From an uncultured bacterium (lineage in GTDB: Bacteria; Bacillota_I; Bacilli_A; RF39; UBA660), in contig CAMNUE010000003.1 of assembly GCA_946560065.1 (NCBI GenBank), positions 62,001-126,000 on the forward strand: DNA of 64,000 nt, given 5' to 3'. A program made the translations under genes and the position numbers. Below, in pieces: positions 1-64,000 of the stretch. Position 1 is the first letter of the stretch; every line of letters begins with the position of its first letter. The notes beneath the pieces were generated by a model. That model made no database searches. It was not told the DNA's origin and worked only from the letters and a program-made list of their open reading frames with translations.

Positions 1-801
1 TAGTAGAGCTCCACCGGAATTTCCACCATTTATTGCAGCATCAATTTGAATCATTTTTGATTTAGTATTATCGATTGCTACTTCTCTATTTACGGCACTT
101 ACAACACCAGTAGTAACTGATTGTCCATAACCTAAGGCGTTACCAATAGCAATGATTCCATTACCAACTTTTAATTTTTCGCTATCACCAATAGTTGCAA
201 TTTTAATTGCTTCAATAGTTTCTTTATCAATATCACTTAACTTAATGGCAATTACAGCAACATCACGTCTTTCAGAAGTTCCTTTTACAGTAGCATCTAC
301 TGATTTTTCATTTACAAATTGAACTGATAATTCCTCAGCACCTTCAATAACATGATTATTTGTTAAAATTAATAATTCATTATCGGTTTTACTAATTATT
401 ATTCCTGATCCGGCACCTTCTTGGTATTGTTCTTGATTATAATAACTAGGTCCGAATAAGCCTTGTTTTACTAAAGTTTTACTTGTAATTGAAACAATTG
501 AAGGCATTACTTCTTCTACTACTTCAGAAACATCAGTAATATAGATTCCTTCTTTTTGTTTATTATTTGTTGTTGTATAATTTAGTTCTGCTTTCTTAGC
601 AGGGTTTACTCCATCAAAACTAATTATTCCAACATTTCTTAATGCAATTACAAATGCTACACAAATAATTATGATAAATAGGCAAATAATTAGATAAATA
701 CCTATATTTTTACTATTATTTTTTTTCTTACTACTTTTTTTTATCTTGTCATCTTTGATAACTTCTGCTTCTTTTATTTTTTCTGTTTTATTTTTATCCA
801 T
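1..801 (-). CDS. HtrA/DegP-like trypsin-type serine protease, truncated by window start
   Basis: Reverse-strand translation begins MDKNKTEKIKEAEVIKDDKIKK, has one TM helix, then ...GAGSGIIISKTDNELLILTNNHVI...DVAVIAIKL...GNALGYGQSVTTGVVSAVNRE...IQIDAAINGGNSGGALL; His/Asp/GNSGG motifs of the HtrA family. Not in ORF track because it runs off the edge. Confidence 0.9.
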   Translation of the reverse strand, partial: MDKNKTEKIKEAEVIKDDKIKKSSKKKNNSKNIGIYLIICLFIIIICVAFVIALRNVGIISFDGVNPAKKAELNYTTTNNKQKEGIYITDVSEVVEEVMPSIVSITSKTLVKQGLFGPSYYNQEQYQEGAGSGIIISKTDNELLILTNNHVIEGAEELSVQFVNEKSVDATVKGTSERRDVAVIAIKLSDIDKETIEAIKIATIGDSEKLKVGNGIIAIGNALGYGQSVTTGVVSAVNREVAIDNTKSKMIQIDAAINGGNSGGALL

Positions 802-868
802 TCTATCACCTCTTCATGTTTTCTTCTAAAATATATACTTATTTTGTGAAATTTATATGAAATTTGAA

Positions 869-1681
869 TTATTGTTCTGTGAACTTTTTATTTTCTAAAA
901 ACTTTTTTATCACTTTAAGTGTCTCTTCATAAACCATCTTATTAGATATTATAGCACCATTTATGTCTTTATCATACCTTTGATTATTACCAAATAAATC
1001 GGTAACTATTCCACCTGCTTCTTCAACAATTAGTTTCACTGCTGCTATATCACAGTATTTTTTATGTACTCCAGGAAATATTGCTAAATTAAATTCGCCA
1101 CTAGCAACACATAGGGCTGCTCTTACTATGCTACCGATTGAAACAAAATATGTTTTGTCTGAAAGTTCTTTTAAAACGTCTTCTAATTTATATGGAGTAT
1201 GTTGCATCATATCAAAATGTGAAACGCTTTCCATATTGGAAAACCCTATGTCACTTACATAAATTCTTTGATGGTTTAGGTAGGCGCCTTTTCCTTTTAT
1301 TGCTGTATATAGACTATCAGTAAATGGATCTAGAGCTACTCCAACAATTGGATTACCATCATTGACTAAGGCTAAAGAAAATGTCGCAGTTGGAATTTTT
1401 CTTGCATACATTGCTGTTCCATCTACTGGATCACAAATCCATTTGTAGTTACCATTTCCGTATTTTTCTTCTTCTCCATCAACAGAATGATTTGGATATT
1501 TCTCTTTTACTTTAGTAATCAATAAATGATTTATTTCAGTGTCTGCCCTAGTAACTATTGTTTCATCAGATTTATAGTGACTTTCTACATCTCCATAAAA
1601 ATAACTCAACATAATCTCTTTAGCTTCACTAGCTAATTCTATGGCAAAGTCTAGGTATTCTTGGTAATTTTCACTATCCAT
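869..1681 (-). CDS. Inositol monophosphatase family protein
   Basis: DGEEEKYGNGNYKWICDPVDGTAMYARKIPTATFSLAL (WIxDPxDGT motif) and C-terminal CDIAAVKLIVEEAGG; start set at MDSENYQEYL rather than the upstream in-frame Met that runs into the neighbouring Gly-rich CDS. Confidence 0.85.
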   Translation of the reverse strand: MDSENYQEYLDFAIELASEAKEIMLSYFYGDVESHYKSDETIVTRADTEINHLLITKVKEKYPNHSVDGEEEKYGNGNYKWICDPVDGTAMYARKIPTATFSLALVNDGNPIVGVALDPFTDSLYTAIKGKGAYLNHQRIYVSDIGFSNMESVSHFDMMQHTPYKLEDVLKELSDKTYFVSIGSIVRAALCVASGEFNLAIFPGVHKKYCDIAAVKLIVEEAGGIVTDLFGNNQRYDKDINGAIISNKMVYEETLKVIKKFLENKKFTEQ

Positions 1682-2618
1682 GTCGACCACCCCCACTACT
1701 ATGTCCACCACCTGATGAACCAATGCTTGATGAGAAACCTCCGCCTCCGCCGAAGCTTCCTCCACCTCCACTATCTGATGAGATGGTATGGCTTGATGTA
1801 TGAGATGTGATAAATTTGTCTTTTCTTTCGCTCAATTTTACAGAGCCTTTATTTAAGTATTCTGTTGCTTCACTAGCCTTCATAACCATTTTATTCTTTT
1901 CTATTAAAATTATTATAATAATCGTCGTAATAATAGCTGCTATTAGAAAAACCATAATCCAAGGCACTTGATATGGCTGATAAAGAAAGCCTTTTTCATT
2001 AACTTTATAATTTTGCATGGTTGATGGTATACCAGAATTATAATCATCAATCATCATGTCAATGTATCTAGAAAGTCCTTTAAGATAATTTCCAGACTTT
2101 ATATCATTATAAATACTATCAAGAATTTCTTCTAATCTGGTAAAATCAAAATATAATTGAGCATTACCAAAAGTATATATATTAAAATATGGGTCTAATT
2201 TATTATTATTTCTTAAGAATAAAACCCCACTATTTTTTTCAAACTCCATTCCAAAATCATTGTAATCGTAAAAGTCAGCGGCATATTCTTCATTTTCAGA
2301 ATCATTTGAATAATAAAATGATGGAACGACAATAACCATATCCATACTTGTTATGGAGATAAATTCATCAATTTTTTCTTTAAGAATATTTTCTTCTTCA
2401 TCAGTTAAGATATTGTCATAATCATATATTTTTTCTGATGCATCTACTGCAGGAGTTTTTAAAACGTTACTTTTATTTTTACTAGTTATTTCCCATTTCT
2501 TTCTAACTCCATAGTTATCTAATTCATTTCTATCGTATGTTTTAGTACTCGCATTACATGTAATAGTTCCTATTGTGAAGAGGAAGATGACTAATAAAAT
2601 TTTAAATATCTTTTTCAT
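1674..2618 (-). CDS. TPM-domain (YgcG-like) membrane protein with Gly/Ser-rich C-terminus
   Basis: Signal peptide, YDYDNILTDEEENILKEKIDEF, TM helix, C-term SDSGGGGSFGGGGGFSSSIGSSGGGHSSGGGRHG typical of TPM proteins; GGAGG RBS places start at MKKIFKI. Confidence 0.75.
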   Translation of the reverse strand: MKKIFKILLVIFLFTIGTITCNASTKTYDRNELDNYGVRKKWEITSKNKSNVLKTPAVDASEKIYDYDNILTDEEENILKEKIDEFISITSMDMVIVVPSFYYSNDSENEEYAADFYDYNDFGMEFEKNSGVLFLRNNNKLDPYFNIYTFGNAQLYFDFTRLEEILDSIYNDIKSGNYLKGLSRYIDMMIDDYNSGIPSTMQNYKVNEKGFLYQPYQVPWIMVFLIAAIITTIIIIILIEKNKMVMKASEATEYLNKGSVKLSERKDKFITSHTSSHTISSDSGGGGSFGGGGGFSSSIGSSGGGHSSGGGRHG

Positions 2619-2619
2619 T

Positions 2620-3684
2620 TTAACCTCCATTTATATATATTAGATAGTTGACTAAGATTGTAATTATTAGTGCAATTATAAATATAACAATTGTGAAGAC
2701 TATTGTTTTTGTTTTATCTAAAGGAATATTTCCGATGAATTCACCTGTTTGTCCATTCATGGCGAATGTATACATTTTATCTTTATATTTTACATTTACC
2801 ATCCAGACTGGTAATAAAGCATATTCTTTTCTTGTTTCAGTTGCTTTTAGTGAATTAGTCTTTAGAGTTGTTGAAGTGTAGCCACTTATTTCACTTAATA
2901 ATAACTGTTTGGCAGAATTAAGTGCTCTTTCTGAAACTTCTTTGAATATAGTTGCTCCTTCAGTATCGTACTTTTCTGCATAAAATCCTGATAAGTACTC
3001 ATGATTATATGGTACCATCTCTTTATAATCAAATGGCTCTAAAGTGTTCATAATGGCATTATCAAATCTTGTAGATCCATCAATTGGCACACTAGCAAAG
3101 TCCATTGAACCACCTCTTATAACTTCATATTCAGAGGTTCTAGTATAACGAGTATTTCCTGTAGTCCAGGTATCAACTTTTTTTCCTAAAACATTTAGAT
3201 TACCTTGAACATTTATATCATATAGCCAGAATGGAATATAGATTCCTCTTATTTTCTCAATATTATTTGTATTATTGAAATCTTTAGGCATTAATGGTCT
3301 ACCGTGAGATAATTTTTTGAAAGCTTCGATTGCTTGATTTTTTTCTGTTTTAAATGGAATAATTCGACTAGGACGGAAGCTTCCAGACAATTTGCTTTTT
3401 AAAATAGCTGTGTTGCCACAGTAGACACAGAATGTTGCGGAAGTTTCTTCATCAGCTATAATTTCTGCTCCACAACTTTCACAGTGATAAGATATGTATT
3501 TATCAAATTCATCATGAGGAATTTCTTCTACTTTAGTTTTAGAAGGAGATTCTGCCTTTTTAATCTCTTCTAGTGTAAAAGTACTACCACAATACTCGCA
3601 TTTCCATTTACCTAATTTAGGATTAAAAGAAATTGAGGCATTACAAGCAGGACACTTTGTTTCTAACGCTTCCTCTTTACTCAT
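2620..3684 (-). CDS. Zinc-ribbon domain membrane protein (TFIIB-type ribbons plus C-terminal TM)
   Basis: CPACNASISFNPKLGKWKCEYCGS and CESCGAEIIADEETSATFCVYCGN ribbons; C-terminal hydrophobic helix; adjacent to the TPM gene. Confidence 0.7.
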   Translation of the reverse strand: MSKEEALETKCPACNASISFNPKLGKWKCEYCGSTFTLEEIKKAESPSKTKVEEIPHDEFDKYISYHCESCGAEIIADEETSATFCVYCGNTAILKSKLSGSFRPSRIIPFKTEKNQAIEAFKKLSHGRPLMPKDFNNTNNIEKIRGIYIPFWLYDINVQGNLNVLGKKVDTWTTGNTRYTRTSEYEVIRGGSMDFASVPIDGSTRFDNAIMNTLEPFDYKEMVPYNHEYLSGFYAEKYDTEGATIFKEVSERALNSAKQLLLSEISGYTSTTLKTNSLKATETRKEYALLPVWMVNVKYKDKMYTFAMNGQTGEFIGNIPLDKTKTIVFTIVIFIIALIITILVNYLIYINGG

Positions 3685-3933
3685 ATAATATTCACCTTCT
3701 ACTCTGTTACTAATTATAACATACTTAGTTAAGTTATTTGTAATTTTATGAAGAAAAATTCAAATGAAAAGAGAAAAATGAATTATATCAAATTTCTCTT
3801 ACCCTTATCTCGACTAACCATAGTTAGGTGTTATTGTTGCTTTATATGACATTTTTTAAGTATTTATTAATGTTGTATGAAATTACGACTTAGGATATGT
3901 CTGTTTTTTCAATCTTCATCCAACTAATATCAT

Positions 3934-6900
3934 CTAATGGTCTATTTCTATAACATATGGTGCTTCAATACTACCATCTCCTGAATTGTATGTAACCCCA
4001 TTTTTCAATGATATAGATGGTCGTACTCCCATTAAGCCTCCGATATAATCTCTACCATAGTAACTATCATCACCATCTTGAGCCAAGTAATTTCCATATG
4101 CATTACCATAACGATAATAATAAGGTGAATTAAGCCAACTAACACTTTTTGACATTATTGGTGATTCTTTCGTTGAATATTGAAATGCCATTTTTCTTTC
4201 TTGTTCGGTAATTAATCCAACAGGGTATGTCAATGCTCCATTACCGTTCATTTTATCAACTGTAAATCTATCAATTTCATTCAGACAGGTTAAATTTTCT
4301 TTGTTGTCTGTGTATGCAGAGAATTTTATTTCAGATTTATATCCTCCTCCATCTTTATTCAGTCCATTTTCATTCATATTACTTATACTTCTTTCATTAC
4401 ACCAAACTGTATCCTCAAGATATTTTGTGTATTGTCTCATATATTTTGAATACCATAAATCTATTACGCTTTTAATTGCAGAGTTGTATTTATTCACATC
4501 ATTGGCATATAACATTTCATTGATGATAGTTTCGATATCTTTACCAGAATTCAGTTCGAAATAGTATGGAGATATATTGCTTATGGGAACGTTATTCATA
4601 TTCACTCCTTGTATATTGTATATGTAGGATAGTGTTTTACATTTACCTTCAGAATTCCAGCAAGTATAGTGTGTATTTTCTAATTTTGCATCTGAATTTT
4701 CCGCTCCCCATTCTAAAAAGTTTTGAACTTTTCCATTTAAGGTATACTCTCCTGTTGAGTTGTCGTAAATAAATGAGCTTCCATATTTATAGTTATTAGA
4801 AATATCTAAGCGGACAAAAAGATTGGGAGCGGTCAATGTAACGTAATATACCTTATCACAAGTAAGATTTGAACAATAATATTTGTTCTCATAATTTTTG
4901 TGTTCATTAAACCATTCTATTTTTTTTACTTTTTTAGTTGTTTTTGGATCTAACACTTGTTTTCCATTCCCATCATCAACTAAAGAATCTGCAAAATAAT
5001 AAGATTCCTCAGTAGAATGTATATTTTCCCCGTCTCTAAAAGCTACTGTATACATAGTGCGACTTCTTTCATTTATACCTTCTATGTACTTTACGTAATT
5101 TTTGCTGAATACTTCATCTGAACTAGAAAAGGTATATTTTCCAGCTATATTTAAATAATCTGATGAAGATGTTATTTTAAATGGATTTACTAATGTATAT
5201 TCCATAGTAGATGGATTCCACTCAATATCATCAGCATAATAATAACTATTTGATATTGATTCGTCATTAAGAGTCAGTTCAGTGTTATACATTTGCTTTG
5301 TTTTAGATATATATCTTGCATTGTACATATATCCTACATCGGCTATTGATGTGTCATTGTTATTAAATTTACTTTTTCCAATTTCAGAATATTTTGTGTT
5401 TAAAGATATTGGTATGACTTCTGCAGATGTGTTGGATTTATATGATTCCACATAGTACAATGTACTACAAGTTCCTGTTGTATTTGCACAGGTATATCTT
5501 CCTATTAAATTCTGGTAAGTTGTGGAATTCCAAATTACTTGTTCTAAATCTCCAGACAAAGTAAATGTTTTAGATACTTCATCGTATGTATAATCCGTTC
5601 CATAGTTATAGTTAGCTGAAAGTGTTTGAGTTGTTCTTGAATCATACCCAACATGAGTTTCTCTATTTGTTCCACATTTGCCTTCAGAATCTGGTTCTCC
5701 ATTATAAATCATTTTTACTCCACCTGTATCTGTTGTTCTATACATACTCCAACAAAATCCACCAAAGATAACATTATTATTTTGAGTTTTTCCCTTGTAA
5801 TAGTAAATATCTTGATTTTCTTTGAACGTACTTGTATCTCCAGTATATTTTTGGGCACCTTTATTATTTTCATAATCTTGTTTAATTTGTTTGTATAAAG
5901 TAATTTTTTCCTTGATAGTACCTTCCATTGATTTACTAATACCTAATTTACTCCAATTTGCTTTTAAAGTAACATCTTCCTCTGGCATTATGAAGTAATC
6001 ATCATTAACTTTTTTAGCATTCTTGTTAATTATCTTCCATCCTTTGAATTGATAACCTTCGCATTTTGGAACACTATTGCTTATTTCAACTGTATCGAAT
6101 ACTGTGTGTTGTTTTTCTGAAGGGACACTTTCTACTTTGCAACCAGATGGCTTATTCCCGTCATATACTACTTTATAATTATTAGAAAGTATTGGTGTTT
6201 TGGAACTAGTAACGTTTTCTTCATCTTCGTTTAGTGTACTTTTAACATCTTCCTTTTCGTTTGTTGAATAGATTCCACCTTTTCCTAATAATTCTTCCTT
6301 TAATTTGGCTTTGATTGTCACTTTTGCTTTTAGACCAGATTTTAAATCGTCCATTTTCCAAGTAAATTTTTGATTATCCTTATCGAAAGATATGTTCCCT
6401 TGACTTACTTTTATGTCATTTTCACTCTCTACATAAAAATAGTTTGTATCGATGTAATCTGTTATCTCAAAATTTTCATAAGTAACTGGAGTAATAGATG
6501 CTTCAAATAAAACATTGTTTAAAGTCTCCATATCCGCTATATATTGATTATCACTAACTTTTTTTATTGGATTCAAAATTGTACTTCCCATTTCATATTG
6601 AACTCCATTAATTGTGATAAATGGATATTGACTCTTCAAATAACTGTATTGTCCTTCTTCATTTGGAATTTCTTCATTAGGATAACCATCTGTTAAAAAT
6701 AAAACTATACATTCTTTATCTTTTTCTTTTACATAATCCTTTAAAACTGTATCGACATTTACTAATGCTTGGTAATAGTTCGTACAGCCTGTAGTAGTCA
6801 AAGAATTTATTTTATTTATTAATTCTTCTTTATTATTAGTTAGTGGAGAAACAATCTGAGAATTAGTCTCAAAAGTAATAAGTCCCGCTTTATTCTTATC

Positions 6901-7293
6901 ATTTGCAAGTAAACTCTCAATTAGCTGAATACTATCTGCTTTTACCTTATCCAACTTTTCCCCATCCATCGAACCAGATACATCTAGTACAAATAAAATA
7001 TCAGTGTACTTAGTATTACTCTTCATGATAGAATCAACATCAAAAGTAATTTCTGCAGTCCCCTTTTCTTTCCACTTTGCACTCTTCTTTATCTTCCAAG
7101 CACCTGGTTCCTTTTTTTCATAATCTAATTTCTCAGAAAAGATTTCCACACTCTTCACTGGGTGTAGTTGGGCAAATATTCTTGGTGCTGTAACAATTCC
7201 TAAGACAAAAATTAATGCTAGATAAAAATATGGAATTTTATTTTTACTTAGAACTGTTTTTAATTTTGGAATATTCACCTTTATTTTATTCAT
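3934..7293 (-). CDS. Large VWA-domain surface protein with InlB-type (Listeria-Bacteroides) repeat and Cys-pair repeats
   Basis: N-terminal hydrophobic signal/anchor; MIDAS DVSGSMDGEKL; VVYDGNKPSGCKVESVPSEKQHTVFDTVEI...GYQFKGWKI...MPEEDVTLKANWSK; C-terminal GGLMGVRPSISLKNGVTYNSGDGS. Confidence 0.8.
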   Translation of the reverse strand: MNKIKVNIPKLKTVLSKNKIPYFYLALIFVLGIVTAPRIFAQLHPVKSVEIFSEKLDYEKKEPGAWKIKKSAKWKEKGTAEITFDVDSIMKSNTKYTDILFVLDVSGSMDGEKLDKVKADSIQLIESLLANDKNKAGLITFETNSQIVSPLTNNKEELINKINSLTTTGCTNYYQALVNVDTVLKDYVKEKDKECIVLFLTDGYPNEEIPNEEGQYSYLKSQYPFITINGVQYEMGSTILNPIKKVSDNQYIADMETLNNVLFEASITPVTYENFEITDYIDTNYFYVESENDIKVSQGNISFDKDNQKFTWKMDDLKSGLKAKVTIKAKLKEELLGKGGIYSTNEKEDVKSTLNEDEENVTSSKTPILSNNYKVVYDGNKPSGCKVESVPSEKQHTVFDTVEISNSVPKCEGYQFKGWKIINKNAKKVNDDYFIMPEEDVTLKANWSKLGISKSMEGTIKEKITLYKQIKQDYENNKGAQKYTGDTSTFKENQDIYYYKGKTQNNNVIFGGFCWSMYRTTDTGGVKMIYNGEPDSEGKCGTNRETHVGYDSRTTQTLSANYNYGTDYTYDEVSKTFTLSGDLEQVIWNSTTYQNLIGRYTCANTTGTCSTLYYVESYKSNTSAEVIPISLNTKYSEIGKSKFNNNDTSIADVGYMYNARYISKTKQMYNTELTLNDESISNSYYYADDIEWNPSTMEYTLVNPFKITSSSDYLNIAGKYTFSSSDEVFSKNYVKYIEGINERSRTMYTVAFRDGENIHSTEESYYFADSLVDDGNGKQVLDPKTTKKVKKIEWFNEHKNYENKYYCSNLTCDKVYYVTLTAPNLFVRLDISNNYKYGSSFIYDNSTGEYTLNGKVQNFLEWGAENSDAKLENTHYTCWNSEGKCKTLSYIYNIQGVNMNNVPISNISPYYFELNSGKDIETIINEMLYANDVNKYNSAIKSVIDLWYSKYMRQYTKYLEDTVWCNERSISNMNENGLNKDGGGYKSEIKFSAYTDNKENLTCLNEIDRFTVDKMNGNGALTYPVGLITEQERKMAFQYSTKESPIMSKSVSWLNSPYYYRYGNAYGNYLAQDGDDSYYGRDYIGGLMGVRPSISLKNGVTYNSGDGSIEAPYVIEIDH

Positions 7294-7436
7294 ATGAGAA
7301 CTCTCCTAAACCCATTATTCTATAGAAAAATGATACCCCCTCCCCACGTTTTTGTCAAGTTAATATACTCACGTCTAACTGTGTATTTACTGGTTTTAAG
7401 TATAGTTTATGTTATAATCTTATTTGAGGTGATTTT

Positions 7437-8693
7437 GTGGAGAAAATGAAGATGAACCCTACTCCTATAATTCTAAATAATACTGATTTTCAAACTATTA
7501 TAGTCACAGTAATGTTTCCTTTTGAAGAAACTGTTGCTGATTTAGCTAAAATTCAGTTATTACCAAATATGCTTAATAAAATGAATAATAAATATCCTAG
7601 TGAAGAAACTTGGCAACTGGCTAAAAAGAAAGCCTATATCCTTAGAACAAATTGTTCAAAAAGTGTAATTGGTACGACAGGATGCTTTTCTTTTGATTTA
7701 GTTATTCCTGATGTAAAGTCTTTAGAAAAAGATGTTTTAGATAAACAATTTAGTTTATTCAGTGAATTAATTTATAATCCAAAAGTTTCGAATAATCAGT
7801 TTGGGGAAGAAGAACTGACAAGAGAAATTGATAACGTTAGATTAGGAATGGATAATGCTTTAAAAAATATTCGACCATATCATAGTATTAGACTTAGAGA
7901 GTTGGTTGATGATGAAGGAATTTTATCTAGAGGTTTAATTCATCATCAAGAATTACTTGATGAGATTACTCCTGTTAATCTTTATGAATATTATTTAAAA
8001 GTAATAAAAAATGCTCAACCTGTGATTTATATTATGGGAGATGTTGATTCAAAGAGAATTACTTCTTTATGTGAAAAATATTTGTATCAAAAGAAATTCG
8101 AATTAAAAACATATAATGCTAATTTCGATAATTTCTTAAAACCTAGAAAAGATATTTTAAATATTGAAGAGGATTCTACTTTTAAAGATTCTGTTTTTTC
8201 ATTAGTTTATAAAGTTAAAGACATGTGTCATGATGATGTAATTTTACTTAATGCTTTAAGAGATATATTAGCTTCTATGTCTTCAAGATTACTTGCAGAG
8301 AAGTTAAGAGATGAAAATGACTTGATTTATTCTTCAAAAGTTATGATTTATCCCCATTTTGGGCTTTTTGAAATAACTGTTTACATTAATAAAAACAATA
8401 TTGATTTAGTTAAAGAGAAGCTATTTGAACTTATTGATGAATTTAAAAATAAAGATTTAATTACTAAGTCACTTAATAATATAAAAGAAAGAAAAAGAGT
8501 TGATTTAATGAGACAACTTGATGATAAATTCTTTTTGTTTGATGACTTTGTGTTCAATGACTTAGGTGTTGATATTACTTTTCAAGAGTATTATGAGAAA
8601 TATATTATGTTAACTGCAAAAGATATCAGTAATTTTGTTGATAGATTAGTATTAGATACTACTTATTTTTTAAAGGAGGGAAATGATGAATAA
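7437..8693 (+). CDS. yfmF: M16-family peptidase-like protein, YfmF type (inactive partner)
   Basis: M16 fold-like sequence without HxxEH; overlaps an M16 gene with HLLEH; organisation of the Bacillus yfmF-yfmH pair. GTG start or ATG at 7446. Confidence 0.75.
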   Translation: MEKMKMNPTPIILNNTDFQTIIVTVMFPFEETVADLAKIQLLPNMLNKMNNKYPSEETWQLAKKKAYILRTNCSKSVIGTTGCFSFDLVIPDVKSLEKDVLDKQFSLFSELIYNPKVSNNQFGEEELTREIDNVRLGMDNALKNIRPYHSIRLRELVDDEGILSRGLIHHQELLDEITPVNLYEYYLKVIKNAQPVIYIMGDVDSKRITSLCEKYLYQKKFELKTYNANFDNFLKPRKDILNIEEDSTFKDSVFSLVYKVKDMCHDDVILLNALRDILASMSSRLLAEKLRDENDLIYSSKVMIYPHFGLFEITVYINKNNIDLVKEKLFELIDEFKNKDLITKSLNNIKERKRVDLMRQLDDKFFLFDDFVFNDLGVDITFQEYYEKYIMLTAKDISNFVDRLVLDTTYFLKEGNDE

Positions 8694-9927
8694 AATAGAA
8701 ACTTTAGTTTTAGAAAATGGTTTAAAAATATATTTATATAATGATAAAAGACGTCATTCTACCTTCTTTCAGCTTACTACCCTATTTGGAGGACTTACTA
8801 AAGATTTTAAAGTTAATGAGAAAGAGTATCATTTTCAAGATGGAATTGCTCATCTTTTAGAGCATTATTTAGTCGAATGTAATGAAGTTGGTAACTTCTT
8901 AAAAGAATTAGGAAAGAGACAAATGAATACTAATGCATCTACACATTATGATATGACTAATTTTTATTTTGAGGCTGTTGAAGATGTTGATTTTGGAATT
9001 AGAACAATTCTTAATGGTATTTATAATGTTAAATTTGATGAACATAAATTAGAAAAATTAAAGAATCCTATATATCAAGAAATTAGAGGAAAAAAAGATA
9101 ATAAATTTTATCATGCTAATATAATGACTTTGAATAATTTATTTGACGATATTAAATTTAGAAATATTGGTGGAACTATTGAGGAAGTAGAAAGTGCTAC
9201 AATAGATGATTTAAAGATTTGCTATGAAGCTTTTTATCAACCTAGTAATCAGTTTATAGTAGTAGCTGGTAATTTTGATAGAGATGTTGTTGTTAATGAG
9301 ATTAAAAAGTTTTATGATAACATTGATATTAAGACTGTTGAGGTTGAATTAATCACGCATAAGGAAAAGTTAACTGTTCATAAGAGTGAAGATACTTTAT
9401 ATTTTCCTACTCCACTTGATTATGTAGAAATTTCTTTTAAACTAGATATTAGTAAACTTTCTCCAGTGGAAAGATTAGATTTAGATTTTTATTTAGGATG
9501 TTTTTATAATCAATTTTTTGGAATTACGTCTTTACTACACAAAGAATTTATTGATAAAAAGATAATTACTTCTGGGATAGGTTGTAGTGATATTAAAGTT
9601 GAGAATTTTTTAATTGTTAGTATTGGTTCTTATACTTATGATGCTTTATATTTTAAAAATAGAATATTAGAAGTTCTTAAAGAACTTAAGTATTTTAATG
9701 AAGAAAAGTTTGAGTTAGAGAAGAAATCTGCTATTGTTAGAATTATTCTTCGTGATGAAAATGTTATGAAGATGGTTATGCCCTTTATTGACAATATTGT
9801 TAATTTTAATTATCCGTACTTAGATAAAGTTAGTGAAGTTGAAAGATTAAAGTATAGTGATTTTGTTGCTAATATTAAGAAATTAGATTTTTCTAATTAT
9901 ACTATTACAACTATTAAAGAAAAATAA
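8683..9927 (+). CDS. yfmH: M16-family metallopeptidase, YfmH type
   Basis: GIAHLLEHYLVECN (HxxEH) with NASTHYDMTNFYFE; translationally coupled to upstream partner (11-bp overlap). Confidence 0.8.
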   Translation: MMNKIETLVLENGLKIYLYNDKRRHSTFFQLTTLFGGLTKDFKVNEKEYHFQDGIAHLLEHYLVECNEVGNFLKELGKRQMNTNASTHYDMTNFYFEAVEDVDFGIRTILNGIYNVKFDEHKLEKLKNPIYQEIRGKKDNKFYHANIMTLNNLFDDIKFRNIGGTIEEVESATIDDLKICYEAFYQPSNQFIVVAGNFDRDVVVNEIKKFYDNIDIKTVEVELITHKEKLTVHKSEDTLYFPTPLDYVEISFKLDISKLSPVERLDLDFYLGCFYNQFFGITSLLHKEFIDKKIITSGIGCSDIKVENFLIVSIGSYTYDALYFKNRILEVLKELKYFNEEKFELEKKSAIVRIILRDENVMKMVMPFIDNIVNFNYPYLDKVSEVERLKYSDFVANIKKLDFSNYTITTIKEK

Positions 9928-9972
9928 AAAGAGTTAGTGTTAGATAATTTATCTTGAACACTACTCTTTTTT
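9926..9972. terminator. Bidirectional intrinsic terminator between convergent genes
   Basis: aaaaagagttagtgtt...aacactactctttttt: near-perfect hairpin with A/T tracts on both sides. Confidence 0.75.
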
Positions 9973-11560
9973 ACATAATTGAGATTCCAATAAGTGCTAT
10001 TGCTATAAATAAAGCTAGAACGTATAAGAATACTCTAAATTTGTACGTGTAAACTTTTTTTACTTTTCCATCTATTTCGATTGTTTTTAACTCAACATAT
10101 GGAACTGGACTTCTACGATACCAACCTGTTACTTTTACATTTTTATCGAAATATTCAGGTGATTTAAATAAGGCAAATATTTTATTTACAATATGAATTG
10201 GTTGATTGTAATCTAGGAAGATAATTCCTGTTGAGTCTTTAATTACAAAATCTTCATTGAAAATACATCCAGGATTTCCACGTCCAATAATTGTTCCTTC
10301 TAGACTACATGGAATTGATGTGATATGTGATACTTTTACTTCACTTAATAAATCTCTAACTGTTGTTTCTTTGAATGCTTGATTTCGATATTGTCTTTTG
10401 AATTTAATAAATGAGAATAATAAGCATACTAATATACAGACTCCTGTAATTAAGAAGAAGTTTGTCTCTAATGTTACTGAGAATATGACTACAAACATTG
10501 AAATAAGTAAAGTTAATGTTGGCATAAAGTTAATTAATACTTCTACTAGGAAATCATCCACATAAGATTCTGTTTTTTCTAAATCGAAGACAATGTATGG
10601 TTCTTGACCAAAGTCTTTACTACGATTAGATATTGCTAATAATCTTTTAGAAATAAGCGGATGTGTTGAATTAAACTCATACCATTTAGCCCAAACATTC
10701 CACTGTTCCCATTTCATGGCTTGTTTAATATTTTCTTTTGAAATTTCTCCATCACTTGAACTTGCAACAACTAAAGTTTTTGAAGCTTTTGAATCAAAGA
10801 TTCCTAAAGCATTAGATTTAGCAGCTGAATGTTTTTTATTGGTCGTAGCTGTAGTAAGTCCATATCCTATTTTTACTAGGGCACTTGCTAAAGCATTTGG
10901 ATTCTTAGTTGTTTCAATTGAAAGTTCATCAGCATAATACTCTCTAGTTCTTGATAACCAAAGAATAACATAATTACTGATTACATATAAAATGTAGGCA
11001 AGCATTCCAATCGACTGAAGATAACTGTTATTATTGTTATCATTATCATTTGATGTACATATTTCATATACTCCATATAGGAATAATGGCACTAGTTGAG
11101 CAACTGTCATGAATAACATATCATAGTGAACTGCATGGCCTAATTCATGAGCGACTACTGCTTTTACCTCTTCTTCTGTTAGAAGTTCAAATATTCCTCT
11201 TGTCAAAACTATTCTAGCATCATTTTTTGTATGTCCATAAGTGAAAGCATTAGGAGCACCATCATCAATATATCCAATTCTTGGATACTTCATGTTGTTT
11301 GATGCACATACTTCTTCAATAAACTTTTTCAAATACTCTGGAACTTCATATTTAAATTTAGCTTTGTAGAACCATTTCATTGATAAGTCTGTAAAGAATG
11401 GAGATACTAAAAATTGAATTATCAATACTGCAATACTTATTCCTATACCTGTGATTACTGGAGCACCAATAAGTATAGTAACTAAAATAATTATTGCTGA
11501 TAATAAAACATATAGTCCTCCTAATGTTACTAATGAAATACCTAATAAATTTCTTTTCAT
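9971..11560 (-). CDS. M48 family metalloprotease (HtpX-like)
   Basis: EEEVKAVVAHELGHAVHYDML (HExxH) with N- and C-terminal TM helices and TREYYADELSIE. Confidence 0.85.
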   Translation of the reverse strand: MKRNLLGISLVTLGGLYVLLSAIIILVTILIGAPVITGIGISIAVLIIQFLVSPFFTDLSMKWFYKAKFKYEVPEYLKKFIEEVCASNNMKYPRIGYIDDGAPNAFTYGHTKNDARIVLTRGIFELLTEEEVKAVVAHELGHAVHYDMLFMTVAQLVPLFLYGVYEICTSNDNDNNNNSYLQSIGMLAYILYVISNYVILWLSRTREYYADELSIETTKNPNALASALVKIGYGLTTATTNKKHSAAKSNALGIFDSKASKTLVVASSSDGEISKENIKQAMKWEQWNVWAKWYEFNSTHPLISKRLLAISNRSKDFGQEPYIVFDLEKTESYVDDFLVEVLINFMPTLTLLISMFVVIFSVTLETNFFLITGVCILVCLLFSFIKFKRQYRNQAFKETTVRDLLSEVKVSHITSIPCSLEGTIIGRGNPGCIFNEDFVIKDSTGIIFLDYNQPIHIVNKIFALFKSPEYFDKNVKVTGWYRRSPVPYVELKTIEIDGKVKKVYTYKFRVFLYVLALFIAIALIGISIM

Positions 11561-11580
11561 ACTACACTCTCCTTAGAATA

Positions 11581-11613
11581 ATTCTATCATTATTTGTCGA
11601 AAAATGATAGAAT
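11581..11613. repeat. 11-bp perfect inverted repeat in divergent promoter region
   Basis: ATTCTATCATT (11581-11591) and AATGATAGAAT (11603-11613), 11-nt spacer, between the M48 protease and kinase-like genes. Confidence 0.6.
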
Positions 11614-11642
11614 ATTAATTAAATTTCTAAGAGGAGAAAAAT

Positions 11643-12644
11643 ATGTTACGTCAAGAGATGAAAACTATAAATGTTACTGATGAGGAACTTCGAAGATTAA
11701 GATGTATCGGAAGTGGTGGTTTTGGCACTGTTTTTGCAGATAATGCAAATGAGTGTACAATTAAAAAATATCATGATTTTATTAAATCGGATTGTCATGT
11801 TTCTATTCCTAATCCTTGCCTTAGGATGAGAAAAAAGAAATTCAAACGTTTAAATAAACGTGATAATATGATTAAATATACTGATGTTTTTGTCGAACTT
11901 GTTTATCAAGGATTTAAGTTTGTTGGGGTAAAGAAAAAACTCTATTGTGGAGAAACTTTAGATAAACTTGGTAGTATGCCTTTGACAATAAAAAAAGATA
12001 TGATGAGTAAACTAATCAGAAATGCTCAAGAATTAACAAAAAATAAAATTTACACTCTTGATTTTAAGGCTAATAATGTTATTCTTACTACGCATGGAGA
12101 AATAAAAATAATAGATTTGGATGATGTTCTTACTAAAGTTACATTATTACCTAATTTTTATTATAAAAAGAAAAGTCTTAAGAAATTAAAGGATACAATT
12201 ATTTATTATTTTTATAATAATCAATTTTATTTTTCTTCTGAGGTTGCTAGAAAAATAACTAGTGGTCCAGAAAATAATCAAGATTTACAGAAAAAGATGT
12301 CTTATAACGAATTACAGGAACTGGTGAATTCTATTAAGATGGAAAGAAATATAATTATTTTAGAATATCAGGATATTAGTAAAATTGATTTGAGTTTACT
12401 AAAAAGTTATATGACTGATAATGAGTTATTCTTAGTACTTGCGTTCAATGGAAATGCTTTGTTTAGAAATGAGAAAGCTATTTCTTTGATTGAAAAATTG
12501 AATGATGCAGGTATTGATGTGTATGATATTTTTAGATATGACGATGATAGTTATGAATCTGATATTGAATCATATATTAATGCTCATGAATCTACTAGTG
12601 TTCATATTTATGATGATAAATTCAAAGTATTAAAAAGAAAATAA
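11643..12644 (+). CDS. Divergent protein-kinase-fold protein
   Basis: CIGSGGFGTVFADNANECTIKKY (Gly-rich loop and Lys), YTLDFKANNVILTTHGEIKIIDLDDV (degenerate HRD...N and DFG-like motifs); unrecognised C-terminal ~130 aa. Confidence 0.6.
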   Translation: MLRQEMKTINVTDEELRRLRCIGSGGFGTVFADNANECTIKKYHDFIKSDCHVSIPNPCLRMRKKKFKRLNKRDNMIKYTDVFVELVYQGFKFVGVKKKLYCGETLDKLGSMPLTIKKDMMSKLIRNAQELTKNKIYTLDFKANNVILTTHGEIKIIDLDDVLTKVTLLPNFYYKKKSLKKLKDTIIYYFYNNQFYFSSEVARKITSGPENNQDLQKKMSYNELQELVNSIKMERNIIILEYQDISKIDLSLLKSYMTDNELFLVLAFNGNALFRNEKAISLIEKLNDAGIDVYDIFRYDDDSYESDIESYINAHESTSVHIYDDKFKVLKRK

Positions 12645-12668
12645 TGGTTTTACAGCCATTATTTCTTT
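12639..12668. terminator. Bidirectional intrinsic terminator
   Basis: AAATAATGG ttttacag CCATTATTT, 9-bp perfect stem between convergent genes. Confidence 0.7.
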
Positions 12669-12669
12669 A

Positions 12670-14175
12670 TTATTTTATTAAAGAATCTCCATTAATTTCA
12701 ATTGGAATTGGGATATTTAAAAGACTTAACATTGTAGGTGCAATATCTGCAAGTTTTCCACCATCTTTTAATTCAATTCCTTTTTTTGTAACAATAAATG
12801 GAACTTTATTAGTTGTGTGAGTTGTACATAGAGTACCATCATCGTTTACCATTACATCGCAGTTACCATGATCTGCTGTTATAATCATTGTTCCATCAAT
12901 TGATAAGATTTTATCATAAAGTCTTTTTAGACACTTATCTATAAATTCTATTGCTGTTACGGCAGCATCATAATTTCCTGTATGTCCTACCATATCACCG
13001 TTGGCATAATTTAAGATGATAACATCTAAATAGTCTTTATCTATTTCAGCTAAAAGTTTGTCTGTAATTTCTTCAGCACTCATTTCTGGTTTAAGATCAT
13101 AAGTAGCAACTTTTGGAGATGGTACAAGAATTCTGTTGGCATTTTTTAAATCTAATTCTTTTCCTCCATCGAAAAAGTAAGTTACATGAGCATACTTTTC
13201 TGTTTCAGCAATTCGTAACTGGGTAATACCTAAATCATCTAAGTACTGTCCTAATGTATTGTCTAACTCTTGATGATTAAAAGCAGTTAATCCTTTTACT
13301 GTATCTGTTATTGGCATCATTGAAACTAATTTTACATTATTGAATTTTGTTGTTTCCATTGGAGATGCTTCTGGATTTGTGATTGCTGTAAACATTTCTC
13401 TTAATCTGTCTGGTCGATAGTTAAAAACTATGATTCCGTCATTATCTTCTAATTTTCCTCCTTTTATTACGGAAGGTTTAATAAATTCATCGGTAACATC
13501 TTGGGCATAAGAAGCAGTTAATAATTCTTCTGGAGTCTCATAATAATCCCCTATTCCATAGCAAATGGCATCATATGCTAGTTTTACTCTATCATAGTTA
13601 TTATCTCTATCCATTGCATAGTATCTTCCTGAAATTGTAGCTATTCTCCCAATTTTTACTTCAGAAATTTTATCTTCTAGCATTTTAATGAATTTGGGTG
13701 CACTATGTATATCAGTATCGCGTCCATCTGTAAATAAATGGAGATATATTTCATTTACATCTTTTTGTTTGCACATATCTACTAGCGCCAATAAATGTTC
13801 TATACGAGAATGAATTCCACCATCACTGATTAAACCCATTATATGTAATTTGGAATTATTGCTTTTTGTATGTTCTATTATTTTATTTATGTTTTCATTA
13901 TCAAAAAACTCTTTTGATTCTATTGACTTATTTATCAACTCTTGTGGTTGGTAGACTACACGCCCAGCTCCTATATTCATGTGTCCAACTTCAGAATTAC
14001 CCATTTGTCCTTTAGGTAATCCTACTGGTTTTCCTGAGGCTTCTAAAGTAGTATGTGGATAATTTTTTTCTAGATAATCAAATGTGGGTTTATTTGCATT
14101 TTTAAAGGCATTTCCATTTGACTCTTCTCTAATTCCACAACCATCTAATATGCATAAAAGTAATGTTTTTTTCAT
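12670..14175 (-). CDS. gpmI: 2,3-bisphosphoglycerate-independent phosphoglycerate mutase
   Basis: LCILDGCGIREESNGNAF, GQMGNSEVGHMNIGAGRVVYQ, ITADHGNCDVM; full length. Confidence 0.97.
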   Translation of the reverse strand: MKKTLLLCILDGCGIREESNGNAFKNANKPTFDYLEKNYPHTTLEASGKPVGLPKGQMGNSEVGHMNIGAGRVVYQPQELINKSIESKEFFDNENINKIIEHTKSNNSKLHIMGLISDGGIHSRIEHLLALVDMCKQKDVNEIYLHLFTDGRDTDIHSAPKFIKMLEDKISEVKIGRIATISGRYYAMDRDNNYDRVKLAYDAICYGIGDYYETPEELLTASYAQDVTDEFIKPSVIKGGKLEDNDGIIVFNYRPDRLREMFTAITNPEASPMETTKFNNVKLVSMMPITDTVKGLTAFNHQELDNTLGQYLDDLGITQLRIAETEKYAHVTYFFDGGKELDLKNANRILVPSPKVATYDLKPEMSAEEITDKLLAEIDKDYLDVIILNYANGDMVGHTGNYDAAVTAIEFIDKCLKRLYDKILSIDGTMIITADHGNCDVMVNDDGTLCTTHTTNKVPFIVTKKGIELKDGGKLADIAPTMLSLLNIPIPIEINGDSLIK

Positions 14176-14242
14176 ACTTTCCTCCTAACTTTCTATATTA
14201 TTATAGCACTTTATTTATCAAATAATAAATTATTTCAAAAAG

Positions 14243-14263
14243 AAAAAGGACATAATGTCCTTA
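14243..14263 (-). terminator. Intrinsic terminator overlapping stop codon of the upstream thioredoxin-like gene
   Basis: Minus strand TAAGGACATTATGTCCTTTTTCTTTTT. Confidence 0.65.
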
Positions 14264-14965
14264 ACAGCTATTCTTTTGACAAGTCTTACTTTCTTTTTCG
14301 ATACATTTTACCAAACATTCTATTTTTTTGTATGTTTCTTTACGCATCTTATCTGTTAATTTTCCATATGGATCTTTTAGAGCTTCACTTACACCTGTTT
14401 CCATTGATATTGCTTCACCGTTTGCTACAGCTACTATATTAGGTGCAAAAATTCTTTTTTCTTCAGCTGACTTTTCTTCTTCGTCTTTAACCAAAGTATA
14501 GTCATCTAAAACATTTCCCATTTTCTCTAATAAAGCATTATATCCTTCAGATCCTTCTTTAGTTGTTTTGATGTTACCTTCATCATCAATTTCTTTTGTG
14601 TCTCTTATTTTTGAAACATCTACATAATATATTTTTGAAATTGCTTTATCATTTCCTACTTTTACTAATTCTTCTACAATACTTCTACACCAAGGACAAT
14701 CTTTAAAACCGAAATATACTATAAATGATTCTTTATTATCCATCTTATCTGCTATTTCTTCTGCTGTTTTATATACCATTGGATTCTCTTCTGGAATAGA
14801 TACTTCTCTTATTTTTTTATTATCTTTTTCGCGAGTGGTATTATTTATACTTTCATATTCTTCTTTAAATCTTTCTGCATCAGTTAATTCAACTTCTTCT
14901 TTTTTACAGCCTGTTACCGATATTATTAAAGTTACAATTAATAATAAATTAATAATTTTTTTCAT
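14261..14965 (-). CDS. Thioredoxin-fold lipoprotein
   Basis: Lipobox-like LLIVTLIISVTGCKKEE; IVYFGFKDCPWCRSIVEELV (CxxC). Confidence 0.7.
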   Translation of the reverse strand: MKKIINLLLIVTLIISVTGCKKEEVELTDAERFKEEYESINNTTREKDNKKIREVSIPEENPMVYKTAEEIADKMDNKESFIVYFGFKDCPWCRSIVEELVKVGNDKAISKIYYVDVSKIRDTKEIDDEGNIKTTKEGSEGYNALLEKMGNVLDDYTLVKDEEEKSAEEKRIFAPNIVAVANGEAISMETGVSEALKDPYGKLTDKMRKETYKKIECLVKCIEKESKTCQKNSC

Positions 14966-15063
14966 ACTATCACCTTCATTTGTTATTATATATGATATTT
15001 GCAAATATTTCTATAAATTTCGACAAAATGTGACTTATTCTGCCTAATCTCCATTTTATATTT

Positions 15064-16113
15064 TTAGTTTTCATTTCTTTTAATTAGTTTTTTATTGATA
15101 CTTAATGTTTCTTGTCCTCTATAATTAGTAGTTATTTGAAAAATTCTTTTTTCTATCATTGGTTTTATTAATTTAGTAATCACTTTTTCATTTGATTTAT
15201 GAGAATCATAGTCATTATAGAAGCTTGCTAAATTATCAACAGTTGGTATGTCATTAAGGGATAGATATGACTGAAGTACTTGTTTATCATCTATGCCTAA
15301 CTTTTTGGCTTTATCAATACAATTTATTAAGTATTCTTTTTTTAATTCTTTTAAAGTACTTGTTAAAATGTAGTCTAAAAAGTAAGTTAGATTTCCTTTT
15401 TTTCGAGATTTTCGAATGGCTTTTTTGTAGTCATCTCTTGAATAAGTAATGGCTCTATTAAAAATAACATATGGGTTGGCATTTTGATTTAGTAAGTACC
15501 ATGTTGCTAATGTTCTACCTGTTCTTCCATTAATATCATAATAAGGGTGAACATAAATTAAATAAAAATGAATAATTTGGGATTTGATAAACTCGTCAAT
15601 TGGAGATAATTCTTCTTTTTGATTGATGTAATTAAGGCAACTTTCCATGTATTCTTCTACCTTATCTGCGGGAATTCCTTTATCATAGTCACATTCTATA
15701 AAACTACTGTTTAGAATAAATACTTCTCTATTTCGATAGTATTTTCCCATATTTTCTTTTGAATAGTCATCTAAAAGATTTGCACTTAAAATTTTATATA
15801 AAGTCTTTAGAGTGTTTTTTGTGATTTTTTGGTTGCTTTCTATATACTTATAACCTCGAATAATGTTGATTAATCTTGTCTTTTCAGCTTCAGATTTATC
15901 TTTAGAATCTTTAATTTGCTCTATTATTTTTTCTTCTTTGAAATCTTGCGTTTCTTTTAAAAATAATATTTGTTTGACAAAATCAATGTCATTTAAAGAT
16001 TCTTTTTCTAAAAGAAAAGTATCTATTTTCTTTTTTAGATGGTTAATTTTTAAATTATTGTAGTAGAGAAAACCATCGTTTCCTATTTTTAGATTTTTAA
16101 TTCTTGTATACAT
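15064..16113 (-). CDS. Fic family protein
   Basis: Motif HPYYDINGRTGRTLATWYLLNQ. Confidence 0.85.
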   Translation of the reverse strand: MYTRIKNLKIGNDGFLYYNNLKINHLKKKIDTFLLEKESLNDIDFVKQILFLKETQDFKEEKIIEQIKDSKDKSEAEKTRLINIIRGYKYIESNQKITKNTLKTLYKILSANLLDDYSKENMGKYYRNREVFILNSSFIECDYDKGIPADKVEEYMESCLNYINQKEELSPIDEFIKSQIIHFYLIYVHPYYDINGRTGRTLATWYLLNQNANPYVIFNRAITYSRDDYKKAIRKSRKKGNLTYFLDYILTSTLKELKKEYLINCIDKAKKLGIDDKQVLQSYLSLNDIPTVDNLASFYNDYDSHKSNEKVITKLIKPMIEKRIFQITTNYRGQETLSINKKLIKRNEN

Positions 16114-16119
16114 TAATAT

Positions 16120-16944
16120 TTATTTATCATACTCATCCAAGAATGAATGATATTCCTTGTTTTTTTTGTATCCAACTATAGTATCAAGATTAACATTAGC
16201 AGCACTTGTGAAGATATTAGAATCTACTCGGTTATTTCCTTCTTTTAATTTTTTGATTAACTCTTTTATTTCTTTTCTCTTACTTTCTTCTTCTTTTTGT
16301 GATACTTTTTCAGTAAAATGACAAGCACAGTTTAAGAAAGTTAGTTCATTAAAGTTTTTCCAAGCAATTATATCATCTTCTTTTACTAGATATAGTGGTC
16401 TTATTAGTTCTAACCCTTCAAAATTTTCACTATGAAGTTTTGGCATCATTGTTTTAAATTCTGCTCCATAAAACATAGAAAGTAGTGTTGTTTCTATTAC
16501 ATCATTGAAGTGATGTCCTAAAGCTATTTTGTTACAACCTAATCTTTGAGCTTCTTTATAGAGACAACCTCTACGCATTCTAGCACACAAATAGCATGGA
16601 CTACCTGTAGTAGTTTCATCAACAACATCAAAAATATTAGACTTAAACATTTTTAGATTAATATTTAATAATTTGGCATTTTCAATTATTTGTTTTTCAT
16701 TTTTTGGAGTATAACCAGGATTCATACAAACATATTCTGCTTCAAAAGGGATTTTACTGTGTTTATGTAATTCTTCGATACATTTAGCAAGTAGAAATGA
16801 ATCTTTTCCACCACTGATACAAACCATGATATGATCATTTTCTTTGATAAGTTCGTACTCCTTAACAGCTTTTACAAATCTTGACCAAATACTTTTACGG
16901 AATTTTTTTATTATTGTTCTTTCTATTTCTTGATATTTTTCCAT
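16120..16944 (-). CDS. TtcA-like PP-loop tRNA 2-thiolation enzyme
   Basis: HIMVCISGGKDSFLLAKCIEELHK (PP-loop), GSPCYLCARMRRG (CxxC), LGHHFNDVIETTL. Confidence 0.85.
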   Translation of the reverse strand: MEKYQEIERTIIKKFRKSIWSRFVKAVKEYELIKENDHIMVCISGGKDSFLLAKCIEELHKHSKIPFEAEYVCMNPGYTPKNEKQIIENAKLLNINLKMFKSNIFDVVDETTTGSPCYLCARMRRGCLYKEAQRLGCNKIALGHHFNDVIETTLLSMFYGAEFKTMMPKLHSENFEGLELIRPLYLVKEDDIIAWKNFNELTFLNCACHFTEKVSQKEEESKRKEIKELIKKLKEGNNRVDSNIFTSAANVNLDTIVGYKKNKEYHSFLDEYDK

Positions 16945-16952
16945 ACTACTCC

Positions 16953-18080
16953 TTACAGATACCATAATTTTTGATTATTTTTGCGAACTTCTTTGATTAT
17001 TCCTCCACCAAGACATTCTTCACCATCATAGAAGACGCAAGCTTGACCTGGAGTTACTCTTTTTACTCCTTGTGGATATTTTACTAAAACCTCATTGTTA
17101 TACCATTCTAATTCCACAGGAATATCTTCCTGGCGATAGCGAAATTTCGCAGTACATTTTGTAATCTTTTCTTTTCCTAAATAGTTGATATTGTCAACAA
17201 TGGCTGATGTCGATACTAAATAGCCATTATCTTCTCCTATACAGATATAAAGAATATTTTTTTCTAGATTTTTTCCAACTACAAACATTCTTTCATCTGT
17301 TCCACCTATATTTAATCCTTTTCTTTGACCAATTGTATAGTTCATTAGACCAATATGTTTTCCTATTACCTCATTTGTTTCAATGTTAACAACGTCACCT
17401 GGCTGATTTGGTAAATAATTTTTTAAGAAGTTGGTAAAATTTCTTTCTCCTATAAAGCATATACCTGTTGAATCTTTTTTCTTAGCTGTGATTAATCCAT
17501 ACTCTTCAGCTATTTTTCTAACATCAGGCTTTATCATATCGCCGATTGGAAAGAGAACATTTTCTAACTGTTTTTTACTCACTTGTGATAAGAAATAAGT
17601 TTGATCTTTGTTATTGTCTACCGCTCTTAAAAGTCTTCCATCCTTAATTCTAGCATAGTGACCTGTTGCAATAAAATCAGCACCTAGTTTTATTGCTTCT
17701 TTCGCAAACATGTCAAACTTTATATATTTATTACACATTATATCGGGATTAGGAGTACGCCCTTTTTTTAATTCATCTAAAAAATAGGTAAAAACATAAT
17801 CCCAGTATTCTTTGACAAAATCCTTTCTATGAAGAGGTATTCCTAATTTATCACAAACAGCTTTGGCATCATTGTAATCTTCTTCTTGAGGGCACATGCC
17901 ACTAGCAGTTGTTGGTCCATCTAATTCTCCGTCAGCTAGCGAATCCCAATTTCTCATAAAAAGTCCTATTACTTCATACCCTTGTTTTTGAAGCATTATA
18001 GCAGCAACACTACTATCTACTCCTCCTGACATACCTATTACTACTTTTTTCAAATTATCACCTACTTTGATTTTTTCCAC
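16953..18080 (-). CDS. mnmA: tRNA-specific 2-thiouridylase
   Basis: VVIGMSGGVDSSVAAIMLQKQGYEVIGLFMRNWD, GRTPNPDIMCNKYIKF, KDSTGICFIGER; start may be the internal TTG preceding KKVVIGMSGG. Confidence 0.95.
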   Translation of the reverse strand: MEKIKVGDNLKKVVIGMSGGVDSSVAAIMLQKQGYEVIGLFMRNWDSLADGELDGPTTASGMCPQEEDYNDAKAVCDKLGIPLHRKDFVKEYWDYVFTYFLDELKKGRTPNPDIMCNKYIKFDMFAKEAIKLGADFIATGHYARIKDGRLLRAVDNNKDQTYFLSQVSKKQLENVLFPIGDMIKPDVRKIAEEYGLITAKKKDSTGICFIGERNFTNFLKNYLPNQPGDVVNIETNEVIGKHIGLMNYTIGQRKGLNIGGTDERMFVVGKNLEKNILYICIGEDNGYLVSTSAIVDNINYLGKEKITKCTAKFRYRQEDIPVELEWYNNEVLVKYPQGVKRVTPGQACVFYDGEECLGGGIIKEVRKNNQKLWYL

Positions 18081-18151
18081 TTTTCCTTTAAATTGCTGTA
18101 TTATTATAACACTTACTTACAAAATAATAAAGTTAAATCTATGTGAATATT

Positions 18152-20335
18152 TTATCTTTTCTTTAGTCTTAGTGCATTTATTGTCACGGTTAGGCTACTT
18201 GCAATCATAGCAAGACAGGCAATCATTGGATTAATTCTAATACTTTTAATTATACCCATTGCTAGAGGTATCATAATTATGTTATAGGCAAAAGCCCAGA
18301 AAAGGTTCTGCTTTATATTTGTAATTGTTTTTTTACTGATAGTAAATAGTTCTAATATTTTTGATAAGTTATTCATTATGATTACATCTGCTGATGATGT
18401 TGCAATGTCTGTTGCTCCTTTAATAGAAATACCGATAGTAGCACTAGAAAGACTTGGAGCATCATTTATTCCATCTCCTACCATGATTACCTTTTTACCT
18501 TCCTTTATTAATTTGTTAATATAGGCAGTTTTCTCTTTTGGTTTTACTCCAGCAACTATTTTATCTATTTCTAATTCTTCTCCTATGGCATTTGCAGTTA
18601 CTTGATTGTCTCCTGATAACATTATTACTTCAATATTCTTGTTTTTTAGTTCTTTTACTAAATTTTTAGCTTCTTTTCTAACCACATCTTTTAGTCCAAA
18701 TGTCGCTAAAACTTTATTATTTCTTACTAGATAAATGATACTATTTCCATCTTTAGCCATACTTTCTTCTTCAGCTTTATAGGAATTAATAATATCTAAT
18801 TTCTTTAAAAGAGTTGCATTACAAGCATAATAGATTGTTTTATTATCTTTAGCTTTAACACCATAACCTGCTAAATCTTCTGTTATAAATTCTTGATTAA
18901 CTTTTATTTTTTTATCTTTTAGATAAGCATTTATTCCTTTAGCAAGTGGATGAATACTATTTTTTTCAATTGAACCTAATATTTCTAAAAGTTCTTCATC
19001 TTTTAAGTCGGAGTGATTATTTATTTTATTAATACTTAAGTTACCATTGGTTAAAGTACCTGTTTTATCAAATACCGCTACATCAATTTTATTTACTTCT
19101 TCTAATACTTCATTGTTTTTAATTAGAATGCCTTTTTTAGCAGAGTTACCAATTGCAATAACCATTGCTAAGGGAGTTGCAAGTCCTAAACTACATGGAC
19201 AAGCAACTACTAAAACTGTAATAAAATTATTTATTGATTCAGATAGATTTTTTGTTAAGATTAAATTTGTTATTAAACTTATAAAAGCTAGAATGATAAC
19301 AGTAGGAACAAATATTCCACAAACTTTATCAGCAAGCCTAGAAATAGGTGCTTTAGTATTAGTTGCTTCTACTACTAATCTTACTATTTCGGAAATTGTA
19401 GAATCTTTTCCTATTTTTTCTGCTTTGTATTCAATAGGTTCTTCATAGTTAATACTTCCGGCTATTACTTTGTCTTTTATTTTCTTTTCAACAGGAATAC
19501 TTTCTCCAGTTATAAATGATTCATCGATATGAGAATTTCCTTTTACTATTTCACCATCGACTGCTATTTTTTCTCCAGGTAAACAAATTAAAATATCTCC
19601 CTTTTTTACTTCATCAATTGTTATTTCTTTATAACCATTTTCTTCTTTTAGGCGCGCTATTTCGGGAGTAATTTGAACTAATCCTCTAATAGCATCTTTA
19701 GTTTTATTTTTACTTTTTTTATCGATATGTCTTCCTAATTTTAGAAAGTAGATTACAAAGGCAGTTGATTCAAAGTACATAGCATGAATAAATTCATTTG
19801 AACCTGTAATTATCATTATTACTGAGAATATACTGTAGATAAAACTACTTGTAATACCAATTGTTACTAATGTATCCATATTAGGAATTCCGTGGATAAG
19901 ATTTTTAAGCCCAGCTTTTAGGATATCAATTCCATAAATTAGAAATGGTATTGTCATTAATAATAAAGTAACACTATAAATAATTGGATTTTTAGATGGA
20001 TTTAATAAAGAAATAATTGGGAGCTTTAGCATGTGAGCCATAGAAATATACATCAAAAATAAGCCTAATATTCCATAGATTATTTGTGGTGTAAGAGATT
20101 CTTTTTCTTCTTGAAGAAGATAATTTTCATCTCCTAGTGAAGTGAATCCTGCTTCGCTAATATATTTTTCAATGTCTTCGATACTTAAATCATCTTGATA
20201 GATAATACTAGCTGTTTGTAAAACTAAATTTACTTGGGCTTCTTTAATCTTTTCTTGTCTGTTTAAATATTTCTCTAATCCGTTTGAACAGGCACTACAG
20301 CTCATACCACCTATTCTTAATATAACCTTCTTCAT
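18152..20335 (-). CDS. copA: Cu+-translocating P1B-type ATPase
   Basis: N-terminal GMSCSACSNGLEK HMA, CPCSLGLATP, DKTGTLTNG, TM7 AYN and TM8 MIASS motifs of the P1B-1 class. Confidence 0.92.
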   Translation of the reverse strand: MKKVILRIGGMSCSACSNGLEKYLNRQEKIKEAQVNLVLQTASIIYQDDLSIEDIEKYISEAGFTSLGDENYLLQEEKESLTPQIIYGILGLFLMYISMAHMLKLPIISLLNPSKNPIIYSVTLLLMTIPFLIYGIDILKAGLKNLIHGIPNMDTLVTIGITSSFIYSIFSVIMIITGSNEFIHAMYFESTAFVIYFLKLGRHIDKKSKNKTKDAIRGLVQITPEIARLKEENGYKEITIDEVKKGDILICLPGEKIAVDGEIVKGNSHIDESFITGESIPVEKKIKDKVIAGSINYEEPIEYKAEKIGKDSTISEIVRLVVEATNTKAPISRLADKVCGIFVPTVIILAFISLITNLILTKNLSESINNFITVLVVACPCSLGLATPLAMVIAIGNSAKKGILIKNNEVLEEVNKIDVAVFDKTGTLTNGNLSINKINNHSDLKDEELLEILGSIEKNSIHPLAKGINAYLKDKKIKVNQEFITEDLAGYGVKAKDNKTIYYACNATLLKKLDIINSYKAEEESMAKDGNSIIYLVRNNKVLATFGLKDVVRKEAKNLVKELKNKNIEVIMLSGDNQVTANAIGEELEIDKIVAGVKPKEKTAYINKLIKEGKKVIMVGDGINDAPSLSSATIGISIKGATDIATSSADVIIMNNLSKILELFTISKKTITNIKQNLFWAFAYNIIMIPLAMGIIKSIRINPMIACLAMIASSLTVTINALRLKKR

Positions 20336-20342
20336 AAGTCAC

Positions 20343-20549
20343 CTATTTAATTTTGGCTTTGAAGCCAGCTGTTTCAATTATTTTTATTAGTTCTTTCTCT
20401 GCTAAACCATTATACTTAATTTCTGCTTTTTTGTCCTCTAAGCTAACTTTAGCTGAGATTATTTCTTCTTTAGAATTTAAAACTTTCTCTAATCTATTTG
20501 AGCATCCTTCACAATGCATTCCTTCTATATTTATTATAATTTCATTCAT
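20343..20549 (-). CDS. copZ: Copper chaperone-like HMA protein
   Basis: INIEGMHCEGCSNRLEKVLN; 68 aa, directly upstream of copA. Confidence 0.8.
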   Translation of the reverse strand: MNEIIINIEGMHCEGCSNRLEKVLNSKEEIISAKVSLEDKKAEIKYNGLAEKELIKIIETAGFKAKIK

Positions 20550-20767
20550 ATAAATTCTCCTTGTTTTTTATTTTATAATAATAAGGTAATGAGTATATTT
20601 ATTTTTCATTTATTAACTCTATTTATTATTATGCTTAAATTATAACATTTTTTGTGAAAAGTTAATAGTAAGATTTATTCTATTAGTGAAGATGAAATGG
20701 TTTGTATTTATACTTCTACATATATTATTTATATACTAAATATATACTAAACGATTTTGGAGGTAGT

Positions 20768-21265
20768 ATGATTCGAGAACAAATAAAACTTATAAAAGAA
20801 AAAGATCCAGCTATAAAATCTACATTTGAAGTTTTTTTATATCCAGGATTTAGAGCTTTGATGTATTATAATATTTCGCATTGGTTTTATTTAAGGAAAC
20901 ATTTCTTTATAGCGAGATATTTATGTGAAAAAGCGAAGAGAAAGACTGGTATTGAGATACATCCTGGAGCTACTATAGGTAAAAGGCTATTTATTGATCA
21001 TGGAAGTGGTATTGTAATTGGAGAAACTGCGGTTATTGGGGATGATGTTACTATTTATCATGGAGTTACATTAGGTGGAGTTAGTAGTAAAAAGAAAAAG
21101 AGACATCCAACCATTGGTAATAATGTTATGATTGGATGCCATGCGATTATTCTTGGAGATATTAATGTTGGAGATAATGTTAAAGTCGGTGCAAATAGCG
21201 TAGTTCTTAACGATATTTTAGAAAATACTTCTGTAGTTGGAGTTCCTGCAAGATATGTGAAATAA
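20768..21265 (+). CDS. cysE: Serine O-acetyltransferase
   Basis: Left-handed beta-helix hexapeptides, GIEIHPGATIGKRLFIDHGSGIVIGETAVIGDDVTIYHGVTLGG; GGAGG RBS before MIREQIKL. Confidence 0.9.
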   Translation: MIREQIKLIKEKDPAIKSTFEVFLYPGFRALMYYNISHWFYLRKHFFIARYLCEKAKRKTGIEIHPGATIGKRLFIDHGSGIVIGETAVIGDDVTIYHGVTLGGVSSKKKKRHPTIGNNVMIGCHAIILGDINVGDNVKVGANSVVLNDILENTSVVGVPARYVK

Positions 21266-21269
21266 TAAG

Positions 21270-21302
21270 AACTATTGAAATTACTATTCAATAGTTTTTT
21301 AA
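21270..21302 (+). terminator. Intrinsic terminator of cysE
   Basis: AACTATTGAA attacta TTCAATAGTT TTTTaa. Confidence 0.75.
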
Positions 21303-21330
21303 TGCACTTTTTCTATATTGGCAACTTTAT

Positions 21331-22200
21331 TTATTTTTTCTTTAAATTATTTGTAACATAGATTGTAACGTATTTTATTTTTAACTTACGATGTCTTATT
21401 ATTTCTTTTTTTAATTTGTTTTCAAGATTAGTTACCTGTCTTAAACTTAATCTTGAATCAAGTACAATTGTTAATTGTAATTTGTAGTATGAACCATATT
21501 TAATTAATTCATATTTGTATTCTTTTATTTTCTTATTATCATCTAATATCTCTTTAATTTTATTATTTTCTTCTGAATCAGTTTCAACTTCACCAATTAT
21601 AGATAGAGAATTATCAATGATTATTTCTAATGATGTTTTGAAGACAATTAAGCCAATTAGTATGGAACCAATGATATCAACCTTGTCTAGTATTGGATAC
21701 TTATTGGAAAACTGAAGAATTATTGTGATGATTGCAACTCCTATTGTTGAATATAAATCTGCTTTTGACTCTTTTACTGAAGTTATTAATAATTGAGAAT
21801 GAATTTTTTCTCCAACTTTGTGCATTATTAGTATCGCAATCACTTTTAATGAGAAAACAATTAATAATAACCAAAGTAGTGATATTGGAGGAACAGTTGC
21901 TTTTTTAAAAAAACTACTAATAACTATGTAACTTCCTAATAAGAAAAGTATAACACCTACAAAAAGGTTGGTAAGATACTCGACTTTTCCAAAACCAAAA
22001 GGATGATATTTAGTTGGCTTTTTCTTAGAAAGGTTTGCTCCTAATAAGCAGACAATATCAGTAATAAAATCACTAAAGGTATGCATTCCATCTGCAAATA
22101 AGGATCCTAATCCGTAAAATATTCCTCCTATTATTTTGATAATAGCAATAAATAAATTATTTATCATACTATAAATTAATACTTTTAATTCTAATTTCAT
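21331..22200 (-). CDS. Cation diffusion facilitator family transporter
   Basis: GSLFADGMHTFSDFITDIVCLLG, HPFGFGKVEYLTNLFVG; six TM helices. Confidence 0.9.
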   Translation of the reverse strand: MKLELKVLIYSMINNLFIAIIKIIGGIFYGLGSLFADGMHTFSDFITDIVCLLGANLSKKKPTKYHPFGFGKVEYLTNLFVGVILFLLGSYIVISSFFKKATVPPISLLWLLLIVFSLKVIAILIMHKVGEKIHSQLLITSVKESKADLYSTIGVAIITIILQFSNKYPILDKVDIIGSILIGLIVFKTSLEIIIDNSLSIIGEVETDSEENNKIKEILDDNKKIKEYKYELIKYGSYYKLQLTIVLDSRLSLRQVTNLENKLKKEIIRHRKLKIKYVTIYVTNNLKKK

Positions 22201-22214
22201 AATGCACCTTCTTA

Positions 22215-22892
22215 TTAAAAGATTATTTTATTTTTTTGTTGTTTTTTAAATTTATATAGTTTTGCTGGTTTTTTTCCAACGAAACTTTGAGTTTTATTTG
22301 TATCAATAATTAAACCACTGTTTAGGAGTTTCTTTCTAAAATTACGACGGTCTAACTCTTTATCTAGAACAGTTTCATAAACCTTTTGAATTTCTGGAAG
22401 AGTAAAACCATTTGGATATAGTTGTTCTAGTACATTTGATGTCATTACAAGTTTTTTTATTTCTTCAACCGTTGCATCAAGAATTATTCGATGGTCATAA
22501 GCTAGTTCTTTAGGTATTTCTTCTAATGTAAACCAATGAGCATCTGTAGTTTTTGTTGTTTCTTTTAAAATATTAGCTTTGTCTATATCTACACTACACA
22601 CAAAACTAAAGCAAATCATTCTTTGAAGAGGTGACCTATTTATATCATCAAATATTTGAGACATTGTTAAATCAACGTTATCTATATTAGTCTTTTCCTT
22701 AATTTCTCTTTTGGCAGCATCCATGACTTTTTCATCATTATACATCGCTCCACCTACTAAAGCCCATTTATCTTTGAATGGTTCATTCTTTCTTTTGATT
22801 AATAGTAGTTTGAATACTCCTTTATCAACAGTAAATATTGTTGTAAGGGCATGAATACCAATATTTTTGTATCTTTTATTATTTATTTCCAT
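22215..22892 (-). CDS. NUDIX domain protein with C-terminal winged-helix (NrtR-like)
   Basis: GGAMYNDEKVMDAAKREIKEKTNI Nudix-box-like; C-term LPEIQKVYETVLDKELDRRNFRKKLLNSGLI. Confidence 0.75.
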   Translation of the reverse strand: MEINNKRYKNIGIHALTTIFTVDKGVFKLLLIKRKNEPFKDKWALVGGAMYNDEKVMDAAKREIKEKTNIDNVDLTMSQIFDDINRSPLQRMICFSFVCSVDIDKANILKETTKTTDAHWFTLEEIPKELAYDHRIILDATVEEIKKLVMTSNVLEQLYPNGFTLPEIQKVYETVLDKELDRRNFRKKLLNSGLIIDTNKTQSFVGKKPAKLYKFKKQQKNKIIF

Positions 22893-22989
22893 AAGCCTCT
22901 CCTAAAACTTTCTATATAGTTTTATCTCTTTTTATTTTAATGTTTTTTTCGAACTTTTGTCAATATTCTTAAGAAAGATGTTATTTTTT

Positions 22990-23022
22990 AGTAGAAAAGC
23001 CACCTCAAAATGAAGTGACTTT
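22990..23022 (-). terminator. Intrinsic terminator downstream of VWA/BspA-like gene
   Basis: Minus strand AAGTCACTTC atttt GAGGTGGCTT TTC, with G-U pairs. Confidence 0.6.
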
Positions 23023-23033
23023 ATTATATTTTT

Positions 23034-25447
23034 TTAACTTGTTAAGGATACAGCTTGACCTTTAACAACGTTTTTTCTTTCTTGTCTTGTAGCTATAATT
23101 TTGTCTGCTAATTCTTCACTGCCTTCCAAATAATTAACAATAATCTTACCATCTCCACTAGTTGATATGTAACCGAAAGCATTAGAATAAGAACTTATTT
23201 TGTTTCCTAGAGTTAAAGATATGTTTATATTTCCTACGTATGCAAACATTGTATCCATATTAACTACATTGTAAAGATTCATATTGGTAACAATTAAATT
23301 ATTTAGACCTGTGCACCACCAAAACATGTAAGATACATCCTCAACATTTGAAAAATCGAAGTTACTGATGTTAAGGGCTAAAAGTTTACTAGAGCCTGCA
23401 AACATATAACTCATCTTTGTAACTTTTGATGTGTCAAAGTTGCTTAAGTCAAGTTCAGCTAAATCTTCATTCCAATAAAACATTGAAGTCATGTCAGTTA
23501 CTTTGCTAGTATTAAAACTACTTACATTAAGTGATTTTAAACTAGTTGCATAGAACATTCCTGCCATTGTCTCCACATTAGATGTATCAAAACTACTTAG
23601 ATCTAAATTTGTAAAGCTACTCCAATAAAACATTCCATACATATTAGTTACTTTTGATGTATTAAAATTACTAAAATCTAGATTTTCAAGTCCACAATTA
23701 TAAAACATAAGAGTCATATTTTCGACGTTAGATGTATCTAGAAGATTGATATTTATTATTGATTTCAGATTTGTGAATTCATAAAATAAATACGAGCTAT
23801 CTGGGTTGGCAAGAATTGTTTCATCACTTTGAATATAGGCTGTGTATTTTGTATTATCATCTTCTCTTGGAACAATATATCCCATTATTCTTTTATCTTT
23901 ATTTTCAGATAGATCCAAGACATCGATAGCTTCTGGGATTTGCTTTATACTATCTTGAAAAACTATTTCTACGAGGCTATCAGCATATTTATGTAAGCCT
24001 GCTTCCATTTCATCTGTTTCTTCATTGTATATTACGCGTTCTAAGAAATTTGGACTGTTTTTGGAAACAGTTCCTTCAAGTTTTTTCTCAACTGAAGTAC
24101 GTCCCCATACTGCTCTAATTACAACATCTTTTTCTGGCATAACGAAATAATCCATATTAAGCTTACTAACATTTTCTGTAACTATCTCCCAGCCTTTAAA
24201 TTTATATCCTGAACATCTTAATTTCTGTTCACTTATTTCGACTGAATCAAAGACAGAATAATATCTTTCATTCGGAATGTCTCCCTCTACTTTGCATCCA
24301 AATGGGGCATTATCATCGTATACAACTTTATAATTATCTGCCAAAATAGGTGTGCTTTCACTTGTAACTTTTTCCTCATTTTCATCTAATTTACTTTTTA
24401 TTTCTTCTTTTTTATTAGTAGGAAAAATTCCGCCTTGATTAACAAATTCTTCTTTTAATTTAACTTTTATTGTCATTTTGGCTTTTCTTCCAGAATTTAA
24501 TTCATCAATTATCCATGTTATTTTTTGGCTTTCTTTGTCCAGTGTCGCTTTTCCTCTATTTGTTTTGATATTACTTTCATCTTCTATGTAAAAATAATCC
24601 GTGTCAATGTAATCTGTTATCTCAAAATTCTCATAAGTAGTTGATGTTATTGAAGCTTCAAATAAGACATTATTTAAGTTTTGCATATCAGCAATAAATT
24701 GGTAATCACTAACTTTTTTTATCGGTTCTAGAATTGTTTTACCCATCTCATATTGAATTCCATTTATTGTGATAAATGGGTATTGGCTTTTTAAATACTC
24801 ATATTGCGCAACCTCATTAGGAATATCTTCATTTGGATATCCATCTGTTAAGAACAATACAATACATTCCCTATCTTTTTCTTTTACATACTCTTTCAAA
24901 ATAGAGTCTACATTAATTAGTGCTTGATAATAATTAGTACAACCAGTAGTACTTAGTCTATTCACCTTTCCAATCAAATCATCTTTGTTATTGGTAAAGT
25001 TAGAAATTATTTGTGAGTTAGTTTCGAAGGTGATTAGACCGGCTTTATTTTTACTGTTAGATAGTAAACTATTGATTAATTCGATTGTATCAAGCTTAAC
25101 TTTATCCAATTTTTCTTCATTCATTGATCCAGATGTATCTAAGACAAAAAGTATATCGGTAAACTTATCATTGTTTTTAATTATTGTGTCAACATCAAAG
25201 GTAATTTCAGCAACACCTTTGATTATCCATTTAGCACTCTTATCAATTTTCCATGATCCTGGCTCTTTTTTTTCGTAGTTAGCCTTTTCCGAAAATATTT
25301 CTATTTTTTTACAACTTGTGGTTGGGCAAGTATTTTGGGAACTGTAACTATTCCTATAAACAATAATAAAATAAAACTTAATGCGATGATTTTATTTTTT
25401 CTTGTTAATGAATTCAAATAGTAAAACTTGTTTTTTTGCTTATTCAT
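23034..25447 (-). pseudogene. VWA + InlB-repeat + BspA/DUF285-type surface protein, two frames joined at an A7 tract (programmed frameshift, phase variable, pseudogene or sequencing error)
   Basis: Frame 1 from ATG 25447: MNKQKNKFYYLNSLTRKNKIIALSFILLLFIGIVTVPKILAQPQVVKK*; other frame continues KKIEIFSEKANYEKKEPGSWKIDKSAKWIIKGVAEITFDVDTIIKNNDKFTDILFVLDTSGSMNEEKLDK..., matching the 3934-7293 paralog. A-run at 25304-25310. The track ORF 23034..25124 starts after the MIDAS Asp. Confidence 0.7.
23235..23795 (-). repeat. About seven BspA/DUF285-type ~25-aa repeats
   Basis: LDFSNFNTSKVTNMYGMFY, LDLSSFDTSNVETMAGMFY, LNVSSFNTSKVTDMTSMFY, LDLSNFDTSKVTKMSYMFA, LNISNFDFSNVEDVSYMFW. Confidence 0.85.
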
Positions 25448-25504
25448 ACTATCCCACCTTACAGTAAAATTATAGCAAACAATTAATTACTAAACAACTG
25501 TCTT

Positions 25505-26257
25505 TTATAGGACTTCTAATCCTATTGGGCAATGGTCACTTCCATAAATATCTTTGTAAATAATTGGATTCTTAATGTGGGTAATAAAATATTTAGAAGT
25601 GATGAAATAATCTATTCTCCAGCCAATATTTCTTTCTCTAACGCCTTTCATATAGCTCCACCAAGTATAAGCATCTTTCAAATCAGGATTAAAATGTCTA
25701 AAAGTATCAATGAACCCACTTTCTAATAGTTCAGTGAATTTATTTCTTTCTTCATAAGTGAAACCAGCATTCCCAATGTTTGTTTTATAGTTTTTTATAT
25801 CGATTTCTTGATGTGCTACATTAAAATCTCCACAAACTATTACTGGCTTTGTTTTTGCTAGATTTTTTAGAAAGATTTTAAAAACTTCTTCAAAATACAT
25901 TCTAGAATCCATTCTACTTAAATCTCTTTTAACATTTGGAACATAGCTATTAACAAGAAAGAAATCATCATATTCTAGGGTAATAGTCCGTCCTTCATCA
26001 TCATACTCAGCTTCTCCTATTCCATAAGTTACAGTTAAAGGTTTTACTCTTGAATAAACTAAGGTTCCTGAATATCCTTTTCTTTTGGCTGGAAAAAGAT
26101 AAACATAATAATTTTCTGGGTAAAATGTTAATTGCTCTTCTGTTACTTTTGATTCTTGAAGACAAAATACATCGGCATTTGCTTCGTAGAAAAATTTTTC
26201 AAAACCTTTTTTTAAGCAGGCTCTAAACCCTGCAACATTCCAAGAAATTAACTTCAT
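25505..26257 (-). CDS. Exodeoxyribonuclease III / AP endonuclease
   Basis: MKLISWNVAGFRACLKKGF, DVFCLQESK, VCGDFNVAHQEIDIKN, GSDHCPIGLEV. Confidence 0.93.
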   Translation of the reverse strand: MKLISWNVAGFRACLKKGFEKFFYEANADVFCLQESKVTEEQLTFYPENYYVYLFPAKRKGYSGTLVYSRVKPLTVTYGIGEAEYDDEGRTITLEYDDFFLVNSYVPNVKRDLSRMDSRMYFEEVFKIFLKNLAKTKPVIVCGDFNVAHQEIDIKNYKTNIGNAGFTYEERNKFTELLESGFIDTFRHFNPDLKDAYTWWSYMKGVRERNIGWRIDYFITSKYFITHIKNPIIYKDIYGSDHCPIGLEVL

Positions 26258-26376
26258 ACTATCTCACCAGTCTTTTTAATTAATTATTACTTAATAATTC
26301 AATATTATTATACATTATAATACTTAATGTGTATAAGTTTTCTTTTTTTGGAAACAATATAATTGGAGGATATGAT

Positions 26377-26805
26377 ATGGAAAATAATATTAATACATTA
26401 GATGAATTAAATAAAGGTTGTTGTATGGGAATGACTGCTTTAGACTATATACTTGAGAAAGTTGATGAGTTTGAGTTTAAAGAGTTGCTTGAAAAACAAT
26501 ATAAGGAATATCAAGAATTATCTAATCGAATTGATGAATTATATAGAGAATATACTAATGATGATTTACATGAGACTTCAGTTATGGAAAAGATGATGAC
26601 TTGGTATGGTATTCAAAAAGATACTATTCTTGATGATAGTGTTTCTAAGTTAGCAGATTTACTTATAAATGGAACTAATATGGGAATTATTGAGGGCAGA
26701 AAATTACTTAATAATAAAACTATGGACAAAAAAGTTCATAAAATATGTAGTGAGTATGTCAAGGTACAAGAAAAGTATATTGAAAAATTAAAGAAGTTTT
26801 TATAA
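26377..26805 (+). CDS. Hypothetical helical protein (ferritin-like DUF2383-type possible)
   Basis: Good RBS ttggaggatatgatATG; predominantly helical 142 aa. Confidence 0.5.
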   Translation: MENNINTLDELNKGCCMGMTALDYILEKVDEFEFKELLEKQYKEYQELSNRIDELYREYTNDDLHETSVMEKMMTWYGIQKDTILDDSVSKLADLLINGTNMGIIEGRKLLNNKTMDKKVHKICSEYVKVQEKYIEKLKKFL

Positions 26806-27001
26806 GTTAAAAGAATTATTATAAATATTATTTTATGATAATTTTTTTGTTATTTTTACAGGCATTAATACTTTTATTAATTGGCTTTTAGATAGTCTTA
26901 GATAAAGTACTACTCTCTTTAAGGTAATATCAACGATTTCTTTATAATACATATTAAAATATTATATTTTAATGTATAATATTATTTAAGGAGGTTTTAG
27001 T

Positions 27002-27808
27002 ATGTCAAAAGGTATTCTAAATTCAAACGATTATGATTCGTTTTTAAATTCTTCATTAATAGAGTCTGCAGTAACATCAGATTGTAAATTATTGAATGAA
27101 ACTATTACTAATGGAGGAAATATTAATTTTCAAACACCTATGGGCTTGGATTTGATTATGCTTAATCTAGGATATGGGGAATTAACAAGTGCACCAGAGT
27201 ATATTTCGTGTTTAATAGAAAATGGTATAGATGTAAATCATGTTGATAAATATTATGGAAATAATGCTCTTCAATATGCTAGTAGATATGGAGCAGACGA
27301 TGTAGTTAATTTATTGATAGAAAATGGTTCTAACATCAATTCAATTAATAACAATGGTTATAATCCTCTACTTAATGCGTGTGAAAGTATTCCTTTATTT
27401 TTTCCATTTTATATTTCAGACTGGCATATGCAAGAAATGCCATACTCATTCTTTCGAAAAAAGAAGGATGAAATAAATAAAAGTTATGGAAGCCATAAAG
27501 GAAGAAAACATTATAAATTAGAGCAAGAAAAAACAATACGAACTTTATTAGAAAATGATATAGAAATAGACAGAATAACTAAAAATGGATTTTCGGCTAT
27601 GGATTTAGCAATTTTGAATACCTATATTAACGATACAAACATGATAAAACTATTAAAAGAATATGGTGGTGAGATGAATAGTAATATTACGGGTGCTAAA
27701 GGAAGTTTATTGGACTCATTATTCTATGGAGGGCCACAAGCTTTTTACCAATATCATAGAGAAGATAAGTTAATTAAAAGAAAAATTAAAGAGTATAATA
27801 AAAGTTAA
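27002..27808 (+). CDS. Ankyrin repeat protein
   Basis: GNNALQYASRYGADDVVNLLIENGSNINSINNNGYNPLLNACE; RBS aaggagg. Confidence 0.8.
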   Translation: MSKGILNSNDYDSFLNSSLIESAVTSDCKLLNETITNGGNINFQTPMGLDLIMLNLGYGELTSAPEYISCLIENGIDVNHVDKYYGNNALQYASRYGADDVVNLLIENGSNINSINNNGYNPLLNACESIPLFFPFYISDWHMQEMPYSFFRKKKDEINKSYGSHKGRKHYKLEQEKTIRTLLENDIEIDRITKNGFSAMDLAILNTYINDTNMIKLLKEYGGEMNSNITGAKGSLLDSLFYGGPQAFYQYHREDKLIKRKIKEYNKS

Positions 27809-27922
27809 TACAACAAATACTTATTATTTTATAGTTACAGATGATTTTTATAACAATACGAATTTAAATCTATGTTGGTGTTGTCAATAAGTAGTAATAA
27901 TTTTAATTCTTTAATTTAAAGT

Positions 27923-27959
27923 AAAAAAAACATTTCAATAAAAATGAAATGTTTTTTGT
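27923..27959. terminator. Bidirectional intrinsic terminator
   Basis: AAAAAACATTTC aataaaaat GAAATGTTTTTT. Confidence 0.8.
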
Positions 27960-27967
27960 GTTTAATC

Positions 27968-28360
27968 TTATTTATAATCATAATCCCAAAAGCTCAATTT
28001 TCCTTTAGCTGGGATTGGATTAATTTTTTCAATATTTTCTAGTTTAAAACCGTAACCTTCCCAAGTAGAGTCTTCTTTTATTATTCCATGGTAAACTAAT
28101 GGATTTTTTTCTCGTAATTCCTTTTTTAGTTTATCATCTACTTCTATGCAATCTGTCATAGTACATTTCGCAATGATCACGCCTTGTGGATATTCTAAAT
28201 TTAAATGTTCATATCTTTTCATTGCTTTTTTATCTACTCCAAGACCTGCGTGGATTAAAAGTTCTCCACGATATTTAGCTCTCCAAGTACGAAATTCATA
28301 TTCTTTTAAGCCTTCTGCTATTAAGGTTGCGAATGGCTGCTTTATTGTGATTGTTTTCAT
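27968..28360 (-). CDS. ASCH domain protein
   Basis: MKTITIKQPFATLIAEGLKEYEFRTWRAKYRGELLIHAG; 4-bp overlap with upstream gene. Confidence 0.8.
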   Translation of the reverse strand: MKTITIKQPFATLIAEGLKEYEFRTWRAKYRGELLIHAGLGVDKKAMKRYEHLNLEYPQGVIIAKCTMTDCIEVDDKLKKELREKNPLVYHGIIKEDSTWEGYGFKLENIEKINPIPAKGKLSFWDYDYK

Positions 28361-30336
28361 ATTGTCACCTGTCTTTCATAATTCGTTTGTTTAGTCATTT
28401 GGAACTTACGCATATTTTCCATTATATGATTTTTTCTATCAACAAGTTCGTAATAGATTCTTGTTTGTTCAGTATCTTTACCACTAGATAAATCGGATAA
28501 TAAATTATATATTTTAAAGCCACTGAAATTATCATTATAAATTTTAAATAAACTATTTAGTTCATCAAAGTTATCTTTTCCTACTTCATTCCAAATTACT
28601 TGAATGTTTCCATTTCTTCTACTTTCAATAATTTTATTTCTAAATTCATCAAAGAAGTCTTTTACTAAGAATAAAGAATGTTCATAGCTTGTAGCATGTT
28701 GATACTTGGCTGTTTTAGGATTATCAAACACATGAATATTATTTTTATGCATAATTTTACTAATTTCTTGAGCAATTAATTCATTAATTATTTCATTAAA
28801 CAATTCATATGGTCTTTTTTCTCTTTCTGGGCCTATTGTATTAGCAGGATTTTGTGTATCTTTAATATCCTCTACAAGAATGTCCCACCCACAGGTTGTT
28901 GTGTATTCCCTCTCCCCTACTAGTTCTAGGTATAGTTCATAGACATGATTTAACTCATGAACAATAAAATGATCTTTAAAATCGTCATCAGGATTATCAA
29001 GTGATATTACAAGAAGCGAAAATAGTTCGTGAATATTGTTAGTTAACCTTACATTTGGTGCGACAAAGGTTCCAGATTTCATATAAATGGAAGCATCAAA
29101 GCAATCATCCTTACTCAATAAGTTGAGGCTATCTATTTCTTGACGAATATTCTGATGATCTGGAGTTGTTGTATAAAATTCATTATTATAATCATTTAAG
29201 CAGTCATCTTTAAAAGCTAGAAATGAATCAGCTAATTCAGTAGATGGCCAAATTTCTTTTAATGATTCCTCTTCTAAGTATAATTCATAGGAATCTCCTA
29301 AGTCTATTCCATTAGCTTTAAAATAATTTATTCTTCCCTTTATAATTTCATCTTTTCGCCAATTAGCTTCTTGATTTTCACTTATTAATTTTTCTGATTC
29401 GGATGAGAAAAACTCTAAAGGAAACTCACTTAATAAAGAATAACCAAAGAAATATTTAATATATTTATCTAGAGTGTAGTCTTCCTTTTCTCCTCGTAAA
29501 TATTCTTCTAAATTAGTACTCTTATTTGCTGGTATTAAATGTTTATATTTACTAATTAGCTTTTTGTGATATTTATCTTGGAGTATTTTTTTAGAATTAG
29601 AAATTATTTTTTCTTTTTCACAATATTCTTTTATACTTTCTTTAAAAATATCATAGCTTTCTACAGATTCTTTGTATGAATCTAGTATTTTATTTAATTC
29701 TATTAGTCTAGAATCATTCAAATAATCTTTAATATTGGAGATTTCTATTTCTGGAATTATTTTCTTTAAAAGAGGTTCAGCATCTTTGTATAATTTTCTA
29801 TATTCCATACGACTACTTTTTTCATTGGTATAATATTTGATTGTATCTTTTATATGTTGAGGGATATTTTCATACTTTTCTGGTAAACGTTTTTCTTCTA
29901 TAATTCTGTTATATTCTTCTCTTGTTAAAGTACCTAAATAACTTTTAATTACCTCATAGCCTCTATCAGTAAATCTTTTTTTTCTTTCTTCAGCACCTAA
30001 ACAAAAAGCTTCATAAAAACTTTGATATTTATAGATTGGTTGGAGAGTTGTATATTCAAAAGAATAATTATCAATCAAATCTTCTTTTTTTAATGTTGTT
30101 GGACTATTCTGAAGAATTCGAATAAATGATTCATCTGTAAATTTCTTTACTATATCACTTAAATTTCTACTTAATTGTTCTGGACTTATGTAGCCTATTG
30201 GTAGTATTTTAGAAAATTTATCTTCTATTTCTGTTCTTGATTCTTCACCATAGAACTCAATAAAAGCTTCTTTAAACTTATCAAGATTATTTCTTAATAC
30301 TTCATTTGGCATTAATAATTTTGCTATATTATCCAT
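28357..30336 (-). CDS. Uncharacterised 659-aa protein with HExxH putative zincin motif
   Basis: DHFIVHELNHVYELYLELVGE; downstream YELFNEIINELIAQE could supply a third ligand; no signal peptide or TM visible. Confidence 0.55.
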   Translation of the reverse strand: MDNIAKLLMPNEVLRNNLDKFKEAFIEFYGEESRTEIEDKFSKILPIGYISPEQLSRNLSDIVKKFTDESFIRILQNSPTTLKKEDLIDNYSFEYTTLQPIYKYQSFYEAFCLGAEERKKRFTDRGYEVIKSYLGTLTREEYNRIIEEKRLPEKYENIPQHIKDTIKYYTNEKSSRMEYRKLYKDAEPLLKKIIPEIEISNIKDYLNDSRLIELNKILDSYKESVESYDIFKESIKEYCEKEKIISNSKKILQDKYHKKLISKYKHLIPANKSTNLEEYLRGEKEDYTLDKYIKYFFGYSLLSEFPLEFFSSESEKLISENQEANWRKDEIIKGRINYFKANGIDLGDSYELYLEEESLKEIWPSTELADSFLAFKDDCLNDYNNEFYTTTPDHQNIRQEIDSLNLLSKDDCFDASIYMKSGTFVAPNVRLTNNIHELFSLLVISLDNPDDDFKDHFIVHELNHVYELYLELVGEREYTTTCGWDILVEDIKDTQNPANTIGPEREKRPYELFNEIINELIAQEISKIMHKNNIHVFDNPKTAKYQHATSYEHSLFLVKDFFDEFRNKIIESRRNGNIQVIWNEVGKDNFDELNSLFKIYNDNFSGFKIYNLLSDLSSGKDTEQTRIYYELVDRKNHIMENMRKFQMTKQTNYERQVTI

Positions 30337-30637
30337 TTATCTCACCTATTATATCTAATAGCCTTTTGTAGTTATTTGGATATATTCCTTTTCCATGAAT
30401 TTTATCTACGCTATCTGTTGTTGTGATGGTAATTGTAAACTCTTCTAAATCAATTCCATCTTTTGTACTATATTCAATTTCCCACAAGGAAATTAGTGCT
30501 AGAATTCTATCGATTATTTCCTTTTCGATTGAATATTTCTTATTGTTTAAGTAACATATATTTTCATTTGGAATTATCATAAGATTATATTTATTTAAAA
30601 TTCCAGCAGTAATTGATACTTCAATTAAATTTATCAT
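30329..30637 (-). CDS. Hypothetical 102-aa protein
   Basis: 8-bp overlap with the downstream HExxH gene; RBS aaggtga. Confidence 0.55.
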   Translation of the reverse strand: MINLIEVSITAGILNKYNLMIIPNENICYLNNKKYSIEKEIIDRILALISLWEIEYSTKDGIDLEEFTITITTTDSVDKIHGKGIYPNNYKRLLDIIGEING

Positions 30638-30695
30638 TTTATCACCTTGTATTTATTATAGCATGATATAATATGTCACATAAAGGGTGATTTTA

Positions 30696-31376
30696 ATGTA
30701 CTTTATTCAGAAGAACTTAACGAGATTAAATAATAATCAAAGTACTTTTTTTCTTGATCCTAGGGAATTAAGAGATGTCAAGGGTAAGCTAAAGAAAAGT
30801 GAATATAAAATATATTATCCATATAAAGATAGTGAAAAAAATATTATTTATAAAAAGAATACTCCAGAAGTATTACTTTATGAAATTAAAGTTAAGGTTT
30901 TAGTTAGACATCAAGATATACTTGGAAGTATTTATTCATTAAATATTTCTCATGAATTATTTGGAGATATTTTGATTATTGAGAATAGATATTTTATTTA
31001 TATTTTGCCAATTGTTAGAAACTATTTTGAATCAAATTTTTTAATGGTCAGAAATAGTTCTGTTGAATTAGAGTTATTGGATATTGATTATTTGAAGGAT
31101 TATGAACGTAGTTATGAAGAACTTGAGTTAATTGTTTCTAGTAATAGAATTGATACGGTGATTTCTAGTATTTGTCGTTGTGGAAGAAATAATATTGGAG
31201 AAATGATAAAGAAAAAAGAAATCATGCTTAATTATGATTTCTTAAAAGATTCTTCTTATAAACTGAGAGATAATGATATTTTTAGTATTAAAAGAATTGG
31301 TAAGTTTAAATATATTGGGGTTTTAAAAAATACTAAAAGTAATCATTTAATTATCAAAGTCTTAAAATATTTATAA
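30696..31376 (+). CDS. YlmH-like S4-domain RNA-binding protein
   Basis: LGSIYSLNISHELFGDILIIENRYFIYI...LIVSSNRIDTVISSICRCGRNNIGEMIKKKEIMLNYDFLKDSSYKLRDNDIFSIKRIGKFKYIG follows the YlmH plan (GSLLxLGIxRxxxGDI... SSxRLD... S4). Confidence 0.75.
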   Translation: MYFIQKNLTRLNNNQSTFFLDPRELRDVKGKLKKSEYKIYYPYKDSEKNIIYKKNTPEVLLYEIKVKVLVRHQDILGSIYSLNISHELFGDILIIENRYFIYILPIVRNYFESNFLMVRNSSVELELLDIDYLKDYERSYEELELIVSSNRIDTVISSICRCGRNNIGEMIKKKEIMLNYDFLKDSSYKLRDNDIFSIKRIGKFKYIGVLKNTKSNHLIIKVLKYL

Positions 31377-32216
31377 TTACTTTCCTACTTCAATATCTCC
31401 AGATGTTGTATTTACTGAAAGTTCTGTTTTAGCATAACGATCATTATTACTGATTTCTACTTCTCCTGATATTGTTTCAGTTTTTACATAGCTTCCAGCA
31501 TTGGAATTTATTTCGACATCACCACTTACAGTTGAAATTTTTGAATTATTGGTAATTTCTAGTAATTCAATTTCAACATCTCCTGAAGTTGTTTTTATTT
31601 CACAACTTCTTTTTATTTGGTTAACATTAACTTCACCTGAAACTGTTTTTACAGTTAAGTCATTAACGTTGTTTACATCGATGTCACCACTTGTTGTTTC
31701 TAATTTTGCTTTTAAGGCATTAACCATTCCGATATCTCCACTGATTGTTCTGATATTTAGATTATTTAAATTGATATCTGGCACATAAACATCTCCACTT
31801 GCAGTTTGAAGATTTAACTCATAATCTATGTCTTTGGGAATGCTTAAAACTAGCTTTTGTTCTGCATGATTACAGAAGCCAATACAGAAATAATCACCAT
31901 CTTCGTTTATATTTAATGTTTCATTATCTGTAGCGACTGATAAGTTTTTATCATCTTTTTCTCCGTAGTATTTAATCGAAATTTTATCTGTATTATTATC
32001 TTCTATTTGAATGTCTGAAGCTTTGGTAGTAATATTTATCTTCTTAATTGGTTCTGTTATTTCTTTTTCATAAACTAGTTCACTTCTAGATGAGAATCTA
32101 AAGAAATTAATATTACCTTTTGGGTTTACTAAAAGAACGATTAAAATTCCGGTTAAGAGTAAAGCGATAAATGATAATATTACTAATTTAATGATTGTTA
32201 AAGTTTTATCTTCCAT
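31377..32216 (-). CDS. DUF4097-type beta-repeat membrane protein
   Basis: N-terminal TM; repeated TTSGDI/TVSGEV units. Confidence 0.85.
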   Translation of the reverse strand: MEDKTLTIIKLVILSFIALLLTGILIVLLVNPKGNINFFRFSSRSELVYEKEITEPIKKINITTKASDIQIEDNNTDKISIKYYGEKDDKNLSVATDNETLNINEDGDYFCIGFCNHAEQKLVLSIPKDIDYELNLQTASGDVYVPDINLNNLNIRTISGDIGMVNALKAKLETTSGDIDVNNVNDLTVKTVSGEVNVNQIKRSCEIKTTSGDVEIELLEITNNSKISTVSGDVEINSNAGSYVKTETISGEVEISNNDRYAKTELSVNTTSGDIEVGK

Positions 32217-32856
32217 CTTTATTACCTCCTAATTCAAAAACTATTTTTATGATGTTTTCAATTACAGCATAAATTAACCAAATTATCCAAGTTATGTGCC
32301 AAGCCATTGTAGAAAAACTTATAATAAAATAAATTATTAAAAATATTATCGCAACTGATTCTGTTATTAATTTTACTCTTGGAGATTCCTGTTCTTTTTC
32401 TTTTAATTTTTCTTCTTTTGAGTAAACCATAGCTTGATAGATAATTAGACTTGTAGCAATTCCACAAATTATTAGAAAACTACTAACTCCTATGATTGAA
32501 TTTAATCCTATTTCTTCAAAGACGATTATAGACACAACACTTAAAAAGTATAGAAATATTCCTGTGGAAAGTAGGATTGCTCTTTTTCTGGTAATTTCTT
32601 GTTTTTCTTTATTATTAATATTAGAAATTGTTTCTTTTATATTTTCTTTTTTTTCTGCTTGTTTTCCAGATAGTAATTCTTCTGTTGTAATTTCAAAAAG
32701 ATTACAGATAGGAACTATCTTATCAAAATCTGGTTTTGATTCACCTGTTTCCCACTTAGAAATAGTTTGTCTTGTAACATTTAATTTTTCTGCTACTTCT
32801 TCTTGGGATAAATTTTTCTTTTTTCTTAAATTATATAGATTTTCTCCTAAATCCAT
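32206..32856 (-). CDS. XRE-type helix-turn-helix regulator with C-terminal TM segments
   Basis: MDLGENLYNLRKKKNLSQEEVAEKLNVTRQTISKWETGESKPDFDKI followed by hydrophobic segments; overlaps the DUF4097 gene. Confidence 0.85.
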   Translation of the reverse strand: MDLGENLYNLRKKKNLSQEEVAEKLNVTRQTISKWETGESKPDFDKIVPICNLFEITTEELLSGKQAEKKENIKETISNINNKEKQEITRKRAILLSTGIFLYFLSVVSIIVFEEIGLNSIIGVSSFLIICGIATSLIIYQAMVYSKEEKLKEKEQESPRVKLITESVAIIFLIIYFIISFSTMAWHITWIIWLIYAVIENIIKIVFELGGNKDGR

Positions 32857-32943
32857 TCTTCTCACCTCACGAGTAAAATTATAATATTTTTTGAGGTTGC
32901 ATTCTACCAATAAGACTTGGAAGTTTGTCAACTGATTTTAACA

Positions 32944-34152
32944 TTACTTATACATTATATTTATGTCAACTAGATTATCATCTATTCCTGATACTTTACC
33001 ATTACTACTAATTTGCCATATTTTATATTTACCTTGATAATCTGTTTGCTCAGTATAATGAGCTAGCCAAACTGCATATTTTTCATTAGACCAAATAGTT
33101 TCAAGATAATTTTTAGAACTATAAAGCATTCCTTTGTAGCCGTTTTTTTCAACTGCTTTATTGAAGGCATTAGATACTTCTGTTAACTTATGAAAGCTTA
33201 AATCAAATTCTTGAAATGATGACCAGTTCTCCCAGTCGAAGGCAATTTCCAAATCAACTTTATATTTTTTGATTTGCTTCATAACCCATTTAGCTTCCTT
33301 TATGGCATCCTTGGTACTATTAGCGTAAGAATAAAAATAAACTCCTACTGGTATTCCAACTTTATTAAATCCTTCAATGTCTTGTTTAAATTTATCATCT
33401 AAGACGTATTTTTCACCAATACCATCTCCACGACCTACTCTTATATAAACAAACTCTACTCCTGCATCTTTTACTTTTTCAAAATCAATATCACCTTGCC
33501 AATGAGAAACATCAATTCCAATCTTTGTTTTTTTATTTTTGTATTTCTTGATAATATTTTCATAGTCTGTAGATTTTACTTCAGTTTGATTTTTTGTTTT
33601 TTCCTTACTTTTCTCTTTAACATTTAGCGTAAACTTTTTGGCAGATTTATTCTTAGAAGAGTCTTCTCCAATGAATGTTAAATTGTACTCTCCTGCTTTA
33701 TTTAAATCATATTCTCCTTCGATTGAACATTTAGGATTATCGTCATAATTATCTCCACAAAATAATTCCTTTTCAATATTTCCATCATAACCTACATCTA
33801 CAGAGAAAGTATTCATTTGACTAATTAGTGGTGGTGTTTTGTCAACTACATTTATTTCTACTGTGTATGGTACTTTAATTCCTTTATCAGTGATATATTC
33901 AAAATGAATTTTTCTTTTTCCCAACTTAGTTGTATCAACTTTAGGATTATCAATTAATTCTCCATTAATACTTTTTATTAAATCTTTAAGTTTAACTTTT
34001 TCGTATACTTCTACTTCTTTTGTGGAAAGTTTAACTTCTTTAAGGGCATGTTTTATTCGGTATCCTCTATAAAATATATATCCAAGCAGTATAATTAAGA
34101 CTACTACTATGCTTGATATTATTATTGTGATTAACCTTTTATTTTTCTCCAT
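32944..34152 (-). CDS. GH25 lysozyme-like hydrolase with N-terminal TM and Ig-like (DUF5011-type) domain
   Basis: KIGIDVSHWQGDIDFEKVKDAGVEFVYIRVGRGDG...LEIAFDWENW; DKTPPLISQ... Ig-like region. Confidence 0.85.
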   Translation of the reverse strand: MEKNKRLITIIISSIVVVLIILLGYIFYRGYRIKHALKEVKLSTKEVEVYEKVKLKDLIKSINGELIDNPKVDTTKLGKRKIHFEYITDKGIKVPYTVEINVVDKTPPLISQMNTFSVDVGYDGNIEKELFCGDNYDDNPKCSIEGEYDLNKAGEYNLTFIGEDSSKNKSAKKFTLNVKEKSKEKTKNQTEVKSTDYENIIKKYKNKKTKIGIDVSHWQGDIDFEKVKDAGVEFVYIRVGRGDGIGEKYVLDDKFKQDIEGFNKVGIPVGVYFYSYANSTKDAIKEAKWVMKQIKKYKVDLEIAFDWENWSSFQEFDLSFHKLTEVSNAFNKAVEKNGYKGMLYSSKNYLETIWSNEKYAVWLAHYTEQTDYQGKYKIWQISSNGKVSGIDDNLVDINIMYK

Positions 34153-34247
34153 GATTACCTCCACTTTCCTCTTCATTATAACAGAATGTGGTAATAAAAT
34201 AAATCTGAAACTTATTTTTATTTATTTTATAAATACTAATAGTAAAA

Positions 34248-34295
34248 AAGAAGTCACTTTAGGTGAACAGATTTGAACACTTAAATGGACTTCTT
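34248..34295 (-). terminator. Extended intrinsic terminator overlapping 3' end of P1B-ATPase gene
   Basis: AAGAAGTC/GACTTCTT outer stem, TTTAGGTG/CACTTAAA inner stem; minus-strand T-run follows. Confidence 0.65.
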
Positions 34296-36113
34296 ACTTT
34301 TATTTTTTATAAAGATTAATAAGACATTTAATATAGCAATGAATGTTACTCCAACATCCGCAAATACTGCCATATAAATAGTACTTATTCCGAAAACTCC
34401 AAGTATCAAAACAATAAATTTTATTGTTAAGGCTAATATGATACTTTCTGTAACTTTTCTTTTTGTAGTTTTTGCTATTCCAATAGCAGTTCTAATGCTT
34501 GAGATATCATCATTCATTAGAACTATATCGCTTGCTTCTATCGCAGCATCACTACCTATTCCACCCATTGAAACACCAAAATCAGCAATTTTTATTACAG
34601 GAGCATCATTAATTCCATCACCTACAAACATTACTTTTCCTTTGTTTTTATAATCTTTTACATAGTTAACTTTATCTAATGGTAGGAGATTACTATAATA
34701 TGTAGTGACCCCTACTTTTTTGCTTGTTTCCTTAACTATTTCTTCATTATCCCCAGAAAGGATTATTAAATCTTTATTTATTATTTTCTTTAAATCTTTT
34801 AAATTTAGACTGCTCTTTTTAATTTTATCAGATATAACTAGATATCCTTGATACTTGTTATTTATGGCAAGATAGATTATTGTGCCAACTTCTTTGGCTT
34901 TCTTAAAATCAACTTTATTATCTTCTAGTAATTTAGCGTTTCCTACTAAAATTTTATCTTTTTCGATTGCACAACTGATTCCTTTACCTTCAATTTCTTT
35001 ATAATTTTTAATAGTTTTCATTTTTTCTTTATTGCATTCTTTTATTGTAGTTGCGATTGGATGAATAGAATTTACTTCTACTGATGCGATTATATTTATA
35101 AATTCTTTTTCATTTAATTTTGTATTTACTTTAGTAACTTCAAAGACACCTTCTGTTATGGTACCAGTTTTATCTAACATTAAGTAGTCAATGTCTGTTA
35201 AATTTTCGAGTTCTTTAGAGCCTTTTATTAGAATACCTTCTCTAGATGAAGCACCTATTCCACAGAAATATCCTAAGGGAACAGATATAACTAAGGCACA
35301 AGGACATGATGTTACTAAGAATACTAATGCCCTATATAACCAAGTATTAAAATCTTGTCCAAATATGGTTGGAATTAAAACTAGGAGAATAGCTGATAGT
35401 ACTACTATTGGAGTATATATTTTGGCAAATTTCCTAATAAATGTTTCCGTTGATGATTTGTTATTATTAGAGTTTTCTATTAAGGAAATTATCTTTTGAG
35501 CAGTTGTTGTTTCATATGTAGAAGTAGCTTTTACTTTCAAAACTGTATTTTTGTTAATACAACCACTTAGTACTGAACTGTCCTTTTTTACTTTTCTTGG
35601 AACCGATTCTCCAGTAATTGAAGAAGTATCTAGGTATGATTCTCCTTCAATAATTATTCCATCTAATGGGATTTTTTCTCCTGGTTTTACAATAAATACA
35701 TTACCTATTTTAGCATTTTCGATTGGAATATCTTTAATTTTATCATTCTTTTCTAAATGAATCTTTTCAACTCTTAAATCCATTAGTTTGGTGATTGACT
35801 CTTTACTTTTATGAACTGCAAGATGAGAAAAATATTCTCCAATTTGAAATAGTAAAATTACTAATACTGCTTCAGTGTAACTACTAATAAAGAATGCACC
35901 TATAGTGGCGATAATCATTAGAAAGTTCTCATCAAAGATTTCTCCCTTAATAATATTTTTAAATGCTTCGATGTACATTTCATAAGAGATTATGATATAA
36001 CTTATTATTAAGATTACTAATTTTATATTATTTACTTTTATTGGATAAGAAATTAGAAAAAGAAAAGTACTTAGAATTATTTTAATTAAAGTTCCATTCA
36101 AATATTTTTTCAT
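34281..36113 (-). CDS. Heavy-metal P1B-type ATPase, predicted Zn/Cd type, no N-terminal HMA
   Basis: SCPCALVISVPLG, DKTGTITEG, GDGINDAPVIKIADFGVSMG, TM8 DVGVTFIAILN (DxG of P1B-2). Confidence 0.88.
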   Translation of the reverse strand: MKKYLNGTLIKIILSTFLFLISYPIKVNNIKLVILIISYIIISYEMYIEAFKNIIKGEIFDENFLMIIATIGAFFISSYTEAVLVILLFQIGEYFSHLAVHKSKESITKLMDLRVEKIHLEKNDKIKDIPIENAKIGNVFIVKPGEKIPLDGIIIEGESYLDTSSITGESVPRKVKKDSSVLSGCINKNTVLKVKATSTYETTTAQKIISLIENSNNNKSSTETFIRKFAKIYTPIVVLSAILLVLIPTIFGQDFNTWLYRALVFLVTSCPCALVISVPLGYFCGIGASSREGILIKGSKELENLTDIDYLMLDKTGTITEGVFEVTKVNTKLNEKEFINIIASVEVNSIHPIATTIKECNKEKMKTIKNYKEIEGKGISCAIEKDKILVGNAKLLEDNKVDFKKAKEVGTIIYLAINNKYQGYLVISDKIKKSSLNLKDLKKIINKDLIILSGDNEEIVKETSKKVGVTTYYSNLLPLDKVNYVKDYKNKGKVMFVGDGINDAPVIKIADFGVSMGGIGSDAAIEASDIVLMNDDISSIRTAIGIAKTTKRKVTESIILALTIKFIVLILGVFGISTIYMAVFADVGVTFIAILNVLLIFIKNKSKKSI

Positions 36114-36410
36114 TTATATTACCTCCGAAATATGTTCTAAACCATATTTTAAAATGATTTTGATATGTTCATCTGCAATACTATAATAGACGTTTTTACC
36201 TACTTTTTCTGTTTTTACTAAGTTTGATGATCGTAGATTCTTAAGCTGATGCGAAACAGCTGATTGTGAGATATCTAAGATTTCACTTATTTCATTGACA
36301 CAAAGTGGTTTATTAACTAGTACATCTAATATTCTTAGTCTCGTTTGATCTCCAAATATTTTATAAAATTCACTTAAACCGTATAGTAACTCTTTACTAT
36401 GTATTTTCAT
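36114..36410 (-). CDS. ArsR/SmtB-family metalloregulator
   Basis: Winged HTH VNEISEILDISQSAVSHQLKNLRSSNLV; alpha-5 DEHIKIILKYGLEHISE matches D-x-H...H-x-x-E spacing of the SmtB/CzrA Zn site. Confidence 0.88.
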   Translation of the reverse strand: MKIHSKELLYGLSEFYKIFGDQTRLRILDVLVNKPLCVNEISEILDISQSAVSHQLKNLRSSNLVKTEKVGKNVYYSIADEHIKIILKYGLEHISEVI

Positions 36411-36425
36411 ATATCCTCCTTTTCA

Positions 36426-36478
36426 ATATGAATAATTGTTCATATATTCATATTAATATAATACGTCTAATTTGTCAA
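36426..36478 (-). promoter_or_regulatory. Promoter and ArsR-type operator of the ArsR-ATPase operon
   Basis: -35 TTGACA (36473-36478), 17-bp spacer, -10 TAATAT (36450-36455), then ATATGAATAATTGTTCATAT (36426-36445, TGAA-N6-TTCA). Confidence 0.65.
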
Positions 36479-36484
36479 CAGATG

Positions 36485-36510
36485 AAAAAAAAGAAGATTG
36501 TTTCTTCTTT
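36485..36510 (-). terminator. Intrinsic terminator of NUDIX gene
   Basis: Minus strand AAAGAAGA aacaa TCTTCTTT TTTTTC. Confidence 0.6.
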
Positions 36511-36526
36511 AATATACTTTTAAATA

Positions 36527-36919
36527 CTACATTAAGTCTTTTTCTATTAACATTGGTATTATATATTTACCTAAAATACTTCCAACTTTTATTCCTGATT
36601 TTTGATAGTTTCTATCTATCCATAGTGCTTCTTTTATTTCGCTTTGAGGTTTTATGACTCCTTCTACTTTAACTAAATAAGTTTGAACATGAATTGATTT
36701 ATTTGAAAATACTGCGATGTCTTCGTATCCACCAATAAATTTAGCCTCTATTAATTCGACATCTAATTCTTCTTTTAGTTCTCTTTTTAGTGTTTCGAAG
36801 TCGGTTTCATTCCCTTCTCGTTTTCCACCAGGAATTATACATTCTTCTCGATTATTATTTTTTCTTTGAACCAAGATTTTTTTATCTTTTAGAATAATTC
36901 CCCCTACTTTGTCAATCAT
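36527..36919 (-). CDS. NUDIX hydrolase
   Basis: IPGGKREGNETDFETLKRELKEELDVEL Nudix box. Confidence 0.85.
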   Translation of the reverse strand: MIDKVGGIILKDKKILVQRKNNNREECIIPGGKREGNETDFETLKRELKEELDVELIEAKFIGGYEDIAVFSNKSIHVQTYLVKVEGVIKPQSEIKEALWIDRNYQKSGIKVGSILGKYIIPMLIEKDLM

Positions 36920-36929
36920 CGTCTTCTCC

Positions 36930-37175
36930 TTACTTTTCAAATTCTTCTAAGGCTTTTGCAAGTTGTGCTGGACAAGAAGTATTTCTTGGACCACATTTAA
37001 TTTCTTTTAATTTTTCTTTAATAACATTTACATTTTGTCCTTCAACTAAAGCTGCTATTCCTTTTAAATTCCCATTACAGCCATCTTGAAAAGATAAGTT
37101 ATAAATTTTACCATCTTCAATATCAAAATCTATTTGTTTTGAACAAACACCACTTGGTGTATATGTTTTATGCAT
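36930..37175 (-). CDS. TSCPD domain (TIGR03905-type) protein
   Basis: MHKTYTPSGVCSKQIDFDIEDGKIYNLSFQDGCNGNLKGIAALVEG...GPRNTSCPAQLAKAL. Confidence 0.85.
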   Translation of the reverse strand: MHKTYTPSGVCSKQIDFDIEDGKIYNLSFQDGCNGNLKGIAALVEGQNVNVIKEKLKEIKCGPRNTSCPAQLAKALEEFEK

Positions 37176-37176
37176 A

Positions 37177-38409
37177 CTACTTTACTCCTTTTATTTTATG
37201 AATTAATTTAAAAATATTATAGTGCCATGTTATAGGAAGCTCATATTCCCCGATTAGTTCTTCAACATAACCATTAAAGCCTCTTTTAAATTCATATATT
37301 CCATAATCTTTAGGATGTTCATTTATATTTTCTGGGATACCATAGAAATTATGTTTTTTAAAACCATTTTCAATTCCATATTTTATTAATTCCCATTGAA
37401 TTAGATATTGTGAATTAAACTTCATATATTCTTCATAGTTACCGCTAGAAAGATAAATTATTTCTGGTTTTATTAACATGAACATAGAACCTGATAAAGT
37501 TATAACATCTTTTTTCTCTTTTTCAATTATCTCTTCTGATTCTTTAATACGTTTGTTTATTGATGTTATTTCATTAGTTAGTCCTTTCTTCTGTCCATCA
37601 TTATATTTGGCGTCACTTAAACTATTCATTTTATCTTCTTTTTCTTTCTTTTCTTTTTCTAATCCTTCAATATATTTTTTTAGATTTAGTTCAGTGATAA
37701 AGAATTTCACTTCATTTTTGTCATGGAATAATTTATACATTTCTTGGAAGTAAGATAGTTTTCTAACAGTAAAGCCTTTTCTGGCACCAGTTTCGACCAT
37801 AATATTTTGAAATCTTTCTAGTTCATCATAACCTATTTCATTTACTGTAATACCGAATTTTTCTGTTTTACGTATTTGGTTTCTTGTATTTGGTTTCATT
37901 TCTTTTAAGATTTGTTCTTCACTTTTACCTTCTAAATCAAGTGAAAACATCCAACCTACTTGTTCTTTCTTTTCCATTGGAACCTTTTGGAAACCTAGTT
38001 TTAGAAGATTATTTACAACTTGTGAATTATCTTCTCCATCTTCAACGATATTTCCATCTATATCTCTTTCTTTGTAGATAATATATGGATCAATTCTTAA
38101 AATATAGCCTTTTTTGTCTTTGATGTATTTTTTTAATTCAGTTGTGAAAAAATTAAGTAGCTCCTCATCTTTGAAATCCATTAAATAACCACGTGGTGAA
38201 TAGAATTCATACTTATTGAAGTGTCTTTTATGACTAAGAAGCATGGTTGCGGCAATTATCTTTTTATCTTTCTTTACTCCAACATATGATGTTTCCCAAT
38301 TTGATTTTTCTCTTAATTTAGAAATTTCTGGAGCAGATAAAAATGTTTTTAAGGGATGATTTTCCCAATATGTTCGGTATTCTTTTTCTGTTATTTCTTG
38401 AAATTTCAT
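37177..38409 (-). CDS. FemA/FemB-family peptidoglycan aminoacyltransferase
   Basis: MKFQEITEKEYRTYWENHPLKTFLSAPEI...KPNTRNQIRKTEKFG...HNFYGIPEN...GIYEFKRGFNGYVEELIGEYELPI with internal coiled coil. Confidence 0.9.
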   Translation of the reverse strand: MKFQEITEKEYRTYWENHPLKTFLSAPEISKLREKSNWETSYVGVKKDKKIIAATMLLSHKRHFNKYEFYSPRGYLMDFKDEELLNFFTTELKKYIKDKKGYILRIDPYIIYKERDIDGNIVEDGEDNSQVVNNLLKLGFQKVPMEKKEQVGWMFSLDLEGKSEEQILKEMKPNTRNQIRKTEKFGITVNEIGYDELERFQNIMVETGARKGFTVRKLSYFQEMYKLFHDKNEVKFFITELNLKKYIEGLEKEKKEKEDKMNSLSDAKYNDGQKKGLTNEITSINKRIKESEEIIEKEKKDVITLSGSMFMLIKPEIIYLSSGNYEEYMKFNSQYLIQWELIKYGIENGFKKHNFYGIPENINEHPKDYGIYEFKRGFNGYVEELIGEYELPITWHYNIFKLIHKIKGVK

Positions 38410-38463
38410 GTAATCACTCCTCATATGTTTTCTATAAATATTATACCATATTTTTTAATAATA

Positions 38464-38486
38464 AAACTACTTATAGATAAGTAGCT
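38464..38486 (-). terminator. Intrinsic terminator
   Basis: CTACTTAT ag ATAAGTAG palindrome followed on minus strand by TTTTATT. Confidence 0.6.
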
Positions 38487-39187
38487 TATTTTTGTTTAAG
38501 TTTTCTTTTTAATAACTTTTTCGTTCTTCTTATTTCAGCTTCAAGTTTTTCATCGATATTATCTACTAATTTATCTTTATCAAAGATTGTAATGATTAAT
38601 AGTACTATTACAGTAAATAGTAGTATTAATGAGATACATAGTATTATATTAAATCGATCTTTTTGCCCTTTTGTAGTATCTAAATAGCTATTAGTAAGAT
38701 ATGTTTCGTAATTCTCTTCTGTAATTTTTACTTCATTCTCTGCTGGTACAAAATTTGGAATGTTCTTAATAGCTAAATTTTTTATTTCTTGATTAGCGAT
38801 TACTGGATAGCCATAAGCTCTGATTGGCTCAGGAACCTCTGTTGTTCTTTCATAAGAATAATCTATGATATCTTTATACTTATTGTAGTCACTCTCATCA
38901 ATTGCAATTATATAAGTGTGCCAAAGACCAGTTGATTCTTGTTCTATGACAAAGTGAATTCCAACATTGCTTTCTTGGTAGTAGGCAAACTTTTCAGACA
39001 TCTTATATATTTCAATATAGGTACGTTCATCAACATTTTCTACTTCATCCCATGGTACAACATCTTTCTTTTCTTGAAATAATTGATATGATCCAACAAA
39101 AAGGATTGTAATGATTGCAAGATACACTAAACAAACGACCATTTTTATGACTAATCTTTTTTCATTTATTTTCTTTTTCCTCTTCAT
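38486..39187 (-). CDS. Hypothetical protein with two TM helices
   Basis: N-terminal and C-terminal hydrophobic helices, Lys-rich tail. Confidence 0.5.
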   Translation of the reverse strand: MKRKKKINEKRLVIKMVVCLVYLAIITILFVGSYQLFQEKKDVVPWDEVENVDERTYIEIYKMSEKFAYYQESNVGIHFVIEQESTGLWHTYIIAIDESDYNKYKDIIDYSYERTTEVPEPIRAYGYPVIANQEIKNLAIKNIPNFVPAENEVKITEENYETYLTNSYLDTTKGQKDRFNIILCISLILLFTVIVLLIITIFDKDKLVDNIDEKLEAEIRRTKKLLKRKLKQK

Positions 39188-39280
39188 ATTACTTCCTCTA
39201 TCCTTGATATAATCATAACATATTTTTATAAAAAGGATAAGCCCAATTAGAAAAAGCTATTTAAATAGCCTATATACTTA

Positions 39281-40018
39281 TTAGTAACCACCATCTATTT
39301 TTATTATTTCACCATTGATATAAGTGTTTTCTTCACTGCTTAAATAGTAAACAAAGTTGGCAATCTCCGCTGGTTCTGCAAATCTTTTTAAATAAATCTT
39401 ATTTGTTTCTTCTTTTTTTAAATCTTCTGGCAAATCAGCATTCATTTCAGTATTTATCCAGCCTGGTGCAACTGAATTTACAAGTATTTTAGGTGCATAT
39501 TCTAAAGCAAAATTATGAGTCATGGAAATTATTCCTGCTTTTGATGCATCATAGTCTATACTTGTTGGGAAGAAAGCGTTAATACCATTAGTTGACGAAA
39601 TATTAACTATTTTTCCAAAATCATTGTTTTTAAACATGTATTCTCCAATATATTTAGACATTAAATAAGTTGAAGATAAATTATTAACAATTGTTTCATT
39701 AAAGATTTGACCTGTTCTTTCCGATAGCTCCATATCGTAAACAATGGCAGCATTATTTATTAAAACATCAATATGTCCAAATTTATTAATTACTTCAGTA
39801 AGTAATCTCTTAACATTTTCTTCTTTAGAGATATCTAATAATAAACTTAGGACTTCTACTTGATACTTATTTTTGATATTGTTTTCTACTTTAACTAGAG
39901 ATTCAAAATCCTCTTTGTCGTTTAGAACGATGTCATAGCCTTTACTGGCAAATTTGTGTGCTATTTCTTTTCCTAATCCTCTTCTTGAACCTGTTACGAT
40001 AACTACCTTTCTGCTCAT
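39281..40018 (-). CDS. SDR family oxidoreductase
   Basis: VVIVTGSRRGLGKEIAHKFA, NNAAIVYD, YDASKAGIISMT, NSVAPGWINTEM. Confidence 0.93.
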   Translation of the reverse strand: MSRKVVIVTGSRRGLGKEIAHKFASKGYDIVLNDKEDFESLVKVENNIKNKYQVEVLSLLLDISKEENVKRLLTEVINKFGHIDVLINNAAIVYDMELSERTGQIFNETIVNNLSSTYLMSKYIGEYMFKNNDFGKIVNISSTNGINAFFPTSIDYDASKAGIISMTHNFALEYAPKILVNSVAPGWINTEMNADLPEDLKKEETNKIYLKRFAEPAEIANFVYYLSSEENTYINGEIIKIDGGY

Positions 40019-40019
40019 T

Positions 40020-40850
40020 TTAACTCTCCTTTTGTAGTGTGTTTTTCTTTTTCAGTCTTGGAATAAATACTTCGGCAAATTTATAACCATCTCTATTTAA
40101 AATGTATAGGTATCCTATTATTGAGAAAACTAGTGCCCCAATGAAGTTAACAAATAAATCTTTCATAGTATCTATTAATCCAATATCTAAATAACCACCT
40201 TCGATTATATTTACTGTTTGATTATCATTACTGTATATTTTTACTTTCGAAATGTTATCTATGACAATTGCTTCATTTTCCCCATTAGGATTTATTTTGG
40301 TTGAAGAAATTTGTTCAACCATTCTATCTTTTTGCATGTCAGTTGCGAAATATTTATCTGCACTATACTCAAAAAATTCCCATAAAATTCCTATTGTCAT
40401 TGAAAAGGAAAAAGCTACTAAAGCTACGAAAGCTGGTGTCATTTTAATGTAAAAATCATCTGTATTGTTTAAAATATCAATTAAGGAAAAACCAATTGCT
40501 GCACATAGAAATCCATTTAGAGTATGAAGCATTGTATCCCAATGATGAAATATTCCATAAAAGTTTTGAATTTCTCCTAAGATTTCTGATGAGAAAATAA
40601 AGAGATAAACAATTACTTCTAGGGTTGTAGGTAAAGTTATATTAAATTTTTTTGATATTATCATTGGTAGTGTAAAAAGTAATAGTGTTAAGATACATAG
40701 GAAAACATTATTCCAGTTTCCATGAAGACTTTGAGCTACCATACAAATGATTACAAAGAATCTTAACACAAGATATACTGTTATATTTAATTCTTTTTTC
40801 TTTCTTGATTCTTTAATTGATTTTTTGTTCTTTTTTTTATTATTTGACAT
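40020..40850 (-). CDS. Multi-TM hypothetical protein
   Basis: Several TM helices; HHWDTMLHTLNGFLCAAIGFSLIDILNN, WEFFEYSADKYFATDMQ. Confidence 0.6.
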   Translation of the reverse strand: MSNNKKKNKKSIKESRKKKELNITVYLVLRFFVIICMVAQSLHGNWNNVFLCILTLLLFTLPMIISKKFNITLPTTLEVIVYLFIFSSEILGEIQNFYGIFHHWDTMLHTLNGFLCAAIGFSLIDILNNTDDFYIKMTPAFVALVAFSFSMTIGILWEFFEYSADKYFATDMQKDRMVEQISSTKINPNGENEAIVIDNISKVKIYSNDNQTVNIIEGGYLDIGLIDTMKDLFVNFIGALVFSIIGYLYILNRDGYKFAEVFIPRLKKKNTLQKES

Positions 40851-40861
40851 TATGCCACCTA

Positions 40862-41782
40862 CTATTCATCAAAAAGCTTTTTTATATTTTCTTGTGGAAC
40901 TAACATTTTCATATTTTGTTCTACATGGAAAGAAAATTTATTATTTTTTACTTTATATTCTTCTCCATCGATACACCATGATGTTTTTGGTTTAGTTAAA
41001 AATTCTATCTCAAAATTATTTGTTTGGTAATATTTAATTCCTGGTATATCTTTTACATCCATCGTACTTATTAGTACTAGCATTTTTAACATATCCTTTT
41101 TTGTTTTTATATCGGCTAAGGCTACCTCAAACATATTATCATCTAGTTTTACATCATAATAGACATCAGGTTGTCCAGCTATTCTTGATGAATTTGATAT
41201 GAATATAAAAGCATATGTTCCTTGATGCTCTTCTTTATTTACTTTATATTTAATGTCATAGCGATTAATTTTATTACGTAATTGTTTGAAACCATACATT
41301 ATATAGGCGATTTTTCCATATCTCTTTTTTAAGCTTCTTGGCGTTGCATATGCCATGTCTATATAATCTCCTAGGCAGGCTACGTAAATGAATGGTGTTT
41401 TATCTATAAAGCAAACATCTACTTTTTTTGCTTTACCTTGAAGTAATATTTCAAGATTTTCATATACACTTTTATTTAATCCATACATATTTCCAACATC
41501 GTTAGTACTTCCCATAGGAAGCGGAGCTATTGTAAGAGGCTTTTCTCGTAAGATATTTCCAGAGACAATTTCATTTAATGTACCATCTCCTCCTCCACTT
41601 ATTACTAGTGAAGTTTTCTCGTCTAAAGCTTGAATGATATTTTTAGCGTCTCCTTTAGCTTTGGTAAAAATTATTTCAGTGTCGTAGCCATATTTTCTTA
41701 ATATGTCGTAAAAGTCTTGGTAAGTAGTTATCTTTTTCTTTTTTCCGCTTTCTGGATTCATGATGATTACACATTTTTTCAT
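40862..41782 (-). CDS. Diacylglycerol/lipid kinase family protein (YegS/DagB-like)
   Basis: MNPESGKKKK, SLVISGGGDGTLNEIVSG, IAPLPMGSTNDVGNMYGL. Confidence 0.9.
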   Translation of the reverse strand: MKKCVIIMNPESGKKKKITTYQDFYDILRKYGYDTEIIFTKAKGDAKNIIQALDEKTSLVISGGGDGTLNEIVSGNILREKPLTIAPLPMGSTNDVGNMYGLNKSVYENLEILLQGKAKKVDVCFIDKTPFIYVACLGDYIDMAYATPRSLKKRYGKIAYIMYGFKQLRNKINRYDIKYKVNKEEHQGTYAFIFISNSSRIAGQPDVYYDVKLDDNMFEVALADIKTKKDMLKMLVLISTMDVKDIPGIKYYQTNNFEIEFLTKPKTSWCIDGEEYKVKNNKFSFHVEQNMKMLVPQENIKKLFDE

Positions 41783-41870
41783 GAAGCACCATCTCCCTTT
41801 AATACCTTTATTATAACATTTTTTATAATTTTTACTAGCATTTAATTATTTATTACAAAAAAGAAAGAAA

Positions 41871-41942
41871 AAGAGTTTTATACCTTTTCCTTGTTATAGT
41901 TATTCTTTATCATTCTATTATGTATGGTAGTAAAACTCTTGT
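41871..41942 (-). terminator. Long-range hairpin/terminator including the 3' coding end of the SGNH gene
   Basis: Minus strand AAGAGTTTTACTACC ... GGTATAAAACTCTT TTTCTTTC; loop about 40 nt. Confidence 0.5.
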
Positions 41943-42656
41943 TATTTTAGCATACCCCATTGTATTTGGGTGAATACCATCGTTTGTGTATTTTGGATCT
42001 AATTCTCCAGTAGAATTGATTAATTCATCAAACATGTTTATATAGGTAACATTGTCCGATTTGCAGTATTTTTCTAATCTTTTATTCATTCCTTTAATTA
42101 TTTCATTATCTCCTGGCTCTGCTAAAATATCTTTCATCTCAACATTGATTGGATATATTGATTCTAAATATATTTTTGCTTTAGGACGGTTTGTTTTTAT
42201 TTCAGATATTATTTTCTTTATATTATTAATAATTTTAGTTTGATTTTCTGATGATTTGTTTGGCATTAAGTCGTTAATACCTATTAGTAAGATTACTTTT
42301 GAAGGATTATATTTATATAGCATGGAATCCATTCTATCTAATAAATCTTGTGTTCTGTATCCTGATACACCACTATTTAATACTGGCATATCGCCATATA
42401 TATCTTGAACCGGATATAATTCAGTAATTGAATCTCCAAAGATAACAATATTTTCTTTTCCTAAATCTTGGTTTTTACTAGTCTCCGTTGGTGTAGTTTG
42501 AGCAATCTCCTTACTTTCTTCTTTATTGAAGTAGTTATAAAAGAAGACTGAAGAAAATATTGCTACTATAACAATAATTACAAATATTGATATATTTATT
42601 TTTAATTGATTATTTTTCATATTTATCACCGCTATTCTATTGTTATATTCGTACAT
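41910..42656 (-). CDS. SGNH/GDSL hydrolase, membrane anchored
   Basis: N-terminal TM; IVIFGDSITELYP, LLIGINDL, DGIHPNTMGY. Confidence 0.88.
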   Translation of the reverse strand: MYEYNNRIAVINMKNNQLKINISIFVIIVIVAIFSSVFFYNYFNKEESKEIAQTTPTETSKNQDLGKENIVIFGDSITELYPVQDIYGDMPVLNSGVSGYRTQDLLDRMDSMLYKYNPSKVILLIGINDLMPNKSSENQTKIINNIKKIISEIKTNRPKAKIYLESIYPINVEMKDILAEPGDNEIIKGMNKRLEKYCKSDNVTYINMFDELINSTGELDPKYTNDGIHPNTMGYAKITRVLLPYIIE

Positions 42657-42704
42657 GGATAATTATAACATTATAATTATTAATTTTGTATAATATCTTG
42701 TTCT

Positions 42705-43856
42705 TTATTTGAAGTATTTCTCACATTTGTCAGATATTTTGTGTATTGTTTTATAATATTTGTCTCTTATTTTCTTTGAAATATTTCTATTATATATGAA
42801 TAAGAATATTTTTTGTCTTATAAATTCGATTATTCCACAAACTATAAAGATTAGGACTGCAACTAGAATAGCGTATGGAATGAATGAAAGATTACTTCTA
42901 TTAATTGAACCCATTCCTATTACTTGGTAGAGATTTTCTCTAATATAGTTATTTTCATGAATAAAGTAAATTCCTAACATTAAAACTGAAATTTTATTGA
43001 TTACTTTTGATCTAAAGGTGATTGCTGTAAAGATTGAGAAATATGCAATACTTTGAATTATTATTAATGGATTGCTATAGTTCAATGCAGAATATTTTAT
43101 GTACTCAGAAATCAAGCTAAGTGGTCCATTTAGTGCCCCTATTTTTATACCTATATAGTATATTAAAGTATTTGCTAGAGCACAGGTAAAGAAAATAAAT
43201 ACCATGATTTTTATGAATTTTTTAATTTTAAACTTTTTAAATAAGAAATCTTTTTCTGGCGGATAAATTCTTAGGTATGCACCTATGAAATATAGATAGA
43301 TAAAGTTATATAGTGAATATCCATCATTTGAGAAGAATTCTCCACCAGTCGAAGCAGGAATAATACTAAATATAATAAAACACACTAATAGTAATATTCT
43401 ATATGCTTTCTTATCTAGGCTTTTAATAAATCTATTTAAAAATGGGCTCAGACAATATAGTATTAGATAATTTTTAAGAAACCAGTAATTATCTATACCA
43501 ATTGGAGCAAGTTCTTTTAATAATTGAGTCTTTGATATAGATGTCCAACTGAATAGTAAAAAAATGCAAACAATTACAACTCTATAGAACCAACTACTGT
43601 TTATGATTCTCCATAGATTGGATTGCTTAAAAGTTGTCTTTGATTGATAATACCCTGTTAATAAAACATAGGAATTTACATGAATACAGATTAAAAATAA
43701 CATCAAATTATAAAATAAGAGTGTGAAGCTATTATTAACTCCTCTTAGTGTTATATTTATAATTACATGCCATAAAACTATGAAGAACATTGAAATTATA
43801 CGCATTAATTCATGATTAGAATTCTTTGTTTTTGCAGAACTCATACTTATTTTCAC
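42705..43856 (-). CDS. AT3 acyltransferase family membrane protein
   Basis: About ten TM helices; HELMRIISMFFIVLWHVIIN. Confidence 0.88.
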   Translation of the reverse strand: MKISMSSAKTKNSNHELMRIISMFFIVLWHVIINITLRGVNNSFTLLFYNLMLFLICIHVNSYVLLTGYYQSKTTFKQSNLWRIINSSWFYRVVIVCIFLLFSWTSISKTQLLKELAPIGIDNYWFLKNYLILYCLSPFLNRFIKSLDKKAYRILLLVCFIIFSIIPASTGGEFFSNDGYSLYNFIYLYFIGAYLRIYPPEKDFLFKKFKIKKFIKIMVFIFFTCALANTLIYYIGIKIGALNGPLSLISEYIKYSALNYSNPLIIIQSIAYFSIFTAITFRSKVINKISVLMLGIYFIHENNYIRENLYQVIGMGSINRSNLSFIPYAILVAVLIFIVCGIIEFIRQKIFLFIYNRNISKKIRDKYYKTIHKISDKCEKYFK

Positions 43857-43904
43857 TCCCTTATATTTTTAAGTTACTAAATATATAGTATAAAATTCCA
43901 TAAA

Positions 43905-43942
43905 AAAAAGCAATAAATTAATTTTATAATTGCTTTTTTATT
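43905..43942 (-). terminator. Hairpin upstream of AT3 gene / downstream region
   Basis: AAAAAGCAAT ... ATTGCTTTTTT. Confidence 0.5.
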
Positions 43943-43985
43943 AAAAGTCTATGCTTTGTATTTTACACTTTAAAATATTGTTTTA

Positions 43986-44909
43986 TTATAGTAGGTCAGC
44001 ATTTATACTTTTCAGACTTTCTTTTACGCTTTTCGAATATTTTTTTCTAAATTTAGTATATTCATTTAGAATTAGCTTTTTATTTTTCTTAACTTCTAAT
44101 ATTTTGTCTTTAATTTCATTGATATCATCATCACTCTTCATGACTAAGTGTTTTTTCAAAATCTCATTTGAATCAAAGAAGTCAGTATTTCCAACAATAC
44201 ATGGTATTCCTTTATCCATACTTTCTAATATTAATGGATAACTTATTCCACAAAAGTTTACATAAAGATTTATTTCGTTATTGCTTATGACATCTCTCAT
44301 ACTTTTTTCTTTAATCATTTTTATGTTGAAGTCTTTACAAAACTTTCTTACTGGTTTAATTGGGTTATATAATCTAACTTCCCTATAATCAGTAAAAGTT
44401 ATGGCACTAAGTTCGTTTACTATTCCAGAATAATAATCATCTGATTCTGCAATAATTCCAATTGTTTCTCCAGGACATTTTTCTTGTTCATCAATATCTA
44501 GTTGAATATATTTGAATTTGTACTTAGGCTCAAAAATTTGATATGTAGCTTTATTTAGACAATAAACATTTTTTATTATACCGATTTCCATATATTTTAA
44601 AATAAGTAATGCTTCACTTGATTTATCAAAATCGGAAAATTCTGATACTGAATATTCAAATATAACACTTATATTAACTTTTTTTGGTAACATATTTAAT
44701 AACAAATAATTTGTTTTAGTTAGATTAAAAAATATAATATTAGTTTCCTCTTCTATTTCTTTAGAAATTTTTTCTAATATTTTAATATCTTCCTCTTCTT
44801 TTAAATAAATTATATTTTCTTTACCAAAGCAATGCTTTAATGCTTCACAATAGTCAGATGTTTCATGGACAATTACTTTATTAACTTTACTCATTTCTAT
44901 CATCCTCAC
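43986..44909 (-). CDS. GT-B-like protein, paralog of the C-terminal part of 44887..46707
   Basis: NLYVNFCGISYPLILESMDKGIPCIVGNTDFFDSNEILKKHLVMKSDDDINEIKDKI resembles NLYVTYSECAPMLPLESFYVDVPCITGNNHHYFKGTELEKYLVVNNENNPIDIKETI. Confidence 0.55.
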   Translation of the reverse strand: MRMIEMSKVNKVIVHETSDYCEALKHCFGKENIIYLKEEEDIKILEKISKEIEEETNIIFFNLTKTNYLLLNMLPKKVNISVIFEYSVSEFSDFDKSSEALLILKYMEIGIIKNVYCLNKATYQIFEPKYKFKYIQLDIDEQEKCPGETIGIIAESDDYYSGIVNELSAITFTDYREVRLYNPIKPVRKFCKDFNIKMIKEKSMRDVISNNEINLYVNFCGISYPLILESMDKGIPCIVGNTDFFDSNEILKKHLVMKSDDDINEIKDKILEVKKNKKLILNEYTKFRKKYSKSVKESLKSINADLL

Positions 44910-46707
44910 TATTTATAAATTTTTTTACTAATCTTTGTCCTTCTTTTAAATTGTCTTCACTAAACTTTTCATAAAGTGATAGGACTTTATCGGTATTTTT
45001 TAAACAATTATCAATTGTCTCTTTTATATCAATTGGATTATTTTCATTATTAACTACTAAGTATTTTTCTAATTCAGTACCTTTGAAGTAATGATGATTA
45101 TTTCCTGTTATACAAGGAACGTCAACATAAAAACTTTCTAGAGGAAGCATTGGAGCACATTCTGAATATGTTACATATAGGTTGATATCACATTCGCTCA
45201 TTCTTTGAATTAATTCTGCTCTTGGTATAGCTTTCTCTACTCCATCTGTCTCTATTCCTAAAATGTACATAAAGTCTTCTGCAACTTCAGATTTTGGAAC
45301 GATGTCAACAATAATCTTTTTCTTACCTTTTAAAGAATTATTCATTAAAGTAATGGCTCCTAGACTTGAAAAGACATTCTTACGCCAGTTTCTCGTTTGA
45401 ACTGCATAAACACCAACTCTAAGTTCATCTTGTTTCTTTTTTGTCTTTTTTATATCGAAGTCAATGTTTACTAAATTTCTTAAGAAAGTAGTATTGCACT
45501 TTTTATCTTTATAAAATTCTATAAGACTTTCTTTACAAAAGGCCATTTCACTAACGATACCTTTTTTCTCTAAATTATAGATGATATTGTTCATTTCCCA
45601 ACCGTATTCATCTAGATATTGAGAGTGACTTCCGTGGAAGTAAGTTTTTACTATAACTCCATTTTTATGTAACTTTATGGCTAGTTCTTTCCAACCAATA
45701 CAAAATCCACTGAAGATTATTTCTTTAATTCCATTTTCTAGAATTGCATCTTTAACCATATTAATTTCCTTTTGAGAAATTAGTTCTCCACATGGAATAC
45801 TATTCTCAAATAATTCTATTGTAGCATTTGAAACTCCAGTCCACTCTGGGTTATGAAAGGCTACATAATACTCACCTTTATTTTTTGCAATATCTTCTAA
45901 AGCACTCTTTACTAGATTTTGATGTTTTTGATTATTTTTCTTCTTAAACTTTTTATATTTTAGTAATGGTGTTAGTAAAAATATTAAAATTCTTTTTACT
46001 AATCTGAATAGTTTGAATAAGCCTTTTGAAATTGATTTACCAAAGATAGTTATTGTTAGATTTTTTAAATGGCCTTTTGGAGTGATATAGTCATAATGTA
46101 TATAATTTTTTACTCTTGTGTTGACTGTTTTAGATTTTGTACAACCATCATATGAGTATGGGAAAAAATAATCCTTTCCATATACTGTTATGTCATGTTG
46201 TAAATGCTGAGTGTTTGTATCCTGTTGATTAAAATCAGTTAAGATTTCTTTTAGCATTATCGGTAAATCTAAATAGAATCCATTATGTTTACCTTTATCA
46301 AAGTCTTTGATAAACTTCTTGTATAATGCTGTTGCTAGGAAACTTTTTTCCTTTTCTTCGTACCAAATTGTTGGATTGATATTGTGTCTTTCATCAATTC
46401 CTAAGAAGGAGGAACTCTCCTCCATTAGGTCTTTTATATCTTTAATTAACTCAAGATTCTTATCTACGTAGATACCACCATATTTGTAAATAGCATAAAT
46501 TTCTATGAAAACTTTTTGTAAACCAAAAATGTTAGTGGCTTGAACTTTTTTTGCAATTTCCTCGTCAATACTATTTAAGTCATTAACACTCCATATTTTT
46601 AATTCAAAATCAGGAGATAAATTATTTTTCCAACTGTCTAGACATTTATTACTAAAACTTGGAATATTTGATTCTTCTTCGACAAAATAATGAATATACT
46701 TAGTCAT
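44887..46707 (-). CDS. Two-domain glycosyltransferase: N-terminal GT32-like plus C-terminal GT-B-like
   Basis: IHYFVEEESNIPSFSNKCLDSWKNNLSPDFELKIWSVND ... AIYKYGGIYVDKNLEL; C-term MLPLESFYVDVPCITGN. Confidence 0.75.
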   Translation of the reverse strand: MTKYIHYFVEEESNIPSFSNKCLDSWKNNLSPDFELKIWSVNDLNSIDEEIAKKVQATNIFGLQKVFIEIYAIYKYGGIYVDKNLELIKDIKDLMEESSSFLGIDERHNINPTIWYEEKEKSFLATALYKKFIKDFDKGKHNGFYLDLPIMLKEILTDFNQQDTNTQHLQHDITVYGKDYFFPYSYDGCTKSKTVNTRVKNYIHYDYITPKGHLKNLTITIFGKSISKGLFKLFRLVKRILIFLLTPLLKYKKFKKKNNQKHQNLVKSALEDIAKNKGEYYVAFHNPEWTGVSNATIELFENSIPCGELISQKEINMVKDAILENGIKEIIFSGFCIGWKELAIKLHKNGVIVKTYFHGSHSQYLDEYGWEMNNIIYNLEKKGIVSEMAFCKESLIEFYKDKKCNTTFLRNLVNIDFDIKKTKKKQDELRVGVYAVQTRNWRKNVFSSLGAITLMNNSLKGKKKIIVDIVPKSEVAEDFMYILGIETDGVEKAIPRAELIQRMSECDINLYVTYSECAPMLPLESFYVDVPCITGNNHHYFKGTELEKYLVVNNENNPIDIKETIDNCLKNTDKVLSLYEKFSEDNLKEGQRLVKKFINSEDDRNE

Positions 46708-46727
46708 TAATTAATCTCCTTTCTTCT

Positions 46728-48005
46728 TTATTTTTGTGATATCTTTTCAAATAATTCTTTAGCTTGAAGCATACAATCCTCCATAGAACAGTATGTCCAT
46801 GCTCCATATCGTCCGATACTATAAATATTATCTTCAGATAGTTTCTCGAAAGTTTCTCTTACTTTTTTGTCAGTATTATTTTCAATATGAACGTATGCTG
46901 GACTCATGATTATTGACTCATGGTCAATTAGCTTCATATCTTTATCAATAATTTCTTGTTTTTCTAGATTTTCTAATGTTAATTTAAGCTGTTTTTCTAT
47001 TTCTTCTTCAGTTATTACTGTATCTTTATCATAACCTATCTCAATATACATACTTAATTTATCAGCTGATAAAATGTTGTCATAGAATCCGATACGGTAG
47101 TAGTTACATTCTTTACTTGGAATGTACATCCAATGTTCTTTTTGTAATTTTGATTTTTTATCAAATCCTAGATTGAAAACTAATACCTGGTTGTATGATA
47201 GCTCATCTTTTAGAGAATGTAATTCTTGATTATCAAATAATTCTAAGAACTGATTTAGTGGAGATGAGTTAACTAAATACTCATATTCAATATTATCTCC
47301 TTTATCTGTTGTAGCTATTTTATTTTTTAAGTCTATAGACACTATTTTCGTATTTAACATTATATTTTTCTCATCCAAATTATCATGAAGAATTTTGATA
47401 AATGTTTCTGCACCATGTTTTGGGTACAAGAATGAATTATTATATGAAATATCTTTCGAATTTCTCATATTATTAATAATTTGTTCTTTGTCGGCGTATG
47501 GAAAAAATCTTCCCATTGCATCTTCATCAAGTTTTCTTAAATCTATAGCATATAATTTTTCATTATATGGTTTTAGGAATTTCTCAGTAATAGATTTACC
47601 AAATTTTCCATACAGCATTTCTAAGAAACTGTCATATTTTTCTTTTTCCTCTTTATTGAATAAATCGTATAAACAGTCAATAAACTCTTCTTTCTCTAAC
47701 TGATGAATGTTAGTTTGGAATGGATAATCTATTAATAAATTTTTGTCATATAGTATTTTAGTGCATTTATCTTGGGTTACTATTTCATCCTTTGGTACTT
47801 TATCTAAAAATTTCTTTTTAAATTCTTCTGTTTTGAAATGGAAGAAATGACCTGCATAATCCCAAACGAATCCATTCCTTTCTGTTGTTCGACAATACCC
47901 CCCTACTTTATTATCTTTTTCAACTATTAGGTAATCTTCTTTTGCATAATTTGCAAATGTCAAATTAGAAATTCCTGCTCCTATTAATAAATATTTTACT
48001 CTCAT
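46728..48005 (-). CDS. FAD-dependent oxidoreductase / UDP-galactopyranose mutase-like
   Basis: YLLIGAGISNLTFANYAKEDYLIVEKDNKVGGYCRTTERNGFVWDYAGHFFHFK. Confidence 0.75.
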   Translation of the reverse strand: MRVKYLLIGAGISNLTFANYAKEDYLIVEKDNKVGGYCRTTERNGFVWDYAGHFFHFKTEEFKKKFLDKVPKDEIVTQDKCTKILYDKNLLIDYPFQTNIHQLEKEEFIDCLYDLFNKEEKEKYDSFLEMLYGKFGKSITEKFLKPYNEKLYAIDLRKLDEDAMGRFFPYADKEQIINNMRNSKDISYNNSFLYPKHGAETFIKILHDNLDEKNIMLNTKIVSIDLKNKIATTDKGDNIEYEYLVNSSPLNQFLELFDNQELHSLKDELSYNQVLVFNLGFDKKSKLQKEHWMYIPSKECNYYRIGFYDNILSADKLSMYIEIGYDKDTVITEEEIEKQLKLTLENLEKQEIIDKDMKLIDHESIIMSPAYVHIENNTDKKVRETFEKLSEDNIYSIGRYGAWTYCSMEDCMLQAKELFEKISQK

Positions 48006-48007
48006 TT

Positions 48008-50584
48008 TTACCTCCTTATTAGTTTACTTATTTTATTAATAAATCCACTCATCCAAATTAGGTGTCCATTTGTCTTACGATGTAATTTTACTTTTCTACC
48101 TGCTATTGCTGGATTATTGTAGAATGATTCGTATTTTTTGAATTGCTTTTCAAAAGATACGAAATTTTTGTTATCTTTGAATAATTCTGTTGTCAATTCG
48201 TATTGTCTTTTGCACATTGGAACGATGATACAATTTTTTAAATAATTTTGTTTACTTACTGATAATTTTGCTTCTTGTTTTGTATATTCGTCAACAATTC
48301 TTAAACATACTTTTTCGTGATGTTTTATATTCTTTTTATAAGATTCTTTAGAAATTGATTGTCCTTGTCTTCCTAAATAGTAGTTATAAATATCCAAAGG
48401 ATAGTATGAAACTGTTTTAGCGTTTATATAACCAATTAAATTGTATTCCATATCTACATAGAAGCAATGTTCATCTATCTTAAAATTAGCATTTTTTAAA
48501 ACTTCTGTCTTATAAGTACTTGTTGGTAGTAATGGCCCAAACATTATGAATCCATATTCATTTCCGTTATAGTACATATTGTCCATATCGTACACTGCTC
48601 CTGGAGTTAAATTAGGATAGAAGCGACATGGATTATAGACTGCAGTGATTGCAAAGTCTTCAATGTAGTTAGATAAAACAATATCACTATCTTCATTTTT
48701 TAAGTGTTCCATCAATTTGTCTAAATTCTCTGTTAGATAGTAATCATCACCATCCATAAGTCTAAAATATTTACCTGTTGCTAGTTCAATACCTTTATTA
48801 ATTGTTGAACCATGTCCACCATTTTCTTTATCAATTACTCTTACTATTGGATTTTTTCCATTATAGTCATTTAATAGTTCGTTACTTTTTTCTAATGTGT
48901 TGTCTTTTGAACCATCATTTACAATGATTATTTCTAAATCTTCAGCGTATTTTGATCTTAGAAGACTTTTTACTCCACCTTTAATATACTTTCCAACATT
49001 ATATGACGGAATTATGATTGATAATAAAGGATTCTTTTTAAGAGAAGGAACCTCTATCTTTTCTACTTCTGTAAATTTTTTGATTGTTTCCATATCTTTT
49101 TTGATTGAATAATCATAGCTACATGTTTTCATAACTGATTCATGCATTTTTTTGGATAGTGTTTTAAATGTTTTTGGTTCATTATATAATTTCTCGATTA
49201 AATCTGCATATTCTTTAATATTTTCTGTTTCACAGAATGTTCCTAAGCCTTCATCAATGTATTCACATGTTCCTACATCTTTTGAACTTATTACTACGCA
49301 TCCTGACATGGCTGCTTCACAGGAAGATACTGCTTGTGTATCAAACCGTGTTGCGAACAAACCAATTCCATTTTCTGCATGCATTTTTCTTATCTCTTCA
49401 TGAGTTAAGAATTTTTTGTAAATGTGAACATTGGGGAAATCTTTAATAGGAAGTACTAATTTTTCATGGATGTTACCGTCTCCATAAATTGAGAACTCCA
49501 TATCTTTAAAGCATTCTCTTTTACTTAGTTCTAAAATTACTCTTACATCTATATCAATTGAATAAGTATTTAAATCATCAAATTTTCTTAAAATGAATAC
49601 TTTTTTTCTTAAATTTTCATCTTTTTCTTGATATGGAAATTGATTTTCGTCTATAAAACATGGTATTACTTCGGAATTATTATATTTTATACCAATAATT
49701 CTTTCACTCATTTCTTTAGCCCAGTTAGAGACAAAAACAAATTTTACATTTGGTAAGTCATTATATTTTTTAATATAGTAATCTCTTATTTCATAGGTAC
49801 TTGTCATTATCTCTGGAACTTGATAGTCATTTGTGAAGTAAGGTTGTCCAATTCTATCAAACACACGATATAAAGCATCTGTGCCATGCGAATATAAAAT
49901 TATTTGAGTTTCTGATAAATCTTGTGGTTCTAATAATTGAAAATAAGCTGGGTCAAAAAAGTGAACCAATATTTTGTCATATTTCTTTTCTTGTAATAAA
50001 TTTCTAATTTGATTGTATCCCGTTCTAATATATTCAACATCTTCAAATGATGAAAATTCTGTTTTATCAATATATTCTCTATTGACTACAGCAACATCAA
50101 CTTGCATTTTACTTTTTTTGTACTCTAAAACTCTAGAATGAATAAATGAAAATAAATATTTATTTTTTTGTAATGGATAACCAGGACATATTAGCAAGAT
50201 ATTACCAGAAAAATATTTTTCTATTTTCTTTTCTTCTTTTTCTAAATCAACTTCTAAACAATCTATTTCTAATGTTGACTTTGGTAATATTGATATTCCT
50301 ATATATACTTTAGAAGGTAAATTATTAAGATATGCATCGTCATTTATATCGACAGATTGAATAACTCTTAATCTCCTACTTAATACTTTTATAGTAGCAT
50401 TTTCTATAGCATTTAGATTGCCTTTTGAATTGATACGTAATTTCTTATCACTACTTTTAAAAGATTTTAAAAATATAATTTTTTCTTTTTTATCTGAATT
50501 ATTTGTAACAATTAGTTTATTTTTATCTTTTTTTAATGATACATTTAACGATGTTTTAATAATTTTTTTTCCAAGTATATTCAT
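48008..50584 (-). CDS. Bifunctional GT4 + GT2 glycosyltransferase
   Basis: GT4 region FATRFDTQAVSSCEAAMSGCVVISSKDVGTCEYI; GT2 region LLSIIIPSYNVGKYIKGGVKSLL...IIIVNDGSKDNT...LMDGDDYYL. Confidence 0.85.
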   Translation of the reverse strand: MNILGKKIIKTSLNVSLKKDKNKLIVTNNSDKKEKIIFLKSFKSSDKKLRINSKGNLNAIENATIKVLSRRLRVIQSVDINDDAYLNNLPSKVYIGISILPKSTLEIDCLEVDLEKEEKKIEKYFSGNILLICPGYPLQKNKYLFSFIHSRVLEYKKSKMQVDVAVVNREYIDKTEFSSFEDVEYIRTGYNQIRNLLQEKKYDKILVHFFDPAYFQLLEPQDLSETQIILYSHGTDALYRVFDRIGQPYFTNDYQVPEIMTSTYEIRDYYIKKYNDLPNVKFVFVSNWAKEMSERIIGIKYNNSEVIPCFIDENQFPYQEKDENLRKKVFILRKFDDLNTYSIDIDVRVILELSKRECFKDMEFSIYGDGNIHEKLVLPIKDFPNVHIYKKFLTHEEIRKMHAENGIGLFATRFDTQAVSSCEAAMSGCVVISSKDVGTCEYIDEGLGTFCETENIKEYADLIEKLYNEPKTFKTLSKKMHESVMKTCSYDYSIKKDMETIKKFTEVEKIEVPSLKKNPLLSIIIPSYNVGKYIKGGVKSLLRSKYAEDLEIIIVNDGSKDNTLEKSNELLNDYNGKNPIVRVIDKENGGHGSTINKGIELATGKYFRLMDGDDYYLTENLDKLMEHLKNEDSDIVLSNYIEDFAITAVYNPCRFYPNLTPGAVYDMDNMYYNGNEYGFIMFGPLLPTSTYKTEVLKNANFKIDEHCFYVDMEYNLIGYINAKTVSYYPLDIYNYYLGRQGQSISKESYKKNIKHHEKVCLRIVDEYTKQEAKLSVSKQNYLKNCIIVPMCKRQYELTTELFKDNKNFVSFEKQFKKYESFYNNPAIAGRKVKLHRKTNGHLIWMSGFINKISKLIRR

Positions 50585-50589
50585 ATTTA

Positions 50590-51429
50590 TTACTCCTTAC
50601 CGCTCTTATTTTTTTTCTTGCTCTTATTTTTTTTATTTTCTTGAACTCTCTTTTGGGCCTCTTCAAGAGTTTCGCCCATCTGGTAATAATAGTAAGAATC
50701 AATAACCTCCTCTGGCTCCCCTATCATTTTTATTTGACCATGTTCAAGCCATACTACTTTTGTGCATAGTTCTCTGATACTTTCTAATGAGTGAGAAACA
50801 TATAGTACTGTAGTTCCTCCATTAATCATACTCATCATTTTATTACGACTTTTCTCTTGAAATTTTATATCACCAACAGATAGTATTTCATCGACTATAA
50901 GAACTTCAGGATCAACTATTGTTGCGATTGAGAAGGCTAATTTGGCAATCATCCCTGATGAATAATTTTTTATTGGTACATCAAGAAAATCTATAAGTTC
51001 TGAAAACTCTACTATTTCATCAAATTTAGTATCGATAAATTCTTTGGAGTATCCTAGAACTGCACCGTTTAAATAAATATTTTCTCTTGCTGTTAATTCA
51101 GAATCAAAACCAGCACCTAGCTCTATCATTGGAGCAATTGAGCCATTAACTGTTACTTTACCTTTTGTTGGTTTCATTACACCGCTAACTATTTTTAAAA
51201 GAGTTGATTTTCCTGCTCCATTGCTACCAATTAGTCCAACAACTTCTCCCTTTTCAACATGAAATCCGACATTGCTTAAGGCATAAAAATATTCTTTGTC
51301 TTTGCCTTTATTTTTTTGTTTTGCTTTTCTTATTTTTGGATCTAGTAAATCTACAAATAGTTGTTTAAAGGAAAAACCTTTATCTATTCCCATTTTAAAA
51401 CGCATTGTTACATTATCTATATTTATCAT
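50590..51429 (-). CDS. Polysaccharide/teichoic-acid ABC exporter ATP-binding protein (TagH/Wzt type)
   Basis: VVGLIGSNGAGKSTLLKIVSG, IKNYSSGMIAKLAFSIA, VLIVDEILSVGD; Lys-rich C-terminus. Confidence 0.92.
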   Translation of the reverse strand: MINIDNVTMRFKMGIDKGFSFKQLFVDLLDPKIRKAKQKNKGKDKEYFYALSNVGFHVEKGEVVGLIGSNGAGKSTLLKIVSGVMKPTKGKVTVNGSIAPMIELGAGFDSELTARENIYLNGAVLGYSKEFIDTKFDEIVEFSELIDFLDVPIKNYSSGMIAKLAFSIATIVDPEVLIVDEILSVGDIKFQEKSRNKMMSMINGGTTVLYVSHSLESIRELCTKVVWLEHGQIKMIGEPEEVIDSYYYYQMGETLEEAQKRVQENKKNKSKKKNKSGKE

Positions 51430-51440
51430 TTTGTTCCCTC

Positions 51441-52232
51441 CTATGCGTAGTAAATAAAGTCATCTTGGTGACGTTTAAATACTATTGCTCCTACTATTAA
51501 AGCTAAAACTCCATATGCTACCATTAGTATTAAATTCATTGCTGATGGACAGTTTCCATATAGAATAATATCTCTAGCACCATTTATGTATATGTATAAT
51601 GGATTTAATCTAAATATTTTTTGTAGAGCATCTGGAACTATTGAAATGTCATAGAATAATGGTGTCGCATAAGTCCAGATAGTTAAGATAATACTATAAA
51701 TATAGAACATATCTCTTAGGAAAACAGAGATTGTTGATAGGATAAAGCTTATTCCTACGGTAAATAAGAATCCAAATAGAAATATTAATGGTAATAAAAG
51801 GTAATACCATGAAATATGAGAGATTGTACCTGTAAATAAAATTACAGCGAATAAAGGAATCAATGTTAATAAGAAATTAATTCCACAAAATAGACATTTT
51901 GATAATGGAAAAATATATTTTGGTATATATACTTTTGTTAGTAAATTGAAATTAAATACTACTGATGTCATTCCATTATTTGTTGCTTCACTAAAATAAT
52001 TAAACATTATAAAACCTATTTCATAGTACACAAGATAACTAACTCCTGGTACACTGAATCTGAACATCTTTGAAAATACAACTGCCATTACTAGCATCAT
52101 TAGAATTGGATATAATAATGACCAAACTACTCCTAAAACACTTCTTTTGTATTTTACTTTGAAATCTCTTGATATAAGTTGTCGCATCAAGAATTGATAC
52201 CTATTAAAATTTGCCATTATGTTTTTTAGCAT
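51441..52232 (-). CDS. ABC-2 type polysaccharide exporter permease (TagG/Wzm type)
   Basis: QLISRDFKVKYKRSVLGVVWSLLYPILMMLVMAVVFSKMF. Confidence 0.92.
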   Translation of the reverse strand: MLKNIMANFNRYQFLMRQLISRDFKVKYKRSVLGVVWSLLYPILMMLVMAVVFSKMFRFSVPGVSYLVYYEIGFIMFNYFSEATNNGMTSVVFNFNLLTKVYIPKYIFPLSKCLFCGINFLLTLIPLFAVILFTGTISHISWYYLLLPLIFLFGFLFTVGISFILSTISVFLRDMFYIYSIILTIWTYATPLFYDISIVPDALQKIFRLNPLYIYINGARDIILYGNCPSAMNLILMVAYGVLALIVGAIVFKRHQDDFIYYA

Positions 52233-52377
52233 CTTAATAACCTCCTAGTTATTGTTTATTTTTATTTTTTTAATCAAATTTTTTAATTCTATATCATTAT
52301 TATCATAGCCTTAATCTTATTTTTGATTAACATCTTTTCAACGATTATTATATAATAATTGCATTAAAATGTACAGT

Positions 52378-53445
52378 TTAGCCTATTTTTTTGAATTGTT
52401 TTTTTCTTAAATTCATCAAATAATCGATTAGTAATCCAAGTGCAAATGAAATAATAATTACGATAAAAGAATGAATTATTAATTGTAAACTGTAACCTAT
52501 AAATCTTTGAGGTACATAGATATTATTAATAACTTTTCTACTAACCTCTATTACTAAGACATGAACTAGATATATGTAGAATACACTATTAGCTATTTTA
52601 TTTATGTATTTTTCATTTTTAGCTGAAATCTTTACTTTATGAAGATTATATTTTGCAAAAAGGAAGACTGCTATAGCATAGAAAAATGGAAATATTGACA
52701 GTGCAAGTAGCATACTATCTTCTCTAATATTAACTGTACATATATAGTCAAAAATTGGCATTAAAATTAATGAGATTATTCCAATAATATATGCTTTCTT
52801 TCTATCTTCGAGTTTTATATCATATTTAAATAAATAGTAACCTAAAAATGTATAGTTCATATATATGAGTAAATCTGGTACTTTGAAGGCTGTTAGAAAT
52901 CTTGTTTCCATTCTTGAAAGAACTACATTGATTGTATTTATTAAGTTACCAAAAATAAATATAACTATTATAAGTGTTCTTAAATCTTTTTTATCAATTT
53001 TTTCGATAAATTGTTGTAAAAAAGGTATGAATAAGTAGATTGTTATTATTGAATACATGAACCATAAGTGGTATTTGATTTCAAGACCGGAGCTAAATTT
53101 ATTCCAAAAGTCTATAAGTGACATTCTTGAATGTAGTGTCATTCCATCATAAATATAATAAATCACACAAAAAATAACTAATGGAATTAAAAGTTTGGGA
53201 ATTCTCTTTTTTAAGAATTCTTTATAGCTCTCTTTATTTTTCCTTCCAAGCATAAATGCACCTGTTATCATAAAAAAGATGGGAACTGCGAATCTTGGAA
53301 TTGAATCTAAACATGTTAAAATAAAATAATATTTTTTGTTTAGAACAAGATAAGCATCTCTCATATTGGCCATAAGGTGAAGACAAATTATACCTATTAT
53401 GGAAATTATTCTTAAAATATCACAATATACTACTCTTTTTTTCAT
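52378..53445 (-). CDS. AT3 acyltransferase family membrane protein
   Basis: RVVYCDILRIISIIGIICLHLMAN...VPIFFMITGAFML; multi-TM. Confidence 0.9.
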   Translation of the reverse strand: MKKRVVYCDILRIISIIGIICLHLMANMRDAYLVLNKKYYFILTCLDSIPRFAVPIFFMITGAFMLGRKNKESYKEFLKKRIPKLLIPLVIFCVIYYIYDGMTLHSRMSLIDFWNKFSSGLEIKYHLWFMYSIITIYLFIPFLQQFIEKIDKKDLRTLIIVIFIFGNLINTINVVLSRMETRFLTAFKVPDLLIYMNYTFLGYYLFKYDIKLEDRKKAYIIGIISLILMPIFDYICTVNIREDSMLLALSIFPFFYAIAVFLFAKYNLHKVKISAKNEKYINKIANSVFYIYLVHVLVIEVSRKVINNIYVPQRFIGYSLQLIIHSFIVIIISFALGLLIDYLMNLRKKQFKKIG

Positions 53446-53451
53446 AATATT

Positions 53452-54177
53452 CTACCCTTCTAGATATGGTAATATTGTCTTTGTTACTTTTATGTATCCT
53501 AAAGTATTCAAATGTAGTCCATCTTTTGTATATTTCAAATCTAAATTACCATCTTCATCTGTTAATTCATCATAAACATTAATGTATGTAACATTATTCT
53601 TTTTACAGTATTCTTTAAGCTTTTTATTTATTTCTATTATGTCTTCTTGCTCTCTTTTACCTACAACTTCGTCAACAATCTTTTCATCATCTGTCTTGTT
53701 GATTGGATAAATTGATTGAAGGTATATTTTGGCACCGCTTCTATTGTCATGTATTTTTTGAATAATCTTAATTACTCTGTCGATTATCTCGTCGTTTGAA
53801 TCAGGACTGGGTACATTTAAGTCATTAGTTCCAATTAAAATTACTACTTTGGTTGGATTGTAGCGATAAACCATTTCCTCTAGTCTTTCTAAAATGTCCT
53901 TCGTGTTAAATCCGGCTTTACCGCTATTTACTATTGGTAAATTTTCATACATTTCGTCGATTGGATACCAATCTGTTATTGAATCTCCTAGGAAAACAAA
54001 ATTATCACTTTTCTTCGCTTTATATTCCCAAGAACATTTATTACCAGTAATTGTCTCTACTTTTTCTTCTGTTTTCGGAAGGGCATAGGTATTCTTCGAT
54101 ACAAAGAAGTGTGCTGCTAAAATAGTTGCATTTAATATAGTTAAAATAATAATAATTGTTTTTTGTCTGTTATTCAT
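53452..54177 (-). CDS. SGNH/GDSL hydrolase, membrane anchored
   Basis: FVFLGDSITDWYP, ILIGTNDL, DGLHLNTLGY. Confidence 0.88.
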   Translation of the reverse strand: MNNRQKTIIIILTILNATILAAHFFVSKNTYALPKTEEKVETITGNKCSWEYKAKKSDNFVFLGDSITDWYPIDEMYENLPIVNSGKAGFNTKDILERLEEMVYRYNPTKVVILIGTNDLNVPSPDSNDEIIDRVIKIIQKIHDNRSGAKIYLQSIYPINKTDDEKIVDEVVGKREQEDIIEINKKLKEYCKKNNVTYINVYDELTDEDGNLDLKYTKDGLHLNTLGYIKVTKTILPYLEG

Positions 54178-55501
54178 TTACTTCATCTCTATCCTCTTTT
54201 AATTTTATTGAATCTATTTCATAATACTTTGCTATTAATTTATTAGTCCAGTGATTTTTATCTTCTTCAATGTCTGATAAACCAAAGGCTGGATTATATC
54301 TATTGTATGTTTGATATTTATACATTTCAATGTCTTTTTTATTCTTCTTTTTTTCTGCTTTAATATAGTTACTTCTATACTCCCAAGAATTTCTTAAATT
54401 GTTAATGTCTTCTGCGGCCTGTAAGTAATCTCTCACATAAACAACACCAAATATTATAATTAAATCTATAAAAAGATATTTAAATATTTTACTTACTTTT
54501 TCAAGATTAAATATGATTGATACAGTGGCGATTATAATAAAAACAAATACTCCTGTCCAAGCTCTTTCTGGAAATTGTGGAGAAAGTACCATTGAGTAAA
54601 CACATAGAATACTTGCAATTAAATAAATATAAGATTGAATTTCTATTTTTTGTTTCTTATACATTTTTATACTAGTTGCTATTACTATTATTGCAATAAA
54701 TGGTAATAAAAATTCAACTAATGTGTATGTGTATCCTAATGCTCTATAAATCCATTTTATTATGAAGAATGTATTATCTACAACGGCATCTTTTCTGACA
54801 AAATTTCCTGGTGCCATAATCATAATTATGAAACCTATTAAAGCTCCAGCAAAGCCACTTATATGCCATTTTTTTATTTTATTTTTAGATTTATTCGTTT
54901 TGTAGCAAATTATTAGTAAAGCGATACTTACTATTAATCCAACTGCCGAATTTTCATTTGTCCAACCTGCAATAATACCTATTAAAAACATTGTTACTAT
55001 TAATATTGGACTATCTTTTTTATCAATATTTTTTCTAAAAGGCAATAAAAATGCCAGTATAATTACTGATGTCCATAAATAATTGCATGAACCTATCAAC
55101 CATAAAAATGTTTGCCCAAAAACTGGTAAGGAAAACCATAAAAATAAATGAATTATTGGAATCATTATTGGATTTTCTTCTTTATCTCCCTTAGCGTGTA
55201 GGTATATTAAATAAACTAGTAAAACATAAACTGCTGAATTACAAATACTAAATATCCATTTTGGTAGTAGTAAGAAAAGCTGAGCAATGAAGTGAGCAAC
55301 GGTTCTTCCACCCCAATTGAAATAATGCCATACTTGGTAACCAACAATGTCTAAAATATTTTTTATTTTTCCGTCGGTTCCAAACGAATAACCAAAATCA
55401 TCTGCTAATAGTGGTGTTAAGAAATTAAAAAGTAAAATCATCAAAAAAATACTTAGTAGATAAATTACTATTTGTTTTTTTGGTGGAATTTTTATTTTCA
55501 T
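54170..55501 (-). CDS. DUF6056-like polytopic membrane protein (possible GT-C fold)
   Basis: Many TM helices; LLADDFGYSFGTDG...HYFNWGGRTVAHFIAQL. Confidence 0.7.
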   Translation of the reverse strand: MKIKIPPKKQIVIYLLSIFLMILLFNFLTPLLADDFGYSFGTDGKIKNILDIVGYQVWHYFNWGGRTVAHFIAQLFLLLPKWIFSICNSAVYVLLVYLIYLHAKGDKEENPIMIPIIHLFLWFSLPVFGQTFLWLIGSCNYLWTSVIILAFLLPFRKNIDKKDSPILIVTMFLIGIIAGWTNENSAVGLIVSIALLIICYKTNKSKNKIKKWHISGFAGALIGFIIMIMAPGNFVRKDAVVDNTFFIIKWIYRALGYTYTLVEFLLPFIAIIVIATSIKMYKKQKIEIQSYIYLIASILCVYSMVLSPQFPERAWTGVFVFIIIATVSIIFNLEKVSKIFKYLFIDLIIIFGVVYVRDYLQAAEDINNLRNSWEYRSNYIKAEKKKNKKDIEMYKYQTYNRYNPAFGLSDIEEDKNHWTNKLIAKYYEIDSIKLKEDRDEVNE

Positions 55502-55532
55502 GTTTTAGTCCTTCTTTCTTTTATCTATAAAA

Positions 55533-56477
55533 TTAAAATATATGGTTACAATATATTTTAGTCAAAAATTTATTTTTTTCAATCGTTCTTTTTAATAGTG
55601 ATCTATTTTTGTAGTATTTATTACTCTTATAATCAGGTATTTCCTTTTTCATATATGCAAATGCCTCATCGATGAATTTTGTTCCGATTTTTTTATCTTC
55701 TTGATATCTTTGTTGAATTGTGTAGTTTGTTAACATACGTACAGTTAATTTATCTAGTTCTTCTTTAATATACTCTTTATTTTTAAAGTACTGTCTAATT
55801 ATTTCTATAATTTTTAAGATATCAAAAACTTTTTTGTCTCTGACTGTGGTCTCACTGTTATCATGAATTGCATAATAATTTAGACATTCATCTAATTTTC
55901 CAATTTTTTTTGCTTTATCTAGAGCTTCTAGGACGAAAGGTGCATCTTCGTATTTTAAATTTTCAATAAATTTTATTTCATTTTTAACAATAAGATTTCT
56001 TTTGTATATTTTGGCCCATGGAGCTAAATATTCATTAAGTATTTTAGGATTATCTTTTAAAGATGTTGGCCTGAAAGTTGGTATTCGTACTTCTTCTGTA
56101 TTTCCATTATCGAATATTTTATAAAAATCGCAGATTACAACATCCAATCCATAAGTTTCTGCTTTGTTGTATAATTTTTCGCAGGCATCTTTTTCAAGAA
56201 AATCATCACTATCTAAAAACATGAGATATTTTCCTGTTGCTTTTTGAATTCCAAAGTTTCTAGTTTTGCCTATACCTTGATTTTTATTTTTATAGTATTT
56301 TAAACGTTTATCGTTATACGACTTAATTATTTCCTCTGAATTATCTTTTGAACCATCATTAACCAAGATAATTTCTAATTCTTCTTTTGTTTGATTTAAT
56401 ATTGAGTCTATACATTTTTTTAGATATCTTTCGGCATTATAGATTGGAACAATTATACTTACGTCTTTTTTATTCAT
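55533..56477 (-). CDS. GT2 family glycosyltransferase
   Basis: VSIIVPIYNAERYLKKCIDSILNQTKEELEIILVNDGSKDNS, LMFLDSDDFLE. Confidence 0.92.
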   Translation of the reverse strand: MNKKDVSIIVPIYNAERYLKKCIDSILNQTKEELEIILVNDGSKDNSEEIIKSYNDKRLKYYKNKNQGIGKTRNFGIQKATGKYLMFLDSDDFLEKDACEKLYNKAETYGLDVVICDFYKIFDNGNTEEVRIPTFRPTSLKDNPKILNEYLAPWAKIYKRNLIVKNEIKFIENLKYEDAPFVLEALDKAKKIGKLDECLNYYAIHDNSETTVRDKKVFDILKIIEIIRQYFKNKEYIKEELDKLTVRMLTNYTIQQRYQEDKKIGTKFIDEAFAYMKKEIPDYKSNKYYKNRSLLKRTIEKNKFLTKIYCNHIF

Positions 56478-56478
56478 A

Positions 56479-57429
56479 TTAATCCTCGTCTTCTTCTGTT
56501 TCTTTTGTGATATATATTGGTCTTTTCTTCACTTCTAAATACGTTTTAGAAAGGTACATACCAATTATTCCTAAAAAGAAAAGTTGTACTCCACTGACGA
56601 AGATTATAATACAAGCAAGTGATGGCCAACCACCTACTGGATCTCCAAAGGCGATTGTTTTTATAATTATCACGATTATTGCTATGAAGGCTATTAAACA
56701 AAATAGTAATCCAACAAATGCAGACAATACTAATGGCATTGTAGAAAATGCAAGAATTCCTTCTAAGGCATACTTAAATAGTTTAATAAAGTTAAATTTT
56801 GATTCTCCTGCTACTCTATCTGGTGCTTCATAATCAATCCATTTTGTTTCAAAACCAACAAATGAAAAAATTCCTTTAGAATAACGATTGTATTCTTGCA
56901 TACTGATGATTGAATCAACCATTTTTCTTTTCATTAATCTAAAATCTCTTGCTCCTGGAACTTGTTTAGTTGAAGAAATTACACCAATTATTTTATACCA
57001 CCAATTTGTAAAAAAACTTCTTAAGAACGAGTACCCTTTATGAGAACTGGTACATAAAGCAACGCAATCATAACCATCTTTTTTAATCATTTCATACATT
57101 TTTTTAACCATTTCTGGTGGATCTTGCATGTCCGCATCCATTATCGCAACATAGTCACCTTTAGAATTTTCAAGTCCAGCATACATTGCTCCTTCTTTGC
57201 CGAAGTTTCTTGAAAATGATATATACCTTACACGTTTATCTTTCTTGGCTAAATCTTTTATTATCTTTAGTGTGTTATCTTTACTTCCGTCATTGACAAA
57301 AAGAAACTCAAAGTCTACTTCTTTAAGTTCATTTGTTAACTTATCTGCTTCTTTATAAAATGTTGGAAGAGACTCTTGCTCATTATAGCAGGGAACAATT
57401 AAAGTTATTAACTCTTTATTTTTCTTCAT
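56479..57429 (-). CDS. GT2 glycosyltransferase, DPM1/GtrB-like with C-terminal TM pair
   Basis: LITLIVPCYNEQESLPTFY, VAIMDADMQDPPE, two C-terminal TM helices; RBS before MKKNKEL. Confidence 0.93.
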   Translation of the reverse strand: MKKNKELITLIVPCYNEQESLPTFYKEADKLTNELKEVDFEFLFVNDGSKDNTLKIIKDLAKKDKRVRYISFSRNFGKEGAMYAGLENSKGDYVAIMDADMQDPPEMVKKMYEMIKKDGYDCVALCTSSHKGYSFLRSFFTNWWYKIIGVISSTKQVPGARDFRLMKRKMVDSIISMQEYNRYSKGIFSFVGFETKWIDYEAPDRVAGESKFNFIKLFKYALEGILAFSTMPLVLSAFVGLLFCLIAFIAIIVIIIKTIAFGDPVGGWPSLACIIIFVSGVQLFFLGIIGMYLSKTYLEVKKRPIYITKETEEDED

Positions 57430-57455
57430 AAAATACACCTTACCTCTACATAGTA

Positions 57456-58376
57456 TTATACATTATTGCGATAATAAAATCTAGGACTTATCTTAACCAC
57501 AATCTTCTTGATTTTTCTTGGAATTGTATCAGTTTGTAGATTATCAAAAATCTTATTATTTCGCAATTTTTTTAAATAGCTTTTATAGTCATTTTTATCC
57601 AATTCACATATTTTTAGAAGCATGCTATTGGATATAAAACTTTTAAATATTTTTTTATTTAAATTCGTTTTATTAATTTCTGATAATAAATACTGATAAT
57701 GTGTATAAAAATCTTGAACCTTTTTCTTAACCTTTTCATAGTTATTAGTACTCATTATACTTCCTGATCTTTGAAGATAATTATAGCCTGTGTATGGAAT
57801 TGAATTAACTATCTTAGCTTTGATAATTACTAAGGGAATTAAACCAAAATCTTCATGAATAGTTCCTTCTTTAAAGGCATATTTTTCTTTTAAGTAATAT
57901 TTTTTCTTAATAGCATAGCACCAAGCATTTTCAACAAAATGATACTTAGTAATTGCTTCGAAGGCTTTTTCTCCATTTAAATTTGTGAATGGCACTTCTG
58001 GATATTTTTTGATTATATTACCTTCTTCATCTACTTCTTGGATTTGGAATCTTACCAAGTCAGGGTCATTATCAAGAGAATTTTCAATTTCTTCTAAAAG
58101 TCCTTCTTCCCAATAGTCATCGCTATCTAGAAATATTAAATATTCTCCTTTAGCATGTTTTACTCCAGTGTTTCTAGCAGCGCTTAAACCTTTATTTTTT
58201 TGATTAATTATTTTTACATTTCTATCTTTTATAAGTTCTATACTATTATCTTTTGTTCCATCATTTACAACAATTACTTCATAATCAGTAAATGTTTGTC
58301 TTTCGATATTATCGATACATTTCTCGATATATTTTTCTACGTTATAAACAGGGACAATTATACTAAATTTTGGCAT
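57456..58376 (-). CDS. GT2 family glycosyltransferase
   Basis: MPKFSIIVPVYNVEKYIEKCIDNI...VIVVNDGTKDNS...LIFLDSDDYWEE. Confidence 0.92.
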   Translation of the reverse strand: MPKFSIIVPVYNVEKYIEKCIDNIERQTFTDYEVIVVNDGTKDNSIELIKDRNVKIINQKNKGLSAARNTGVKHAKGEYLIFLDSDDYWEEGLLEEIENSLDNDPDLVRFQIQEVDEEGNIIKKYPEVPFTNLNGEKAFEAITKYHFVENAWCYAIKKKYYLKEKYAFKEGTIHEDFGLIPLVIIKAKIVNSIPYTGYNYLQRSGSIMSTNNYEKVKKKVQDFYTHYQYLLSEINKTNLNKKIFKSFISNSMLLKICELDKNDYKSYLKKLRNNKIFDNLQTDTIPRKIKKIVVKISPRFYYRNNV

Positions 58377-58402
58377 TAAAATCACATCTTTTCTTTTATT
58401 TA

Positions 58403-58431
58403 ATTTTAACAAATACCTAGGTAAAAGTCTA
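58403..58431 (-). promoter_or_regulatory. Candidate sigma-A promoter for the GT2 gene with palindrome in the spacer
   Basis: -35 TAGACT (58426-58431), 17-bp spacer containing TACCTAGGTA (58414-58423), -10 TAAAAT (58403-58408). Confidence 0.45.
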
Positions 58432-58434
58432 GAA

Positions 58435-58460
58435 ATTACTAGAAATATAAAAAGAACAAG
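58435..58460 (+). repeat. Left 26-bp direct repeat flanking the IS
   Basis: ATTACTAGAAATATAAAAAGAACAAG; 25/26 identical to 59577-59602. Confidence 0.85.
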
Positions 58461-59576
58461 TGTAGCGTTACAATTGATGTGACACCTTTTATATACAAAA
58501 AAAGCAATAAGTCGTATAAAATATTAATTAAACCAAAAACTATACGAAAGGACTTATTGCTTATGACAAGTATACCACACACTCAACGTTATTTTCCACA
58601 TGATTTGAATACAAAATTTTATTCAGTTAATCTATACAGGAAAGGTTATTCTATTTCTTTTGTTTGTAGAAGATATAAAATATCTAAGTCATCTCTCATG
58701 AGATGGAATAGGAGATTTGATGGTTCTAAAGAATCCTTAATTGATAAATCTCATAGACCTCTATCTAAACATCCTAATGCTCACTCTGATATTGAAATTA
58801 AATGGATTAAAAATCTGATTAGGCGTAACCCTCACATCTCTATGTCAGAACTATATGGGAAATTAAGAACTGAATATGGCTACTCTAGACATGCAACTTC
58901 ATTATTTAGAGTTCTTAGAAAAATGGGATTCTATATTGATAAAGAGAAACATACCAAATATATTCCTAAACCTTACGATACTCCTAACGAAATCGGAATA
59001 AAATGGCAACTCGACGTTAAATATGTTCCTACAGAATGTTATTCTGGTACTGATAAAGAAAAATTTTATCAATATACAATAATAGATGAAGCTTCCCGTG
59101 AAAGATTTATTTATCCATACAAAGAACAATCATCTTATTCAACTGTTGACTTTATTAAAAGAGCTATTGTTTATTTTGGTTATAAACCAAAAATTATACA
59201 AACTGATAATGGATTTGAATTTACTCACCATGCAAATACAAAAAGAGTTCATCCATTCGATGTATTATGCAATGAACTTAAAATTGAACACAAACTAATT
59301 TGGCCTCGTACTCCTAGACATAATGGTAAAGTGGAAAGAAGTCATAGAAATGATCAAAACAGATTCTACAACTATTTAAAATTCTATTCTTATGAAGATT
59401 TAAAAATTCAAATGAAGGCATATTTAAAACGTTCCAATAATATTCCAATGCAAGTTTTAGGCTGGATTTCTCCCATTGAAAAAAGAAACAAAATAAAGGA
59501 AGCTTATGCAAAAGCATCGCTTCCGAATTAACATTTTTTACGACTTATTTAGGTGTCACATCATTGACAACTAAAC
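58461..59576 (+). mobile_element. IS481-like insertion sequence
   Basis: DDE transposase flanked by inverted ends sharing GATGTGACACCT (58476-58487) / AGGTGTCACATC (59551-59562); flanked by 26-bp imperfect direct repeats. Boundaries inferred from the direct repeats. Confidence 0.8.
58563..59531 (+). CDS. IS481-like DDE transposase
   Basis: HTH SISFVCRRYKISKSSLMRWNRRF; DVKYVP...IIQTDNGFEFTHH...HNGKVERSHRNDQNRFY; start at MTSIPHTQ after gaaagga RBS. Confidence 0.92.
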   Translation: MTSIPHTQRYFPHDLNTKFYSVNLYRKGYSISFVCRRYKISKSSLMRWNRRFDGSKESLIDKSHRPLSKHPNAHSDIEIKWIKNLIRRNPHISMSELYGKLRTEYGYSRHATSLFRVLRKMGFYIDKEKHTKYIPKPYDTPNEIGIKWQLDVKYVPTECYSGTDKEKFYQYTIIDEASRERFIYPYKEQSSYSTVDFIKRAIVYFGYKPKIIQTDNGFEFTHHANTKRVHPFDVLCNELKIEHKLIWPRTPRHNGKVERSHRNDQNRFYNYLKFYSYEDLKIQMKAYLKRSNNIPMQVLGWISPIEKRNKIKEAYAKASLPN

Positions 59577-59602
59577 ATTACTAGAAATATAAAAGGAACA
59601 AG
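59577..59602 (+). repeat. Right 26-bp direct repeat flanking the IS
   Basis: ATTACTAGAAATATAAAAGGAACAAG. Confidence 0.85.
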
Positions 59603-59618
59603 ATGCTTCCTGTTCTCT
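59590..59618 (-). terminator. Intrinsic terminator of the Wzy/GT fusion gene
   Basis: Minus strand GAACAGG aagcat CTTGTTC CTTTTATATTT; overlaps right direct repeat. Confidence 0.5.
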
Positions 59619-59639
59619 TTAATGTTGTTTATTTTCACT

Positions 59640-61943
59640 TTAACAATTTATTATTGTTTCTAATTGTCTTACTCTGTCTTTTTGAATTTTATCTAAATCA
59701 ATCTTTGTTTCTTTTGGATTTTTCTTTAAAATTTGTTTTACTTCTTCAACCATTTTTTTAGAGTCTTTTGAGATAATATAGGCATAATCACTTATATCTA
59801 GTAGGTTATCGCTTGTTGGAATTGTCGTGATTATACTTTTATTTAACGCAAGGGCTTCTAGATATATTACAGGAAAACCTTCATAGTCAGATGTTAATAT
59901 TATATAATCCGCTTGTTTCATATAAGGATATGGATTTTCCTTTTTTCCAAAAAATGTTACCCTATTTTTTAATTCTAATTTTTCTGTATATTTAGTATAC
60001 ATTGCTTTATCCGGTCCATCTCCAATAACCCATAGTTCTATTTCGGGTATTTCTTTAGTAAGCTCAAGGGCCCTCTTTAATTTTTTAGAACTATCATCTA
60101 GACGACCTACAAAAACAAATAGTTTTTTAGATTCTGATTTTTTTTCAATTATTTCTTCTTGGCTTTTCTTAATAATTTCTTTTACGTTTACAAGGTTATT
60201 TAAAACATGAGTCTTTTCTTCTAAGTTTTTATAGTATTTTAAGAAAGAGTCTTTAGATTCATTTGAAACAAAAATTAGATGTTTATATTCTTCTACTTTT
60301 CTACTGTCAAAGAACTCTCTAAATTCGGATTCTTTTTTATAGATGTAACTATAGTCACTATGAATGTAGAAAGCATTATTCTTCGATGATAACTTAGCTA
60401 TCTTATTACAACTATAACTATATGTTGTATAACAACAACTAAAATCATAGTTGTGGTAATTAAAAATTTTAAATATTAGTTTTCTTGTCATATTAATTAT
60501 TTTTCTTAAAACGACTATACTATTGCTGCTTACTTTTAATTCTTTTACTTTAACATTTGTATTTAGTCTAGAAAGAAGACTTCCTTTTTTTTCTTCAAGT
60601 ATTAATGTGACATCGTATTTATTGTAATCAAGGCTATTTAAAAGATTAACCTGAGCTGTTTCTATTCCCCCTATTTCTAGATTTTTATCTGCAAATAGTA
60701 AATCTTTTTTCTTTCTTTTTGTTAGGGACAAGATAATAATAATCGAAAGTAGACTTACTGATGGTGCTGTGATTATATGTCCTGTAAAGAAAGCTAGAAA
60801 AATTATTAGCAAGGCACTTGTGTGTAACATAAAGTTCTCGTAACTAAATTTTCTATCTTTTTCTAAGATTTTATATAGAACGTATAAGGCTATTACAAAG
60901 AATATTATAGAGCCAACTAAACCATGACTATAGTAAATATCAAAATAGTCCATTTCAATCATTTTAGTTGCTTTATTATTTTTTAAATAACCAATACCAA
61001 ATAATTTTTGATATGCTGAAGCCTTATTATATAGAGATGCTTTTCTTTCTAAGAATGTAAGTCTTTGGCTAAAAATAAAATGATCGATTAATTTCTTATC
61101 TTGGAAAACTTCAGTTATACTATCTAATTCTAAATAATTTAGATGAGTTTTAATATTCTTATAAAAGTTTGTTTTAGGAATAATAACTGCAAGTGCTAAA
61201 CTTCCTAGGATAACTATTACTAATGAAATAAAGATATTTTTATATTTTCTTTCTTTATATGATTTTGTCCACAAATATAGTAGACTTGCTCCAATAGTTA
61301 TTCCTAAAGATAATAATGGTGTTTTTGTTCCAATCATTAAAATTACAATTAGATACATTACTGTAGCTATTATTTTAGGAACGATATTTTTAGAACCTGA
61401 AAAGATTATAAACATAATCGGAGTTAGTATAGATATAATACCACTGATTTCATTTGCTGAATTGAAGAAACCTAATGTTCCAGCTTTTGTAATTTCATAT
61501 GTTTTAAAGCCAATTCCAAGTACTAATGGAATAAATATTAAAATTAAATATAAAAACAAGGTTGTAAAAAGAGTTAAGTTGCTAATTTTAATTTCCTCTT
61601 TCAAGGCATAAAGACTTATAAAAAGAATTGGAAAATAATATACTTTGACTAGACCTTGAATCTCTTGAAATAAGCCTCCATCTTTGTAGATTATTATTCC
61701 AATTAAATAAAGTATACAATAGAGTCCAATTATAAAATATGGAATTAAAATATTTTTCTTTTTAAAGGTAAAGATTGTAATATAACAGATAAATCCCAGA
61801 AATAATACTCTTACTATAATTCCAATTGTTAAATTCAAATCTAAAACATGAAGGCAAAGTCCTGTAAAAAAGTCTAATAAAGGTTGAATTAAAATAAATA
61901 AAGCTATGATAATATTAATATTATTTTTAATTAGTTTTTCCAT
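59640..61943 (-). CDS. Fusion: O-antigen ligase/polymerase-like multi-TM domain + GT4-type glycosyltransferase
   Basis: About 400-aa polytopic N-terminus with ISGIISILTPIMFIIFSGSKN... and Wzy/WaaL-like features; C-term LLFADKNLEIGGIETAQVNLLNSLDYNKYDVTLIL...FVGRLDDSSKKLKRALELTKEIPEIELWVIGDGPDK...SDYEGFPVIYLEALALNKSIITT. Confidence 0.82.
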   Translation of the reverse strand: MEKLIKNNINIIIALFILIQPLLDFFTGLCLHVLDLNLTIGIIVRVLFLGFICYITIFTFKKKNILIPYFIIGLYCILYLIGIIIYKDGGLFQEIQGLVKVYYFPILFISLYALKEEIKISNLTLFTTLFLYLILIFIPLVLGIGFKTYEITKAGTLGFFNSANEISGIISILTPIMFIIFSGSKNIVPKIIATVMYLIVILMIGTKTPLLSLGITIGASLLYLWTKSYKERKYKNIFISLVIVILGSLALAVIIPKTNFYKNIKTHLNYLELDSITEVFQDKKLIDHFIFSQRLTFLERKASLYNKASAYQKLFGIGYLKNNKATKMIEMDYFDIYYSHGLVGSIIFFVIALYVLYKILEKDRKFSYENFMLHTSALLIIFLAFFTGHIITAPSVSLLSIIIILSLTKRKKKDLLFADKNLEIGGIETAQVNLLNSLDYNKYDVTLILEEKKGSLLSRLNTNVKVKELKVSSNSIVVLRKIINMTRKLIFKIFNYHNYDFSCCYTTYSYSCNKIAKLSSKNNAFYIHSDYSYIYKKESEFREFFDSRKVEEYKHLIFVSNESKDSFLKYYKNLEEKTHVLNNLVNVKEIIKKSQEEIIEKKSESKKLFVFVGRLDDSSKKLKRALELTKEIPEIELWVIGDGPDKAMYTKYTEKLELKNRVTFFGKKENPYPYMKQADYIILTSDYEGFPVIYLEALALNKSIITTIPTSDNLLDISDYAYIISKDSKKMVEEVKQILKKNPKETKIDLDKIQKDRVRQLETIINC

Positions 61944-62127
61944 ATTATTCTCCTTTTATGTTCTTATTATATCATGCTTTTTAATGTTTAAATAATTAAT
62001 CTTTTGGATTTAGATGATTTTACTTAGAATTTATTCTTCTTTTTTATACATTTTTTTACAAAATAACAACTCTACTTATTTATCTTTTTTAGTATTTAAG
62101 GTATAATTATAATGATAATGGAGGGAT

Positions 62128-64000
62128 ATGATGAGTAATAATAAACATAAAGATACGAATCCTAATGGTTATAAGCAAAATAATCATAAAAAGAAGAAAT
62201 ATAATTCAAATGTAAATAATAAAAGCATTAATAAGTCAAACATAGAAAGTAATAAATTAAAAGAAGAAAGATTTAATAAGGAAGAAAAGATTGATATTCC
62301 TGCTAGTGAGACAACTTCTAATTTAGAAAAAAAAGAACTTGATAGAGTTTTTGGTCAAGATTTTAATGTTAAAGGAAAGGATAAAAGTATGAAGAAAAAT
62401 GTAATTATACATATATTTTTAATTGTTTTGAGTATTGTTGCAGTTGTCTTTTTAGGAGTTAATATTTGTAATAAAGATACATCTGCTTTAGTACTTATAA
62501 GTAATTTATTATTAACTTTATTTACTGTATTGTTTACTGTTATTTGTATTACTTCTACTAAGAAGAATAAATCAACAATATTGGTGAGTGGCTTATTATT
62601 ATTTGTATACTTCACAATAGAACTTAGTAATTCATTTAATTTTTTAAATATCAATGGTAAAGTTGTTGAAGATTTTAGTGGTAAAAGTTTAACATATGTT
62701 ATGAAGTGGGCTGAGGCAAATAATGTTACTGTTAATCAGGATTATGAGTATAGTGATATGGTTGATGAGTATAAAATTATCAGTCAAGATAAAGAATATG
62801 GTACTCGTTTAAAAAATTCAGGCGAAATAACTGTTTCAGTTAGTGAGGGACCTAATCCATCTAAGGAAGTTATTGTTCCTAGTATGATTACTTGGGATAG
62901 TGAAAGGGTTTTAGAGTTTGTAAAAGAAAATTATTTAAGTAATGTAATAGTTGAATTTGTAGAATCTGATAAAGCACAGGATACTGTTATTGAACAAAAT
63001 ACTAGTGGTAGTTTAAAAAGAGATGATGAATTAAAGTTAACTTTTTCTTATGGTGAAGAACTTGGTTATGAAGAAGTTTCATTGATTGATTTTACTGGTA
63101 AAAGTAAATTTGAAGTTGAATTCTATATGAAGCAACATCAATTAAAATATGAATTTGATAATGATTTTTCTAATAAACAAAAACGTGGTTTAGTAATTAA
63201 GCAAAGTATTAAACCAGGTAAAAAAGTTAAAATTAATGATGAAACTGTTAAAGTTACTATAAGTAAAGGTCCAAAAATAAAAGTTCCTGATTTTAAAGGA
63301 ATGAGTATGACTGAAGTTACTGAGTGGGCAATTAAAAACAAGGTAAAATTAGAATTCAGTGATAAATATGATGATTCTATTAAAGAAAATAATGTAATTA
63401 GTGTTAATTTTGAAAAAGGTAAAGTTATTGAACAAGGTACTGTTCTAAAAGTTGTATTATCTCGTGGAAAACTTACAATGCCAAAGTTTAAATCATTTAA
63501 TGAGTTTAGAGAATGGGCAGAGAAATATGAGATTAAATATGAAGAAAAACATGAATTTAATGATGATATTGCTATTGGAGAAGTAATTAGTTTCTCTTAT
63601 AAAAAAGGTGATACTATAAAGAATGGTGACACTATTGTTGTAAAGATAAGTGATGGTAAGAAAAAAGAGGTTCCAAATTTAAAGGGACTTACTAAGAGTG
63701 AAGCAATTTCTAGATTAGAAAAAGCAGATTTAAAATATAATTTTGTTTATAGTTCAAGTAATGATGTTGAGAAAGATAAAGTAATTAGTCAATCTCTTAG
63801 TGCAGGAAGTGAAGTTTCTAGTGGAACTACTGTTACAGTTACTTTAAGTAGTGGTAAGAAAGAGACATCAAATAATAAAAATTCTGGTAGTTCTAGCAGT
63901 TCGAATGGACGTCCAAGTAATTCTGGTGGTTCTAGTGGAAGTTCTAATTCTGGTAGTGGTTCTAGTTCTAGTGAAAGTCCTGCTCCTGTCTGTACCCCTT
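62128..64000 (+). CDS. Membrane protein with six PASTA-like repeats and Ser/Gly-rich tail, no kinase domain; truncated by window end
   Basis: RBS ggaggga; translation MMSNNKHKDTNPNGYKQ..., three TM helices, then PASTA units such as IKVPDFKGMSMTEVTEWAIKNKVKLEFSD...VISVNFEKGKVIEQGTVLKVVLSRGK and KEVPNLKGLTKSEAISRLEKADLKYNF...VTVTLSSGKK; tail NSGSSSSSNGRPSNSGGSSGSSNSGSGSSSSESPAPVCTP. Not in ORF track (no stop in window). Confidence 0.88.
   Translation, partial: MMSNNKHKDTNPNGYKQNNHKKKKYNSNVNNKSINKSNIESNKLKEERFNKEEKIDIPASETTSNLEKKELDRVFGQDFNVKGKDKSMKKNVIIHIFLIVLSIVAVVFLGVNICNKDTSALVLISNLLLTLFTVLFTVICITSTKKNKSTILVSGLLLFVYFTIELSNSFNFLNINGKVVEDFSGKSLTYVMKWAEANNVTVNQDYEYSDMVDEYKIISQDKEYGTRLKNSGEITVSVSEGPNPSKEVIVPSMITWDSERVLEFVKENYLSNVIVEFVESDKAQDTVIEQNTSGSLKRDDELKLTFSYGEELGYEEVSLIDFTGKSKFEVEFYMKQHQLKYEFDNDFSNKQKRGLVIKQSIKPGKKVKINDETVKVTISKGPKIKVPDFKGMSMTEVTEWAIKNKVKLEFSDKYDDSIKENNVISVNFEKGKVIEQGTVLKVVLSRGKLTMPKFKSFNEFREWAEKYEIKYEEKHEFNDDIAIGEVISFSYKKGDTIKNGDTIVVKISDGKKKEVPNLKGLTKSEAISRLEKADLKYNFVYSSSNDVEKDKVISQSLSAGSEVSSGTTVTVTLSSGKKETSNNKNSGSSSSSNGRPSNSGGSSGSSNSGSGSSSSESPAPVCTP

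What the first reader, a model, noticed from the sequence alone, without database searches (positions are those of the whole stretch)
25301..25447. Slippery A_AAA_AAA heptamer followed immediately by a stop joins the signal peptide to the body of a VWA/BspA surface protein
Seen directly: on the minus strand an ATG at 25447 gives MNKQKNKFYYLNSLTRKNKIIALSFILLLFIGIVTVPKILAQPQVVKK*, ending ...GTT GTA AAA AAA TAG. The rest of the protein (KKIEIFSEKANYEKKEPGSWKIDKSAKW...DTSGSMNEEKL...) is in the -1 frame, reached exactly if ribosomes slip on A_AAA_AAA (25304-25310) to read ATA GAA ATA TTT. The intact paralog at 7293 has the same junction in one frame without the A-run. Without slippage the cell makes a ~48-aa secretion peptide only; with -1 slippage or an 8-A allele it makes the full protein. 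Could be programmed -1 frameshifting, transcriptional slippage, a phase-variable contingency locus, a recent pseudogene or a homopolymer sequencing error. The track ORF start (25124) falls just after the MIDAS DxSGS, so the unshifted product would lack signal peptide and MIDAS Asp.
Basis: partly seen in the sequence, partly recalled or inferred. Interest (0 to 1): 0.77.

Follow-up and report, generated by a model that had tools for sequence, protein, structure and literature searches.

The report
Frameshifted surface-protein gene copy
One of about ten related cell-surface protein genes in an uncultured gut bacterium has lost its reading frame at a run of seven A's just after the secretion signal; this looks like a recent single-base mutation (possibly a reversible off-switch, possibly an assembly error), not a built-in frameshifting device, and is fairly ordinary.

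Summary
On the minus strand an ATG at 25447 opens a 48-codon signal-peptide frame that ends ...GTA AAA AAA TAG. The VWA/PARCEL-repeat body (757 codons, no stops) continues in the -1 frame.

The programmed-frameshift reading fails its main test. All 76 relatives from other genomes with a readable 5' end, 8 intact paralogs in the same genome and 6 homologs in the same genus cross this junction in one frame. None has a frameshift there. Five relatives carry the same in-phase A_AAA_AAA and are intact. The heptamer is common: about 40 in-phase copies in the 49 genes of this 27% GC window, fewer than codon shuffles give. No downstream structure or upstream Shine-Dalgarno stimulator is evident.

The body is well conserved and has a short tree branch, so the break is young. 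Another paralog carries two frameshifts away from homopolymers, so copies of this family do decay. Best reading: a recent one-base loss in or beside the A-run that switches this copy off. Whether it is reversible, as in M. hominis vaa or L. monocytogenes inlA, or a consensus error cannot be decided without reads or strains. Interest is low.

The parts
25301..25447 (-). Upstream frame: ATG to TAG, 48 codons, lysine-rich N-terminus plus hydrophobic signal segment (ALSFILLLFIGIVTVPKILAQ)
   Evidence: homologous to residues 1-47 of paralog 3934-7293
25304..25310 (-). A7 run, A_AAA_AAA in the upstream frame; site of the frame break
25301..25303 (-). TAG stop directly after the A7 run in the upstream frame
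23034..25307 (-). Body in the -1 frame: VWA domain, InlB-type Flg_new_2 repeat, DUF285/PARCEL (BspA-like) repeats; 757 codons without a stop
25119..25140 (-). Region coding DTSGSM (MIDAS motif); the ATG at 25124 used by mechanical ORF calling lies inside it
25448..25475 (-). Likely expression signals: TATAAT-like -10 and AAGGTGGG Shine-Dalgarno ahead of the ATG
   Evidence: read directly from the sequence; the promoter scan does not list this -10, so the promoter is inference
3934..7293 (-). Intact paralog, 1119 aa, used as reference

Best explanation
This is one copy of an expanded family (about ten members in the genome) of secreted VWA-domain surface proteins in an uncultured gut Bacilli lineage. 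It has recently lost one base in or beside an A-run at the signal-peptide/mature-protein hinge. As sequenced, the cell would make only a 48-residue signal-peptide fragment from it, so the copy is off. The mutation is of the ordinary kind for A-runs in a 27% GC genome (replication slippage). The A7 run may be the cause, or may partly be a product of the deletion, since the own-genome paralogs have S or N codons there, not a second lysine. Shown: the frame break, the intact and conserved body, the absence of the break in relatives. Inferred: that the mutation is real and recent. Not shown: whether it reverts.
For: Frame open across the junction in 76 of 76 relatives with a readable 5' end, in 8 own-genome paralogs and in 6 same-genus homologs. 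Body of 757 codons without a stop; if it were neutral, P(no nonsense) falls to 0.09 at 2% divergence and 0.03 at 3%, so the break is young or very rarely matters. Conserved columns are kept about as well as in intact paralogs: 5 of 103 own-family invariant columns changed, range 0-8 among the close intact ones. Branch length 0.29 against 0.39-0.49 for several intact paralogs. Another paralog (L034, G000:C6) has two frameshifts at sites without long homopolymers, showing real decay within the family. A-runs of this length mutate often enough for such alleles to arise: inlA A6/A7 (PMC2831843).
Against: There are no reads and no second genome of the species, so a consensus error is not excluded. 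A frameshift at an A-run in the 5' end of a surface gene, with the body perfectly kept, is also what a reversible switch would look like.
Confidence: 0.5

Rival explanations
1. Consensus (sequencing or assembly) error in a metagenome-type assembly; the gene is really intact.
For: Homopolymer indels are the typical consensus error (general knowledge); the genome is a 25-contig draft with a 6% contamination estimate; the body shows no decay.
Against: The window genes hold 79 A>=7 runs (67 A7, 12 A8) and only this one is seen to break a frame (the neighbouring ORFs tested mostly give near-full Pfam profiles), so homopolymer errors are not rife. L034 is broken away from long runs.
Confidence: 0.25
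2. Phase-variable contingency locus: the A-run gains and loses a base in the population and switches this adhesin-like protein on and off; the assembly caught the off state.
For: Position (5' end, just after the signal peptide) and tract length match Mycoplasma hominis vaa, where 8 A is on and 7 or 9 off (PMC524362), and L. monocytogenes inlA A6/A7 (PMC2831843). The protein is a multi-copy surface protein, the usual kind of target. The body is kept.
Against: No tract at the hinge in the other own-genome paralogs; no off state at the hinge among 76 relatives, including five with A7 at the same place. A7 is a modest tract in a genome full of them. The measured inlA A7 to A6 rate was low, about 4e-8.
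Confidence: 0.17
3. Productive -1 ribosomal frameshifting or transcriptional slippage on A_AAA_AAA yields some full-length protein.
For: The heptamer, phase and direction fit. Poly-A slippage rescues frames in AT-rich endosymbionts (PMC5009743).
Against: Not conserved anywhere in the family. About 40 in-phase heptamers sit inside other window genes. A_AAA_AAA is much less shift-prone than A_AAA_AAG in E. coli (PMC5009743). No downstream structure beyond chance (z 0.03 and -0.96). No Shine-Dalgarno-like sequence 9-14 nt upstream (sequence). Transcriptional slippage in bacteria is described on runs of 9 (PMC5009743).
Confidence: 0.06
4. Settled pseudogene, long out of use.
For: Frame broken; another paralog, L034, is decaying.
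Against: No second lesion in 757 codons; conserved residues kept; no long branch.
Confidence: 0.02

Closest known systems
Mycoplasma hominis vaa poly-A phase-variable adhesin
   Same: A-run near the 5' end of a surface-adhesin gene; seven A puts the gene out of frame
   Different: In vaa, switching between tract lengths is measured. Here only one allele from one genome is known, and no relationship between the genes was found or tested.
Listeria monocytogenes inlA 5' poly-A frameshift
   Same: Short 5' A-run in a surface-protein gene of a low-GC Gram-positive; one-base change truncates the product
   Different: inlA alleles are known in many strains; the inlA truncation is after 8 residues, here after the signal peptide.
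E. coli dnaX-type -1 programmed ribosomal frameshifting
   Same: A-rich slippery heptamer in the correct phase
   Different: No conserved site, no stimulators, and a weaker heptamer.
Bifidobacterium breve pilus G-tract replication slippage switch (PMC9187656)
   Same: Homopolymer-based on/off state of a surface structure in a gut commensal is the closest analogue if this site proves variable
   Different: G-tract with measured length plasticity; here an A7 with no population data.
VWA/BspA-like (PARCEL, DUF285) surface proteins of gut Bacilli
   Same: Domain content of the body
   Different: This copy is split by a frameshift.

Membership tests
Programmed -1 ribosomal frameshifting | Slippery heptamer in correct phase at the frame junction | tested here: met
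   A_AAA_AAA at 25310-25304
Programmed -1 ribosomal frameshifting | Frame split conserved among homologs | tested here: not met
   0 of 76 relatives, 0 of 8 other intact paralogs, 0 of 6 congeneric homologs split there
Programmed -1 ribosomal frameshifting | 3' structure or upstream Shine-Dalgarno stimulator | tested here: not met
   z-scores 0.03 (80 nt) and -0.96 (120 nt); no SD-like sequence 9-14 nt upstream
Homopolymer phase variation (contingency locus) | Homopolymer tract in the 5' part of a surface gene | tested here: met
   A7, codons 46-48
Homopolymer phase variation (contingency locus) | Tract-length variation within a population or among strains | not testable with these tools
   No reads; no other genome of the species found
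Homopolymer phase variation (contingency locus) | Tract maintained in homologs (supporting, not strictly required) | tested here: not met
   Tract absent in own-genome paralogs; A7 at this hinge in only 5 of 76 relatives, all in frame
Transcriptional slippage | Run of about 9 or more A or T | tested here: not met
   Run is 7; run length of 9 from PMC5009743
VWA / PARCEL surface protein | Signal peptide, VWA with MIDAS, repeats | tested here: met
   signal peptide and MIDAS lie in different frames here
Pseudogene | Further lesions or relaxed constraint | tested here: not met
   No stops in 757 codons, no excess of changed conserved columns

The most novel reading that the evidence does not exclude
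The A-run is a contingency switch for one member of a multi-copy VWA adhesin-like family in an uncultured gut Bacilli lineage, so that individual cells or strains show different subsets of the family.
Probability: 0.17. Interest if true: 0.4.

Novelty: new member of a known kind. Interest (0 to 1): 0.15.

Why it matters
If reversible, it would extend poly-A on/off switching of adhesins, known in mycoplasmas and Listeria, to uncultured gut Bacilli. If not, it is a routine example of copy loss in an expanded surface-protein family, and a reminder that A_AAA_AAA in a 27% GC genome is no sign of programmed frameshifting.

Tried and rejected
Reading TAG through as an amino acid: the upstream frame meets another stop within 30 codons. 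Internal start at ATG 25124: it lies inside the MIDAS motif, has no Shine-Dalgarno, and would lack the signal peptide. Recombination with or donation to paralogs: longest exact shared word with any paralog is 29 nt, so no recent conversion was seen in the VWA part. Single-protein search of genome contigs found no conspecific; IMG/VR search found no homologs. The two other DUF285 proteins of the genome have uninterrupted 5' ends. A first version of the survey script failed on a wrong option and was rerun.

Full report
Observation. ATG 25447 opens a 48-codon frame with a typical signal segment, ending GTT GTA AAA AAA TAG; the A-run is seven long (25310-25304). The rest of the protein is in the -1 frame and runs 757 codons to the stop at 23034. 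Pfam and NCBIfam find a VWA domain, an InlB-type repeat and DUF285/PARCEL repeats in the body. The alignment to paralogs places the frame change within a codon or so of the A-run (...AQPQVVKK / KIEIFSEK... against ...AQLHPVKSVEIFSEK...).

Is the heptamer special? No. The window is 27.3% GC. Its 49 genes hold 79 runs of seven or eight A; in-phase A_AAA_AAA occurs 40 times, against 74 +/- 7 in synonymous-codon shuffles, so the motif is common and, if anything, avoided. The neighbouring ORFs that were tested look complete.

Family. The genome (G000, 1.98 Mb in 25 contigs) has about ten copies. Eight cross the hinge in one frame; none of these has an A-run there. One further copy, L034, has two frameshifts, near residues 65 and 890, neither at a long homopolymer: real decay occurs in this family. 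Six homologs in other species of the genus are uninterrupted there. A profile search of 85,488 species genomes gave 80 loci in uncultured Bacilli and, further off, MAGs labelled Saccharibacteria. Four are cut by contig ends before the hinge; the other 76 all run through the hinge in one frame with a hydrophobic segment upstream. One of them, L095, has an in-frame TAG further up in its signal-peptide region. In five of the 76 the hinge is coded xTA AAA AAA GTA, the same in-phase A7 in an intact gene. Some of these loci may duplicate the same-genus genomes, so the two counts are not fully independent.

Mechanism. Programmed frameshifting should be conserved and usually has stimulators; neither holds. 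A_AAA_AAA is a weak site compared with A_AAA_AAG in E. coli, and bacterial transcriptional slippage is described on runs of nine (PMC5009743). A recent frame-breaking mutation is the simplest account. The body shows no second lesion; under neutrality the chance of that drops below 0.1 by 2% divergence. Conserved columns are kept as in intact paralogs and the branch is not long. These same facts fit an off allele of a switch and a consensus error equally well. Against a general homopolymer-error problem stands the single break among 79 runs. For a switch there are good precedents, vaa and inlA, but no sign here of tract conservation or variation. The residue before the V/I-E-I motif is S in 59, K in 10, T in 6 and V in 1 of 76 relatives, and S or N in the own-genome intact copies aligned. 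The A7 run could therefore have been there before the break or have been made longer by it.

Limits. Organism: the nearest named relatives are MAGs of uncultured Bacilli from animal guts; placing the window in that group is inference from those titles and from the genus-level matches.

Verdict. Observation confirmed; programmed slippage not supported; best read as a recent off allele of one family member, with phase variation and assembly error as open rivals that need reads or strains.

Noticed in passing
L034 (G000:C6:37000-45000, minus strand, 5799 to about 2500): Paralog with two frameshifts, near residues 65-68 and 888-892, at sites without long homopolymers: a copy in decay.
   Followed up: partly
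L095, about 130 nt before the match (MLKVF*YFLKTYKKEV...): A relative in another Bacilli MAG has an in-frame TAG inside the signal-peptide region, after codon 5, with the rest open.
   Followed up: partly
L119-L128, L131-L132, L136, L139 and L144-L151: MAGs labelled Saccharibacteria hold many copies of the same VWA family (44-48% identity), several in a frame open about 670 codons upstream of the VWA part; lateral transfer or binning/labelling error.
   Followed up: no
window 23034-24000: The C-terminal part of this copy is made of DUF285/PARCEL repeats, unlike paralog 3934-7293, which lacks them; suggests domain swapping in the family.
   Followed up: no
window coding regions: In-phase A_AAA_AAA is about half as common as codon shuffles predict (40 against 74), consistent with mild selection against slippery runs in an AT-rich genome.
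   Followed up: partly
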